Position numbers and translations under genes: made by a program
Part shown: positions 1 through 64,000 of the stretch, piece after piece
How positions within the stretch are numbered: position 1 is the stretch's first letter
Layout of the letters: each line of letters starts with the position of its first letter
NCBI GenBank assembly: GCA_020029535.1
Contig: JAIBJM010000004.1
Span: 1-64,000 of the forward strand
Length of the DNA stretch: 64,000 nt
Direction: 5' to 3'
Origin: Gammaproteobacteria bacterium
GTDB lineage: Bacteria; Pseudomonadota; Gammaproteobacteria; Steroidobacterales; Steroidobacteraceae
Notes under the pieces: generated by a model
The model's input: the letters and a program-made list of their open reading frames with translations, nothing else
What the model was told of the DNA's origin: nothing
Database searches by the model: none

Positions 1-1691
1 GCGATGAAGTAGGGAATCAGGTACTGCTCCTTGCCGGCCTGCTTCGAGTACTTGTCGAACAGCTCCTTGAATTTGTAATACGTATCGACGCCGGGCTTCA
101 TCATCTTGGACAGCGGCCCTTCGCGCAGATGCTCGGGCGCGATCTTCAGGTAGCCGCCCACGTGATGTTGCGCCAGCTCCTTCACGTACTCGGGCGACTC
201 GCTGGCCAGGTCGTAGCGCACGCCGGAGGCGATCAGCACCTTCTTGATGCCCGGCAGTTCGCGCGCCTTGCGGTACAGCTGGATCAACGCGCTGTGATCG
301 GTATTGAGGTTGGGGCAGATGCCCGGGAACACGCAGGATGGCCGGCGGCAAGCGCTTTCGATCTCGCGACTCTTGCAGGCAATGCGATACATGTTGGCGG
401 TGGGCCCGCCCAGATCCGAGATCACGCCGGTGAAGCCCGGCACCGTGTCGCGGATGGTCTCGATCTCGCGCAGCACCGACTCTTCGGAGCGGTTCTGGAT
501 GATGCGTCCCTCATGCTCGGTGATCGAACAGAAGGTGCAGCCGCCAAAACAGCCGCGCTGGATGGAGATGGAGAAACGGATCATCTTGTAGGCGGGAATC
601 TGCGCCTTGCCGTAGGACGGATGCGGCGTGCGTCGGTACGACAGGTCATAGATCCAGTCCATTTCGCCCGTGTTCAGCGGAATCGGCGGTGGGTTCAGCC
701 ACACGTCCACATCGCCGTGCTTCTGCACCAGCGCGCGTGCATTGCCGGGGTTGGCCTCCAGATGCAGGATGCGCGAGGCATGCGCATACAGCACCGGGTC
801 GTTCTGCACGGCGTCGAAATCCGGCATGCGGATCACGCTGTGCATGCGTGACTCATTGCGCACGCGCCGGGCAAAGCGGATCACCTTCTCTGTAGGCTCG
901 ACCGGCGTGTTCTCGGTATCGGCCGCCGCACGCGTGGGCTCCATGGCATAGGGATCCAGCGGCGGATTCAGCGCGCCGGGTGTATCCAGATGTGTGGAGT
1001 CGATTTCAATCCAGCCCGCCGGCAGGCCGCGGCGCGTGAAGACCGTGCCGCGGATATCGGTCAGCGCGGCGATGGGCTCGCCGTCATTCATGCGACGCGC
1101 GATCTCCATGATCTGCCGCTCGGCATTGCCGTACACCAGCAGGTCGGCCTTGGCGTCCATCAGGATGGAGCGGCGCACCTTCTCTGACCAGTAATCGAAG
1201 TGCGCGATGCGCCGCAGCGAAGCCTCGATGCCGCCAATGACGACCGGCACCTCTTTATAGGCCTCGCGCACCCGCTGCGCGTAGACGATGACCGAACGAT
1301 CGGGTCGCAGGCCGCCCTTGCCCTCGGGCGTGTAGGCATCATCGCTGCGCACCCGGCGGTCCGAGGTGTAGCGATTGACCATCGAATCCATGTTGCCGGC
1401 CGTGATGCCGAAGAACAGCCGTGGCGCACCCAACGCTTTGAAGGGCTCGGCGCTGTGCCAGTCCGGCTGCGCGATGATGCCCACGCGCAACCCCTGCGCC
1501 TCCAGCACGCGGCCGATCAGCGCCATGCCGAAGCTGGGATGGTCCACATAGGCGTCGCCGGTGACCATGATCACATCGCATTGATCCCAGCCGAGCCTTT
1601 CCATTTCGGCACGGGACATGGGCAGGTACGGCGCTGCCGGGCGCGGCGGTGCGGCCGGCAACTGCTGGCGAAGATCGGGGGCGGCTTGCAT
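1..1691 (-). CDS. ygiQ: YgiQ family radical SAM protein (5' part; gene runs off the left edge)
   Basis: The window holds about 563 N-terminal residues of a protein of the YgiQ/UPF0313 radical SAM family, whose members are usually 700 residues or more; the 3' end lies outside. The start is the ATG at 1691. A typical YgiQ N-terminal region follows, with [14 protein letters not shown] and [13 protein letters not shown], then a radical SAM core with the cluster motif C381-x3-C385-x2-C388 in [10 protein letters not shown]. Further family segments are [13 protein letters not shown] and [18 protein letters not shown]. The family binds SAM and a 4Fe-4S cluster; its physiological reaction is not established. 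Family assignment is firm from sequence. Confidence 0.95.
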
Positions 1692-1736
1692 GCGGGGATT
1701 ATAGGGGCTGACGCGTAAAGCCCTGAAAAACCTTGC

Positions 1737-2201
1737 TCAGGGGCGCCGGCTGAGCCCCACGGATTCGGCATCAAGACCGATGACGGCCTTCAACACCTTG
1801 CCGGCCATCGCCTGATCCGACGGCGACGCCGCGCGCTCGAAGGTCTGGGTGTCCAGATCGCGGGCCTCGAAAATGACCGGATTGGCGCGCTTCACCAGCT
1901 CGGTGGCGCGCGCAGTCTCGATGACACCGCGGGGATGAATCGTCAGCGCGGCCGCACCCTCCTCGACCAGCGAGGTCAGCTGCTCGGCCAGTTCCTGCTC
2001 GCCCGGCAGGCTGAACAGCGACTGGAAGTAGGTCAGCAGGCGATGGTGCTGTGTTTCGTCCGGCTGGACGCGCGCCGGACCTTCGTCGACCTGCGAGGTC
2101 ACACTCAGGCGATCGGTGGGGAAGCCGTCCCTGAACAGTGCCACGCGCACTGCCTCGGCAGTCTGATGGTCCCGGAACACCGCGAGCATCAATGCGTTCA
2201 T
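1737..2201 (-). CDS. Hypothetical protein, possible general-stress-like alpha/beta domain
   Basis: A soluble 154-residue protein starting MNALMLAVFRDHQTAEAVR. The N-terminal 70 residues have an alternating strand/helix pattern (MLAVFRD, helix, FRDGFPTDRLSVTSQ) resembling small ferredoxin-like stress domains of the YflT type, but this is only a resemblance. The rest is helical. There is no signal peptide, membrane segment or catalytic motif. GGAGGG lies about 14 bases upstream of the ATG. It follows the same strand as the YgiQ gene, 45 bases upstream of it, so co-transcription is possible. Function unknown. Confidence 0.6.
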   Translation of the reverse strand: MNALMLAVFRDHQTAEAVRVALFRDGFPTDRLSVTSQVDEGPARVQPDETQHHRLLTYFQSLFSLPGEQELAEQLTSLVEEGAAALTIHPRGVIETARATELVKRANPVIFEARDLDTQTFERAASPSDQAMAGKVLKAVIGLDAESVGLSRRP

Positions 2202-2452
2202 GCAGCAAACATCACGCCCTCCGCAACGTCACCGCATCGGCGCACAGCCTGTCAGCTTGCAGGCCTCGGACTACAAGGTGGCCGCCATCACTTCGTCACG
2301 CAGCAATCATCGCAGTGCAACGCAGCGGCGTGATACTGACCCTGCCCGCCGATGTGCGGGATCTGGCACTGCATCTGGCTTGCCATTTACCGGGGGATGT
2401 CGGCTGGAACAAGTGGCGGTGGTGCCACCCGGCCGCATCCCCCTCGCAGCGG

Positions 2453-2872
2453 TTACTCGGGCAGCAGCTGCGGATTCCACGCCACTTCCCACAGATGCCG
2501 GTCCGGATCCTGGAAGTAACCGGCGTAACCACCCCAGAACGTGTCTTGCGCCAGCTTGACGATGGTGGCACCGGCGCGTTTCGCCTGGTCCATCACCGCA
2601 TCGACTTCATCGCGTGAGCTCACGTTGTGCGCCAGCGTGAAATCCGTCGGTGACGGCGGCGACACCGCGAGGCCGGCGTCCTTCGCCAGACTCTGCCGCG
2701 GCCACAGCGCGAGCCTCAGCCCTGGCTGCAGATCGATGAACACCACCGCACCATTCTCGAACTCGGTACCGACGATACCCGGCGTCGCAAGGCCGAGGCC
2801 GTCGCGGTAGAAAGTCAGCGAAGCTTCGAGGTTATCGACACCGAGGGTGATCAGGGTGATGCGAGGTTTCAT
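2453..2872 (-). CDS. VOC family (glyoxalase/bleomycin-resistance-like) protein
   Basis: A 139-residue single vicinal-oxygen-chelate domain. The beginning, MKPRITLITLGVDNLEASL, and the end, GYFQDPDRHLWEVAWNP, are the characteristic first and last beta-alpha-beta modules of this fold; E in LWEVAWNP is the usual metal-ligand position. Members of this subgroup are generally annotated as glyoxalases, but the substrate cannot be read from sequence. It is transcribed away from the hicA remnant, whose first codon lies only four bases from its start. Confidence 0.85.
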   Translation of the reverse strand: MKPRITLITLGVDNLEASLTFYRDGLGLATPGIVGTEFENGAVVFIDLQPGLRLALWPRQSLAKDAGLAVSPPSPTDFTLAHNVSSRDEVDAVMDQAKRAGATIVKLAQDTFWGGYAGYFQDPDRHLWEVAWNPQLLPE

Positions 2873-2875
2873 GTG

Positions 2876-3025
2876 ATGACAGGCCTTCTTGACGGAGGGT
2901 TTTTAAACTGTGATGGGGCGCAGCCCGACAAGTTCAAATTGACGGGCAAGCTCAGCGCCGACGTGCCAATCGGCACGCTCAAGAGTATTCTGAAACAGGC
3001 CGGCTTGAAGCTGCGCCGGGAGTGA
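2876..3025 (+). pseudogene. hicA: hicA toxin remnant (C-terminal half only)
   Basis: An in-frame 49-codon stretch ends four bases before hicB. Its C-terminal part, VPIGTLKSILKQAGLKLRRE, is the typical last helix of HicA mRNA interferases (GTLRSILKQAGL in the family). The N-terminal half, including the G-S-H-H catalytic histidine region of full HicA (about 60–70 residues), is missing and replaced by unrelated residues (MTGLLDGGFLNCDGAQP). The toxin is therefore almost certainly inactive. The upstream end abuts the VOC gene start, so the 5' half was probably lost in a rearrangement there. Confidence 0.75.
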
Positions 3026-3029
3026 CGCA

Positions 3030-3254
3030 ATGGAATACCTGGTCATAGTGGAAAAGGGCGAGAGCAGCTACGGTGCCTACGTTCCCGATCTGCCCGGTTG
3101 CGTTGCGGTCGGCGACACACGACGGGAAGTGATGAAGCTGATCCGGCAGGGCGTTCAATTGCACATTGAATCGCTGCGCGAAGCGGGCGAGAAAATTCCT
3201 CCGCCGCTTTCGCAGAGCCAGCTTGTAAAGGTGCGCACCGCTCTGTCGGCCTGA
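3030..3254 (+). CDS. hicB: HicB-like antitoxin
   Basis: A 74-residue protein with the HicB N-terminal fold: it begins MEYLVIVEKGESSYGAYVPD, followed by LPGCVAVGDTRREV and IESLREAGEKIPPP. In the family this partial RNase-H-like domain binds and neutralises HicA. The C-terminal helix-turn-helix or ribbon-helix-helix DNA-binding domain of longer HicB proteins is absent, as in short members. It sits four bases after the truncated hicA, the normal toxin-antitoxin order, so it looks like an antitoxin that outlived its toxin. The reading frame is intact. Confidence 0.85.
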   Translation: MEYLVIVEKGESSYGAYVPDLPGCVAVGDTRREVMKLIRQGVQLHIESLREAGEKIPPPLSQSQLVKVRTALSA

Positions 3255-3269
3255 GCCGAGAAATCGAGC

Positions 3270-3875
3270 TTGAGCAAAACCATCCTGGGACCGGACGGCA
3301 AGGCGCGCTGCCGCTGGTGCGCCGCCACCCCCGAGTATCTTCAGTATCACGACACCGAATGGGGCTTCCCCGTCCATGACGATTGCCGCCTGTTCGAAAA
3401 ACTGAGTCTCGAGGGTTTTCAGTCCGGCCTCAGCTGGCGCACCATCCTCGCCAAGCGCGACAACTTCCGCGCCGCCTTCTATGACTTCGATATCGAGCGC
3501 ATCGCCCGCTTCACCGCGCGCGACGTATCTCGCCTGCTCAAGGACGCCGGCATCGTCCGCCATCGCGGCAAGATCGAAGCCGTCATCAACAACGCCCGCC
3601 GCGCCCGCGAATTGATCCAGCGGGAGGGATCACTGGCCGCTTATATCTGGCGCTACGAACCGGGTGCCAGGACGCAGACCAAACCGCAGACCGTCTCCAC
3701 CTCCGCCGAGTCGCTGGCGCTGTCAAAGGATCTGAAGAAACAGGGCTGGAAGTTCGTCGGACCAACCACCGTGTACGCCTTCATGCAAGCCATGGGATTG
3801 GTCAACGATCACGTGGAGGACTGCGTGATTCACGCGCGCGCGGCGCGGGCGCGGAAGGCGTTCAGCCGCCCGTGA
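3270..3875 (+). CDS. tag: DNA-3-methyladenine glycosylase I
   Basis: A 201-residue base-excision repair enzyme that removes 3-methyladenine from alkylated DNA. The start codon is TTG at 3270. The family signature is clear: RCRWC, then YHDTEWGFPVHDD, LFEKLSLEGFQSGLSW and the C-terminal NDHVEDC. The zinc ligands of the E. coli enzyme (Cys4, His17, His175, Cys179) map to C14, H27, H181 and C185 with identical spacings. Its 3' end overlaps the convergent DUF1640-like gene by 14 bases. It lies 15 bases after hicB, but the functions look unrelated. Confidence 0.95.
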   Translation: MSKTILGPDGKARCRWCAATPEYLQYHDTEWGFPVHDDCRLFEKLSLEGFQSGLSWRTILAKRDNFRAAFYDFDIERIARFTARDVSRLLKDAGIVRHRGKIEAVINNARRARELIQREGSLAAYIWRYEPGARTQTKPQTVSTSAESLALSKDLKKQGWKFVGPTTVYAFMQAMGLVNDHVEDCVIHARAARARKAFSRP

Positions 3876-4170
3876 AGCGGAGCGCGCCGAAAAGAATCAC
3901 GATGGCGCCGGCCAGCATCGAACCCAGGCGCATCGTCATGGATGAACGCAGCATCGCGACCTCGTGATGCAGCTCCGTGCGACCTTCTGCACGGTAGCTG
4001 TCGAGCTTCTGCGCCAGTAACTTCAAAGCCGCCTGCAGAAGTTTGACGTCTCCCTTGGTGGCCAGAACGGTCGTCATGTCCCGCTCCATCGCATCGACGA
4101 CGGCACGCGCCTTGTCGGAAGGCACGTTAATGCTTACCAGCGCGTCGTACAAGGAGTAGAGAGCGGTCAT
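3862..4170 (-). CDS. Small DUF1640-like coiled-coil membrane-anchored protein
   Basis: A 102-residue protein. Residues 1–25 are amphipathic (MTALYSLYDALVSINVPSDK), residues 30–75 form a likely coiled coil (TTVLATKGDVKLLQAALKLL onward), and residues 78–98 are a hydrophobic C-terminal anchor (LGSMLAGAIVILFGALRF). The layout resembles the short bacterial DUF1640/CCDC90-like proteins. No enzymatic motif. Function unknown. Its 3' end overlaps tag in the opposite orientation. Confidence 0.7.
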   Translation of the reverse strand: MTALYSLYDALVSINVPSDKARAVVDAMERDMTTVLATKGDVKLLQAALKLLAQKLDSYRAEGRTELHHEVAMLRSSMTMRLGSMLAGAIVILFGALRFTGG

Positions 4171-4293
4171 GTATGCAGGTTACGCAAGCCGCCTGCGGAA
4201 CGCACGTTGCCATTCGGGTGGGATCGTCCAGATTTGCCGGCTGAGCTCCATTCTGTCGATATCCACCCGAAATGCGGTGCTCCCGCACCGACC

Positions 4294-4893
4294 TCAGGGC
4301 CGCGACTGCGCTCCCGCCGGTTCGATCATGATCATATTGGCCACCGACTTGCCGTCTTTCCCGGTGGTCGTCATCGCGTTGACTTTGCTGCCAGGCTTCA
4401 GCTCCGTCACACCCACGCTGACCATCTTCGTTACAGGCGTGCCAGCGCCCACCACGACGCGGCGTGTCTTGCCCTCGCCATAGTCGATATCCATCTCCTG
4501 TCCCGTCGCCGTACGGTTGACGCTCTTGACGTGCCCATTGGTCATCGTCAATCCCGAGTTGTTCATCGGGAAGTTCACGTTGGGACCGTTGTCCGCCAGA
4601 TGAACCTCGGTGGCCGTGCCCGTGTCGGGAGCCGTGCCGTTCTGGTTGGCGGTACCCAGGTACGCGCCGGGTTTGATCTCGTTGGCACCGGCCGTCTGCC
4701 TCACCGCCAGTCGCGTCTGCGGCGTGATGGCGACCGTGACATCGCCCTTCGGTGTAACGAGGACAACACTGTCCGCAGCAACGGACTTGACCGTTCCGCT
4801 GACGCGCTCGCCCGGAGGCGGCCCCTGCTGTGCAACCGCGACTTGGGCAATGAGGGCAGCGACGGCGATGGCGAAGGCTGGGTAAGTACGCAT
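4294..4893 (-). CDS. Secreted protein with DUF5666-like beta domains
   Basis: A 199-residue exported protein. A signal peptide (MRTYPAFAIAVAALIAQVAVA, cleaved before QQ) is followed by two all-beta segments of the kind found in DUF5666 proteins: GERVSGTVKSVAADSVVLVT and a second, similar repeat around NGHVKSVNRTATGQEMDIDY. These are short OB-like barrels that describe metal- or ligand-dependent proteins of unknown role; the assignment rests on pattern only. It is probably monocistronic: the neighbours on both sides are separated by 80–120 bases. Confidence 0.65.
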   Translation of the reverse strand: MRTYPAFAIAVAALIAQVAVAQQGPPPGERVSGTVKSVAADSVVLVTPKGDVTVAITPQTRLAVRQTAGANEIKPGAYLGTANQNGTAPDTGTATEVHLADNGPNVNFPMNNSGLTMTNGHVKSVNRTATGQEMDIDYGEGKTRRVVVGAGTPVTKMVSVGVTELKPGSKVNAMTTTGKDGKSVANMIMIEPAGAQSRP

Positions 4894-4973
4894 GATTTTC
4901 CCCTACGGTTGTTGGAGCCGGATCGTAGCACCGGATGCTGAGGGAAGCCCGACGACGTTCTTGAGCGCCGCCC

Positions 4974-5927
4974 CTACTGCCTGTGCTTTCTAGAATGACG
5001 CGCGCGTCCTATCTTTTTGCGCGACTGACTTTGGCCCTTTGCTGAGGTCGGCGACGGTGAAACCACCGACGGCGGGATCATCAGCCGATGCGACCACCGC
5101 GCGGCTGCGACTCCCCAGGCCAGCGGAAGTCCGAATAGAATGAGATTGCACAGTGTACGGGCAGGCATCAGTCCTACTGCATGATTCCCGTACGCCAGCA
5201 ACGCAATGCCGATCACGATGCCCGTCGCGGCACGCGGTTCGAGCTGCTGATCATCGAAGCGAGAGACCACCAGATTGAGATAGCCGGTCCAGCGCTTCTT
5301 GAACCCACCCCATTGTTCGCCCTTACGGGGGATCGGCAGCAACTCATACAGGTATACCGCATGCACGCCGATGTAGGCACCTGCCATCCCATCAATAAGT
5401 GCGAAGCGATAATCGAGAGAGTTGGCCTTTCCAGCGCTGATGAGAGACAGATCCGAGCCCGCAAATTGCAGCACTCCTATAGCGACGACCGCGAGAAGGA
5501 ACCAAGCATATATTCCTAGCTTCAGAAGATATGGCAACGCGCGCGGGGCCATAAGAAGCAGAAGTACAATCGCTCCAATTCCCAAGCACACATACGTTGC
5601 AGAGGATTCCCAGGCGCCCACCTCAACAGTGACCCACAACAGGATCGCACTCCACATCAGGATCGCTCCCTCACCGAGTCGTGGTAGAAGGCGTTCCTGG
5701 AAAAGCATGGCGAACATGAACGTGAAGAGCCCACACAAAAGGAGCCCGTCTTCGCCACTCACAACTTTGTTGTCGGTATCTGTCTGTACAAGAACAATAA
5801 GAGGAATCGCAGCACTGCCCAAATACCGTGCCCAATCCCATCGTTGGAAAGGCAGCACCATGTACGAGAGTTGCAGGAACATTCCACCGATCAAGCAGAT
5901 CCAAACGATGTTTGAATTTCCAGTCAT
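4974..5927 (-). CDS. Hypothetical multi-pass membrane protein
   Basis: A 317-residue protein with about eight or nine hydrophobic segments (for example IVWICLIGGMFLQLSYMVLP, LCGLFTFMFAMLF, AILMWSAILLWVTV and YVCLGIGAIVLLLLM) and a basic, serine-rich C-terminal tail (SQSRKKIGRARHSRKHRQ). I recognise no family. Base composition is clearly more AT-rich than the surrounding genes and resembles the ietS/ietA genes that follow, so it may belong to the same acquired block. Function not assigned. Confidence 0.7.
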   Translation of the reverse strand: MTGNSNIVWICLIGGMFLQLSYMVLPFQRWDWARYLGSAAIPLIVLVQTDTDNKVVSGEDGLLLCGLFTFMFAMLFQERLLPRLGEGAILMWSAILLWVTVEVGAWESSATYVCLGIGAIVLLLLMAPRALPYLLKLGIYAWFLLAVVAIGVLQFAGSDLSLISAGKANSLDYRFALIDGMAGAYIGVHAVYLYELLPIPRKGEQWGGFKKRWTGYLNLVVSRFDDQQLEPRAATGIVIGIALLAYGNHAVGLMPARTLCNLILFGLPLAWGVAAARWSHRLMIPPSVVSPSPTSAKGQSQSRKKIGRARHSRKHRQ

Positions 5928-6483
5928 GGGTTGGCACGCATTGTAGTCGCCTATCCATCCAAGGTCTGCATGCTCAGACTAGCGGAAGCTTGGCTCCGAC
6001 TGGGCGAACAGGGTCATCACGCCGCGCCAGTTTCTGAACCGATTTACTTAGCTTTTGAAGCTATCGCGATCGGGCATTCGATTTCCTCCGGCGCCGGTTG
6101 ACAGTATCCGGGCAACTGGCACGTTGGTTCCTGCAGCGAAGAGCAGACGGGTAGCGCAGGCAGGCTCCCAAATCGGACGAACGGTGTTGCGCTCAATGAC
6201 TCGCCGGACGATACCCTGTCAATCGTCCGCGAATTCCGATGTCAGCTTCCGACCCAAAGCAGTCGATCGCGAACGACCGCTTTCCAAGAACAAACGAGTT
6301 GCACGTCGTCTTTGAGTTTGATCAGGCGCGTTAATTCTGATCGTTACTCTGTGCAAGCCAGGACTTGCCAGGCTACCGAGCCAAGCTACGAGCTCGGTCG
6401 GCACACAAACCCTAAGTCAGGTATTTCCAGCACTATAGATCGAGATCGACGTGCGGCATTGAGACGGACGCTCCGACCGTAGG
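5928..6483. other. Gene-free stretch at the left edge of the IetAS block
   Basis: No convincing gene in 556 bases. Composition is mixed and less GC-rich than the housekeeping part of the window. It contains a tRNA-like fragment at about 6047–6095 (a TAGC/GCTA hairpin with a seven-base TTTTGAA loop, then TTCGATT and CCGGCGCC) that cannot be completed to a tRNA cloverleaf, and a degenerate copy of a short dispersed repeat at 6238–6264. This is the intergenic space downstream of ietS and upstream of the membrane-protein gene, and it probably contains that gene's promoter and the scar of the island boundary. Confidence 0.5.
6238..6264 (+). repeat. Degenerate dispersed repeat, left copy
   Basis: The 27 bases around TTCCGACCCAAAGCAGTC match the reverse complement of 10118–10144 at about 19 positions, so the two copies are inverted relative to each other across the ietAS genes. 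When translated, both give an RPKA-type string (SFRPKA here, YRPKAD at the other copy), typical of short intergenic repeats in many proteobacterial genomes. The sequence just downstream (GACCGCTTTCC near 6275–6285) may be part of the same degenerate unit. Confidence 0.45.
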
Positions 6484-8979
6484 TCACACCGTCACCGTCA
6501 CCTTCTGCTTGATGGCTGTCGCAACGGGGGCATAGAGGTCAACATCTCGCGCGCTGGTTTCAATCGAAACGACCAGGGAATATCGAATGGTCTCATTGTA
6601 TTTGTCGTGGCTTAGTTGTTCCCGCCACCAACCGAGAGTCGGATAAATAGCAATGCCGCCACGCGCCGCCAAATCGGTAGCCGATCCGCGCCAAATATCC
6701 GTGTGGATAGACCCGCGATGCCGCAGTTGTGGTCCGATGATCCAGCCGTGATCTTGAGCATCTACAACCTGGCCCTCCTCCTCCGCGCGAGCAAAGTCCG
6801 AGATGCGCATTCTAAACGCCGCTTCACTTTCCAACGCCTTCTTCACGGCAAACCGTAGACCATGCGACTCATAACGATATCGACGAATGCGACCACGCTC
6901 CGATGGATTGGGCTCAATGAAATACGAGAGCGTCACGCGCATTTCGACCTCTGATGCGCCTAGGCTCTCAAGCTGCGCAGTTGGCCAAGGCAGCGAATAC
7001 AGATGCACATCACGGGACCGGGCCCGCTCAACTCGACCAGTGCCACTCCTTGCGAGCACTCCTTCGAATGGTTGTAGCTCCTGCTGGGAAATCAGTGTCA
7101 GCGCGTTGCCCGCGCTCCAGAGCGCACGCCGCTCCGAAGGAAGCCCATACCCGCAGTGCCTAAGCAAATTCTCGATGTCACGCTTGCGCGATGCTGTCGG
7201 CGCGAACTGGCGAATCATAGGGTCAGTCCATCGCGCGGAATGCACAAGCAAACCACGCACAGTCTCGGGCCAATATTTTGGATAGTTAGCCTTGATTGCA
7301 GCTGCCATGCGTGACCCGAGCGCTACCGCCGCGCTCGTCCCCCACATCGAATCGAACGGGCGAACGGCAGGTCGATGATCGACGGTGAGCAAATCTAAAG
7401 ACCTAAGGGAGTCCGTTTCGCCGTTGGGGGCCAACGCTCGATTGCCTCCTTCGAAGACGACGTCCGGTTTAATCGGCCAAGCTCTTTCCCAGCCAACGGA
7501 AGAGCAGCTGTAGGGACTCAAGCCGCCAATTGGCGCAAGCGGCTTGAATCCCGGGTATTCACGCTGGTCGATCTCTCCCTTGAAAGTCACGGCACCAACG
7601 GTCAGCGCGTTCCACGACTGAGCCGGGTCGTGAATGTTATCGACCGCATTCACAGCCGGGTAGTCCGCCTGGTCGATCTCTTCGACATTGCCGGCAGCGA
7701 GAACTACCAAACGATGTTCGGCGTCCTCCGCGCCCGATGTCAAACGATCGATGGCGGCCGACCAAGCCGAGGGTCTGCCTCGAAGGCGATCTCTCTTTGA
7801 TCCGACCGCGAGACAAAACAGCCTATCCGCGCGCGGCTTCGTCACCGCGGGTCGGGCCATCGCTTCGCGCGTCAGTGCCCCAAGGAGTTCACCAACGTTG
7901 TCCCCGTTCTGGCGCAATACCTTCACGGACTCAAGACGGTGCGTTAGCGCGACGAGTCCAGCAGTCTCAAATACTTCACAGAGATCTCCATATAGTGCGA
8001 GTCCACCCATTTGGGTTCCATGTCCGAAAGTGTCATCCGGTCTCCACGCGGGATTCACAGTATGGCAATCCGCTGCGTCAAGCGCCGGCGACAGCAGCGG
8101 GTGTGCGCTAATACCAGTGTCGATAACGCAGACAACGGGCGCATCTGGCTCGGGAGGCCGCACGCGTCTCAGTAACTCGTCCGTCAGCGTCCATTGGGTG
8201 GGGGCGGGCAATCCAACGACCAAGTCAGCTGTCTCTTTCAGCCTACGAAGTTCGGCAATGCAATTCAGGAGGGTAATCGAGCGCGTCAACTGCTCCCGAT
8301 TTCCACGTACAGCGAGAACGGTACGGTCAGGAAAGCGTTCCTCGGTCCTCGAAAGTATTAAACCAAGCGCTTCCGCATGACCGCGAAACTGCGCGCGCAA
8401 GCCCTCTCGGTCGTCACCGACGCGAAGCCAAACCTCCCACCAGATAATTTCATCGTCTCGGCTCGGCAGCAATAATGGATCATCAGTCCACAAGGACCTT
8501 AGCGCAGCGCGCCTAATACTACGGATGTTGGCGATCAATTCGTTGTTACGCGGCGTGCGTCGGTTCTTCCTTTCATTGATGTTGTCTTTGGTCAGATAGT
8601 CTTGAACAAGTCGTTCGAGCTTCGCTAAGGCGCCTTCTGGAACGAACACGGTAGCGAGCGTGCGTTTGCCTTCTTTGTGTAGTGAGAGCAGCTCAATGCC
8701 ATCAGACGCCCGATCGAGGCTTTCCGCTTTTAGGTCGAATCCCGGTTCGCTCTCTATTACGAGATACATGCCATCGGGCAGGTCTTCAGCGAATTCGCGC
8801 CGCTCTTCGACGAGCCGTGCCGCGACAGGGGATAAGCGTTGAATTTGAGCAAGGATCGCGTTTCCATGCCTTTGTCGTTGGCGCTGCTTAATCTTCGGAA
8901 GTTCGCGCGGTGACTGTCGCGCTCGAAAACGGTCGGCGTCACGAAAGGCATCGATGCTCAGGTGTTTGAGATCAGCCAA
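6484..8979 (-). CDS. ietS: IetS-like subtilisin family (S8) serine protease
   Basis: An 831-residue protein without signal peptide, so cytoplasmic. An N-terminal region of about 270 residues has no recognised catalytic motif. The S8 peptidase domain follows, with the triad Asp287 (VCVIDTGISAHP), His320 (FGHGTQMGG) and Ser549 (MWGTSAAVA); the oxyanion Asn is likely in LAAGN. A C-terminal beta-rich region (about 640–831) completes it. A large intracellular subtilase directly behind a AAA ATPase is the IetA–IetS arrangement, known as an addiction/incompatibility pair on Agrobacterium Ti plasmids and as an anti-phage system. It starts 17 bases after the ATPase stop. Composition is less GC-rich than the core genes. 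Homology by name is inferred from architecture. Confidence 0.85.
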   Translation of the reverse strand: MADLKHLSIDAFRDADRFRARQSPRELPKIKQRQRQRHGNAILAQIQRLSPVAARLVEERREFAEDLPDGMYLVIESEPGFDLKAESLDRASDGIELLSLHKEGKRTLATVFVPEGALAKLERLVQDYLTKDNINERKNRRTPRNNELIANIRSIRRAALRSLWTDDPLLLPSRDDEIIWWEVWLRVGDDREGLRAQFRGHAEALGLILSRTEERFPDRTVLAVRGNREQLTRSITLLNCIAELRRLKETADLVVGLPAPTQWTLTDELLRRVRPPEPDAPVVCVIDTGISAHPLLSPALDAADCHTVNPAWRPDDTFGHGTQMGGLALYGDLCEVFETAGLVALTHRLESVKVLRQNGDNVGELLGALTREAMARPAVTKPRADRLFCLAVGSKRDRLRGRPSAWSAAIDRLTSGAEDAEHRLVVLAAGNVEEIDQADYPAVNAVDNIHDPAQSWNALTVGAVTFKGEIDQREYPGFKPLAPIGGLSPYSCSSVGWERAWPIKPDVVFEGGNRALAPNGETDSLRSLDLLTVDHRPAVRPFDSMWGTSAAVALGSRMAAAIKANYPKYWPETVRGLLVHSARWTDPMIRQFAPTASRKRDIENLLRHCGYGLPSERRALWSAGNALTLISQQELQPFEGVLARSGTGRVERARSRDVHLYSLPWPTAQLESLGASEVEMRVTLSYFIEPNPSERGRIRRYRYESHGLRFAVKKALESEAAFRMRISDFARAEEEGQVVDAQDHGWIIGPQLRHRGSIHTDIWRGSATDLAARGGIAIYPTLGWWREQLSHDKYNETIRYSLVVSIETSARDVDLYAPVATAIKQKVTVTV

Positions 8980-8996
8980 TGTGTACTGCTACCCTG

Positions 8997-9998
8997 TCAT
9001 GTCAGAGTGGCACGCGCGGGTCGCATGGCAAGCCGTTCAGTTAGTGCGGCCTTCAGATCGGCCTGCGTGACGCTCATCCGGTCACCGATGATTGCGTCCT
9101 TCATCGCTTCATCTGCGGCGCGCGTAATCTCCGCGTAGCTTAGCCCGCTAGCCACCATTCCAAGTTCTGCCCAGTCCACATCGGATCCCGCAAATTTGTG
9201 CACACGGCCGCGTAGCGTGTCCGCCACTTGCGCTGGCGAAGGTAGGTCGTATTCGATGACATCATCAAAGCGGCGATAAACAGCGTGATCTAGAAGTTCT
9301 GGATGATTGGTAGCGGCGACGATGAGGCTGTGCGAATCATTGTGCTCGATGAATTGTAAGAAGCTGTTGAGCACCCGACGGATTTCTCCAACTTCATTCG
9401 ACATTCCGCGTTGCGACGCGATGGCGTCAAACTCATCGAACAAGTAGACGCCCCGAGTGTCGCGAACAGCATCGAAAATCAATCGAAGCTTTGCGGCAGT
9501 TTCACCCAGAAACTTAGAGATCAACACTTCAAGTCTGACCAAGAACAATGGCAGCCCCAGCTCTCCAGCGAGAACGGATGCCGTGAGAGTTTTTCCTGTC
9601 CCGGGGGGGCCAGTCAGGAGCAGCCGTCGTCGCGGGGCTAATCCGTGTTCGCGCAGTCGCTGGAAATGACGCTGTTCACGAATGATGCGCAGCAGGCGCT
9701 CGCGCACTGTTTCGCTAGTGACCATTCGGACTAATTTGTCGCGCGGATATGTGACCGAAACGAGATTGGCAAGCTCACCTCGCGGCCTCGAGATGGGAGT
9801 CGGATCTCGCCCGAGTAGCTCACGACCAGCTCGCTGTTCCTTCGCCGCGTCGATGAGGTCCTTAATCTCCTCGGCAAGCTTGCCGTGCCCACGTTTTGCC
9901 TCGTATGCGGCTACTTGCATAGCGATTGACAAGAATTGTGCGTCGTCCCTATCGACGAAGGATCGCAACAACGCTTTGATTTGATCGGCGCTGGCCAC
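8997..9998 (-). CDS. ietA: IetA-like AAA family ATPase
   Basis: A 333-residue AAA ATPase. I place the start at the GTG at 9998 because GAGGAG lies five bases upstream; an in-frame GTG at 10058 would add 20 residues without a good ribosome-binding site. The N-terminal 75 residues are helical (ASADQIKALLRSF; GHGKLAEEIKDLID). The ATPase core has Walker A GPPGTGKT at 130–137, Walker B YLFDEFD at 185–191, sensor 1 in AATNHPELLD, and YRRFD containing the likely arginine finger. This N-terminal helical plus AAA layout is that of IetA. It probably drives or restrains the subtilase encoded next in the operon; the mechanism is not known from sequence. Confidence 0.85.
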   Translation of the reverse strand: MASADQIKALLRSFVDRDDAQFLSIAMQVAAYEAKRGHGKLAEEIKDLIDAAKEQRAGRELLGRDPTPISRPRGELANLVSVTYPRDKLVRMVTSETVRERLLRIIREQRHFQRLREHGLAPRRRLLLTGPPGTGKTLTASVLAGELGLPLFLVRLEVLISKFLGETAAKLRLIFDAVRDTRGVYLFDEFDAIASQRGMSNEVGEIRRVLNSFLQFIEHNDSHSLIVAATNHPELLDHAVYRRFDDVIEYDLPSPAQVADTLRGRVHKFAGSDVDWAELGMVASGLSYAEITRAADEAMKDAIIGDRMSVTQADLKAALTERLAMRPARATLT

Positions 9999-10077
9999 GG
10001 GGACTCCTCGGATGCGTAGTATGTCAAAAGACGGCCCACTTGGTCGGCCAGTTTTCACCGCGTCAGTTGTGATAAAT

Positions 10078-10107
10078 GCAAAGCCCGCTTTGCGGCAGTC
10101 AAGCCGC
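10078..10107 (-). promoter_or_regulatory. Possible ietAS promoter/operator palindromes
   Basis: Two adjacent palindromes: GCAAAG-CCCG-CTTTGC at 10078–10093 and GCGGC-AGTCAA-GCCGC at 10092–10107. The loop of the second contains, on the minus strand, TTGACT (10102–10097), a good -35 element pointing towards ietA; the -10 region is weak (around ATTTAT). Tightly packed palindromes over a promoter are what an autoregulated addiction or defence operon would show. No regulator gene is present nearby, so binding is speculative. Confidence 0.35.
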
Positions 10108-10117
10108 CGCGCTGGTT

Positions 10118-10144
10118 GTCTGCTTTTGGCCGATAGCGGACGTT
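10118..10144 (-). repeat. Degenerate dispersed repeat, right copy
   Basis: The core TGCTTTTGGCCGATAGCGGA is the inverted counterpart of 6238–6264. Such units are usually multicopy in genomes of this kind; only two copies are visible in this window, one on each side of ietAS. Confidence 0.45.
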
Positions 10145-10186
10145 TGTAATCGCGGTCCCGTTGCGTTCAGCGCCCCGCATCGCGCC

Positions 10187-10370
10187 CGGCCTCTCGCCCT
10201 CCGCGCTGCCGCGACATTGCGGCGCGCCGAGCGGAGGGCGATCAGCGGCGAGCAAGCTTGCCTTGCGAGCCGCCGCCCGCAGCGAGGGCACGGCAACAAC
10301 TTGCATGATCGTCATGCAAGTTGTTGATCCGCGCGCCGCCATGAGCGCCAGCGCGGAGGGCGAGAGGCCG
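10187..10370. repeat. Long inverted repeat, 22-base perfect arms
   Basis: Bases 10187–10208 are the exact reverse complement of 10349–10370 (core of the left arm: GGCCTCTCGCCCTCCGCGCT). The arms enclose about 140 bases, which hold a second perfect 15-base inverted repeat and a GCAAGCTTGC palindrome. The whole could fold as one large branched hairpin of roughly 180 bases. The size and nesting resemble a REP/BIME-like or miniature inverted-repeat element, but no target-site duplication was identified. Confidence 0.6.
10294..10326. repeat. Perfect 15-base hairpin inside the larger repeat
   Basis: CAACAACTTGCATGA, a three-base TCG loop, and its exact reverse complement. Stem G+C is moderate and no T-run follows on either strand, so it is not a classical terminator. 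It may be the core of a mobile or structural element, or an operator. Confidence 0.7.
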
Positions 10371-10410
10371 CGCGCCGTGTGTGTCTTGACGGCTGTGCGA
10401 CAATGAACCC

Positions 10411-15915
<5,505 letters not shown>

Positions 15916-15992
15916 GATTTCAGTCTTATTGCGGGCTGGACCCGTCTCTGTCTGCTTGCGCAACCTGCCTTTAGTGGCTAGCGTGCCCGACC

Positions 15993-16661
15993 GTGAATGC
16001 ACTGCCCGACCAGGACGAATTGATCAGCTTCCTGCACCGCGAGCAGGAGCGGGAGCGCAGCGATTTGAGCCGGCGGCTGCATGACGAACTGGGCGGGCTG
16101 CTGACGGCGGTGAAATTCGATGCCGCTACGATCAAGCGGCAGCTTCCTGCCGAACACAGCGCGGCGATCGACGAATCCCTGCTGCGTCTGTTCACATCGA
16201 TACGCAACGCGGTCGACTTGCAGCGCGACCTGGTCGAGCAGCTGCGGCCCGGCATCCTCGATCACATGGGACTGTTCGCTGCCATCCGCTGGCAGTTCGA
16301 ATCCTTCTGCAAGCAGGCCGGCCTGAGCTGCCGGTTGCAGTTCGGCGGCAACGATCTGCAGATCAATGCCGATGTCTCGATTGTGCTGTTCCGTGCGGTG
16401 CAGGACGTATCGCAGAGCATTGTCGATCGCGGCCGGGCCCGCGAGGTCAGCCTGCGCGTGCGGCGACCCGAACCGCAGCTGCTGGCCATCGAGATCGAGG
16501 ACGATGGCGCCAGCGACGCGGCCTTTGCTGCCACCGATCCGCGCCTGCAGTCGATGCAACATCGCATTGCCGGCCTGGATGGTTACTGCGAATTCACCAC
16601 CACGCCAACGCGCACGCTGGTGCGCATCTGCGTGCCGCAACACGATGCATCCAGCCGCTGA
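15993..16661 (+). CDS. HisKA_3-type sensor histidine kinase, soluble, with divergent ATP-binding region
   Basis: A 222-residue protein starting at GTG 15993. The dimerisation region contains SRRLHDELGG with phosphoacceptor His30, as in NarL/DesK-type kinases, followed by LRPGILDHMGLFAAIRWQ. The ATPase part is divergent: the N-box reads VQDVSQSIVDRG without the usual Glu/Asn pair, though IEIEDDG and LQSMQHRIAGLDG are recognisable. There is no transmembrane or sensor domain, so it is cytoplasmic and probably partnered with another input protein. It ends four bases from the convergent stand-alone receiver gene, a likely signalling partner. Activity as a kinase is uncertain. Confidence 0.7.
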   Translation: MNALPDQDELISFLHREQERERSDLSRRLHDELGGLLTAVKFDAATIKRQLPAEHSAAIDESLLRLFTSIRNAVDLQRDLVEQLRPGILDHMGLFAAIRWQFESFCKQAGLSCRLQFGGNDLQINADVSIVLFRAVQDVSQSIVDRGRAREVSLRVRRPEPQLLAIEIEDDGASDAAFAATDPRLQSMQHRIAGLDGYCEFTTTPTRTLVRICVPQHDASSR

Positions 16662-16664
16662 ACT

Positions 16665-17057
16665 TCAGCGGCAGTACTGGAATCCGGCACCGTTGAAGAT
16701 GTTGCGGATGGCGCCGGCCAGCAGGTCGAAATCGGCGCCCTTGGCAATGCAACCCGCCGCTCCGCAGGCCGCAGCTTTTTCCGCCAGCTCCGGGCCGGCA
16801 TGCCCCGTGTACAGGATGCAGCGCAGCTGCGGTGCCTCGCGTGCGGCGTGCGCCAGCACTTCGAAGCCGCTGCCATCGGGCAGCGACAGATCCAGCAACA
16901 GCACGTCGGCCTGCAGTTCGCGCGCGCGCGGTATGGCCTCGCGGACCGAGGCCGTCCAGCCGGCCAGCTCCAGGTCGGGCTCGAATGCGAGCAGCCGACC
17001 CACCGACTGCACCAGATCCTCATTATTTTCGACCATCAATATTCTGCAACGGCGCAT
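16665..17057 (-). CDS. Single-domain response regulator (receiver only)
   Basis: A 130-residue CheY-like receiver with no output domain. The start is placed at ATG 17057 (MRRCRILMVENNEDL) with AAGGA eight bases upstream; longer upstream in-frame extensions are basic and unlike a receiver. The phosphorylated aspartate is Asp56 (LLLDLSLPDGSG), with Thr84 and Lys106 in place. The usual acidic pair is Glu10-Asn11 rather than two Asp, so metal binding may differ. The gene is tail to tail with the small histidine kinase. Confidence 0.85.
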   Translation of the reverse strand: MRRCRILMVENNEDLVQSVGRLLAFEPDLELAGWTASVREAIPRARELQADVLLLDLSLPDGSGFEVLAHAAREAPQLRCILYTGHAGPELAEKAAACGAAGCIAKGADFDLLAGAIRNIFNGAGFQYCR

Positions 17058-17146
17058 GCACACGATCCTTCGGCGCCGGCTTCGCCGGACAGGTTTGCAT
17101 TGTTCTTGCAGGGGGATTGTAGATCGCAACCGAGGGAGATAGCTCA

Positions 17147-18610
17147 GTGGCCAAAATTCCAGCCGGCGTAGGGCCGCAGTATCCGCAAACCGTGGTGCTG
17201 GTGGGCGCCACCGGCGATCTGGCGCGTCGCAAGCTGCTGGGCGGACTGTTCCATCTGGTCAGCGCCGGCTTCATCCCGGGCTGCCGCATCATCGGCGTGT
17301 CGCTGGATGCGCTGGACGCCGACGGCTTCCGCAAGCTGGCGCGCGCCGCGATCGATGAATTCTCGCCCCGCAAGTTCGGGCAGGCGGACTGGGATGCCTT
17401 CGCCGCCATCCTCGACTACGTGCCCATCGCGGCCGGCGCCAGCGGCCTGCGCGCCGCGGTACAGCGTGCCGAGCTCGGTCTGGGCAGCGAAAGCCGCCGG
17501 CTGCACTATGTCAGCGTGCCGCCCAATGCGGCGCTGGCCGCGGTGCGTCTGCTGGGCGAGGCAGGCCTGGTCGAGCGTTCGCGCATCGTGATGGAAAAGC
17601 CCTTCGGCATCGACCTCGCCAGCGCGGTGGCGCTGAACCGTGAACTGCACCAGGTATTCGACGAGAGCCAGATCTTCCGCATCGACCATTTTCTCGGCAA
17701 GGAACCGGCACAGAACATTCTCGCCTTCCGCTTTGCCAACGGCTTGTTCGAACCGATCTGGAACCGCAATTTCATCGACCATGTGCAGATCGACGTGCCC
17801 GAGAAGATCGGACTGGCCACGCGCGCCAGTTTCTACGAAGCCACCGGCGCCTTCCGCGACATGGTGGTGACGCATCTGTTCCAGATCCTGGCCTTCGTCG
17901 CGATGGAACCGCCGACGGCGCTGGAACCCAGGTCGATCAGCGAAGAGAAGAACAAGGTCTTCCGCAGCATGCTGCCCATCGATCCCGCCCACGTGGTGCG
18001 CGGGCAGTACATCGGCTACCGCGGCGAAGAAGGCGTCGAGACCGAATCCGACACCGAAACCTTCATTGCGCTGAAGTGCTTCATTGACAACTGGCGCTGG
18101 GCCGACACGCCGTTCTATCTGCGCACCGGCAAGCGTCTGGCCGAAGGCCAGCGCATCATCTCGATTGCCTTTCGCGAACCACCCAAGAGCATGTTCCCGG
18201 CGGATTCAGGCGTCGGTGCGCACGGACCCGATCATCTGACCTTCGATCTGGCCGACACCTCGAAGATGTCGCTGTCTTTCTATGGCAAGCGGCCCGGGCC
18301 GGGCATGCGGCTGGACAAGCTCAGCCTGCAGTTCGCCATGCACGACACGGGTTTCGCCGATGAAGTGCTGGAAGCCTACGAACGGCTGATCCTCGATGCC
18401 ATGCGCGGCGATCACACGCTGTTCACCACCGCCGATGGCATCGAACGTTTGTGGGAAGTGTCCACGCCGCTGCTGACCTCACCGCCACCGGTGCGGCCTT
18501 ATGCGGTGGGCTCGTGGGGACCGAACGCCATACACCAGCTGATCGCGCCACATGCCTGGCGACTACCGTTCGAGCGCACCTGGCGCGACCCCAACAGCGT
18601 TGGAGCCTGA
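17147..18610 (+). CDS. zwf: Glucose-6-phosphate 1-dehydrogenase
   Basis: A 487-residue enzyme of the usual length that oxidises glucose-6-phosphate to 6-phosphogluconolactone with NAD(P)+, the entry of the oxidative pentose phosphate and Entner-Doudoroff routes. The start is GTG 17147, preceded by GGGAGA. Visible are the cofactor-binding loop GATGDLARRKL near the N-terminus, the substrate motif RIDHFLGKE with the catalytic histidine pair, and conserved LRTGKRL. It stands alone: no pgl, edd or gnd gene adjoins it. The 3' end is four bases from the convergent cytochrome gene. Confidence 0.97.
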   Translation: MAKIPAGVGPQYPQTVVLVGATGDLARRKLLGGLFHLVSAGFIPGCRIIGVSLDALDADGFRKLARAAIDEFSPRKFGQADWDAFAAILDYVPIAAGASGLRAAVQRAELGLGSESRRLHYVSVPPNAALAAVRLLGEAGLVERSRIVMEKPFGIDLASAVALNRELHQVFDESQIFRIDHFLGKEPAQNILAFRFANGLFEPIWNRNFIDHVQIDVPEKIGLATRASFYEATGAFRDMVVTHLFQILAFVAMEPPTALEPRSISEEKNKVFRSMLPIDPAHVVRGQYIGYRGEEGVETESDTETFIALKCFIDNWRWADTPFYLRTGKRLAEGQRIISIAFREPPKSMFPADSGVGAHGPDHLTFDLADTSKMSLSFYGKRPGPGMRLDKLSLQFAMHDTGFADEVLEAYERLILDAMRGDHTLFTTADGIERLWEVSTPLLTSPPPVRPYAVGSWGPNAIHQLIAPHAWRLPFERTWRDPNSVGA

Positions 18611-18614
18611 ACGG

Positions 18615-19172
18615 TTACTTCGGAGTCGGCTCCGGATACCAGAAGGTCTTGTGACAGGTCTCGCACACCTCATCGATGGCGCCGCCCACTTCCTCCATCT
18701 TGCCGGTATCGCGCCTGTCGACCGCGTCGAGCATCTGCAGGGTCACATCACGCATGCCGGCGGCGAAGCCATTGAAGGCGGCGCGCTGTGAATCGACGCG
18801 CTGCTGGATGTCATCCGAGCTCAGCTCATTGCCGGCTCCCTTGGGGAAGGGCTTGGCGGCCACCTGACGGTGCTCGATCATCAGCAGGTTCATTGTCTCG
18901 ACCAGCATCACGGCATTACCGCGCACCGCGGCCCATTCCTCGTCGGTCCTGGGGGTCTTTTCGTGTACGCCCTGAGCATCGCTGGTGGAGCCGGTGGCGT
19001 TCCACAAGCCGTCGGCGGAAGGCTCGACCACTGACTTCATCAAGTCCTGCAATGTGGTGACAGGCTTGATCGGCGATGGCGGTGTCTGCGCAACCGGCGC
19101 AGCTTCCTGTCTGGCGCAGGCGGCCAGCAGCAGACAGGCTGCTGCGGCAAGAGATTGAGTCCGGTTCAACAT
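18615..19172 (-). CDS. c'-type cytochrome lipoprotein
   Basis: A 185-residue periplasmic protein. The signal ends in a lipobox (LLLAAC, Cys19), so it is probably lipid-anchored. The rest is helical with one haem c site at the C-terminus, C170-E-T-C173-H174, the location typical of cytochrome c' four-helix bundles (CxxCH near the end). Such proteins bind gas ligands or shuttle electrons; the exact role is unknown. Confidence 0.85.
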   Translation of the reverse strand: MLNRTQSLAAAACLLLAACARQEAAPVAQTPPSPIKPVTTLQDLMKSVVEPSADGLWNATGSTSDAQGVHEKTPRTDEEWAAVRGNAVMLVETMNLLMIEHRQVAAKPFPKGAGNELSSDDIQQRVDSQRAAFNGFAAGMRDVTLQMLDAVDRRDTGKMEEVGGAIDEVCETCHKTFWYPEPTPK

Positions 19173-19257
19173 GCGACCATCCCCCGGTCAAACCCAGCAA
19201 ATTGCTGCGATAAGCCAGTCTACGCGGGGATGTCCGGCCGCCCTCGTTACAGAATTG

Positions 19258-20076
19258 TCAGGATGCGGGGCGCGGCGCGGCCTGATACAGAGGCAGGGCC
19301 CGTGGCATCAGTTTTTCCAGATCGTCGAGTCGCGAGGCATCGGAGGGATGGGTGCTGAGAAAGTCGGAGCCGCTGCTCTGCTTCAATTGCGCCATCTTGC
19401 GCCACAGGCTCAACGCCGCCTGCGGGTCATAACCGGCGCGCGCCATCAGCTCCAGACCGATGCGGTCGGCCTCGGTTTCCTGCAGGCGGCTGCGCGGCAG
19501 CGAAAACGTGACATTGGTGATCATGCCGGCCAGCTGCATGGAACCGCTGCCCAATCCGGCCAGCGCGCCCAGCGCCCCCAGCCCCACCTGTTGCGCATAG
19601 GCGCGCGACACCGCCTCGCGGCTGTGCTCGCGCAAGGCATGCGCGATCTCGTGGCCGACCACGGTGGCCAGCTCGGCATCGGTGAGCTTCAGCTGTTCGA
19701 TCAGCCCGCTGTACACCATGATGCGGCCGCCCGGCATGCAGTAGGCATTGACGTCCTTGCTGGTCTGCACATTGACCTGCCATTGCCAGTTCGCGGCATC
19801 GGCACGGAACACCGGCGCCTGGGCAATCAGCCGGTTGGCAATGGTGCGCACGCGCTGCAGTTGCGCCGCATCGGTGTTGAGCTGCTTCTGCTCGCGTGCC
19901 TTGGTGAGCTCGGCGGTATAGGCCTGCGCAGCGCTCTGTTCCACCTGCTGTTCGGAAACCAGCATGGACTGGCGCCGCTCCACGCCAATGGCGCCCGGCG
20001 CGGTGGTGGTGACGGACTGGCAACCACCGATCAGCGTGGCCAACGCCGCGGCCCAGACGGGCACTGCTCGTGTCAT
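19258..20076 (-). CDS. M48 family metalloprotease, lipoprotein
   Basis: A 272-residue zinc metalloprotease. The start is chosen at ATG 20076 because the following 19 residues form a lipoprotein signal (VWAAALATLIGGC, Cys19); an upstream in-frame ATG would spoil it and reach into the divergent gene. The active-site HEIAHALREH lies near residue 140 and the third ligand is probably in RLQETEADRIGLELMARAGYD. The family (BepA/LoiP-like) acts in periplasmic envelope-protein quality control. There are 17 bases between its start and the divergent zinc-ribbon gene. Confidence 0.92.
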   Translation of the reverse strand: MTRAVPVWAAALATLIGGCQSVTTTAPGAIGVERRQSMLVSEQQVEQSAAQAYTAELTKAREQKQLNTDAAQLQRVRTIANRLIAQAPVFRADAANWQWQVNVQTSKDVNAYCMPGGRIMVYSGLIEQLKLTDAELATVVGHEIAHALREHSREAVSRAYAQQVGLGALGALAGLGSGSMQLAGMITNVTFSLPRSRLQETEADRIGLELMARAGYDPQAALSLWRKMAQLKQSSGSDFLSTHPSDASRLDDLEKLMPRALPLYQAAPRPAS

Positions 20077-20093
20077 GGTGCCTATACTAGCCG

Positions 20094-20396
20094 GTGAGTC
20101 ACGATCTGGTCTGCTGGAAATGCGGCGCTGCGCTGGCAACGCTGTCGCTGCCATTGTCGCGGCGCGATGAATGTCCGCGCTGCCGCGCGGAGCTGCATGT
20201 CTGCCGCATGTGCGCCGACTACGATGAGCATGTCGCCAAGCGCTGCCGGGAACCCATCGCCGAAGAGGTCAGCGACAAGGAGCGCGCCAATTTCTGCGGT
20301 TACTTCGCCCCGCGCGCCAAGGCCTGGACACCGCCCGACACCAGCGCCGCCGAGCAGGCCCGGCTGGAGCTGGAGAAGTTGTTCGGCAAGCGCTAG
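20094..20396 (+). CDS. Small zinc-ribbon protein
   Basis: A 100-residue soluble protein starting at GTG 20094. Residues 7–45 carry C-x2-C (CWKC), C-x2-C (CPRC) and C-x2-C (CRMC) pairs, plus NFCGYF, consistent with one or two zinc-binding knuckles. The C-terminal part is helical. Homologues of this layout are annotated only as zinc-ribbon or hypothetical proteins; function unknown. It ends directly against the convergent SPOR gene. Confidence 0.7.
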   Translation: MSHDLVCWKCGAALATLSLPLSRRDECPRCRAELHVCRMCADYDEHVAKRCREPIAEEVSDKERANFCGYFAPRAKAWTPPDTSAAEQARLELEKLFGKR

Positions 20397-21791
20397 CTAG
20401 TCGCTGAATGACTCGGCGAGGCGGTCAATCAGCCGTCCGAGCTTGGAACCGCGTGGCGACTTGTCGGCTTCCAGGCGCAGATGCCGTACACCGGAATCAT
20501 TGAGCAGCTCGCCGCGGCCGTTGTCGATCTGCAGTTCGCCGGCGCCGAGAATTTCCAGCGTTTCTTCCAGAGACATTTCGCGCTTCGACTTTGCGGCGCC
20601 CGGCTTCTTCGCCACGCCGGCACGTACCTTGACGCGCTTGCCCGGTGGCGGCTTGCCCGCCGTCGCAGGCCTGGCTGCGACGGCGGGCGGCGGCAAGCTG
20701 CGGGGCTTGTCATCGATCAGCTTGAACTGACCGCTGTTGTCGGGCTTGGCAGCGACCGGGGCCGGTGCCGCGGCAGCCGCTTTCTGCGCGGCTGTCAGCG
20801 CGCGTTCACGCTCGCGCACCGTGACTGGCACCACCGATACGCTGGCAAACTCCGAGCGCACATATTGCGCAACCTGCTTGGCCGATGTGGCATCGGTGAA
20901 AAAGCCCAGCCGCAATCCATACCAGCGACGACCATCGCGGTTGCCCTCAGCGCCATACAGCGTGTATGCGCTGAAGATGGCCAGCTGTGGAATCCCGCTC
21001 ATGACAATGGGCTGCACCGACCACACCAGTTGCAGCGCGTACATGGTCAGCTCACTGCGCGGCTTGATCGCCGCTGCAGGTTTCGCCACCGCAGGCTTCG
21101 CTGGCGCGGCGGGCTCCAGCACCTTCAGCACCTGTGCGCCGGTCAGTAGCGGTTTCGATGCCGGCCCGGGCTGGACTGCCTTGATGGCCTTGCGTTCGGC
21201 GGTGACATCCAGCGCGGCGATGGCCGCGCGCACGCTGCTCAGCGACTGGGCAGCGCCCATCTGATCGCTGGCCTGATCATTGACCGCAGGCTTCTGCACT
21301 GTTGCCGGTTTCTCGGCAACTACCGCAGCGGCGGGCTGTATCGTCGGCGGCGCCGGCATATCGATACTGGCTGCCGTCACCGGATGCAGCTGCAAGGTCC
21401 GCGGTTTTTCCGGCGCCACCGCAGCGGGCAGTACCGCTGCCGGTGCCGGTGCCGGCCGTGCTGCAGCCTGCGCACGCAGCTTCTGTCCTGGCGCAACACC
21501 GGCCCAGGCCGCCGGATAGACTTCGCGCACCAGCTCGAGCAATCGTTCGGCTTCTTCCTGCGTGCTGAAGTAGCCCATGTGCAGGCGGAATCGTTCGCGT
21601 CCATCTTCGCGACGACGCGAAACAAAAAACTTGAAGCGCTTCAGCTCGGGATGCGTTGACTGCGGCAGCGGAACCGGCGTTGTCGACGACGCCAGATTGA
21701 TGACAAAGCCATTGTCGGTAATGCCAACCAGAGATTCCGCGACTGCCAGTGCCGACTGGTTACCTGAGAACTGAATGGCTTGCTGCATCAT
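20397..21791 (-). CDS. SPOR-like repeat protein, putatively under c-di-GMP riboswitch control
   Basis: A 464-residue protein starting at ATG 21791 (AGAGGAAG lies about nine bases upstream). There are two related SPOR-like modules: residues about 27–105 (FKFFVSRRREDGRERF, then HMGYFSTQEEAERLL) and about 255–335 (NRDGRRWYGLRLGFFTDATS). A long Ala/Pro/Lys-rich linker lies between them. The C-terminus (about 410–464) has EETLEILGAGELQIDNG. No signal peptide or membrane segment is seen, unusual for SPOR proteins, which normally bind denuded peptidoglycan in the periplasm. A c-di-GMP-I aptamer precedes it on the same strand, so expression should respond to c-di-GMP. It is monocistronic: the next gene is convergent. 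Confidence 0.8.
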   Translation of the reverse strand: MMQQAIQFSGNQSALAVAESLVGITDNGFVINLASSTTPVPLPQSTHPELKRFKFFVSRRREDGRERFRLHMGYFSTQEEAERLLELVREVYPAAWAGVAPGQKLRAQAAARPAPAPAAVLPAAVAPEKPRTLQLHPVTAASIDMPAPPTIQPAAAVVAEKPATVQKPAVNDQASDQMGAAQSLSSVRAAIAALDVTAERKAIKAVQPGPASKPLLTGAQVLKVLEPAAPAKPAVAKPAAAIKPRSELTMYALQLVWSVQPIVMSGIPQLAIFSAYTLYGAEGNRDGRRWYGLRLGFFTDATSAKQVAQYVRSEFASVSVVPVTVRERERALTAAQKAAAAAPAPVAAKPDNSGQFKLIDDKPRSLPPPAVAARPATAGKPPPGKRVKVRAGVAKKPGAAKSKREMSLEETLEILGAGELQIDNGRGELLNDSGVRHLRLEADKSPRGSKLGRLIDRLAESFSD

Positions 21792-21800
21792 GGACACCCG

Positions 21801-21816
21801 CTTCCTCTGAAAGAAG
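21801..21816 (-). promoter_or_regulatory. Hairpin covering the SPOR gene ribosome-binding site
   Basis: On the minus strand CTTCTT-TCAG-AGGAAG can form six pairs (one T-G wobble). Its 3' arm is the Shine-Dalgarno sequence itself, nine bases upstream of ATG 21791. It lies between the c-di-GMP aptamer and the start codon, a plausible expression platform acting on translation initiation. Confidence 0.5.
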
Positions 21817-21869
21817 CTCCGGCGCCCGGCCAGCGAATGGGGAAGACACGGCAAGACGCCCACTCGTCC

Positions 21870-21946
21870 TGCTATGGCAACCCCGCTATCCCCTGACGGG
21901 ACCGGAGGCTTTGCGTCCCTGCCTTGCAGCAGGTTTGCCGTTAGAT
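21870..21946 (-). promoter_or_regulatory. Cyclic di-GMP-I (GEMM-I) riboswitch aptamer
   Basis: The minus strand carries the near-invariant GEMM-I core: GGCAAACC, then GGGACGCAAAGCCTCCGG (21919–21902), then TAGCGGGGTTGCC ending at 21876. The first stem-loop is CCTGCT-GCAA-GGCAGG, a six-pair stem capped by a GNRA tetraloop as in the V. cholerae Vc2 aptamer. The second arm can form TCCC/GGGA. GGCAA (21939–21935) and TTGCC (21880–21876) can close the junction. The leader runs into the SPOR-like gene 80 bases downstream, with a hairpin over its ribosome-binding site. A GGDEF/EAL gene ends about 105 bases upstream on the same strand. Confidence 0.93.
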
Positions 21947-22050
21947 CACGTGACGCAGTGTGGCAGTGTGACGAAGGGCGTCAAGGGTGCGGACAGAGAG
22001 CCAGTTCACGACTGGCGAAGAATGTTGTGGTGCGTCACAGTTTGGGTCGA

Positions 22051-24864
22051 TCAGCCGGCCTCGCGCAGCGCTGTACCAGGCATCGGGTGGCGTGCCATCA
22101 GCAATTCGGTGGTCTCGATAACGTTGCGGGGATGGGCCAGGTAGAAGCCCTGCGCCATGTCGCACTGGCGCTCGCGCAGGAACTCCATCTGCTCCATGGT
22201 TTCGACGCCCTCGGCGACCACCTGCTTGCCGAGCGCATGCGCCATCACGATGATGGTTTCAGCCAGCGTTGCCGCGGTCACGCTGTGTGGCACTTCCTCG
22301 ATGAACGAGCGATCGATCTTGATCACCTGCACCGGATGCTGGCGCAGATAGCCCAGCGACGAATAGCCGGTGCCGAAGTCATCCAGTGACAGGCGCACAC
22401 CCAGCGCCGACAGCCGGCGCAGCGACAGACGTGCTTCATCGTCGGCGAACACCGATTCGGTCAGTTCGATCTCCAGCATCTCGGGTGGCACATTGACCCG
22501 GTCCAGCGCGCGCCGCACGATCTTGGAAAATTCCGTCTGCCGCAACTGATGCACCGAGACATTCAGCGCCAGCCGTTGTGGCGCGATGCCCTGTTCGCGC
22601 CAGATGGCGAGCTGGTTGCATGCGGTTTCCAGCACCCAGGCGCCGATGTCGACGATCAGGCCGCTCTGCTCGGCGGCGGGTATGAACTGACCGGGACTGC
22701 GCAGCGCTTCGCGCGGCGGCTGCCAGCGCAGCAATGCCTCGAGTCCGACCAGACTGCCATCGCTCAACGAATACTGCGGCTGGTAGTACAGCGAAAATTC
22801 ACGGCGGCGCAATGCGCGGAACAATCCGCTCTCGGCCACCGGTGTGCCTGACTTCTCCATGCTGCGCTCATAGAACACTGCGCGGCCGCGGCCACCTTCC
22901 TTGGCCCGATACATGGCGAGGTCGGCATTGCGCATCAGGTCTTCAATGGAGTTGCCATCATCGGGGAACAGCGTGGCGCCGATGCTGGCGCGCACGTAGT
23001 GGTCGCGTCCGCCGACATTGACCGGATGCTGCAGCGACTCGGTGATGCGCGTCGCCACCTGCCGCACCGAATCCGCGCCGCTGATGCCGCGCAGGATCAC
23101 GGTGAATTCGTCGCCAGCCAGCCGTGCCACCGTGTCGCCATCCTTGACGCAGGCGCGCAGCCGCTGCGCGGCGATCTGCAGCAGCTGATCGCCGGCGGCA
23201 TGGCCAACACTGTCGTTGACCTTCTTGAAGTGATCGAGATCCACATACAGCAGGGCGCCACGCTGCAGACCAGCCGCCGCGCTGGCCAGTTCCTGCGACA
23301 GCCGGTCGCGGAACAGCAGGCGGTTCGGCAGCGAAGTCAGCGCATCGAAATGCGCCTGCCGGTACAACGCCTCATCGCGCTGGCTCTTCGACAGTGCCGC
23401 ACCCAGCCGCGTGGCGCACTCGGTGCCGTATGCAGCCAGCTCAGGCGGCACGGATGGCACGCCCAGATAGCCCACCGACAGAATCGCCGCGACGCGATCC
23501 TGCACCAGCACCGGCCACACCCAGAAAAACTCGGCGCCCAGTGCCCGCAGCGGATCGAGGAAACTGTGCCGGTGCGGTTCGCAGCGGGTGACGGTCAGAC
23601 CCTGGCGCTGCTCCTGCAGGTCTTTCAGCAGTTCGGTATCCACGCTGATGCGGCTGACCGGCAGCTCGACGCCGTTGGTTGCTGACACATAGGTGCGCGC
23701 GTGATCGGAAGCATCGGGATCCATCAGCGCCAGTGCCGCACCATGGCAGCCGGTGATTCTGCAAATGCGCGCCAGCACCGGATCGAGCGCCTGTTCCAGC
23801 TCGCTCGACTCGAGCAGCAGGCGATCGATTTCATTGAGACTGCCCAGCGCCTGCATGCGGCTCTGCAGCTGCCCAACGGTGCGATTGAATGCGATCGCCA
23901 GTTCGCGCGGCATATCACGCGACCGCGCCAGGGCTACGCGCCGGTAGCGACCTTCGCCCAGTTCTCCCAGCGCCTCCTGCAGCTCACCCAGCACCGGCTG
24001 CCAGCCACGCGTCAGATACCGCGTGCCCAGCACCAGCAGCGCCGCGGCCAGCAGCAGCAGGGCCGGCAATGCCTTCAGCAGCACAACCAGACTTCCAGCG
24101 TCCGCAGCATTTGCGTAGCCCACCACCAACCAGTTGACGCTGCCGAGGCGGCGGCTGTCGGTCTTCAGCCGCGACACAGCGCCCAGCCATTCGGCGCCGT
24201 CAACAGTCCAGCCGCGAACGGACGGAGCCGCCACCAGTTGCGCCAGCTGATGTTCGCGACGGAACAGTGCCTGCAGTTCACCGGATACTTCCGAAGTGGC
24301 CTGCAATACATTGCCATCGCCATCCAGCACGGCCACCGATGCATCGGCGCGCACCGGCGCGATGCCCTGCCAGAACCATTCAGAAGACAGCTCGAACCAG
24401 GCGGCATTGCCACCGGGGAGCGAACGGATCATGTACAGCTCGCGGCTGCGCGCTTTGCTGTCCGCGGCGCGCAGCAACAGCTGACCATCCGACAATGCCG
24501 AGCGATCGGCAGCGGTCAGCGCCGCCGGCAGGCGTGCGCCGGCAGGCGGAATACCGGTTGGATAGATCAGCACCTCGCGGATGCCCGGTGAACGCAGAGC
24601 GCGTTGACGCAGCGTGCCACCCTCATCGGCAGCCACTGAATTCTGCACGATGGCTTCGACGGCCATCAGGCGGGCATTCAGGTTCGCGGTGACGGCACTG
24701 CTCAGCTCGACGACGCGCGCATTGGTGGCACGCCCCAGCTCCTCATCGACGATGCCAGCCGTGATCCACGCCGTGGCGCCGCACATCAACGCCAGAGCGA
24801 GGGCCAACACCAGACACAGCCGGTTGGCCATTGATTTCGACGGCAAGATTTCGTCCAGACGCAT
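22051..24864 (-). CDS. Membrane GAF-GGDEF-EAL c-di-GMP signalling protein
   Basis: 937 residues from ATG 24864 (a further ATG at 24831 is possible). Transmembrane segment at about 15–37, an extracytoplasmic sensor at about 38–255, a second transmembrane segment at about 258–284, a HAMP-like linker, GAF (about 345–490), GGDEF (about 500–660) and EAL (about 680–920). The GGDEF signature is AGDEF at 583–587, compatible with diguanylate cyclase activity; the RxxD inhibitory site is KDGD. The EAL motif (EALLRW, 709–711) and DDFGTGYSSL are intact, compatible with phosphodiesterase activity. Net activity cannot be decided. The next gene downstream on this strand carries a c-di-GMP-I riboswitch leader. 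Confidence 0.93.
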   Translation of the reverse strand: MRLDEILPSKSMANRLCLVLALALALMCGATAWITAGIVDEELGRATNARVVELSSAVTANLNARLMAVEAIVQNSVAADEGGTLRQRALRSPGIREVLIYPTGIPPAGARLPAALTAADRSALSDGQLLLRAADSKARSRELYMIRSLPGGNAAWFELSSEWFWQGIAPVRADASVAVLDGDGNVLQATSEVSGELQALFRREHQLAQLVAAPSVRGWTVDGAEWLGAVSRLKTDSRRLGSVNWLVVGYANAADAGSLVVLLKALPALLLLAAALLVLGTRYLTRGWQPVLGELQEALGELGEGRYRRVALARSRDMPRELAIAFNRTVGQLQSRMQALGSLNEIDRLLLESSELEQALDPVLARICRITGCHGAALALMDPDASDHARTYVSATNGVELPVSRISVDTELLKDLQEQRQGLTVTRCEPHRHSFLDPLRALGAEFFWVWPVLVQDRVAAILSVGYLGVPSVPPELAAYGTECATRLGAALSKSQRDEALYRQAHFDALTSLPNRLLFRDRLSQELASAAAGLQRGALLYVDLDHFKKVNDSVGHAAGDQLLQIAAQRLRACVKDGDTVARLAGDEFTVILRGISGADSVRQVATRITESLQHPVNVGGRDHYVRASIGATLFPDDGNSIEDLMRNADLAMYRAKEGGRGRAVFYERSMEKSGTPVAESGLFRALRRREFSLYYQPQYSLSDGSLVGLEALLRWQPPREALRSPGQFIPAAEQSGLIVDIGAWVLETACNQLAIWREQGIAPQRLALNVSVHQLRQTEFSKIVRRALDRVNVPPEMLEIELTESVFADDEARLSLRRLSALGVRLSLDDFGTGYSSLGYLRQHPVQVIKIDRSFIEEVPHSVTAATLAETIIVMAHALGKQVVAEGVETMEQMEFLRERQCDMAQGFYLAHPRNVIETTELLMARHPMPGTALREAG

Positions 24865-24974
24865 TTCATCAATGCCCGGTCCAGGGAAGGTCAATTTAAC
24901 GATTGTCGGCGCCACTGCTGTGCAGTGGATCACCCTATTGCCAGAACTTCCGGCTATCAGCTCACAATCGGCGG

Positions 24975-25667
24975 TCACACCCGGACCGCAGCGCTGCCGC
25001 GCCGCTGCGTCAGTTTCTGCATGCCGCCCCAGGTGTAGCGCTGCACGCCGGCGCGCGCGGTCATCGCCGCCGCGTACATGGCTGCCGCCAGCGTCGTGGC
25101 CGGTATGCTGCGCCAGCGCTGCGCGCTTCCCTGCAGCAGCGGACCGATCGCGGTCAACGCCAGCGCCGCGAGCTTTTCCACCGGCCGGAACTCGCGCCGT
25201 GGGCCGCGGATGACGCAGGGCTGCATGATGTGCAGTGACCGGAACTGCAACGTTGCGAGCGCCGCTTCCATGCCGCCCTTGACGCGCAGGTAGGGGTAGC
25301 GGCTTTCCGGGTTGGCATCCACTGAAGAAATCACGATGAACTGTTGTGCGCCGGCCTGCCGGGCCACGCGCGCAAAGTGCAGCACCAGATCGTGATCGAC
25401 AGCCTGATGGCCCGCCCCGCCGGACTGCCGCTGCGTGGTGCCTATGCAGCAGTAGGCGTCATCGCAACGCATGCCGCGCAGCTCGGTATCCATCGCTTCA
25501 AAGCGCAGGATGCGATTGGCCAGTCGTGGATGATCGATCGACAGCGGCCGCCGCGACAGCGCAAGGACCCGCGCATACCCCGGGCCAGCCAGCAGTTTGC
25601 GCAGCAGCTCACCGCCCACCATGCCGCTGCCGCCGATGACCCAGGCGGTCTTTGCTTCTTCTGCCAT
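24975..25667 (-). CDS. NAD(P)-binding Rossmann oxidoreductase, HTATIP2-like
   Basis: A 230-residue extended/atypical short-chain dehydrogenase-type protein. The N-terminal GGSGMVGGELLRKLLAG is the dinucleotide-binding loop. FIVISSVDAN and YPYLRVKGGMEAAL hold the Y-x3-K-like active-site region seen in NAD(P)H-binding HTATIP2-like proteins, and QPCVIRGPRREFRP completes the fold. Substrate unknown. It starts 10 bases after the radical SAM stop, so probably the same transcript. Confidence 0.85.
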   Translation of the reverse strand: MAEEAKTAWVIGGSGMVGGELLRKLLAGPGYARVLALSRRPLSIDHPRLANRILRFEAMDTELRGMRCDDAYCCIGTTQRQSGGAGHQAVDHDLVLHFARVARQAGAQQFIVISSVDANPESRYPYLRVKGGMEAALATLQFRSLHIMQPCVIRGPRREFRPVEKLAALALTAIGPLLQGSAQRWRSIPATTLAAAMYAAAMTARAGVQRYTWGGMQKLTQRRGSAAVRV

Positions 25668-25676
25668 GAGTACAGC

Positions 25677-26753
25677 TTAAAACAGACCCAGATCCAGTTG
25701 TCCACCCGGCGCGGGACGGCGGAATTGCGTAGTATCGAGCGCCACCGGGCGACGATTGAGGCCAATCCTGCGGCAGGTCAGCTCGAAACGACTGCGCAAC
25801 AGATCGGCCCATGCGCCCTGGCCGCGCATGCGCACACCGAAGGTGGCATCGTTGTCGCGACCATTGCGCGTGGCCTGCACCAGCGACATCACATGCGCGG
25901 CACGATCGGGCATGTGCGCATCGAGCCACTCACGGAACAGCTGCTTGAGTTCCAGCGGCAGCCGCAGCAGCACGTAGCCCGCCGAGGCAGCGCCGGCGCC
26001 GGCGGCCGCTTCGAGGATGCTCTCGAGTTCGGCATCGTTGACGGCAGGAATCATCGGCGCCGCCATCACGCCCACCGGCACTCCCGCGGCGTGCAGCTCG
26101 CGCAGCACGCGCAGCCGGGCTTCGGGCGAGGCCGCGCGCGGTTCCAGCGTTCGCTTCAGCTCGTTATCGAGCGTGGTGATGCTGACGTGGACGCGCGTCA
26201 GACCAGCTTCGGCCAGCGGTTGCAACAGATCGAGATCGCGCAGCACCAGAACGCCCTTGGTCAGCAGCATTACCGGATGGCGGGTTTCCAGCATCACCTG
26301 CAGGATCGAGCGCGTCACCTGCAGGCGGCGCTCGACGGGCTGGTAGGGATCGGTATTGGCGCCCAGCATGATGGGACGGCAGACGTAGTTGGGCCGCGCG
26401 ATCTCCTGCCGCAGCAGATTTTCGGCGTCGGCCTTGTAGAACAGCCGGGTTTCGAAATCGATGCCCGGTGACAGGTCCATATGGGCATGACTGGGCCGCG
26501 CGTAGCAGTAGATGCAGCCATGCTCGCAGCCGCGGTAGGGATTGATCGAATAGTCGAACGGAATGTCCGGCGAATCGTTGCGAGAAATGATGCTGCGCGC
26601 CGCTTCGGCACGCACTTCGGTGGCAATCGAATCCGGCGTCTCGTGCTGGTACCAGCCATCGTCCACCGACGCTACCTGACGGCGCGCGTAACGGTTGTCC
26701 GGATTGCTGAGGGCGCCGCGGCCCTTGAGGGGTTGCATCGGGATACTGTACAT
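25677..26753 (-). CDS. PA0069 family radical SAM protein
   Basis: A 358-residue radical SAM protein starting at ATG 26753, preceded by GGAG at eight bases. The N-terminus MYSIPMQPLKGRGALSNP is typical of the PA0069/Rv2578c family (SPL-like fold). The cluster motif is C76-x3-C80-x2-C83 (YRGCEHGCIYCYARP). GANTDPYQPVE and HVSITTLDNELKRTLEP are family segments. The reaction of the family is not established. The same reading frame stays open far upstream through the permease gene, but that extension is spurious. Confidence 0.92.
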   Translation of the reverse strand: MYSIPMQPLKGRGALSNPDNRYARRQVASVDDGWYQHETPDSIATEVRAEAARSIISRNDSPDIPFDYSINPYRGCEHGCIYCYARPSHAHMDLSPGIDFETRLFYKADAENLLRQEIARPNYVCRPIMLGANTDPYQPVERRLQVTRSILQVMLETRHPVMLLTKGVLVLRDLDLLQPLAEAGLTRVHVSITTLDNELKRTLEPRAASPEARLRVLRELHAAGVPVGVMAAPMIPAVNDAELESILEAAAGAGAASAGYVLLRLPLELKQLFREWLDAHMPDRAAHVMSLVQATRNGRDNDATFGVRMRGQGAWADLLRSRFELTCRRIGLNRRPVALDTTQFRRPAPGGQLDLGLF

Positions 26754-26782
26754 CCGTACAGCTCCGATGCAAGTAGCAGGTA

Positions 26783-27853
26783 TCAGCCCGGCGGCTGTTC
26801 CTGATGCGCGCGACCGGTGAGCCACTCGCGCCACACCGCCAGCAGCACCGCCAGAATTACCGGGCCGACGAACAGGCCCACCAGACCGAAGGCGCCCAAC
26901 CCGCCCAGCACGCCGAACATCACCAGCAGGAAGGGAATGCGCGTGGCATTGCTGATCACCATGGGCCGGATCAGGTTGTCGATCCAGCTGACTGCCAGCA
27001 GGCACCACAGCAGCAGGCCAGTGGCCGGAATCGTGTGGCCGGTGGCAAACATCCAGATCACGATGGAGCCCCATACCACCGGCACTGCGAACGGAATCAT
27101 CGCCGCCATCGTGGTCACCGCCGCGGCAAACACCGGCGCCGGAACTCCGGCGACCCAGTAACCGAGACCCGCCAGAAAACCCTGCGCCAGCGCGCACAGC
27201 ACCATGCTGACCAGCACCGCCTTGACGGTCTGGCCGATGGCCACCCAGTAGCCGTGCACGCGCGTGCCGAGGATCTGCTCCAGTACACGCAGCATCTGCA
27301 CGCCCAGCCGGTCGCCGTCGCGATAGAAGAAGAACATGCTGATGACGGTGATCAACAGCTTGGCGGCATTGCGTCCGACATCGCCGATCAGATTGGTGAT
27401 GCGACCATAGGAATTGCTCAGCAGGTTCTGCGCTGTTTCGCGCAACAACTCCGGATTGCTGATCAGTCTGGCGTTCAGATCGCGCAGCCAGCCGCCCACC
27501 AGCGGCAGACCGAACAGCGATTCGGGCAAACCCCTGCCCTGCGACATACCAGCCACGATGTCCCGATACGCCTCGCCGAGTTCGGTACGCATCAGCAGCA
27601 CAATGAAGGCCGTGGGCACGATCACCGCCAGCGTCAGCAGCAATGTCATCACCAGCGCGCCGATGGTGCGGCGGCCTCCGCACCAGCCCGTGACACGCAG
27701 ATACCACGACCAGGTGACGTAAGTGAGGATGCCGGCCCAGATCGCCGGCACGATGAAGGGCCGCAGTACGTTGAAACCCAGCAGAAACAGACCGGTGAGC
27801 AACGCCGTAACCAGCGCGCGTCGCAACCAGGGCGATGAACTCAGCGACTCCAT
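26783..27853 (-). CDS. AI-2E family (YdiK-like) inner-membrane permease
   Basis: A 356-residue membrane protein with about eight hydrophobic segments in the AI-2E family pattern: paired N-terminal helices (LVTALLTGLFLLGFNVLRPF), a large central loop (about 130–200), and the C-terminal WIDNLIRPMVISNATRIPFL and GLVGLFVGPVILAVLLAVW blocks, the strongest family markers. Members export small molecules or ions (some act as Na+/H+ antiporters); the name does not prove autoinducer transport. It overlaps the upstream hydrolase stop by one base (ATGA), implying translational coupling. Confidence 0.92.
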   Translation of the reverse strand: MESLSSSPWLRRALVTALLTGLFLLGFNVLRPFIVPAIWAGILTYVTWSWYLRVTGWCGGRRTIGALVMTLLLTLAVIVPTAFIVLLMRTELGEAYRDIVAGMSQGRGLPESLFGLPLVGGWLRDLNARLISNPELLRETAQNLLSNSYGRITNLIGDVGRNAAKLLITVISMFFFYRDGDRLGVQMLRVLEQILGTRVHGYWVAIGQTVKAVLVSMVLCALAQGFLAGLGYWVAGVPAPVFAAAVTTMAAMIPFAVPVVWGSIVIWMFATGHTIPATGLLLWCLLAVSWIDNLIRPMVISNATRIPFLLVMFGVLGGLGAFGLVGLFVGPVILAVLLAVWREWLTGRAHQEQPPG

Positions 27854-28767
27854 CAGGATACGGCTCCGGCGAAGTCGATGATGTGCCGCGCCACCTGCGC
27901 GGGCTGTTCGTACTGCAGCATGTGTGCGGCGGCTTCGACGACAGCGATCCGGCTGTGCGGTACCAGTTCATGCCAGCGCGCCACGACCTGCTCGCCGCCC
28001 AACCGTTGCACGTAGTCCGACTCGCGACCCCACAGCAACAGGCTGGGGGCCTTGATCAGCCGCCAGCACGCTTCGATATCGGCGCTCCCGTAACGGAACG
28101 GCTGACGGCGATAGTGCCGTTCATCGGCCAGCAACTCGATGCCATCCGCCGCCGGACGTGTCCACACCTGCGCCAGAAAGCGCGCATGCGCCGGCGGCAG
28201 GCGCGGATTGCGCTTCAGCACCGCTGCGGCCAGCTGTTCAATCGAGGCGAAACCACGCGACGGTGGCGCCGTCTGCTGCAGGGAATCCAGCCAGTCGATC
28301 ACACGCGGCGGAACGTCCTCGGGCGTGACCGGCGTCATGCCCAGCCCTTCGAGGTTCACCAGCCAGCGAGTGCGCTCCGGTCGCAGCCCGGCCCACAGCG
28401 CAGCGATCATCCCTCCCAGGCTATGACCCACCAGGCGCGCCGGCTTCTGCGGCACCAGCCGGTCCAGCGCGCACTGCAGATCAGCCAGATATTCGGGAAT
28501 CAGATAGCTGGGGCGGCGATCGCTGCCGCCGTAACCCGCCCAGTCGATGGCCACCAGCGGCCATGACTCGGGCAGACAATCGACCAGCAGCTGCAGGGCC
28601 GCGCCCCCGTCCATCCAGCCGTGCAGCAGCACGATGGGGTCGTCGCTGTCCGGGCCCCAGCGCGTGATGCCGAGCCGTCCACGATAGCCGTCGAGATGTC
28701 CGGTACGCGGCGGGCGGCGTGGCTGGTACACATCGGCGGACGGCAATGTGGCGGCAGCCTCGGCCAT
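27853..28767 (-). CDS. Alpha/beta hydrolase
   Basis: A 304-residue single-domain hydrolase. The oxyanion region is LLHGWMDGG, the nucleophile elbow GHSLGG has Ser116, the acid is probably in WGRESDYV and the histidine in AAAHMLQYEQP, so the triad is complete. Specificity is not deducible. It starts 3 bases after the ilvA stop and overlaps the permease gene, so it appears to be in an operon with ilvA. Confidence 0.88.
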   Translation of the reverse strand: MAEAAATLPSADVYQPRRPPRTGHLDGYRGRLGITRWGPDSDDPIVLLHGWMDGGAALQLLVDCLPESWPLVAIDWAGYGGSDRRPSYLIPEYLADLQCALDRLVPQKPARLVGHSLGGMIAALWAGLRPERTRWLVNLEGLGMTPVTPEDVPPRVIDWLDSLQQTAPPSRGFASIEQLAAAVLKRNPRLPPAHARFLAQVWTRPAADGIELLADERHYRRQPFRYGSADIEACWRLIKAPSLLLWGRESDYVQRLGGEQVVARWHELVPHSRIAVVEAAAHMLQYEQPAQVARHIIDFAGAVS

Positions 28768-28770
28768 TGG

Positions 28771-30288
28771 TCACCCGCGCAGGAACATCGGATAAGCGGG
28801 ATTGGCGGTCTCTTCGATGTACGGATACTGCAGCTCGGCCAGATGACGCAGGAAGTCGGCGCGCTCGGCGCGCGGCACCTGTATGCCGGCCAGCACACGG
28901 CCGTAATCGGAACCGTGATTGCGGTAATGGAACAGGCTGATGTTCCAGGACATGCCAATGGCCTGCAGAAACCTCAGCAGCGCGCCGGGCCGCTCTGGAA
29001 ACTCGAAGCGGTACAGCAACTCGTCCTGCAGCCCCGGCGCAGCGCCGCCGATCATGTAGCGCACGTGGAGCTTGGCCATTTCGTTCTGTGTCATGTCGAC
29101 GATGCGATAACCGTGGCCGCGCAACCGCTCGATCTCGGCTGCGCACTCGCCATTGCCGGCCGACAGGGAAAAGCCGACGAAGATGTGCGCGCGCTCCGAC
29201 CCCTGATAGCGATAGTTGAATTCGGTGACGCTGCGCTGGCCCAGCAGTTCGCAGAAGCGCAGGAAGCTGCCGCGCTGCTCGGGAATCTCGACCGCGAACA
29301 GCGCCTCGCGACCGCCGCCCACGTCGGCGCGCTCGGCAATGTGCCGCAGCCGGTCGAAGTTCATGTTGGCGCCGCTGTTGATGGCCACGAATCGCTGGCC
29401 CTGCAGCTTGTTGCGGGCCACATAGCTCTTGATGCCGGCCAGCGCCAGCGCGCCCGAAGGCTCGGGCACCGAGCGCGTGTCCTCGAAGGTGTCCTGCACC
29501 GCGCCGCAGATCTGGTCGGTGTTCACCAGCACGATCTCGTCGACATAGCGGCGCACCAGATCGAAGGTTTCCTCGCCGACGCGTCGCACGGCCACGCCGT
29601 CGGCGAACATGCCGACGCGATCCAGCGTGACGCGTTTGCCGGCACGCACCGATTCATACATGGCGGCGGCATCCTCGGGCTCGACACCGATCACCTTGAC
29701 GCCGGGATACAGCTGCTTGACGTAGACCGCAATGCCGGCGATCAGACCGCCGCCGCCCACCGGGACGAAGATGGCGTCCAGCTCGCCGCGACTCTGATGC
29801 ATGATCTCCATGCCGATGGTGCCCTGGCCGGCGATCACGTCGGGATCGTCGAACGGATGCACGAACACCATGTTCTTCTCGCGCACCAGCAGCTGCGCGT
29901 GCTCGTATGCGGCATCGAATACATCGCCGTGCAGCACCACCTCGCCGCCCAGATCCATCACCGCCTGCACCTTGATGTCCGGCGTGGTGCGCGGCATCAC
30001 GATCACGGCTGGCACGCCGCGCCGGCGCGCCGCCAGCGCCACACCCTGGGCGTGATTGCCGGCCGATGCGCAGATCACGCCGCGCGCTGCTGCCGAAGCC
30101 GACAGAAGCGCAATCTTGTTGTAGGCGCCGCGCAGCTTGAACGAAAACACCGGCTGCAGATCTTCGCGCTTCAGGCTGATCTGGTTGCCCAGCCGGCGCG
30201 ACAGGCGCGGCGCGGCATCCAGCGGCGTTTCGACAGCGACGTCATAGACCCTCGCGCGGAGGATCCTTTGCAGATAGTCATCGACCAT
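28771..30288 (-). CDS. ilvA: Threonine ammonia-lyase, biosynthetic
   Basis: A 505-residue PLP enzyme that deaminates threonine to 2-oxobutyrate, the first step to isoleucine. The PLP lysine is Lys51 in SFKLRGAYNK; SAGNHAQG and the phosphate-binding GGGGLI follow. After about residue 330 there are two ACT-like regulatory domains (FRFCEL..., FPERPGALLRFLQAIG), as in the feedback-regulated biosynthetic enzyme rather than the short catabolic one. It lies in a minus-strand run together with ilvB 4 kb further on, but not adjacent to it. It is 20 bases downstream of the FHA gene. Confidence 0.96.
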   Translation of the reverse strand: MVDDYLQRILRARVYDVAVETPLDAAPRLSRRLGNQISLKREDLQPVFSFKLRGAYNKIALLSASAAARGVICASAGNHAQGVALAARRRGVPAVIVMPRTTPDIKVQAVMDLGGEVVLHGDVFDAAYEHAQLLVREKNMVFVHPFDDPDVIAGQGTIGMEIMHQSRGELDAIFVPVGGGGLIAGIAVYVKQLYPGVKVIGVEPEDAAAMYESVRAGKRVTLDRVGMFADGVAVRRVGEETFDLVRRYVDEIVLVNTDQICGAVQDTFEDTRSVPEPSGALALAGIKSYVARNKLQGQRFVAINSGANMNFDRLRHIAERADVGGGREALFAVEIPEQRGSFLRFCELLGQRSVTEFNYRYQGSERAHIFVGFSLSAGNGECAAEIERLRGHGYRIVDMTQNEMAKLHVRYMIGGAAPGLQDELLYRFEFPERPGALLRFLQAIGMSWNISLFHYRNHGSDYGRVLAGIQVPRAERADFLRHLAELQYPYIEETANPAYPMFLRG

Positions 30289-30308
30289 GGGAGAAGCTTA
30301 GCGCGTTC

Positions 30309-31922
30309 CTAGCTGTCGCGCTCCGCAGCCGGCTTGTGCACATAGCGGAAAGCGCTGCGACCAATGGTCAACAGATCGCCTTCGTTCAGCGCCGCCCGGG
30401 AGACGCGCTTGCCATTGACGTAAACGCCGTTGGTGCTGTCCAGGTCCTCGACCACGGTGCCGTCGGCCGTCAGCAGCATGACCGCGTGATGGCGGCTGAT
30501 GTAGTCGGCTTCGATCTGCACGTCGTTGTCCGGAGTACGACCGATGGTGGTGTGGCGGCCCAGCACGTGCACGATGCCGGTGTCACCCTCAGTGCGCACC
30601 AACAGCCGCGCTACGCTACTGGCCGTATCTGCAACTGGCGCGATACCTGCTTCGATCCGGCTCAGGTTCTGCTGGATGCTGCCGATGACAGCCGCGCTGC
30701 TGGCCGTCTCGCGCTCCAGTCGCGCGATCAGACTGTTGCGTTCATCCAGCGAACCGCGGATCTCCAGCAGCTGCTGGCGCAAGATCGCTTCCGCCTCCAC
30801 GTGCTTCTCGAGACGCAGCTCCATCTGACGGACCTGATGCTCGGCACTGCGGATGCGTTCTTCGGCAGCGGCCAGATCGGCCAGCGCTGTGTCACCACGA
30901 CTCTGCGCTTCTTCAAGCTGTTCACGCAGCGCCTGAATGCTTTCGAGGTGATCGCGCAGCTGGATTTCGCCCTGCGCAACCTGTTTGGCGACACTGGCGA
31001 GCCGCGCGCGTTCGCCGTCCAGTTCGCTGCGCGCCTGCGCCAGCGCGGCGGTCAGCTCGGCGGTGCGGCCTTGTTCTGCAGCCAGCGCCGACTGCAGCTC
31101 GCCATCGCGCACCGCGGCAGCCTTCGTCTGGCCGGACAGCTGTTGCTCCAGCTGCTGCTGGCGTGTCGCAGCCTCGGCCTGCTGATGGGCGGCGGCCGCA
31201 GTGCTCTGCTGCAGCTGGTTCTGCAACGTGGCCAGATTCTGCTGCGTTTCGGTCAGCTGCCGCTGCAGCGTGTCCGCTCGACTGCGCTCGGCGGCGAGCG
31301 CCGACTGCAGCTCGCCCTCGCGCGCGGCCGCAACCTGCACCTGACCCGACAGCTGCTGCTCCAGCTGGTGCTGGCGCGCGGCAGCCTCCGCCAGCTGCTG
31401 CTCGCCTTCGACAACCATGGTCTCGAACAGCTGCCGGCGTACTTCGAGGGTCTGCACGATTTCGTTGTGACGCTCGCTGCGACGGTGCGCCAGCAATGTC
31501 TCCGACTGCGCGCTTTGATGCGCCGTCTCGCGCACAGCGAGATCCGCGTGCGTTTGCGTCAACTGTTGTTCCAGTGCCGCGATGCGCTGATCGCGCGCAC
31601 CCACTTCGCGTTCGAATACCGAGAGCTGTTCGCTCTTGGTGTGCAGGTGGTCTTCCAGTTCGCGCAGGCTTTGCGTCAAAGCGCGCAGCTTGTCCGCCAC
31701 CTGGTCGCCGGCCATTGAAGCAACGGCCGCGGGCTCGGCCCTCATCGCTTCGACGCTGACCTGCCAGGTGTCAGTGCGCGCCAGCGCATCCAGCGCCGGC
31801 ATCACATGCGTATCGTCGGCGCTGCCGGACGTCGGCGTGCCGTCAGGCAGCATCGGCAGCTCGGCGGTCTCCTCCAGTTCTTCGGGACGCGCCGGCGGCA
31901 TGCGGTAGCTCGGACTGCTCAT
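30309..31922 (-). CDS. FHA domain protein with long coiled coil
   Basis: A 537-residue cytoplasmic protein. Residues about 70–395 are a Gln/Glu/Ala-rich coiled coil with internally repeated blocks (RQQLEQQLSGQ and a similar RQHLEQQLSGQ-like copy; DGELQSALAAE repeated as EGELQSALAAE). The C-terminal domain (about 425–520) is an FHA phosphothreonine-binding fold with IGRTPDNDVQI, SRHHA and LDSTNGVYVNG. There is no kinase or phosphatase gene nearby. The role is probably scaffolding of phosphoproteins, inferred only from the architecture. Confidence 0.88.
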   Translation of the reverse strand: MSSPSYRMPPARPEELEETAELPMLPDGTPTSGSADDTHVMPALDALARTDTWQVSVEAMRAEPAAVASMAGDQVADKLRALTQSLRELEDHLHTKSEQLSVFEREVGARDQRIAALEQQLTQTHADLAVRETAHQSAQSETLLAHRRSERHNEIVQTLEVRRQLFETMVVEGEQQLAEAAARQHQLEQQLSGQVQVAAAREGELQSALAAERSRADTLQRQLTETQQNLATLQNQLQQSTAAAAHQQAEAATRQQQLEQQLSGQTKAAAVRDGELQSALAAEQGRTAELTAALAQARSELDGERARLASVAKQVAQGEIQLRDHLESIQALREQLEEAQSRGDTALADLAAAEERIRSAEHQVRQMELRLEKHVEAEAILRQQLLEIRGSLDERNSLIARLERETASSAAVIGSIQQNLSRIEAGIAPVADTASSVARLLVRTEGDTGIVHVLGRHTTIGRTPDNDVQIEADYISRHHAVMLLTADGTVVEDLDSTNGVYVNGKRVSRAALNEGDLLTIGRSAFRYVHKPAAERDS

Positions 31923-31984
31923 GGCGTCAGTCTAAAGGAAGGGCTGGGCGCCGGGGCTACGGTCCGCCGGAACTGTGGAATATG

Positions 31985-32542
31985 TCAGGAAGGGACAAAG
32001 GCCGGTGCGCTGCCGAGAAATGCCCTGAGAGCGGGCTCGGCTTCCTGGGCCTCGGGCGGCAGCTGGCTCAGCAGCACCGGACACGACAGGTTGCGCGACA
32101 GCGCCCGCTGCTGCTCGTCGGCTTCGGACAGCACCATGCGGCGGACCGCCCCCGATCGCTGCTGCTGCAGAGCCAGCGCCACCGCCACACCGCCGCCGTG
32201 CGCCAGCACATCCACACTGCGCAGATACAGCGAATCCAGCAGATCGCCCAACGCGGCGGCCGCATCGGCCACGCCGACCGGACTGCCGATGGGATCGGAC
32301 TGGCCGCAGCCGGGCAGATCGACGGCATAAACCGAACGATCCATGCCCAGCGGCAGCAGCAACGAGTGGAAAAATCCGCCGTCGGCTTCGAGGCCGGGAA
32401 TGCACAGCAGCGCAGTGGCCTCATCGAAGCCGCCCCCGGGCGGCACGGCCTGATGAAGATGCAGTTGGCCGTAACGGCAATCGTAGTAGGCGCGGCGCAG
32501 ACGCGGTACGCGCGGCGCATTGCTGGTGAACCTGGTCATATT
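31985..32542 (-). CDS. Short alpha/beta-hydrolase-fold protein lacking the nucleophile serine
   Basis: A 185-residue protein from ATG 32542. It has the hydrolase-fold core: LLCIPGLEADGGFFHSLL, YAVDLPGCGQSDPIG, and an elbow that reads LAHGGGVAVAL. The G-x-S-x-G serine is replaced by glycine, and the chain ends before the usual acid and histidine. It is therefore probably not a working hydrolase and may be a decayed or repurposed member; the frame is open throughout. It is divergent from the Omp85-like gene with 113 bases between. Confidence 0.6.
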   Translation of the reverse strand, partial: NMTRFTSNAPRVPRLRRAYYDCRYGQLHLHQAVPPGGGFDEATALLCIPGLEADGGFFHSLLLPLGMDRSVYAVDLPGCGQSDPIGSPVGVADAAAALGDLLDSLYLRSVDVLAHGGGVAVALALQQQRSGAVRRMVLSEADEQQRALSRNLSCPVLLSQLPPEAQEAEPALRAFLGSAPAFVPS

Positions 32543-32655
32543 CCGCCGGTGACATGTCAGACAACGCACATTATGGCTGTCGGTGCTGCACACGATGCAA
32601 GTGTTGGGCATGGCGGGGTTGACGCTGCACGGCGCCGGATGCTCCGATGCAGTAG

Positions 32656-34272
32656 ATGCGCTGCGCCCCGCTTGCCTTGCTGCTGCTGATTGCGCCGCTG
32701 TCACAGGGCGCGGCGCCCGATGCATTACCCGACGACGCCACGCTGGAGGCCAGCGGCGCACGCATCGGCGAGATCATCATCCATGCCGGCGATATCTTCG
32801 ATCTCAGCCAGCCCGGCGAGAACCGCGCGCTGTTCCGGCTGGCCAACCGGCTGCATGTCAATACCCGCGAGGCAACGCTGCACGCCGACCTGCTGTTCAG
32901 CAGTGGTGACCTGTACTCGCGCCGGCTGCTGGAGGAAACCGAGCGCAATCTGCGCAAGCGCGACTATCTGCGCGAACCACGGGTACGACCGCTGCGCCAT
33001 CACGATGGCCTGGTGGATGTTGAAGTCTTCACGCACGACGTATGGACCTTGCAGCTCAGTCCTTCGTACAGCCGCAGCGGCGGCACCAACGAGAGCTCCA
33101 TGGATTTCGAGGACGCGAACTTCCTGGGCCGCGGCAAGAAGATCCGGTTCAGCTACGGCTCCGATGTGGATCGCGACCTGGTGTCCCTGAGCTGGCTCGA
33201 TCCGCATGTGTTCGGTAGCCGCTGGCAGGATGAATTGCGCTGGACCGATGCCAGTGACGGCCATGTCTACAGCGCAGCGGTATCACGGCCGTTCTATGCA
33301 TTGAATGTCCGCCACAGCTACGGCCTTGCCGCCCTGGACAGCGCCTTGACCGACACGCGCTACCGGCTGGGTGATTCCTACGACGACTATGATCACGAAC
33401 GCCGCGATTACCGGATCCTTGCAGGCTGGTCCACAGGCCTGGTCAGCCGCATCATCCGCCGCGTCACGCTGGGCTGGCACTTCACCGAGGACCGCTTCGC
33501 CGCCTCTACGGGTGGCAGCACGCTGGCGCCGCTACCGGCAGACCGCAGACTGTCCTATCCGTATGTGCAGCTGGATCTGATCCGGGACGACTTCCGCACC
33601 ATCCGCAACTTCGATCTGATCGATCGTACCGAGGACCTGCAGTTCGGCCTCAGCGGCGGCGCCATGGCGGGCTGGGCGGGCACCGCGCTGGGCGCGGACC
33701 GCGACGCCGCGATATTTGCAGTCAGCGCCAGTTACGGCGAACAGCTGGGCGAGCGCCAGCAGCTGTTCCTGTCGCTGTCGGGCAGCAGCCGGCTCGAACA
33801 AGGCGACAGCCGCGATCTGCGCAGCGCGTTCACGGCCGCCTGGTATCTGCGCACCTCGCCGCGCACGCTGCTGCATGCCAAGGCCGCCGTCAGCAGCGGC
33901 AGCAACCTGGATCTGGATCACTACTACCAGCTCGGCGGCGACAATGGCCTGCGCGGTTATCCGTTGCGCTACCAGCAGGGCACCGGCATGGCGCTGTTCA
34001 AGCTCGAGCAGCGCATCTATACCGACTGGACGCTGTGGAGGCTGTTCGATATCGGCGCCGCCGCCTTCATCGACGCCGGCCGCACCTGGGGCAGCAATCC
34101 CATCGGCGCGCCGCAACTCGGCTGGCTGCGCGACGTGGGCATCGGACTGCGGCTGGGCAACAGCCGCTCATCACTGGGAAATGTCATCCACATCGATCTC
34201 GCCGCACCGCTGGACGGCGCTGGCGGGATCGACCGGCTGCAGCTGCTGGTGGGTACCGAAGCGACTTTCTAG
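32656..34272 (+). CDS. Omp85/BamA-like outer-membrane barrel protein
   Basis: A 538-residue exported protein. Signal peptide (PLALLLLIAPLSQGAAP), an N-terminal region of about 80 residues resembling a single POTRA module (IGEIIIHAGDIFDL, then LLEETERNLRKRDYLREPRV), and a barrel domain of about 380 residues. GLRGYP near residue 433 matches the conserved RGY/F loop of the Omp85 superfamily, and the chain ends in an aromatic residue (TEATF) as expected for BAM substrates. It is too short and POTRA-poor to be BamA itself. It may secrete or insert a partner; none is adjacent. Confidence 0.85.
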   Translation: MRCAPLALLLLIAPLSQGAAPDALPDDATLEASGARIGEIIIHAGDIFDLSQPGENRALFRLANRLHVNTREATLHADLLFSSGDLYSRRLLEETERNLRKRDYLREPRVRPLRHHDGLVDVEVFTHDVWTLQLSPSYSRSGGTNESSMDFEDANFLGRGKKIRFSYGSDVDRDLVSLSWLDPHVFGSRWQDELRWTDASDGHVYSAAVSRPFYALNVRHSYGLAALDSALTDTRYRLGDSYDDYDHERRDYRILAGWSTGLVSRIIRRVTLGWHFTEDRFAASTGGSTLAPLPADRRLSYPYVQLDLIRDDFRTIRNFDLIDRTEDLQFGLSGGAMAGWAGTALGADRDAAIFAVSASYGEQLGERQQLFLSLSGSSRLEQGDSRDLRSAFTAAWYLRTSPRTLLHAKAAVSSGSNLDLDHYYQLGGDNGLRGYPLRYQQGTGMALFKLEQRIYTDWTLWRLFDIGAAAFIDAGRTWGSNPIGAPQLGWLRDVGIGLRLGNSRSSLGNVIHIDLAAPLDGAGGIDRLQLLVGTEATF

Positions 34273-34275
34273 GCG

Positions 34276-36120
34276 CTAAAACATGCTCGACGGATCGAGC
34301 TCGCCGTCTGCGCGGCGCTCCCGCGACGGAATGTAATCGCCGGTGATCATGGCGTCGTAACCCTGCCCCGGCCCTACCATCGGATACACGCCGGCATCGG
34401 CATCGATGATCACTTCAAGAAAGGCCGGTCCCTTGAAGGCGAGGAATTCGGCGATCACGGCCGGGACGTCCTGCTTGCGGTCGAGCCGCTTCGCATACTG
34501 GAAGCCGTCGGCCTGCGCCGCCTTGACGAAGTCCTTCTTGTGCAGCGATTTATCGCTCCCGGACAGGCGCCCCTTGAAGAACAGCTTCTGCCACTGCTTG
34601 ACCATGCCGTCGCCGAAATTGTTCAGCACCACCACTTTGATCGGCAGATCGTAGGTGGTGGCGGTCTCCAGTTCGCCAATGTTCATGCGGATGCTGGCGT
34701 CGCCATCGATGTCGATGACCAGCTTGCCGGGATTGGCCACCTGCGCACCGATGGCGGCCGGCAAGCCGAAGCCCATGGTGCCCATGCTGCCGGAGGTCAG
34801 CCACAGCCGCGGCCCCCGGAAGTCGAACATCTGCGCCGCCCACATCTGATGCTGACCGACGCCGGTGCTGATGATGGCCTCGCCCTTCGCGATGCGGTTG
34901 ATCTCTTCGATGACGTAATGCGGCTGCACCAGCTCGCTGCCGCGGTTGTAGTTCATCGCGTGGCGCCGTTTCAACGCCGCGAGGTCCGTCTGCCAGGGCG
35001 CGAAGTCCGGCCTGAATCCGCTGCGACGACCGGCCGCAGTCAGCGCGCGCAGCGCCTCGGCCAGTCGGCCGACATGATGCCAGTGCACGGCCTTGACCTT
35101 GTTGATCTCGGCACGGTCCACGTCCAGCTGTGCGATGCGGCGCGCGCCGGCGGCAAACTTCTTCGGATCGCCGGCCACGCGATCGTCGAAGCGCGCACCC
35201 ACGGCGATCAGGAAATCGCAGTCCTCGACGGCATAGTTCGCGTAGGCCGTGCCGTGCATGCCCAGCATGTGCATGGACAGCGGATCGGTGGTGTCGACGG
35301 CACCGATGCCCATCAGCGTGGTGACCACCGGAATATCGAACGCATGGACGAATTCATTCAGCGCCGCCGAGGCTTCGCCATTGATGACGCCGCCGCCGGC
35401 ATAGATCAGCGGCCGGCGCGCTTCGGCCAGCAGCTGGAAAAATGCCGCAGCCTGTTCATCCTGCAGCGCGTTGGCGTCCACTTCGGCGAGGCGATGGCGA
35501 TAACCGGGAATCGACAGCCGTCCAGTGCCCTCGAAGGTGCCATGCCAGTTCTGCACATCCTTCGGCACGTCGATGACCACCGGTCCGGGACGGCCGGTGC
35601 GTGCAATCTCGAATGCGGTGCGCAGCGTGGTTTCCAGCCGCGCCGGATCGGTGACCAGGAACACATGCTTGGCCAGCGAGCCCATCAGCGCCGCCACCGG
35701 CGCCTCCTGGAAGGCATCGGTGCCGATCGCTGCGGTGGGCACCTGGCCGCAGATCACCACAATGGGCACCGAGTCGGCCATGCAGTCACGCACCGGCGTC
35801 ACGGTGTTGGTGGCGCCCGGACCCGAGGTGACCATGCAGACGCCCACCTTGCCACTGGCCCGGGCGTAACCGGCGGCCATGAAGCCGGCGCCCTGCTCGT
35901 TGGCAGGCACGATCAGCGGAATCTGGCGCCCGCCATTGGCCTTCTGGTCCTCGTTGAAGGTCATGATGGCGTCGTAGGTGGGCAGGATGGCCCCGCCGCT
36001 GTAACCGAAAATGGCGCCAACCCCTTCATCGGCAAGGACTTGCATGATGATCTGCGAACCGGTCATTTTCTTTCCGGCCAGCGGGTGCGATTGGGGCGCG
36101 ATCTTGGCGGCTTGGGTCAT
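34276..36120 (-). CDS. ilvB: Acetohydroxyacid (acetolactate) synthase large subunit
   Basis: A 614-residue ThDP enzyme that condenses pyruvate with pyruvate or 2-oxobutyrate in valine/leucine/isoleucine synthesis. The start is set at ATG 36120 (MTQAAKIAPQ); longer in-frame extension would run into the divergent ilvN start. The ThDP glutamate is in VPANEQGAGFMA; IDIDGDASIRMNIGELET and VVVLNN form the GDG-type diphosphate motif; the N-terminal MTGSQIIMQVLADEGVGAIF is typical. The regulatory subunit gene is divergent rather than downstream. ilvC is not in the window. Confidence 0.96.
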   Translation of the reverse strand: MTQAAKIAPQSHPLAGKKMTGSQIIMQVLADEGVGAIFGYSGGAILPTYDAIMTFNEDQKANGGRQIPLIVPANEQGAGFMAAGYARASGKVGVCMVTSGPGATNTVTPVRDCMADSVPIVVICGQVPTAAIGTDAFQEAPVAALMGSLAKHVFLVTDPARLETTLRTAFEIARTGRPGPVVIDVPKDVQNWHGTFEGTGRLSIPGYRHRLAEVDANALQDEQAAAFFQLLAEARRPLIYAGGGVINGEASAALNEFVHAFDIPVVTTLMGIGAVDTTDPLSMHMLGMHGTAYANYAVEDCDFLIAVGARFDDRVAGDPKKFAAGARRIAQLDVDRAEINKVKAVHWHHVGRLAEALRALTAAGRRSGFRPDFAPWQTDLAALKRRHAMNYNRGSELVQPHYVIEEINRIAKGEAIISTGVGQHQMWAAQMFDFRGPRLWLTSGSMGTMGFGLPAAIGAQVANPGKLVIDIDGDASIRMNIGELETATTYDLPIKVVVLNNFGDGMVKQWQKLFFKGRLSGSDKSLHKKDFVKAAQADGFQYAKRLDRKQDVPAVIAEFLAFKGPAFLEVIIDADAGVYPMVGPGQGYDAMITGDYIPSRERRADGELDPSSMF

Positions 36121-36195
36121 GGCGGCGACGACAGCGAATTGGTTTGACAGCCTAACAGCTTGGGCAGGCGACACAAAATCGCTATTCTGCCGCCC

Positions 36196-36702
36196 ATGCG
36201 ACACATCATTGGCATATTGCTGCAGAACGAAGCCGGCGCCCTGAGCCGGGTGGCCGGCATGTTTTCCAGCCGCGGCTACAACATCGAATCCCTGGCGGTG
36301 GCGCCCACCGACGATCCCACTGTCTCACGGCTGACGCTGGTGACTTCGGGCTCGGAGGCCGTGATCCACCAGATCGTCAACCAGCTCAACAAGCTGGTGG
36401 ATGTGGTCAATGTCGAAGACATGACCCGTGGCGAGCATCTGGAACGCGAACTGGTGCTGCTGAAGCTCCGTCTGGAACCTGCGCAACGCGATGCCGTGCG
36501 CGGCTTCGTGGTCCGTACCGGCGGGCGGGTGCTGGATCCCAGCACCGAATCCTTCATCGTCGAACTGCTGGGGAGCGAAGCCGAAATCAGCGGCTTCATC
36601 GCCGAGCTGGCCGGGCACGGCGAACTGATCGAGGTGGTGCGCAGCGGTGCGTTGGGAGTGAGCCGCAGCAACCGGGCACTGCGGCTCGTCGAAACAGCCT
36701 AG
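36196..36702 (+). CDS. ilvN: Acetohydroxyacid synthase regulatory (small) subunit
   Basis: A 168-residue protein from ATG 36196. The N-terminal ACT domain (MRHIIGILLQNEAGALSRVA, then GMFSSRGYNIESLAV) binds valine, and the C-terminal part (about 80–165; RELVLLKLRL, DPSTESFIVELLG) matches IlvN/IlvH proteins of the usual 160–170 length. It activates and confers feedback inhibition on the large subunit. It is transcribed away from ilvB across a 75-base gap, an unusual arrangement. Confidence 0.96.
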   Translation: MRHIIGILLQNEAGALSRVAGMFSSRGYNIESLAVAPTDDPTVSRLTLVTSGSEAVIHQIVNQLNKLVDVVNVEDMTRGEHLERELVLLKLRLEPAQRDAVRGFVVRTGGRVLDPSTESFIVELLGSEAEISGFIAELAGHGELIEVVRSGALGVSRSNRALRLVETA

Positions 36703-36716
36703 AAGATTTCCGGGGA

Positions 36717-37076
<360 letters not shown>

Positions 37077-37108
37077 CTAGTGGGTCGGCCTTACGGCGAT
37101 CGGGAAAG

Positions 37109-37124
37109 TGCACCTTTCATGCCA
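37109..37124 (-). promoter_or_regulatory. Sigma-54 (-24/-12) promoter of the PII gene
   Basis: On the minus strand TGGCATGAAAGGTGCA has the GG and GC elements exactly 12 bases apart, matching consensus TGGCACG-N4-TTGCA with two mismatches. Transcription would begin about 40 bases before the glnK start. Consistent with NtrC-controlled glnK expression under nitrogen limitation. Confidence 0.6.
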
Positions 37125-37233
37125 CGGTCACGGGCATCGCCATGAAGCTCGGGCAGCGGTTTTCCATTGGATCAATGCGGTTACCGGCACCAATTTGGCG
37201 CACAGGTTGCCGCCCTTGCCCGCCACTGGTGCG

Positions 37234-39618
37234 TCAGCCTGGACCGCGATCCACCGGCCGCAACCGCAGGGCCGCGACCGTGCCGTCCTGCTGGGCGTCG
37301 GCCAGCGCCTGCGACAGCGCCGATCGCTGCATGCGCATCCAGTCCATGACCTGCGAAGCCGGCATCGGCCGGCTGATGAAATAACCCTGCGCCAGATCGC
37401 AGCCCAGCCGCAGCAGCGCCGACCAAGCCTCGGGTGTTTCGACGCCTTCGGCCACCACGCGCAGACCCAGGATGTGGCCCAGCTCGGTGGTGGATCGCAC
37501 GATGGCCCGGTTGCTGGCCGAACCTTCCAGATTCAACACGAAGCCGCGGTCGATCTTCAGCTCATCCACCGGCAGCGAATGCAGCTGCGCCAGCGAGGAC
37601 TGACCGGTGCCGAAATCGTCGATGGCGAAACGGACGCCGGCAGCACGCAGCTGCTGCATGGCGCGCGCCGCCTGTTCCGGCTCGCTCATGATGGCGCTTT
37701 CGGTGACTTCGAGCATCAGCTGGCGGGCGTCGACGTTGTGTTCGCGCAGCAGCGTCAGTACCTGCGTCGGCAGATCGGGCTCGCCCAGATCCTGCGCAGA
37801 CAGATTGATTGACAGCTCAGTCTCCAATCCCTGGCGGCGCCATTCGCCCAGCTGCCGGATCGCAGCGCGCAACACCCAGCGCGACAGATCGGCCACGGTC
37901 GAGGCACGTTCGGCCAGCGGCACGAATTCAGCGGGAGATATCGGCCCCAGCGTCGGATGGGTCCAGCGCACCAGCGCCTCGAAGCCCACCGCATTGCGGG
38001 TGGTCATCAGCACCAGCGGCTGAAATGCCAGATGCAGGTCGTCGTTGGCAATTGCGCGACGCAGTTCGCTGACCAGCGTGATGCGGCGGCGATGCTCGGT
38101 ATCGTGGCCTGGTTGATAAACCACGCAGGGAGTGCCGCAATCCTTGGCCTCGACCAACGCCACATCGGCTTCGCGCAGCAGATCATCGACGGCCACGTGC
38201 GGCGCGCGCCATTCACTCAGGCCGGCGCGGATCTCCACGGCGATCGACAGATCCCCGACGTTGACGCCGGTGCGCAGCTCGCCGACCAGAACGCTCAACA
38301 GCCGCAGGCTCTCCGGTTCGCGCTGCGGCAACGCCAGCCCGAAGCGGTCCGCGCCAAAGCGCGCACAGCAGCCCTGCGAACCGGCCAGTTGGGTCAGCCG
38401 CCGCGCCAGCGCCTGCAATACCTGATCGCCGATCTGATACCCCACTGAAGCATTGAGATCCCGGAAGCGGTACAGATCGATCAGCGCCACGGTGCAACGC
38501 TCTTTATCGCGTGGATAGCGTTCCAGCCACTGCCGCATGGCCATGCGGTTCGGCAGGCCGGTCAGCGGATCGTGCGTGGCCTGCTCGACGATGCGCGCCT
38601 CGCGCTCGCGGATGCCCGCCTGCATGGCGTTGAAGCTGTCGGCCAGCTGCCGGAATTCCTCGCCGCCACGCACATGTATGGGCTGCTGGTAGTCACCCTG
38701 TTGCACTCGCCGTGCAGCAGCTACCAGCACACCGAGCGGACGCACCGCGCCCCGACCGGTCAACCATGCCACCACGATGGCGCCGAGCAACGAAGCGCCG
38801 CCGATCAGCAGCAACGCCAAACGCATCTGCCGATATTGCGCCAGCGCCACGTCCAGCGAGCGTTGCACCACCAGGTCGATATTGCCGTGCTGCGCCGGAA
38901 GCGGCGCACTCAGCGTGAGATACCGTTCGGCGTTGAGTTGCGTCACCGTGGGCTCGTGCGTGGCCAGCACCGCCGGCAGGGTTTCGGACAACCGGCGGCG
39001 GTCATCCGCTGCGAGCGTCGAGATCACATACACGCTCTGGCCGCTGCCATCGCGCGTGATGAAGCTCACTTCAGAACCGGCCAGCGCACGCAGCTGCTGC
39101 GCCAGCGGCTGATCGATCGCAAATCCCAGTGCGATCCAGCCGATGGTTTCCGGTGCGCGCAGCGGTGTGAACACCAGCTGCATCGGCCGGCCACGGATCA
39201 CCACATAGGTGGGAGCAGCCGACGATGAATCCCTGTCAGGTGGACGCACGACCGCCAACTCAGCCGTATCCAGAGTCGAGGCCGCAAGCGTACCGTCGCT
39301 GTGATACATCACGGCCAGTCCGGCGTTGATGCGCCGCGCGTGATTGCCCAGCGCCGACAGGATGGTGGCGCGGTTGTCGCTGGTAGCCGCCTCGCGGAAG
39401 GCAAAGTCCGCAACCAGCACCTCGGCCGCCGACCGGAGCTGGCGCGCACGGTCATCGAGTATGCGGTCCAGCATCAGGCGGGTGGCCGTCAGCTGCTGCA
39501 CGGAATCGGCCTGCACACCCCGGTTCAGGTACACCAGGGCAAGGACGATGGTCACACCCTCGGCAAATGCCATCAGGGTCACGACAAAAATGAGCAGCTG
39601 GTTCTTGAAGCTCTTCAC
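37234..39618 (-). CDS. Membrane sensor GGDEF(degenerate)-EAL protein, probable c-di-GMP phosphodiesterase
   Basis: 794 residues from GTG 39618; an earlier in-frame ATG at 39669 would overlap the divergent gene. Two transmembrane segments (about 5–30 and 265–290) flank a periplasmic Cache-like sensor, followed by HAMP (about 290–340), GGDEF (about 345–500) and EAL (about 515–770). The GGDEF signature has become GADRF (422–426), so cyclase activity is unlikely. The EAL site is intact (EALVRW at 547–549, LEVTES, DDFGTG, KIDRGF, EGVET). Best read as a phosphodiesterase. It is divergent from a cupredoxin-like/barrel pair, which it may serve. Confidence 0.92.
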   Translation of the reverse strand: MKSFKNQLLIFVVTLMAFAEGVTIVLALVYLNRGVQADSVQQLTATRLMLDRILDDRARQLRSAAEVLVADFAFREAATSDNRATILSALGNHARRINAGLAVMYHSDGTLAASTLDTAELAVVRPPDRDSSSAAPTYVVIRGRPMQLVFTPLRAPETIGWIALGFAIDQPLAQQLRALAGSEVSFITRDGSGQSVYVISTLAADDRRRLSETLPAVLATHEPTVTQLNAERYLTLSAPLPAQHGNIDLVVQRSLDVALAQYRQMRLALLLIGGASLLGAIVVAWLTGRGAVRPLGVLVAAARRVQQGDYQQPIHVRGGEEFRQLADSFNAMQAGIREREARIVEQATHDPLTGLPNRMAMRQWLERYPRDKERCTVALIDLYRFRDLNASVGYQIGDQVLQALARRLTQLAGSQGCCARFGADRFGLALPQREPESLRLLSVLVGELRTGVNVGDLSIAVEIRAGLSEWRAPHVAVDDLLREADVALVEAKDCGTPCVVYQPGHDTEHRRRITLVSELRRAIANDDLHLAFQPLVLMTTRNAVGFEALVRWTHPTLGPISPAEFVPLAERASTVADLSRWVLRAAIRQLGEWRRQGLETELSINLSAQDLGEPDLPTQVLTLLREHNVDARQLMLEVTESAIMSEPEQAARAMQQLRAAGVRFAIDDFGTGQSSLAQLHSLPVDELKIDRGFVLNLEGSASNRAIVRSTTELGHILGLRVVAEGVETPEAWSALLRLGCDLAQGYFISRPMPASQVMDWMRMQRSALSQALADAQQDGTVAALRLRPVDRGPG

Positions 39619-39661
39619 GACTGCGATTACTAATGCGGCGGTAATGCATGCTAAGAGTGCT

Positions 39662-40315
39662 ATGCACACCGCTTATGTGATGGCCTGCACGATTCTGCCG
39701 GCACTGGGTCAGGCAGCTTTCACCGCAGAGCTGTCCGTCACGGTGCTGGACAACGCCGGCAGACCTTTCGCCGGCGCGGCGGTGATTGCGGAGCCGCAGA
39801 CGCCGGCGCCGCGCCCGAATGCATCGCCGCGATCCGAAATGGACCAGCGCGACCTGCAGTTCGTGCCCAACCTGCTGGTGATCCGCACTGGAACAGCAGT
39901 GTCATTCCCGAACAGCGACCAGGTCTGGCACCAGGTTTATTCGTTCTCCGGCGCCAGGACTTTCCAGCTGTCGCTGTATGCGGGACGCGCGCATCCACCG
40001 GTGATCTTCGACAAGCCCGGCCTGGTCACTCTGGGCTGCAACATCCACGATGGCATGATCGGCTACATCTACGTCACCGATTCGCCGTGGCATGGCCGCA
40101 GTGATACGAACGGCCAGCTGACGCTGCAGAACCTGCCAGCCGGTAACTACACCGTGAAGATCTGGCATCAGCGCTTCAACGATCCTGCCGCCAGTCTCAG
40201 TCGCAGCGTGACGCTGACCGACGATCAGGCTGTCCGTTCTGCCTTCCTGTTGAAGCAGAATCTGAAACCGGCATTGCACTCCCACGGCAATGAGAAGCAA
40301 TGGGAAGATTACTGA
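39662..40315 (+). CDS. Periplasmic cupredoxin-like 'methylamine utilization' family protein
   Basis: 217 residues from ATG 39662, with a signal peptide (CTILPALGQA). The protein is beta-rich. The segment TAVSFPNSDQVWHQVYSFS, then GCNIHDGMIGYIYVT, has the Cys/His/Met pattern of a blue-copper-like domain, and LQNLPAGNYTVKIWHQRF is a transthyretin-like carboxypeptidase-regulatory segment. Proteins of this kind are annotated as methylamine utilization proteins although no methylamine dehydrogenase genes are present here. Its 3' end overlaps the next gene by 16 bases. Confidence 0.8.
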   Translation: MHTAYVMACTILPALGQAAFTAELSVTVLDNAGRPFAGAAVIAEPQTPAPRPNASPRSEMDQRDLQFVPNLLVIRTGTAVSFPNSDQVWHQVYSFSGARTFQLSLYAGRAHPPVIFDKPGLVTLGCNIHDGMIGYIYVTDSPWHGRSDTNGQLTLQNLPAGNYTVKIWHQRFNDPAASLSRSVTLTDDQAVRSAFLLKQNLKPALHSHGNEKQWEDY

Positions 40316-41499
40316 TCACGCTGGCGCTGTTGGCCGGACTTCCTGCCGCCGCGCATGACTTCGACTTCAGCGCCGACCTGCGGGCAGCGGCCGCATCCGG
40401 CCAGACTTCGTATCTGAACGGCGGTCTCGGCAAGCTGCGTTTCGACGGGAATCACGACGGACTGCAGCTGGGCTATCTGCGCTTTGCCTATCGCGGCAAT
40501 CCCACCGAGACGCTGCGCTTTACCGCCGAGGCCTTTGCCTGGGGCGACAGCGACGTCAACGCGGTCGACCTCACCGAGATCCTGCTCAGCTGGCGGCCGG
40601 TGCCGCATTCGGCGTGGCGCTCGGAGCTCAAGGTCGGCGCCTTCTATCCGCCGATCTCGCTGGAAAACCGCATGCGCGGCTGGCGCAGTCCTTATTCGCT
40701 GAGCTTCTCCGCCATCAACAGCTGGATCGGTGAGGAACTGCGCACCATAGGCGTTGAATACAACCTCGACTGGCTGCGCCAGCAGCAGGGCCGGGCCTTC
40801 AACTTCGGGCTGACCGCCGCAGCCTACGGCTGGAATGATCCGGCCGGCATCGTCGTTGCGCTGCGCGGCTGGGCGGTGCATGACCGGCAGACCTCGCTGT
40901 TCGGTCGCGTCGGCCGCACCGGTCAGGGCATCATCAACGGACGCACGCTGTTCTATGATGACATCGACGGCAAGGTGGGCTACTACGCCGGCCTCACGGC
41001 GAACTATCGCGGCGCGCTGGAGCTGCGCGCGCTGCGCTATGACAATCGCGCCGACCCGGCCGAGGAAGCGCCGGCCATCGATGACTACGCCTGGCACACT
41101 GTTTTCGACAGCTACGGACTGCGCTGGACAGTAAACGAGCACTGGACGCTGATTGCCCAGGCGCTGACCGGCAACACCGCAGCCGGCGACATCGCGCCGC
41201 CGAACTACTGGCGCTTCGACTCATGGTTCGCGCTGGGCAGCTGGCAGCGCGGCCCGCATCGTCTGACGCTGCGCTTCGATGACTTCAGCATGCGCCAGCT
41301 GGTCAGCCACTTTCCGGGTTACAACCACGACGATGGCGATGCCATCACCGCTGCGTGGATGTACCAGATCAACGAACGCTGGAATGTGGCGCTGGAAGGC
41401 CTGCGCATCAGGAGCACGCTGGCGGCGCGCGGCTGGTTGAGCGCGCCAACCACCGCCGATGAAAAACAGTGGCAGCTGGCGCTGCGTTACGATCTCTGA
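40300..41499 (+). CDS. Outer-membrane beta-barrel protein, unknown function
   Basis: 399 residues with a short signal (LLITLALLAGLPAAA) followed by alternating amphipathic strands throughout and many aromatic girdle residues (FRFAYRG-type pattern, RLTLRFDDFSM). It ends in WQLALRYDL, a barrel-type end without terminal Phe. It overlaps the cupredoxin-like gene, so the two are co-translated; the product may be a pore for that protein's ligand. No named family recognised. The 3' end overlaps gshA by 13 bases. Confidence 0.75.
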   Translation: MGRLLITLALLAGLPAAAHDFDFSADLRAAAASGQTSYLNGGLGKLRFDGNHDGLQLGYLRFAYRGNPTETLRFTAEAFAWGDSDVNAVDLTEILLSWRPVPHSAWRSELKVGAFYPPISLENRMRGWRSPYSLSFSAINSWIGEELRTIGVEYNLDWLRQQQGRAFNFGLTAAAYGWNDPAGIVVALRGWAVHDRQTSLFGRVGRTGQGIINGRTLFYDDIDGKVGYYAGLTANYRGALELRALRYDNRADPAEEAPAIDDYAWHTVFDSYGLRWTVNEHWTLIAQALTGNTAAGDIAPPNYWRFDSWFALGSWQRGPHRLTLRFDDFSMRQLVSHFPGYNHDDGDAITAAWMYQINERWNVALEGLRIRSTLAARGWLSAPTTADEKQWQLALRYDL

Positions 41500-43076
41500 T
41501 CGTCGAACCTGCGCTGCAGGTACTCATCAAAACTGCCGCGCGTGGCTGATTCAAGCCGGGCCTGCCGTTCAATCGATTCCTGCGCCTGATCGCTGAACTG
41601 CTGCTGTAGTGACGACTGCGGTGGCGCGGCGAGTGCCGCGGTGCGCTGCTGCACAGCCATCTGCAGCACCTGGGCCGAAAAGTCCTGCTCCGACTGCAGC
41701 AGCGATTGCTGCACGCGCGCAGCCGGCAGCAGATCGGGTTGCATCAGCTTGTGCCGCTGCGCGGCCAGCGCCGTCGCATGCGGACGCGCGGTATCGCGTT
41801 GATCCAGCAGTTCGCAAACACCCTGCATCTGATCGAACAGCTCTTCCACCCACTGGGCCAACGGCACCGCCCGACCATCGCGCCGCAGCTGCAGATCGTG
41901 CCGGCGACCGTGGCGCGCCACCAGCAGGTGATTGTGGTCCAGCTCTTCCTGCTCTGAATTGCCGATGGGCGGGCTATCCTTGACCAGCAGCAGCGCCAGC
42001 AGCGCTTCCATGAAGCACAGCTGCAGTTCGCTGACGCTCAACGGCTCGAAGGGATCGAGATCCAGCGCCCGCACCTCCACATACTCGACGCCAGCGCGCG
42101 CCAGTGCATGCCCGGTCAGCTCGCCGCTGCGCGGCACGCGTTTGGGCCGGATGTAGCTGTAGTACTCGTTCTCGATCTGCAGCACATTGGCGTTCAGCTG
42201 GTGGTATTCGCCATTCACCTTGATGCCCAGCGCCGCGAACGGCGGATGCGGCGTGCGCACGGCCTGCAGCAGATCGCGCAGGTATTGGTCGAGACTGTTG
42301 ACCGAGACGGCAACCGCAGCCTGGTTGCGATTGCGATAACCGATGTCGCTCATGCGCAGCGAGGCGGCTTCCGGGCCGTACACGGTGGCCGCCTGCCAGC
42401 GCTGCAGATCATCATCGTCGCGGCCCTGCAGGAAGGAGCGGCACAGCGCGGGCGAAGCGCCGAACAGCAGCGATACGATCCAGCCGTGCCGGCGGTAGTT
42501 GCGCAGCAGATCGAAATAGCACTCTGAAACGAATGACGGAGCGCTGCGCTGTTGCAGCAGGTCGGCCCACAGCGGCCACAGGCGTTCCGGAAACGAGTAA
42601 TTGAAGTGCACGCCTGCAATGGCCTGCATCATGCCGCCGTAGCGGGTCAGCAGTCCGCGCCGGTACACATGCTTGAACTGTCCTTCATGCGAGCGGCCGT
42701 AGTCGGCGATCGGCACATCGGCATCGCCCGCCAGCTCACAGGGCATCGAAGCCGGCCACAGCAGTTCCTCGCCGAGGTTGCGGTAGACGAAACCATGCAG
42801 CTGCTGCAGCCAGTCCAGCAACGCGGCATTGGACTCGAAGGTGGGACTGACCAGCTCGAGCAGCGCTTCCGAGTAGTCGGTGGTGATATGCGGATTGGCG
42901 AGTGCGGAACCCAGCGTGCGCGGGTGCGGCGTATGCGCGATGCGCGCCGCCGGCGTGACGCGCAGCGATTCCTTCTCAAGACCGCGATGACCACGCGACA
43001 GCGGTGCCGGCTCGCGACTGTTGATCAGTCCGGCAAGCCGGCGTTCGAAAACACGGTCGATGGCCGTTCCCGTCAC
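41487..43076 (-). CDS. gshA: Glutamate–cysteine ligase
   Basis: A 529-residue enzyme for the first step of glutathione synthesis, of the gammaproteobacterial (E. coli GshA) type. The start is GTG 43076 with AGAGGTG upstream. Family segments are GLEKESLRV (substrate/ATP site), TDYSEALLELVSPTF, HFNYSFPE and RALDLDPFEP. Length matches the family (about 520). gshB is not adjacent. Its 5' end faces the thiolase gene across 134 bases. Confidence 0.96.
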   Translation of the reverse strand: MTGTAIDRVFERRLAGLINSREPAPLSRGHRGLEKESLRVTPAARIAHTPHPRTLGSALANPHITTDYSEALLELVSPTFESNAALLDWLQQLHGFVYRNLGEELLWPASMPCELAGDADVPIADYGRSHEGQFKHVYRRGLLTRYGGMMQAIAGVHFNYSFPERLWPLWADLLQQRSAPSFVSECYFDLLRNYRRHGWIVSLLFGASPALCRSFLQGRDDDDLQRWQAATVYGPEAASLRMSDIGYRNRNQAAVAVSVNSLDQYLRDLLQAVRTPHPPFAALGIKVNGEYHQLNANVLQIENEYYSYIRPKRVPRSGELTGHALARAGVEYVEVRALDLDPFEPLSVSELQLCFMEALLALLLVKDSPPIGNSEQEELDHNHLLVARHGRRHDLQLRRDGRAVPLAQWVEELFDQMQGVCELLDQRDTARPHATALAAQRHKLMQPDLLPAARVQQSLLQSEQDFSAQVLQMAVQQRTAALAAPPQSSLQQQFSDQAQESIERQARLESATRGSFDEYLQRRFDDQRS

Positions 43077-43210
43077 CAGGGCACCTCTACATGGCCGGAT
43101 CCTGCAGCGGCCGGCATGATACCCGCGCGGCGCGCGGCCGTGGTCCGCGACAATGGCTCGTGGCATCCTACGCGCCCGCGCTGCGCGCAACCCTCACCAC
43201 GGAGGCTCCC

Positions 43211-44503
43211 ATGCTGGTCGGAACTGCACCCAGGCGCGTCGCCATCATCGGCGGCAGCCGTACGCCGTTCGCCCGTTCGCATGGCGCGTATGCCGGATCC
43301 AGCAACCAGGAACTGCTGACGGCCGCGCTGCGCGGGTTGGTCGAGCGCTACCGCCTGCAGGGCCTGCGGCTCGGCGACGTGATCGCCGGCGCCACCCTCA
43401 AGCACTCGCGTGATTTCAATCTGGTACGCGAGTCGGTGCTGTCCTCGGGGCTGGATCCGCAAACGCCCGGCCTTGACCTGCAGCGTGCCTGCGGCACCAG
43501 CCTGGAGGCCGCGATACTGATCGCCAACAAGATTGCACTGGGCCAGATCGACGCCGGCATTGCCGGCGGGGTCGAGAACCTCAGCGATCCGCCAGTGGTA
43601 TATCCGGGCTCGTACCGGCAGCTGCTGATGGAAAGCTTTCGCGGCCGCAGCGTGGGCGCCCGCCTCAAGCCCTGGCTCAAACTGCGACCGCGCGACCTGA
43701 AACCGGTGGTACCCGCCGTGGTCGAGCCGCGCACCGGTCTGTCGATGGGCCAGCACTGCGAGCTGATGGTGAAGACCTGGCAGATTCCGCGCGCCGATCA
43801 GGATCAGCTGGCGCTGGCCAGCCACCAGAAAGCGGCCGCCGCGTGGCAGGAAGGTTTTTATGACGACATGGTGGTGCCATTCGGCGGCCTGCAGCGCGAC
43901 AACAATGTGCGCGCCGACACCTCGCTGGAAAAACTGGCGGCGTTGCGCCCGGTGTTCGATACCAGCGGCAACGGCAGCCTGACCGCCGGCAACAGCACGC
44001 CGCTGACCGATGGCGCCAGCGCACTGCTGCTGGCCAGCGAGGATTGGGCCCGCGAACGCAAGCTACCGGTAGTCGGCTGGCTGCGCGCCGGCAAGAGCTG
44101 GGCTGTCGACCATGTTTCCGGTCACGAAGGTCTGTTGATGGCGCCGGCCTACGCCACCTCGGCCATGCTGGCCGATACCGGACTGTCGCTGCAGGAATTC
44201 GACTACTACGAGATCCATGAGGCTTTCGCTGCCGTACCGCTGTGCCTGATGAAGGCTTGGGAATCGCCGCAGTTCTGCCGCGAGCGTCTGGGCCGCGATG
44301 CACCGCTGGGCGGTATCGATCGCAGCCGGCTGAACGTCAAGGGCGGCAGCGTGGCGATCGGTCATCCGTTTGCTGCCACCGGCGTGCGCATACTGGCCGG
44401 GCTGGCGAAGATTCTCGCCGCGGATCCCGCCGCGAAGCGTGGACTGGCCTCGGTATGTACCGCCGGCGGCATGGGTGTCAGTGCAATTGTCGAGAGGGCT
44501 TGA
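43211..44503 (+). CDS. Acetyl-CoA C-acyltransferase (FadI-like thiolase)
   Basis: 430 residues from ATG 43211, preceded by GGAGG at five bases. Thiolase catalytic residues are present: nucleophile Cys94 ([11 protein letters not shown]), the His of EIHEAFA, and the Cys/His region [12 protein letters not shown] plus CTAGGMG. Length and overall sequence fit the FadI-like branch, which cleaves 3-ketoacyl-CoA in beta-oxidation or makes acetoacetyl-CoA. No fadJ partner is adjacent; the next gene is ridA, two bases downstream. Confidence 0.93.
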
Positions 44504-44504
44504 G

Positions 44505-44894
44505 ATGTCGCGTCAGAATTTTTCATCGGGCTCCACTTGGGAACCCATCATCGGTTACTCGCGTGCGGTGAAGGCCGGCAACTACCTGCATGTGTCGGGC
44601 ACCACCGCCAGCGGCGCCGACGGGCAGCTGGTGGGCAAGGGCGATGCCTATGCGCAGACCCGTCAGGCGCTGGCCAACATCGAAGCCGCGCTGCAGAAGG
44701 CCGGCGCCAGCCTGTCGCAGGTGGTGCGCACACGCCTGTTCGTCACCGACATTGCCGGGTGGGAGCAAATCGGTCGCGCCCACGGCGAGTTCTTCAAGGA
44801 CATCCGTCCTGCCACCGCCATGGTGGAAGTGCGCGCGCTGATCTCGCCGGACATGCTGGTGGAAATCGAAGCCGACGCCTGGCTGGGTGACTAG
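44505..44894 (+). CDS. RidA family enamine/imine deaminase
   Basis: 129 residues from ATG 44505, one base after the thiolase stop. It has the YjgF/RidA fold markers ([54 protein letters not shown]). The conserved Arg that forms the salt bridge to reactive substrates lies in VEVRAL. Such proteins hydrolyse reactive enamines from PLP enzymes; specificity is not certain, since the family has several subgroups. Confidence 0.9.
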
Positions 44895-44905
44895 CCAGGA
44901 CGCCG

Positions 44906-45571
44906 ATGGGTCATTGGGAAACACTGATGGCGCGCGACGGGCATGAATTCAGTGCCTGGATGGCGGCGCCGTCCGGCGCGGCGCGCGGCGCCATCGTGCT
45001 GCTGCAGGAAATCTTCGGCGTCAATCGTCACATCCGCGCGCAGGTGGATGCGTACGCCGCAGCGGGCTACCTGACCGTCGCGCCAGCGCTGTACGACCGC
45101 ATTGGCCGCAATATCGAAACCGGTTATGGCGACGAGGAACGCGCGCAGGCGCGCGGCTACATGCTGCAGATCCGCCAGCAGGATGCGCTCGCCGACATCA
45201 GCGCGGCGCTGAATGTGATCAGGCATGCCGGACGCGTGGCGTTGCTTGGCTACTGCTGGGGTGGCGCGTTGGCCTGGATTGCGGCGCGTACGCTGCCGGC
45301 GCACGCGGCGGTGGCGTATTACCCCGGCAGCATCGGCGAACATCTGGACGGCGTGCCCGCCTGCGCCACGTTGCTGCACTTCGCCGCACGGGACAAGCTG
45401 GTCCCGGCGGCGACCGTGCAGCAGGTGCAAGGGTTATGTACGCGTTGCGTGCTGCATGTGTACCAGGCCGAACATGGTTTCAATTGCAACGAACGCGATG
45501 CCTTCGATGCCAGCAGCGCCGCGCTGGCCCGGCAGCGCACGCTGGATTTTCTCGCCCAACAACTGGGCTGA
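44906..45571 (+). CDS. Dienelactone hydrolase family protein
   Basis: 221 residues with the dienelactone hydrolase triad: Cys117 (GYCWGG), Asp163 (FAARDKLVP) and His190 (QAEHGFN), plus the modulating Glu35 (LLQEIFGVN). Cys rather than Ser as nucleophile is the family hallmark. It could open lactones of aromatic-degradation pathways, though no other such gene is in the window. Starts 11 bases after ridA in the same direction. Confidence 0.93.
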   Translation: MGHWETLMARDGHEFSAWMAAPSGAARGAIVLLQEIFGVNRHIRAQVDAYAAAGYLTVAPALYDRIGRNIETGYGDEERAQARGYMLQIRQQDALADISAALNVIRHAGRVALLGYCWGGALAWIAARTLPAHAAVAYYPGSIGEHLDGVPACATLLHFAARDKLVPAATVQQVQGLCTRCVLHVYQAEHGFNCNERDAFDASSAALARQRTLDFLAQQLG

Positions 45572-45578
45572 AGCACAC

Positions 45579-46574
45579 ATGAATGCCACCACAGCAATGG
45601 CGCCACTCGGAGTGCTGCTGGTCAATACCGGCACACCGGACGCGCCGCGCCCGGCCGACGTGCGCCGCTTCCTGCGCCGCTTTCTCGGCGATCCGCGTGT
45701 AGTGGAGCTGCCGCGGCTGCTGTGGCTGCCGCTGCTGCATGGACTGATCCTGCCGCTGCGTGCGCGCCGCAGCGCTGCCAACTATCTGCGCATCTGGCGC
45801 AACGATGGCTCGCCACTGGCGGTGTTTTCAGCCCAGCTGCGCGAAGCGCTGGAGCTGCAGCTCGAACAGCGTGTGCCGCAGGGCGTGGTGGTCGAATCCG
45901 CCTTCCTCTATTCGCGGCCCTACATCGATGCGGCGCTGGAACGGCTGCGCGCCGCCGGCGTGGCACGCATCGTGGTACTGCCGATGTTTCCGCAGAACAG
46001 CGGCGCCACGGCCGGCGCCGTCTATGACCAGGTGGGCGTGGCCCTGCGCCGCTGGCGCGGCCTGCCCACACTGCAGCTGATCGGCGACTACCATGCCGCG
46101 CCCGGCTACATCGCAGCGCTGGCCGACAGCGTGCGCGAGCACTGGCAGCAGCATGGCCGCCTGCAGCATCTGCTGTTGTCCTTCCATGGCCTGCCACAAC
46201 GCTATGTGCAACAGGGCGACCCTTATGCGCGGCAATGCGAAACCACGGCGCGGCTGCTGGCCGAAGCACTGGCGCTCCGGGCCGATGACTGGTCGCTGAG
46301 CTACCAGTCACGCTTCGGCCGCACCCGCTGGCTGGGTCCGCCCACCGACAAGGTGCTGGCAGGATTGCCGGCCCGGGGCGTGCGCAACGTGACGGTGCTA
46401 TGCCCCGGCTTTGCCGTGGACTGTCTGGAAACGCTGGAGGAAATCGCCATCGGCGGCCGCGAGACCTTCATGCATGCGGGCGGCCAGCAGTTCCACTATG
46501 CGCCCTGCCTCAATGCCCGCGCCGATCACGCGCAGGCGCTGGCCGGGTTGATCCTCGAGCCGCAGGTACGCTGA
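45579..46574 (+). CDS. hemH: Ferrochelatase
   Basis: 331 residues from ATG 45579, 7 bases after the dienelactone hydrolase stop. It inserts Fe2+ into protoporphyrin IX, the last step of haem synthesis. Family markers are LLVNTGTPDAP near the N-terminus, LPMFPQNSG, LLSFHGLPQRY with the metal-site histidine, YQSRFGRTRWLGP, and CPGFAVDCLETLEEI with the conserved Glu. Length is typical. Other haem genes are not present. Confidence 0.96.
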   Translation: MNATTAMAPLGVLLVNTGTPDAPRPADVRRFLRRFLGDPRVVELPRLLWLPLLHGLILPLRARRSAANYLRIWRNDGSPLAVFSAQLREALELQLEQRVPQGVVVESAFLYSRPYIDAALERLRAAGVARIVVLPMFPQNSGATAGAVYDQVGVALRRWRGLPTLQLIGDYHAAPGYIAALADSVREHWQQHGRLQHLLLSFHGLPQRYVQQGDPYARQCETTARLLAEALALRADDWSLSYQSRFGRTRWLGPPTDKVLAGLPARGVRNVTVLCPGFAVDCLETLEEIAIGGRETFMHAGGQQFHYAPCLNARADHAQALAGLILEPQVR

Positions 46575-46578
46575 AACC

Positions 46579-47301
46579 ATGGACATGTTCGGCCGCTTTC
46601 TGGAAATCAGCGTCGGCACCGCCGACATCGCCACCTCGGTACAGTTTTACGAGCAGCTCGGCTTCCGCCAGCTGCACTGCGCCAGCATCTGGCCGCGCCT
46701 GTATGGCGTACTCACCGATGGCCGCGTCTGCATCGGCTTGCATCAGCGCGAACAGTCGTCCCCGGCACTGAGTTTCGTGCGACCGGGGCTGGCGCAGCAT
46801 CTGCCGGCATTGCATGCCGCCGGCTTCGAGCCTCACTACACCCGTCTCGGCGATGACGACTTCCACGAGCTGCAGCTGCGCGATCCGTCGGGACAGCAGA
46901 TCGTGCTGCTGGAGGCACGCACCTTTTCACCGGACAACGAGGCAGCGCGCGAATCGCACTGCGGCTATTTCACCGGCTACAGCCTGCCGGCGCTGGACCA
47001 GGAATCGGTGCAGGCCTTCTGGGAGCACGCCGGCTTCGTTGCGTTGCCCGCGCAGTCGGAGCCCTATACGCATCTGCCGCTGACCAGCGACCGTCTTAAC
47101 CTGATGCTGCACGGACCACGATTGCTGGAAGCGCCGGCGCTGGTGTTCAGCGACCCGCAGATGGCGGCGCGACTGGAGGTGCTGCGCGCGATGGAACTGC
47201 GCTTCGCGCCGGATCTGCCGCGCGGCCTGTCAGCCGAATGCAATGCGCTGGTGGAAACACCCGAAGGCACGCTGCTGCTGTTGCTGAACGCCGAGCCCTG
47301 A
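46579..47301 (+). CDS. VOC family protein
   Basis: A 240-residue protein with two VOC-like halves: an N-terminal module (FLEISVGTADIATSVQFYEQ, then FHELQLRDPSGQQIVLLEAR) and a second half starting at about residue 125 (CGYFTGYSLPALD). The H/E metal positions in the first half are partly kept. No named function. It is four bases after hemH, so probably co-transcribed. Confidence 0.85.
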   Translation: MDMFGRFLEISVGTADIATSVQFYEQLGFRQLHCASIWPRLYGVLTDGRVCIGLHQREQSSPALSFVRPGLAQHLPALHAAGFEPHYTRLGDDDFHELQLRDPSGQQIVLLEARTFSPDNEAARESHCGYFTGYSLPALDQESVQAFWEHAGFVALPAQSEPYTHLPLTSDRLNLMLHGPRLLEAPALVFSDPQMAARLEVLRAMELRFAPDLPRGLSAECNALVETPEGTLLLLLNAEP

Positions 47302-47337
47302 AGCCCGCCACCGCCGGACTGCGAAAGAATCGCCGGT

Positions 47338-48687
47338 TTATCGGTTGCTCTGCGCCGCCCGCCTTGGCATCACGTGCAGGGCGGCCAGAGAGCTGGCGCA
47401 GAGGTCACGGAATGGTGCCGACAGGCGCTCCTCCGACACCAGTCGCTGCCAGTATCCCTGCGCCAGATCAACGGCACGTGACCACACTGCCAGTGTTTCG
47501 GCAGAGGGATCCGGTGCTTCGAAAATCCGCTCGACAATATGGTCATGTTGGGGCGCGAACAGCATCGGCAGCATGTCGTAGACAGGCGCGAGCGCGTACC
47601 GTCCATCATAGCGATCGAACAGCGCCAGATTGCCGAAGTGCCGGTCCGTGTTGGCCGTCAGCATGGCGAAGGCCTCGAGAAGGCGCACCTGCTGCGCATC
47701 GGGCTGCGACAACACGCCGTGGTTAGCCAGGCGGATGGCGGACCGCGGCCAGGTGTCGAGCTTGCCGAAGCGTGCCGCATCCACAGCCAGCAGCGACACC
47801 ACACCCACGCGCCCCTCGGCGCCGACGCGGTCGAAGCGTTCCACTTCCAGAAACATGCGATCGCCGGCCCGCAGCACATTCGAATGCGCAGCAGGGACGC
47901 CCTGCGCATTCAGGTGTACATGGGCAATGTGCTCCGCCACCAGCAGATCGGCCCAACGCTGCCCGGCTGGTGTGTCGACGGGTGGAGAAAACTTCACGAT
48001 GACCTGTATTGACCGGTCGCCGCGGTCGATCAGTGCCGTGAACTTCGGATGCTCGCCATGCGCGGAAGAGCCGGGCTGACCACGTTCCATCGCGCTCCGG
48101 GCCATCTGCGGATACGCCGTGGCACGATCGGCGGCGGCCACCACCTGCCGCGACTTCAACGACTGCAGGTAGCGCTCGATGGCGTCGGCACCGATGATCA
48201 GATCGCTGACGCAGTCCGCACCGCGGTGCGTGAGCCACGCCAGATAGTGATCGTCATTCCAGTCGACAACACGCGGCGGCAGAGCCAGCTCCGGACAACT
48301 CTGTGGCACTGCGCGCCCCAGAAATCCGGCGGGCCGCTGGTCCTGCAGAAAGTAGGGCAACGCATCGGTGAGACCGCGCAACGCCGCGAGTACGGCATCG
48401 CAGTAATAGTGCCGGGGCTGCAGCGACCGCAGGCTGCCAAGTTCATGAACGCTGCCGGCCTCGTCCACGCGAAAGATCGGCCAGTGACTGCCGGCATCCG
48501 CGACCGGACGCGGCGCCGCGTAGCGGACACCACGCGTCGCGCCCAGTTTGATGACACGACCTTCGCGCTGCAGTGACTGCAGGGCCCTCGACAACGTGGG
48601 CTGGGAGACCGGCCAGACCCGGGTCAGTTCGGCGGCCGTGGCCGGACCTGTTTGCAGCCTTTCACTCAGGATAGGTGGAATATCCAT
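47338..48687 (-). CDS. yjjJ: YjjJ-type HipA family kinase with N-terminal HTH
   Basis: 449 residues from ATG 48687 (MDIPPILSERLQ). Residues about 5–65 form a winged-helix DNA-binding domain (TAAELTRVWPVSQPTLSRAL). The HipA-like kinase domain has VIVKFSPP, the catalytic region TANTDRHFGNLALFD and the metal-binding YDMLP. Fusion of the DNA-binding part to the kinase without a separate HipB is characteristic of E. coli YjjJ. HipA-type kinases phosphorylate translation factors such as GltX; the target here is not known. No antitoxin gene is adjacent, so repression through its own HTH at the upstream repeats is plausible. Confidence 0.9.
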   Translation of the reverse strand: MDIPPILSERLQTGPATAAELTRVWPVSQPTLSRALQSLQREGRVIKLGATRGVRYAAPRPVADAGSHWPIFRVDEAGSVHELGSLRSLQPRHYYCDAVLAALRGLTDALPYFLQDQRPAGFLGRAVPQSCPELALPPRVVDWNDDHYLAWLTHRGADCVSDLIIGADAIERYLQSLKSRQVVAAADRATAYPQMARSAMERGQPGSSAHGEHPKFTALIDRGDRSIQVIVKFSPPVDTPAGQRWADLLVAEHIAHVHLNAQGVPAAHSNVLRAGDRMFLEVERFDRVGAEGRVGVVSLLAVDAARFGKLDTWPRSAIRLANHGVLSQPDAQQVRLLEAFAMLTANTDRHFGNLALFDRYDGRYALAPVYDMLPMLFAPQHDHIVERIFEAPDPSAETLAVWSRAVDLAQGYWQRLVSEERLSAPFRDLCASSLAALHVMPRRAAQSNR

Positions 48688-48690
48688 GAA

Positions 48691-48787
48691 TAGATAATAG
48701 TATAGATAATTTCGAGCACAAGCTTTGCGTATCAATTACTTGAATTTCAACGGCAGCCATGTAGAGGAGTAATAGTGAATAGATAAT
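48691..48787 (-). promoter_or_regulatory. AT-rich promoter with TAGATAAT repeats upstream of yjjJ
   Basis: TAGATAAT occurs at 48691–48698, 48703–48710 (12 bases apart, start to start) and 48780–48787. Between the first two, on the minus strand, TATACT (48704–48699) is a good -10 box that would place the transcription start only about 4–6 bases before the ATG. The sequence before ATG 48687 is ATTATCTATTC, with no Shine-Dalgarno. Together these suggest a leaderless mRNA and an operator for the YjjJ helix-turn-helix. Confidence 0.55.
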
Positions 48788-48796
48788 TGAATGAAT

Positions 48797-49481
48797 TTAG
48801 GGCAACGCCACACGCCGCGCCACAATGCGGTAGCGGATGCGCATTTCATCGGCGACGCGCAACGCGCCCAGCGCCACCGAGTAGGGCGTCAGCCCCAGTT
48901 CGCTGTGACGCAGGCTGAATTCACCGCTGACCATCAGCCGATCGGCGTCGCGCTGCAGACTGACCGGCACCGACAGCAGGGCCTCGCGGCCACGCACGAT
49001 GACACGGGTGCGCGCGATGAAGCCGGCGCCGCTGGCGACAATGCCGACCGACTGCAGGGTGATGGCGCGGTTGCGTGTGGCATCCAGCAACCGTTCGCCC
49101 AGCATGTTGTTGCGCGTGCCCTCGCGCTGCGCCTCGCCGATGCTGCTGGTGAAGTCGGGGCCTTCGGCAGCACGCAGCGTGGGTTCATCGACACCGAGAT
49201 CAGCCACATCGAACTGCAGCTCGAACGAAGCGCGCTCACCGCGCGCATCGCTCTGCACGCGGCCGCGCAGACCATGCACGGCGATCACGTGGTTATGACC
49301 CAGCGACGCCAATGGCCCGTCGCGATACACGCGTATCAGCACCTGCGAAGCGGCGGCATCGACACCGTACAGCACCGCACCTTCGACCGGACCGGTCGCA
49401 GGCGCGCCGGGCGCTGATGGCTGCGGCAGCGGTGCGCGGCAACCGGCCAGCGCCAGCAGTGCGAGAAATACGGCGACTGCG

Positions 49482-49501
<20 letters not shown>
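48797..49501 (-). CDS. YceI-like lipoprotein
   Basis: 234 residues. The start is at ATG 49501, within the last 20 bases of acs, because it gives a lipoprotein signal ([11 protein letters not shown], Cys21). The mature part has the YceI lipocalin-like pattern ([73 protein letters not shown]). Members bind polyisoprenoid lipids in the periplasm. Translationally linked to acs by the overlap, though a functional link is not evident. Confidence 0.85.
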
Positions 49502-51458
<1,957 letters not shown>

Positions 51459-51501
51459 CTGAACCCCCGTACCTCAACAGATACACAGTAGAATATCAGC
51501 C

Positions 51502-51831
51502 ATGAACCCGATCAATTCACGCCGTGAAGTCCTGATTTCACTGACCTCGGTGGCCGCCATGCTGGCCGGCGCGGCAGCACGTGCCGCCGACAAAGCCGGT
51601 CCGCTGCCCCGACTCAAACCAACCGAACCCCTTGCGATGGCGCTGTCCTACTTCGAGGACGCCGGCAAGGTGGATGCGAAGAAGTTTCCGACCTACAAGC
51701 CCGGCCAGCTGTGTTCGAACTGCCTGCAGCTGACCGGCAAGGCCGGCGATGAATGGCGGCCATGCAATCTGTTCCCCGGCAAGCTGGTGCACGCCAACGG
51801 CTGGTGCAAGGTCTACGTCAAGAAGCCCTGA
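51502..51831 (+). CDS. High-potential iron-sulfur protein (HiPIP)
   Basis: 109 residues with a twin-arginine signal (NSRREVLISLTSVAAMLAG) exporting a folded cofactor protein. Four cysteines C71, C74, C88 and C102 (CSNCLQL, RPCNLF, GWCKVYV) in the HiPIP spacing ligate a 4Fe-4S cubane of high redox potential. It acts as a soluble periplasmic electron carrier, often to cytochrome oxidases or photosynthetic reaction centres. The 3' end overlaps the convergent exonuclease gene by 14 bases. Confidence 0.95.
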   Translation: MNPINSRREVLISLTSVAAMLAGAAARAADKAGPLPRLKPTEPLAMALSYFEDAGKVDAKKFPTYKPGQLCSNCLQLTGKAGDEWRPCNLFPGKLVHANGWCKVYVKKP

Positions 51832-52708
51832 GTTCCGCGATGCGCTGCGCCTGACGCGGCAGCAGCATGCCGAACCCCTGCCGACTGCAGAACTGTTCCA
51901 GCGCCGTCAGATCGGGCCGGCGCCGCTGCAGGTCGCCATGCGCCGTGCCCAGCGGCGCATCGCAGTGGATTCGCGTCAGCGAACGGGCGAAAAAAGCGGC
52001 CTCGCGATGCACCAGCAGCCTGCGCGCCAGCTGCGCCGCGCCTCGCAGCGGCAGTGATGCCACCGCTGTCAGATCCGCGTACAGCGCCTCCAGCGATTCG
52101 AAGTACGCCAGCAGCGCGGCGGCCGTCTTCGGTCCTATGCCGGGCACACCGGGAATGTTGTCCACGCTGTCGCCGCGCAACGCCAGATAATCGGCAATGC
52201 GCTCGGGGCGCGCGCCGAAACGCCCGGGAATCTCGTGATAGCGGTACTCGGCCGCGTCGCTGTAATCCCAGAACACATCGCCCGGTCCGATCAGCTGCGC
52301 CAGATCCTTGTCGCGCGACACCACGGTCACGCGCAGCCCGGCAGCGCGCACCTGCTGCGCCAGCGTGCCGATCAGATCGTCCGCCTCGTACTCGGCGCTG
52401 GCGAACTCCGCCACACCCAGGTGCCGGCAGAACTCGCGGCACAGCGCGAACTGGCGCTTCAGCTCGGGCGGCGCGGCCTCGCGGTTGGCCTTGTAGGCCG
52501 GAAAAATGCGCTGCCGGTGACCATTGCCCTGACTTTCATCGAAAGCCACCGCCAGATAGTGGGGGCGGCGGCGCTCGATCAGCTCGGCCAGAAAGCGCGC
52601 GAACCCATACAGCGCATGGGTCGGATTGCCGGCGTCGTCGCGCAGTTCGGGCGGCATCGAATACCAGGCCCGGAACACATACACCGACGCATCGATCAGA
52701 TAAACCAA
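51818..52708 (-). CDS. 5'-3' exonuclease (Pol I N-terminal/ExoIX-like)
   Basis: A 296-residue stand-alone version of the DNA polymerase I 5' nuclease. Acidic motifs are LIDASVYVFRAW (Asp6), VAFDESQG, YEADDLIGTLA and VSRDKDLAQL; a helix-hairpin-helix follows (DSVDNIPGVPGIGPKTAAALL). The fold is that of flap/RNA-primer removing nucleases such as E. coli Xni, but longer than Xni (251). It is divergent from the DUF502 gene. Confidence 0.93.
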   Translation of the reverse strand: MVYLIDASVYVFRAWYSMPPELRDDAGNPTHALYGFARFLAELIERRRPHYLAVAFDESQGNGHRQRIFPAYKANREAAPPELKRQFALCREFCRHLGVAEFASAEYEADDLIGTLAQQVRAAGLRVTVVSRDKDLAQLIGPGDVFWDYSDAAEYRYHEIPGRFGARPERIADYLALRGDSVDNIPGVPGIGPKTAAALLAYFESLEALYADLTAVASLPLRGAAQLARRLLVHREAAFFARSLTRIHCDAPLGTAHGDLQRRRPDLTALEQFCSRQGFGMLLPRQAQRIAELRAS

Positions 52709-52770
52709 CTGCAGCCCCGGAAAACGCGACGCAGCAGTTTTGCACGGCCGAGTGTTCTAGGATAGCGGCG

Positions 52771-53379
52771 GTGAATACACGCCTTCCCAAACGCAGCATC
52801 TGGAAACGTCTCGGCAGCATACTGTTGAAAGGATTGGTCACCATCTTGCCGATCGGACTGACCATCTACTTTGTCTACTGGCTGGGCGTGACCACCGAAG
52901 CACTGCTGTCAACGCCGATCAGGCTCATCGTCGACGATGCCAACTACTGGCCCGGCATGGGTCTGGTGGTTGGCTTCGTGCTGTTGTTCGTCGTGGGCCT
53001 GGCCGTCAACGCCTTCGTGGTGCGCAGGGCGCTGGGTTACGGCGAGGAACTGGTGCTGCGCGTGCCGGTGGTCAAGACCGTGTACGCCGCCATCCGCGAC
53101 ATGACGCGGCTGGTCAATACCGGCGGGCGCAAGAGCGAACTGCAACGCGTGGTGACCGTGCGCATCGGCACGATGCGCCTGCTCGGCTTCGTGACGCAGG
53201 AGAACGCCGCGCAGCTCGGTATCGGATCCGGACATGACACGGTGGCCGTCTATCTGCCGATGAGCTACCAGATTGGTGGCTACACCGTATACCTGCCCAA
53301 GAGCGACATCGAACACATCGATCTCACCATCGAACAGGCCATGCGCATCGCGCTGACCGCCGGCGTGCAGGGCAAATAA
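52771..53379 (+). CDS. DUF502 family membrane protein
   Basis: 202 residues from GTG 52771 (in-frame sequence before it reads through the antisense exonuclease and is spurious). There are two transmembrane helices (about 15–38 and 53–80: [40 protein letters not shown]), then a beta-rich cytoplasmic domain ([31 protein letters not shown]), matching DUF502 proteins. Function unknown. Confidence 0.88.
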
Positions 53380-53389
53380 CGACAGACGC

Positions 53390-55273
53390 TCAAGGCCCGC
53401 CCGGCTCCAACGGCAGGCGCACGATGAATTCGCTGCCGCATCCACTGCCATCGCTGCGCACCTGTACCGATCCGCCATGCAGCTCGATCAAACGCCGCGT
53501 CAGTGTCAGCCCGATGCCAAGACCGCCCGGCGAGTGCTCGCGCACATGACGCACCTGGGTGAACATGTCGAAAATGCGCTCCTGCATCTCCGGTGCAATA
53601 CCGACGCCCGTGTCCCTGACGGACACCACCGCCTCGTCGCCTTCACGACGCGCCACGAGCCAGATCTCTCCTTGCGGCACGTTGTACTTGGACGCGTTGT
53701 TCAACAGATTGATGAACGCCTGCGTCAGTCGCACCGCATCGGCCTGCAGCCACAGCGGCTGCTCCGGCAGTGAAAAGTCGAGACGTTGCTCGGCCGAGTC
53801 GATGATGGGCTGCAGCGTCTCCATCGCGTGCTGCAGGGCGTCGATGAGATCAGTACGCTCGCGGCGCAGTTCCAGAGTGCCGCGGCTGATACGGCTGGCG
53901 TCCAGCAGGTCATCGATCAGCCGCACCATGTGCGCCAGCTGACGTTCCATTATCACGCGTGCCTGTTCGATGCGCTGCGGGCTGCCGGCGGCGTGCTTGA
54001 TCAGATAAACCGAGTTACGCAGCGGAGCCAGCGGATTGCGCAGTTCATGCGCCAGCGTGGCAATGAACTCGTCCTTGCGCCGATCCGCTTCCCGCAGCTG
54101 TTCGCGGGTGTTGGCGCTATCGGTGATGTCGGTGTTGATCTCCAGCATGCCACTGCGATTCTCGGTGTCCAGTGCCCAGCGCGAAGCGACGATGACGCGG
54201 CGACCGTCGCGGGCTGTGTGGATCGCCTCTCCTGCCCAGCGTCCCTCGTTGCGCACCTCCTCAAGTATCTGCGGCAGCGGTTGGGGAAACAGGGTCTGCA
54301 ACAGCTGATGCGGATCGCGGCCCATCGCCTCGGCGGCGCTCCAGCCGTACAACGCAACCGCGCCCTGGTTCCAGTAGCTGATGCGATCGGCGGCATCACG
54401 AACGATGATGGCTTCCTGCGTCAGATCCAGCAGCCGTGCCCGCTCAGCCAGCGCACGCTCGGCAACCAGCCGCGCCTCGCGGGCCTGTTCCAGCTCGACG
54501 TGCAGTGGCAACCCGAAACGTCGCACTTCGCGCGTGCCTGCGATGGCGCCAATCAGCATGTACAGACCGCCGGCGTACTGCGCAGCGCGCACGGTCCAGC
54601 CAAGCAGAGTTCCGGTTACGCTGAGCAGCATCAGTCCGACCGCGCTGATGGCCAGCAGCAGCAGACCCAGGTAGTACGGCCGCAGAAATGGCGATTGGGC
54701 GCTTTGTCGCTGGCTGGCCATCAGCACGGCCGTACTCAGCAGCATGGCGACGGTTGTTGCCAGCACCCCCGTGCGCACGGGGGTGCCGCCACTGCCCTGG
54801 ACGAAAAAGGTGGGCCACCAGCCCTGCTGCGCGCCAAACAGGATCCCCAGAACGACGATGAATGCGGTGGACAACGCCACCGCCAGCGCACCGCCCGGAT
54901 TGCCGAAGGTCCGTTCCTGTCGCCCGAGGATTGCAGCAAACAGATGGCACAGCGTGGAACAGCACAAGCCCAGATTGTGGACGGTGATGACGTTGTTGGT
55001 AACGCTGCCGCCCAGCCCGGCCAGCAGTGAGGTGCTGGCCCAGATCACCATGGCACAGGCCAGCATCAGCGATGCCGCATCGCCATTGTCGAGGAAAGTC
55101 TTCGATGCCAACACCGCAATGAAGGCTGCGGTACCGAACAGGAATACGCCGTTCAGCAGGATCAGCGCCAACGCCGATTCATGGACTGTCTGCGATCCCT
55201 GCAGCCACAGCAACAGGATGGCCAGTGGAAATATCACCGGCGGTAGCCATGCCAGACTCGACAGCCGGATCAA
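53390..55273 (-). CDS. Membrane-bound PAS histidine kinase (MASE4-like sensor)
   Basis: About 627 residues. The most plausible start is TTG 55273, overlapping the HNH stop (TTGA); no ATG lies in the first membrane segment, and the strand-continuous frame upstream is spurious. About eight transmembrane helices (residues 1–260) resemble a MASE4-type sensor ([20 protein letters not shown]). PAS follows (about 280–395; [20 protein letters not shown]), then HisKA with His409 ([16 protein letters not shown]) and HATPase ([44 protein letters not shown]). No response regulator is adjacent. Confidence 0.85.
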
Positions 55274-55941
55274 CTGAGCCAGCGCTGGATCCGGTCGTGC
55301 AGCGGGCTGGAGCGCGGGAAATGCGCCAGCAGATATTCCATCTGGTCGGCCAGCACGCGCCGGCCCTTGAGGAATATGTACTCGGCATAGGTGGGCGTGA
55401 ACGGCACCGCGATCAGCTGCATTTTGGCCTGTTCCGGCGTGCGCCAGGCCTTGGTGTTGTTGCAGCGGCGGCAGGCCGCCACCACATTGGTCCAGACGTC
55501 CTGTCCGCCCTGGCTGAAGGGCCTGACATGATCGCGCGACAGTTCCCTGCCGCCGAATCTGCCGCCGCAGTACATGCACAGATGCGCATCGCGACGAAAC
55601 AGCGTTTCGTTGTTCAGCGGCGGCACGTAGTCGTGATGGATGTTGCCGGGATTGCCGGTATGGCCGACGGTGGCAACGATCGAACTGACCTCGACCACAG
55701 TGCGCCGGCCGGTCATGGCACTGAAGCCGCCATGCAGCCGGTAAAGCAGCGAACCGCAGGTATAGGCCACCTGGGCCTGGTGATACAGACGCGCCGCTTC
55801 GCGATAGTCGATCCACTCCAGCGGCATGCCGGACACGTCGGTCCGCAACACCATCTGCGTCAGACCATGCGCGGCCGTGTGAACGATCAATCGACTGTCG
55901 TCCTCCGCATTGGTCCGAGTCGCATTGGCGCTGGAACTCAT
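55270..55941 (-). CDS. HNH endonuclease family protein
   Basis: 223 residues from ATG 55941. The N-terminal 110 residues have no recognised motif. The HNH module has C122-x2-C125 (LCMYCGG), DH 137–138 (LSRDHVRPFSQGG), Asn152 and C157-x2-C160 (CRRCNNTK), as in McrA/5-methylcytosine-type HNH proteins. No methylase or other restriction gene is near. Overlaps the histidine kinase start by four bases and is divergent from pntAA. Confidence 0.88.
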   Translation of the reverse strand: MSSSANATRTNAEDDSRLIVHTAAHGLTQMVLRTDVSGMPLEWIDYREAARLYHQAQVAYTCGSLLYRLHGGFSAMTGRRTVVEVSSIVATVGHTGNPGNIHHDYVPPLNNETLFRRDAHLCMYCGGRFGGRELSRDHVRPFSQGGQDVWTNVVAACRRCNNTKAWRTPEQAKMQLIAVPFTPTYAEYIFLKGRRVLADQMEYLLAHFPRSSPLHDRIQRWLS

Positions 55942-56011
55942 CCGTGTAAGATAAGGCAGATATATGCGAGACTTCAACGCACGACAGATTACGTCCGTTG
56001 GGGGCCTTTGA

Positions 56012-57139
56012 ATGCCAGTTACGGTCGGGGCGCTGAAAGAAACGCGCCAGGGGGAAACACGCGTCAGTCTCACCCCCGAGATTGCCGACAAGCTTGCTGC
56101 CGCCGGTACGCGCGTATTGCTGGAACGCGGCGCCGGCACCGCCGCGCAGTTTCCCGATGCGCTGTATCGCAAGGTGGAATGGGCCGATGCGGCGGCTGTA
56201 GTCGCGCAATCGGACGTACTGCTGACGGTACAACCGCTGGATGAAGCGCAGATTGCAGGCCTGAAAGCCGGCGCCGTGGTCCTCGGCTTCATGCAGGCCC
56301 ATGCGCGCCACGCCGAAGTGCGCGCGCTCAAGGCACGCGGTCTGACCAGCTTTGCCATGGAATTCGTGCCGCGCATTTCGCGCGCGCAGTCGATGGATGC
56401 GCTGTCATCGCAGGCGGCCATTGCCGGCTACAAGGCAGTGTTGATCGCCGCCAATACGCTGGATCGCTTCCTGCCGATGCTGACCACCGCCGCCGGCACC
56501 ATCCGCCCGGCGCAGGTGCTGATTGTGGGCGTGGGTGTGGCCGGACTGCAGGCCATCGCCACCGCGCGCCGGCTCGGCGCGGTGGTCGAAGCCTATGACG
56601 TGCGTAGTGCAACCAAAGAGCAGGTCAAGTCGCTGGGCGCCAAGTTCATCGACACCGGCGTTTCGGCCGAGGGCAGCGGCGGCTATGCGCGCGAGCTGAC
56701 CGCCGAAGAGAAAGCGCAGCAGCAGGAGGTGCTGGACGCGCGCATCGCGCTGGCCGACGCCGTGATCACCACGGCTTCGGTCCCGGGCCGCCAGGCGCCG
56801 CGCATTGTGTCGCGCGCTGCAGTGGAGCGCATGAAGGCCGGCGCGGTAATCATCGACATTGCCGCCGAATCCGGCGGCAATTGCGAACTGACGCGCGCCG
56901 GCGAAACGGTACTGCATAACGGCGTGCGCATCGTCGGGCCGGTCAATCTGCCGGCGCAGCTGGCTTATCACGCCAGCGAGATGTACGCGCGCAATCTGTA
57001 CAACTTCCTCAAGCCCGCCATCGACAAGGATGGCCAGCTGGCCATCGACTGGAACGATGAAGTGTTCGCGCAGGCATGTCTGACCCATGCCGGCACCATT
57101 CGGCATGAGGCCACCCGCAAAGTCGTGGAGGAATCATGA
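56012..57139 (+). CDS. pntAA: NAD(P) transhydrogenase subunit alpha, part 1
   Basis: 375 residues, the soluble NAD(H)-binding domain I of the proton-translocating transhydrogenase that makes NADPH at the cost of the proton gradient. The N-terminal VTVGALKETRQGETRVSLTP and the dinucleotide loop VGVGVAGLQAIATARRLGA (near 171–190) are diagnostic; AESGGNCELT is conserved. The alpha subunit is split here into domain I and domain II genes, as in many alpha- and some gammaproteobacteria. Overlaps pntAB by four bases. Confidence 0.95.
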   Translation: MPVTVGALKETRQGETRVSLTPEIADKLAAAGTRVLLERGAGTAAQFPDALYRKVEWADAAAVVAQSDVLLTVQPLDEAQIAGLKAGAVVLGFMQAHARHAEVRALKARGLTSFAMEFVPRISRAQSMDALSSQAAIAGYKAVLIAANTLDRFLPMLTTAAGTIRPAQVLIVGVGVAGLQAIATARRLGAVVEAYDVRSATKEQVKSLGAKFIDTGVSAEGSGGYARELTAEEKAQQQEVLDARIALADAVITTASVPGRQAPRIVSRAAVERMKAGAVIIDIAAESGGNCELTRAGETVLHNGVRIVGPVNLPAQLAYHASEMYARNLYNFLKPAIDKDGQLAIDWNDEVFAQACLTHAGTIRHEATRKVVEES

Positions 57140-57438
57140 CCGGCATCGTCGCCCTGTACATCTTCATGCTCGCCGCCTTTACCGGCTACGAGGTCATCGC
57201 CAAGGTGCCGGTGATCCTGCACACGCCGCTGATGTCGGGTTCCAACTTCGTGCACGGCATCGTGCTGGTGGGCGCGATGGCGGCGCTGGGTCACGCCGAC
57301 AGCGGCCTCGAGAAAACCATCGGTTTCATCGGCGTGCTGCTGGCTGCCGGCAACGCGGCCGGCGGTTACGTGGTCACCGAGCGCATGCTCGAGATGTTCA
57401 AGAGCAGCGGCAACCGGCCGAAGCCGGGAGCGCATTGA
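57136..57438 (+). CDS. pntAB: NAD(P) transhydrogenase subunit alpha, part 2 (membrane)
   Basis: 100 residues with three or four membrane helices (VALYIFMLAAFTGYEVI; NFVHGIVLVGAMAALGHA; TIGFIGVLLAAGNAAGG). It is the short transmembrane half of the split alpha subunit; P-x-L-H-T-P-L-M is the typical beginning of helix 2. Shares TGATG with pntB, so all three genes are translationally coupled. Confidence 0.95.
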   Translation: MTGIVALYIFMLAAFTGYEVIAKVPVILHTPLMSGSNFVHGIVLVGAMAALGHADSGLEKTIGFIGVLLAAGNAAGGYVVTERMLEMFKSSGNRPKPGAH

Positions 57439-58823
57439 TGGATGCCGCTGCGGTGGGCCTGTTGATACAGGCCAGCTACTTCGTCACGGCCTTCCTGTTC
57501 ATCATGGGCCTGAAGCGCATGAGCTCGCCGGTGACGGCGCGCAGCGGCATCGTGTGGGCCGGCGCCGGCATGCTGGTGGCTACGCTATTCAGCTTCTTCG
57601 AGCCCGGCATCGGCAACTATCCGCTGATCATCGCCGCCATCGTGATCGGCACCGCCGTCGCCTGGATCAGCGGCAAGCGCGTGGCCGTGACCAACATGCC
57701 GCAGATGATTGCGCTGTACAACGGCATGGGCGGTGGCGCCGCCGCAGCCATTGCCGCCGTCGAACTGTATCGCGGCGAGCAATTGCCGCTGACGGTGGGC
57801 ACGCTGGCCGTGATCGGCGGCATCATCGGCGCGGTGTCATTCAGCGGTTCGCTGGTGGCCTTCGGCAAGCTGCAGGGTTTGATCAGGAAGGCCTGGCGCT
57901 TCGGTGGCCAGCAATTCGTCAATCTGCTGATCCTCGGCAGCGCGCTGGTGCTGGGCGGCATGGTGGCCGCCGGCTACAACATTTCGCCTGGCATGGTCAC
58001 CGGCTTCTTTGCGCTGGCGCTGCTGCTGGGACTGACGATGACGCTGCCGATCGGCGGCGCCGACATGCCGGTGGTGATCTCGCTGTACAACGCGCTGACC
58101 GGTCTCGCGGTGGCGTTCGAGGGCTTCGTGCTCGGCAATGCGGCGATGATCATCGCTGGCACCGTGGTCGGCTCGGCCGGCACGCTGCTGACACAGCTGA
58201 TGGCCAGGGCCATGAACCGCTCGCTGGGCAATGTGCTGTTCTCCGGCTTCGGCGACACCGGCAGCACGGTCGCCGCCGGCGAGGTCAAGGGCAGCATGAA
58301 GCCGATTGAAGCCTCGGACGTGGGCGTGATGATGGCCTTCGCACAAAAGGTCATCGTGGTGCCGGGCTATGGCATGGCGGTGGCGCAGGCCCAGCACAAG
58401 GTGTGGGAGCTGTGCCAGCTGTTGATCGAACGCGGCGTGCAGGTGCGCTTCGCCATTCATCCGGTGGCGGGCCGCATGCCGGGCCACATGAATGTGCTGC
58501 TGGCGGAGGCCGGCGTGCCCTACGACCTGATCGCCGATCTCGACGAGGTCAACGGCGAATTCGAGACCACCGATGTGGCGCTGATCATCGGCGCCAACGA
58601 TGTCGTGAATCCGGTGGCGCGCAATGACAAGTCCAGCCCCATCTATGGCATGCCGATCCTGAATGCCGACAAGGCAAAGAATGTCATCGTCATCAAGCGT
58701 GGTCAGGGCGCCGGTTTTTCCGGCGTCGAGAACGCGCTGTTCTATCTGGACAACACGCGCATGCTGTACGGCGACGGCCAGGCCGCCGTTGCGCAGCTGA
58801 TCCAGGCGGTCAAGGCGGTGTAA
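57438..58823 (+). CDS. pntB: NAD(P) transhydrogenase subunit beta
   Basis: 461 residues from ATG 57438. About 250 residues of membrane helices form the proton channel (domain II), then a soluble NADP(H)-binding domain III with VPGYGMAVAQAQHKVWEL, HPVAGRMPGHMNVLLAEA and YDLIADLDEVN. Length is normal. The 3' end overlaps the convergent GNAT gene by 14 bases. Confidence 0.97.
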   Translation: MDAAAVGLLIQASYFVTAFLFIMGLKRMSSPVTARSGIVWAGAGMLVATLFSFFEPGIGNYPLIIAAIVIGTAVAWISGKRVAVTNMPQMIALYNGMGGGAAAAIAAVELYRGEQLPLTVGTLAVIGGIIGAVSFSGSLVAFGKLQGLIRKAWRFGGQQFVNLLILGSALVLGGMVAAGYNISPGMVTGFFALALLLGLTMTLPIGGADMPVVISLYNALTGLAVAFEGFVLGNAAMIIAGTVVGSAGTLLTQLMARAMNRSLGNVLFSGFGDTGSTVAAGEVKGSMKPIEASDVGVMMAFAQKVIVVPGYGMAVAQAQHKVWELCQLLIERGVQVRFAIHPVAGRMPGHMNVLLAEAGVPYDLIADLDEVNGEFETTDVALIIGANDVVNPVARNDKSSPIYGMPILNADKAKNVIVIKRGQGAGFSGVENALFYLDNTRMLYGDGQAAVAQLIQAVKAV

Positions 58824-59307
58824 GTCCTGCCGCGCGGCGCAGCGCGACGCCGGTCAGCCGTTGCATGGTCCATTCATCGAGCGGCCTGGCGCCCTGGCGG
58901 CGATAAAAATCCAGCGCCGGCTCATTCCAGTCCAGCACCGACCATTCCATGCGGCCGCAATCGCGCTCCACGGCAATGCGCGCCACCGCCGCGAACAGCG
59001 CGGCGCCAATGCGGCGACCGCGCCAGGCCGGCAGCACGAACAGATCCTCGAGGTAGATGCCGGGCTTGCCGACGAAGGTGGAGAAGCTGCCGAAGTACAG
59101 CGCGAAACCGACGGCCGTGTCGCCATTCCAGGCCATCAGCACTTCGGCCGCCGGCCGCGGCCCGAACAGCGCGGCGCGCAGCTGCTGCTCGGTGGCCACC
59201 ACCTCATGCGACAGCTGTTCGTATTCGGCCAGTCCACGGATCAGTTCGAGAATATTGGCTGCGTCGCGTTCCCGAGCAGCCTCGATGCGGACTCCGCTGT
59301 CACTCAT
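58810..59307 (-). CDS. GNAT family N-acetyltransferase
   Basis: 165 residues from ATG 59307, with GGGAG upstream. The acetyl-CoA loop is in LPAWRGRRIGAALFAAV, and the fold is typical of the small spermidine/diamine-acetyltransferase-like GNATs (YLEDLFVLPAWRG; WSVLDWNEPALDFYRRQGA). Substrate unknown. Divergent from priA. Confidence 0.88.
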   Translation of the reverse strand: MSDSGVRIEAARERDAANILELIRGLAEYEQLSHEVVATEQQLRAALFGPRPAAEVLMAWNGDTAVGFALYFGSFSTFVGKPGIYLEDLFVLPAWRGRRIGAALFAAVARIAVERDCGRMEWSVLDWNEPALDFYRRQGARPLDEWTMQRLTGVALRRAAGLTPP

Positions 59308-59428
59308 CTTTTCGCTCCCACCCGGTCGTGACGCAATGCGATCTGTGCGATCCTGAATGCGCAGCGTAGCAGTCGATAAATGCCGCAGGAAACGGAACCC
59401 CGGAAGAATCATCCACTTAGCGCAAATC

Positions 59429-59517
59429 GCGCCGCGGCACAGCACCATTTGCATGGTGCCCTGCGGCGCTGAATCGCCAGGCACTACGTAAGCTTTTGTT
59501 TTGAATAGACTTATACT
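59429..59517 (+). promoter_or_regulatory. Inverted repeat and promoter upstream of priA
   Basis: GCGCCGC (59429–59435) pairs with GCGGCGC (59463–59469), and inside it CACCAT pairs with ATGGTG around a TTGC loop (59443–59458), an interrupted hairpin without T-run. About 43 bases further on TATACT (59512–59517) is a good -10 hexamer for priA transcription; the -35 is weak. The hairpin sits just upstream of this -35, where an operator would lie, and also in the leader region of the divergent GNAT gene. Confidence 0.4.
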
Positions 59518-59607
59518 GACATCGGTTGCCGCCTGCACCGTTTGGTTCCCGAACCATATACGCCAACACCCGCCGCCGCCGCGGGCTCATCCACAGACAT
59601 ATCCACA

Positions 59608-61836
59608 GTGAACCAGCCCCCTGACCCGCCGCCGGCGACCATCGTGCGGGTGGTACTGGACCGCCCGCTGCGCGCGGCGCTGGACTACCTGCCGCCCGAC
59701 GGCCGGGGCGCCATCGAAGTGCCTGTCGGTGTCCGCGTGCGCGTGCCGGTGGGTCGTGCGCAGGCCGTCGGTCTGGTGGTGGGCCATGCAACAGAATCGG
59801 CGCTGGATACCGCCAGGCTGAAGCGCGTAGGCGAGGTACTGGACGAAACGCCGCTGCTCTCTGCGCCGCTGCTCGAGCTGCTGCGCTGGACCGCCGACTA
59901 TTACCACCATCCGCCCGGCGAAGTGATCTTCGGCGCGCTGCCGGCGCCGCTGCGCGCGGGTGCCAGCGCCTTGCCGCTCGAAGAACATCTGCAGCTGACG
60001 ACGCTCGGCGCCACGGCGCTGGCCGCCGGCGAATGCCGCCGCGCACCGCGCCAGCTCGAGCTGATGGAAATGCTGGCACGCGCCGCCGGACCAGTGGCCG
60101 CCACCGACCTGCAGCTGATGCTGCCGGACTGGCGCAGTGCTGCCCGCGCATTACGCACGCGCGGCTGGGCCGAACTGCTTGAGCTCACCAATGAAGCTGC
60201 ACCCACCGCGAACGCAGCGCCGGCGCCGCCGGTACCTGCGCTGACCGATGAACAGGCGGCCGCCGTCTCCGCCATCGATGCTGCCACCGGTGGTTTCGTA
60301 TGCCTGGTGCTGCAGGGCGCGACCGGCAGCGGCAAGACCGAGGTGTACCTGCGCACCGTCGAGCGCGCGCTGCAGCGTCACCAGGACGTGCTGGTGCTGG
60401 TGCCCGAAATCGGTCTGACGCCGCAACTGGTGGAGCGCTTCAGCGCGCGCTTCACCGTGCCCATCGCCGTAATGCATTCGGGACTCGCCGATGGCGAACG
60501 GCTGGCGGCCTGGCGCGACGCATGGCGCGGCATGGCGCGCATCGTCATCGGCACCCGCTCGGCGGTGTTCGCGCCGCTGCAGCGACTGGGCCTGATCATC
60601 GTTGATGAGGAACACGACTCGTCGTTCAAGCAGCAGGAGGGCGGCTGTCGTTACTCGGCGCGCGATGTGGCGGTGCGACGCGCGCAGCTGGCCGGGCTGC
60701 CCATCGTGCTGGGCTCGGCAACGCCGGCGCTCGAAACCCTGCACAACGTGGCGCAGCAGCGCTACCAGCGGCTGGCGCTGCCGCGTCGCGCCGACCAGGC
60801 TGCAGCGCCAACGCTGTCGCTGATCGACTTGCGCACCCAGCCCACGCAGGCCGGGCTGTCGCAGTTCGCCATCGATGCCATGCGCCGGCATCTGGCCGAC
60901 GACGGCCAGGTGCTGGTGTTCATCAACCGGCGCGGCTATGCGCCCACATTGCTGTGCACCGCCTGTGGATGGATAGCGCCCTGTCATGCCTGCGACGCCC
61001 GCATGACCGTGCATCGCGGCGCCGACCGGCTGCGCTGCCACTATTGCGGCGCCGACGAACCGTTGCCGCAGCGCTGCGCGCGTTGCGGCTTCGCCGTCAA
61101 GCCGGTGGGCCAGGGCACCGAACGCATTGAAGAAACATTGCGCGCGCTGTTCCCGGAACAGACCCTGGCACGACTGGATCGCGACACGGCGCGACGACCC
61201 AGCGACGCGGAGGCCGTCATGCAGGCCGTACTCGAAGGACGCGCGCGCATTCTGGTGGGCACACAGATGGTCACCAAGGGTCATCACTTCCCCGAGATCA
61301 CGCTGGTGGTGGTGCTGAACGCCGACCAGGGACTGTTCAGTGGCGACTTCCGCGCTCCGGAACGACTGGCGCAGACCATTGTGCAAGTGGCCGGTCGCGC
61401 CGGACGCGAGCTGCGCGCCGGCGAGGTGCTGCTGCAGACCGAGTATCCCGAGCATCCGCTGCTGCAGAACCTGCTGAGCGGCGGCTATGAAGCCTTCGCC
61501 GCCGATGCACTGAAGGAACGCGCTGCCGCCCACTGGCCGCCGTTCAGCCGCATGGCCTTGCTACGCGCTTCGGCCACTTCGCACGCGCAGGTCATCGATT
61601 TTCTTGATGCGGCCCGGCGCAGCGCCGGTCAGGCGCAGGGTCTGCGTCTGCTGGGCCCGGTGGATGCAATGATGGCGCGACGCGCCGGACGTCATCATGC
61701 CCAGCTGTTGCTGGAAAGCGCCGGGCGCACGACATTGCAACGTTTCCTGCAGCAGTGGGTGCCGCAGCTTGAGGCGCTGCCCAGCGCGCGCCGCGTGCGC
61801 TGGGCACTGGACGTGGACCCGCTGGCCGCCGACTGA
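59608..61836 (+). CDS. priA: Primosomal protein N' (replication restart helicase PriA)
   Basis: 742 residues from GTG 59608 (a TTG 66 bases earlier is in frame but adds a low-complexity A/T/P-rich tail). PriA restarts collapsed replication forks. Walker A GATGSGKTE lies near 237, the DEEH box near 333, then the zinc-binding insert (CTACGWIAPCHACDARM, CHYCG, CARCG) and helicase C-terminal motifs (VGTQMVTKGHHFPE, QVAGRAGR). N-terminal DNA-binding region about 1–100. Length matches the family. Confidence 0.97.
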   Translation: MNQPPDPPPATIVRVVLDRPLRAALDYLPPDGRGAIEVPVGVRVRVPVGRAQAVGLVVGHATESALDTARLKRVGEVLDETPLLSAPLLELLRWTADYYHHPPGEVIFGALPAPLRAGASALPLEEHLQLTTLGATALAAGECRRAPRQLELMEMLARAAGPVAATDLQLMLPDWRSAARALRTRGWAELLELTNEAAPTANAAPAPPVPALTDEQAAAVSAIDAATGGFVCLVLQGATGSGKTEVYLRTVERALQRHQDVLVLVPEIGLTPQLVERFSARFTVPIAVMHSGLADGERLAAWRDAWRGMARIVIGTRSAVFAPLQRLGLIIVDEEHDSSFKQQEGGCRYSARDVAVRRAQLAGLPIVLGSATPALETLHNVAQQRYQRLALPRRADQAAAPTLSLIDLRTQPTQAGLSQFAIDAMRRHLADDGQVLVFINRRGYAPTLLCTACGWIAPCHACDARMTVHRGADRLRCHYCGADEPLPQRCARCGFAVKPVGQGTERIEETLRALFPEQTLARLDRDTARRPSDAEAVMQAVLEGRARILVGTQMVTKGHHFPEITLVVVLNADQGLFSGDFRAPERLAQTIVQVAGRAGRELRAGEVLLQTEYPEHPLLQNLLSGGYEAFAADALKERAAAHWPPFSRMALLRASATSHAQVIDFLDAARRSAGQAQGLRLLGPVDAMMARRAGRHHAQLLLESAGRTTLQRFLQQWVPQLEALPSARRVRWALDVDPLAAD

Positions 61837-61859
61837 CGACCGACATAGACTGCACGCCG

Positions 61860-63617
61860 ATGAAATCCGACCTCGAGCGGCTGATCGCCGACACCCTCGC
61901 CTCCCTGCCTGCAGACCTGATTCCCCAGCCGGTGGATCGCAGCTGGATCAGCGTGGAGCGCACCCGCGATGCGCAGCATGGCGACTTCGCCAGCAATATT
62001 GCCCTGCGTCTGGCCAAGGCCGCCGGCCGCAAGCCGCGCGAACTGGCCGAGGCCATCGTGGCCGCGCTGCTGCCGCATGCCGCCGTGCTGCGCGCCGAAG
62101 TGGCCGGCGCCGGCTTCATCAATTTCTTCATCGCCGCCGATGCGCAGTCCGAAGCGTTGCGACAGGCGCTGACGCAGGGCGCGACCTATGGTGAAAGCCG
62201 CAGCGGCGCCGGCCAGCGCGTCATTCTCGAGTTCGTCTCGGCCAATCCCACCGGTCCGCTGCACGTGGGGCACGGCCGGCAGGCCGCCTGGGGCGCCACA
62301 CTGGCCAACCTGCTGCGCGCCACCGGCCATGCCGTGCATCGCGAGTACTACATCAATGACGCCGGCCGTCAGGTGGACATCCTCACCGCCAGCGTCTGGG
62401 TGCGTTATCTGCAGCAATGCGGCGAAGCCATCGCGTTTCCGGACAACGGCTATCGCGGCGACTATGTGCAGGACATCGGCGCCAGACTGAAGGGTGCGCA
62501 TGGCGCTTCACTGCAGCGACCGGCGAGCGAGGTGCTTGCCGGACTGCCGCCCGATGCACCGGCCGGCGGCGATCGCGAGAAGTATGTCGATGCGCTGATC
62601 GAGCGCATGCGCGCACTGCTCGGCGCCGGCTATGACACGGTGCTGGAGCTGTCGCTGGCGGACATGCTGACCGACATCCGCGCCGACCTGGCCGAGTTCG
62701 GGGTTGAATTCGAGCAGTGGTATTCAGAACGCTCGCTGAGCGGCAGCGGAGCCATCGAGCGTGCGCTGGCGCAGCTGGAAGCGCAGGGCAATCTGTATCG
62801 CAAGGACGGCGCCACCTGGTTTCGCGCCAGCGCCTTCGGCGACGACGAAGACCGCGTGCTGACCCGCGCCAATGGCCAGCACACCTACTTCGCACCCGAT
62901 CTCGCCTACCACTACGACAAGCGCCAGCGCGGCTTCGAGAAGCTGATCGACGTCTGGGGCGCCGATCATCACGGCTACATTCCGCGCATGCGCGGTGGCA
63001 TCACGGCGCTGGGTGAACCGGGCGATTCGCTCGAGGTGTGCCTGATCCAGTTCGTCAGCCTGTTCCGCGGCGCAGAGAAGATTCCGATGGGCAAGCGCGA
63101 CGGCCAGTTCGTCACGCTGCGCCAGCTGCGCGGCGAAGTGGGCAATGATGCCTGCCGGCTGTTCTATCTGATGCGCAGCCACGACCAGCACCTGGACTTC
63201 GATCTGGAGCTGGCCAAGTCGCGCAACAACGAGAACCCGGTGTACTACATCCAGTACGCGCACGCGCGCGTGTGCAGCGTGATGAAGCAGCTGCAGTCGC
63301 GCGCCCTGCCCTACGATGACGCCACTGGGCTGGCGCAGTTGCCGCGGCTGGACCTGCCGGCCGAACAGGCGGTGCTGACCGCCATCAGCCGCTATCCCGA
63401 AGTGGTGGAGCAGGCCGCGCGCAACCGCACGCCGCATGCGCTGGTGCACTATCTGCGCGACCTCGCCAATGCCTTCCACAGCTGGTACAACGCCGCGCCC
63501 TTCATCGTCGAGGACACAGCGCTGCGCAATGCGCGGCTGACGCTGGCACTGGGCGTGCAGCAGGTGGTACGCAATGGACTGACGCTGCTGGGCGTTTCCG
63601 CACCGGAGACCATGTGA
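61860..63617 (+). CDS. argS: Arginyl-tRNA synthetase
   Basis: A 585-residue class I synthetase. The HIGH-type motif is HVGHGR at 135–140 in SANPTGPLHVGHGRQAAWGA; the KMSKS region is degenerate (IPMGKRDGQFVTL), normal for ArgRS. The N-terminal Add-1 domain and the C-terminal DALR anticodon-binding domain (VHYLRDLANAFHSWYN) are present. Its stop overlaps the SPOR gene start by three bases (GTGA). Confidence 0.97.
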   Translation: MKSDLERLIADTLASLPADLIPQPVDRSWISVERTRDAQHGDFASNIALRLAKAAGRKPRELAEAIVAALLPHAAVLRAEVAGAGFINFFIAADAQSEALRQALTQGATYGESRSGAGQRVILEFVSANPTGPLHVGHGRQAAWGATLANLLRATGHAVHREYYINDAGRQVDILTASVWVRYLQQCGEAIAFPDNGYRGDYVQDIGARLKGAHGASLQRPASEVLAGLPPDAPAGGDREKYVDALIERMRALLGAGYDTVLELSLADMLTDIRADLAEFGVEFEQWYSERSLSGSGAIERALAQLEAQGNLYRKDGATWFRASAFGDDEDRVLTRANGQHTYFAPDLAYHYDKRQRGFEKLIDVWGADHHGYIPRMRGGITALGEPGDSLEVCLIQFVSLFRGAEKIPMGKRDGQFVTLRQLRGEVGNDACRLFYLMRSHDQHLDFDLELAKSRNNENPVYYIQYAHARVCSVMKQLQSRALPYDDATGLAQLPRLDLPAEQAVLTAISRYPEVVEQAARNRTPHALVHYLRDLANAFHSWYNAAPFIVEDTALRNARLTLALGVQQVVRNGLTLLGVSAPETM

Positions 63618-64000
63618 GCAACCGCCGCCTCACCGCCCGTGACTACAAGACGGCGCGGCCTGGCGGCTTTGATCCGCGTCGCTGGCGCGAATTCGGCGCC
63701 GGCCTCGCCATCGGACTGGTGGTGGCGCTGGCGGTGTACATCAGCGATCGGCGCGGCGACGACGACACCGAAGTCAGCGCACCGGCGCCGGAGAAAAACC
63801 GCGCCACGAACGGGTCCTCACCGGCCGAGACCGGCAGCGAGGAAACCGAATTCTCGTTCTACGACATGCTGCCCAAATTCGAGGTGGTGGTGCCGGAGAA
63901 GGAGCGCAGCGCACGCGTCGACAGCGCCTCGCGCATCGAACGGCCGGGCATCTACTTCCTGCAGGTGGGCTCGTACAAGAGTCAGGACGAAGCCGAACGC
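63614..64000 (+). CDS. SPOR domain protein, FtsN-like (3' end outside window)
   Basis: The first 129 codons from GTG 63614, which overlaps the argS stop. The N-terminus is cytoplasmic and basic, then a single transmembrane helix (GLAIGLVVALAVYIS, about 36–50), an acidic linker, and the start of a SPOR domain (GIYFLQVGSYKSQDEAE). The argS–SPOR pair is common in gammaproteobacteria, and the protein probably binds septal peptidoglycan. Incomplete at the right edge. Confidence 0.85.
   Translation, partial: MSNRRLTARDYKTARPGGFDPRRWREFGAGLAIGLVVALAVYISDRRGDDDTEVSAPAPEKNRATNGSSPAETGSEETEFSFYDMLPKFEVVVPEKERSARVDSASRIERPGIYFLQVGSYKSQDEAER

Follow-up and report, generated by a model that had tools for sequence, protein, structure and literature searches.

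The gene for an uncharacterised double-SPOR protein is a new and conserved target of a known riboswitch class, the c-di-GMP-I (GEMM-I) riboswitches, and does not represent a new kind of system. The riboswitch lies on the minus strand of the window, by which we mean the whole 64 kb stretch of DNA analysed here. Our preferred explanation, to which we give a probability of about 0.7, is a c-di-GMP-I switch on its own transcript that would turn translation of the SPOR gene off, with the SPOR gene forming part of an envelope-rich regulon. What is new is which gene is targeted and how deeply this is conserved; the idea of an envelope output is not new. Among the papers searched, none joins SPOR, GEMM, riboswitch and c-di-GMP, and none joins c-di-GMP, riboswitch and peptidase M23.

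A canonical c-di-GMP-I aptamer in the window

A cmscan of the window against all of Rfam gave a single match at gathering level, at 21948–21872 on the minus strand (E = 1.3e-11). On RF01051 (c-di-GMP-I), whose gathering score is 35, the element reached 66.5 bits, hence the covariance model bears out the c-di-GMP-I riboswitch that an earlier sequence-only reading had claimed on this strand. The GEMM-I core, GNRA-capped stem and 3' segment named in that reading are all present, and its element stands, with only the position (given as 21870–21946) being off by two bases from the 21872–21948 found here. The sequence features within the element are GGGACGCAAAGCCTCCGG, the stem CCTGCT-GCAA-GGCAGG and TAGCGGGGTTGCC. 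The stem corresponds to P2 with its GCAA (GNRA) tetraloop (21933–21918, minus strand) and is backed by sequence, consensus structure and covariation in relatives. The P1 closing helix is very short, comprising approximately three pairs with mismatches marked in the cmscan alignment. A weak P1 is common to near relatives, in which the aptamer core also survives.

The element also scored 59.9 bits on RF03167 (c-di-GMP-I-GGC), just above the cut-off of 59, and its overall architecture is like that of this family. RF03167 ranked ahead of RF01051 by E-value whereas RF01051 was ahead by bit score, and the “GGC” label of the aptamer reflects this near-tie of two models. The name presumably denotes G20/G47/C92 of the RF03167 family. 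Where the RF03167 consensus reads ACGCGAA, with a G, the window reads ACGCAAA and retains A47. Filing the RNA as c-di-GMP-I-GGC was ruled out, as the marking G at the A47 position is absent and the RF01051 bit score is higher. As A47 is kept, G20, A47 and C92 were all found in a check of the binding pocket, and RF01051 gives more bits, the element was filed as a canonical c-di-GMP class I aptamer, a sequence-based assignment from which ligand binding is predicted. G20, A47 and C92 are the ligand-contacting residues in Vc2 (PMC4744006; PMC9049102). Compared with Vc1 and Vc2 of Vibrio cholerae, the type examples of RF01051, the element shares the common core, P2 with a GNRA loop, P3, the three pocket residues and a 5' leader position. 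It differs in its soluble double-SPOR target, its very short P1 and the predicted ribosome-site sequestor in its leader.

The aptamer is linked to the SPOR gene in relatives

To assess linkage, the region of each SPOR orthologue was taken from the genomes of relatives and scanned with Rfam for an upstream aptamer on the same strand. Of 57 orthologue loci that could be tested, the window included, 51 have an aptamer ahead of the SPOR gene. In the first set, linkage was seen at 19/20 loci and at 11/15 testable loci (L090, which is truncated, was left out), with three of the losses falling in one genus, g10 (L083, L088, L089). A further 20 orthologues, fetched afterwards and held out as a test, showed the aptamer in 19 cases. 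It is also found upstream of the SPOR gene in L034, from the MAG “Proteobacteria bacterium isolate Jr-25may17-45”. The linkage is too deep for a chance neighbourhood. In the searches made, the aptamer-SPOR branch was essentially limited to one bacterial family. Among SPOR paralogues, one of four possessed its own c-di-GMP-I aptamer (L104 1897–1984, G008:C8, upstream of a 376 aa protein), the other three (L101–L103) did not.

The position equivalent to G20 differs in four SPOR-leader aptamers, being A in L093 (2276–2364) and L094 (3134–3222), T in L081 (1123–1206) and C in L092 (2044–2127). Besides the window, A47 was present in all SPOR leaders checked.

A conserved promoter would place the aptamer at the start of its own transcript

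A promoter conserved among relatives lies upstream of the aptamer at 21957–21984 on the minus strand, with a −35 element TTGACG (21984–21979), a spacer of 16 bases and a −10 element CACACT (21962–21957). The pattern in relatives, CTTGAC followed after 16–17 bases by a −10 of the form [CGA]A[ACG]ACT, was derived from the first locus set and then applied to the held-out loci. It fits 23 of 32 loci of the first set, where 0.025 would be expected in shuffled sequences, and all 19 of the held-out loci. A generic sigma-70 scan returned no promoter, its 9-of-12 rule being stricter than the TTGACG/CACACT pair. The transcript is predicted from sequence to start at ~21950, just 5' of the aptamer, with the gene start 80–83 nt downstream of it, which gives the aptamer a 5' leader position. 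Given the conserved promoter at 21984–21957, transcription is unlikely to begin only beyond the aptamer or downstream of 21870. The shared strand, own promoter and conserved linkage together support the view that the riboswitch belongs to the SPOR gene.

Approximately 25 bases upstream of the −35 element, most relatives carry a conserved TGAGA/TGTGA element, partly palindromic in some of them, and the window has GTGAA at ~22010 (minus strand). This element is possibly an activator site.

The upstream neighbour on the same strand is a GAF-GGDEF-EAL gene (22051–24978, minus strand), in which Pfam detected all three domains. It encodes 975 aa as the longest open reading frame, its true start may be further in, and its end at 22051 lies 102 bases before the aptamer, close to the ~105 bases of the sequence-only reading. 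Most of the close relatives, as well as L034, have a related gene ahead of the aptamer. With the predicted start just 5' of the aptamer, the upstream enzyme gene would not be needed for transcription of the aptamer. In L034 the GGDEF-EAL gene is separated from the aptamer by an NlpC/P60 peptidase gene (5119–5646, plus strand). By sequence reading, a double-length UvrA-like ATPase gene (>1800 aa) is also located near the SPOR locus, at 10411–15915 (plus strand) in the window and at 7492–12978 in L034.

The target is a soluble double-SPOR protein

The downstream gene occupies 20397–21791 on the minus strand and encodes 464 aa with a start at 21791, or 463 aa with the start at 21788 that homology indicates. 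The window protein matches Pfam SPOR (PF05036) in two stretches with 26.7 bits against a cut-off of 21. Among 22 orthologues the match is weak by sequence, with 17 reaching E ≤ 0.01. Their alignment shows a shared layout of two SPOR domains, each followed by a linker (the first Ala/Pro-rich), with a conserved tail at the C terminus (LEETLEILGA...RLLDRLxER). AlphaFold modelled the second domain (86 residues, pLDDT 79) with the beta-alpha-beta-beta-alpha-beta order of a SPOR domain, and Foldseek matched this model to the SPOR domains of CwlC and RlpA with a probability of 1.00 and to DamX with 0.99, the E-values being weak (best 5e-3). The model of the whole protein was uninformative (pLDDT 36.7, two sequences). 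Profile searches with the family found no match in NCBIfam or, by sequence, in the PDB.

SPOR proteins are wall-binding division and lytic proteins. Export or membrane anchoring to reach the peptidoglycan is typical of the characterised members, and is not part of the Pfam definition. Simple hydropathy detected no signal peptide or convincing membrane segment in any of the 22 orthologues, in which hydrophobic stretches sit in the Ala-rich linkers or within domains. The protein thus resembles CwlC, RlpA, DamX and FtsN (PF05036) in the predicted fold of its second domain and the sequence match of its first, but differs from them in having two SPOR domains, long Ala/Pro linkers and a conserved tail, and in being soluble with neither signal peptide nor anchor. 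The sequence-only reading had described a SPOR-like protein of this kind, and the Pfam score and clean hydropathy agree with it. Its further remark that the effector is undescribed also holds, the protein family being uncharacterised and having no NCBIfam model. Other SPOR proteins of relatives (L109–L112) are 800–1070 residues long and by eye appear to consist of a signal peptide, SPOR, TPR and an outer-membrane barrel.

The leader points to probable control of translation

No convincing terminator was found in the leader, where the only terminator-like site on the strand (21833–21819) has a poor tail, and such sites were no commoner in the region than in shuffled sequences. Transcription attenuation was ruled out on both counts. 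As the leader is without a convincing terminator and the start codon is ~80 nt away, control is probably exerted on translation. A sequestor hairpin (AGAGGAAGCGGG, 21792–21827, minus strand) is predicted over the ribosome-binding region with a folding energy of −18.3 kcal/mol. In the unconstrained fold of the window leader, CUCCGG of the aptamer (21907–21902) pairs with CCGGAG (21822–21817) inside this hairpin. In close relatives, a CCCC element between the aptamer and the gene complements either GCGGGG of the aptamer or GGGG of the Shine-Dalgarno. Directly 3' of the aptamer, a short hairpin (GGACG/CGTCT, 21854–21869, minus strand) has weak support. It recurs at the same place with different sequences in most of eight close relatives, and is absent from the minimum free energy fold.

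When the aptamer core was enforced in 26 leaders, predicted accessibility of the ribosome site fell in 14 and rose in one, with the mean changing from 0.31 to 0.21, p-values in this test being optimistic owing to related sequences and a crude choice of Shine-Dalgarno. The corresponding values in a shuffled-linker control were 0.35 and 0.33. In the window leader accessibility went from 0.28 to 0.17, a small predicted effect. Beyond the aptamer, the fold of the window leader is no more stable than that of shuffled sequences (z = −0.53), and the corresponding leaders of close relatives were too diverse in alignment for a covariation test. Folding weakly suggests translational repression by c-di-GMP, the OFF direction having no more than moderate confidence, also in view of the very short P1.

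In the mechanism that we propose, the class I riboswitch forms the 5' end of its own transcript, and the step on which it most likely acts is translation of the double-SPOR protein. Binding of c-di-GMP would fold the aptamer and free a C-rich or GC-rich segment of the 70–110 nt leader, which could then pair with the Shine-Dalgarno region, and translation would fall, making this an OFF switch. When c-di-GMP is absent, aptamer strands (GCGGGG or CUCCGG) would instead pair with the C-rich or GC-rich segment and the ribosome site would open.

Envelope genes are usual outputs of the riboswitch

The genome contains three c-di-GMP-I aptamers, including that of the SPOR leader. The second (L001 1501–1587, G000:C63:22428–22514, minus strand) precedes the gene of an M23 peptidase by ~27 bases; this gene is situated between secA and lpxC (both neighbours named by eye). 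This aptamer-M23 linkage was found in 15 of 30 orthologous M23 loci, including those of other families of the order. The third (L003 1501–1586, G000:C51:23777–23862, minus strand) is upstream of a gene for a 133-aa Fn3 lipoprotein. Other aptamers of relatives precede Ig/cadherin-like and Ig/Fn3-repeat lipoproteins, M23 peptidases and redoxins.

GEMM is the acronym of Genes for the Environment, Membranes and Motility. In this bacterium and in relatives the riboswitch usually has envelope proteins as its output, to which the SPOR gene adds a new branch. The sequence-only reading had proposed a direct c-di-GMP to envelope output and regarded such a target as atypical for GEMM-I. The parallel aptamers on the M23 peptidase, the Fn3 lipoprotein and the envelope genes of relatives partly support the former, but count against the latter, envelope genes being ordinary outputs of the class. 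The riboswitch would be part of an envelope-rich c-di-GMP regulon in this order, with the SPOR protein as a family-specific branch. A cell-envelope output for the SPOR gene itself is what we infer, as a cytoplasmic SPOR protein could not reach the peptidoglycan unless exported. Among known systems, the c-di-GMP-controlled envelope genes of Clostridioides difficile likewise have riboswitches upstream of surface-protein genes (PMC6200980). Adhesins and surface proteins are the targets there (PMC6200980); in the present case the targets are a SPOR protein and, alongside it, an M23 peptidase.

Alternative readings of the aptamer and its target

Two alternatives concern the aptamer itself. It could sense another cyclic dinucleotide (3',3'-cGAMP) or be a “GGC” variant of altered specificity, as the E-value ranking of RF03167 might suggest, and as might the A at position 20 in two SPOR leaders of genus g17 (L093, L094), a pocket substitution of the sort described for c-AMP-GMP variants (PMC9481103). 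We regard this as very improbable for the window, where the pocket is G20, A47 and C92, the RF03167 consensus has G at A47, RF01051 gives the higher bit score and the other SPOR leaders checked share A47; in the relatives with A20 aptamers the ligand may have shifted. It is also improbable, if slightly less so, that the window species carries a degenerate or decoy aptamer, an RNA that forms but is left with no regulatory function by its poor P1. The P1 of about three pairs with mismatches and a platform no more stable than shuffled sequences are in keeping with such decay, but conservation extends to the core, the pocket, the promoter and the spacing from the gene, and near relatives combine a weak P1 with a surviving core.

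The other two alternatives accept the riboswitch and concern its sign and its target. Class I c-di-GMP switches of both signs exist, and enforcing the aptamer left accessibility unchanged or raised it in some leaders (L076, L073), so that c-di-GMP might open the ribosome site and turn the SPOR gene on. The 14 falls against one rise in the folding test argue against this reading, as does the C-rich element complementary to both aptamer GCGGGG and Shine-Dalgarno GGGG in close relatives, which is OFF wiring, and we consider an ON switch unlikely. A stronger competitor is a real riboswitch controlling a protein unrelated to peptidoglycan, in which SPOR-like folds serve as a cytoplasmic scaffold or an RNA- or protein-binding module. 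The clean hydropathy of the 22 orthologues and the weak SPOR profile match fit this, but the nearest structural matches are glycan-binding SPOR domains, an NlpC/P60 gene adjoins the locus in L034 and an M23 peptidase is a parallel riboswitch target. We place the scaffold a little short of even odds and about as likely as an envelope role.

Implications for c-di-GMP signalling and the cell wall

As the pairing of riboswitch and SPOR gene is conserved throughout a bacterial family, a common bacterial signal, c-di-GMP, probably controls an uncharacterised double-SPOR protein directly. A family-wide circuit can be imagined, with the odds against it as a whole, in which one riboswitch sets the dose of the cytoplasmic double-SPOR protein and couples c-di-GMP to wall growth or division from inside, parallel to a riboswitch-controlled M23 peptidase outside, while some genera (those with A20 aptamers) have moved to another cyclic dinucleotide. 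If this circuit is true, the SPOR fold would be used inside the cell. To judge from the parallel riboswitch on the M23 peptidase, the order may have a broader regulon linking c-di-GMP to peptidoglycan. A conserved riboswitch before a SPOR gene makes it possible to test whether c-di-GMP is linked directly to wall biology. That many genera have kept the regulation of this uncharacterised protein family strongly hints that the dose of the protein matters in the choice between motile and sessile life.
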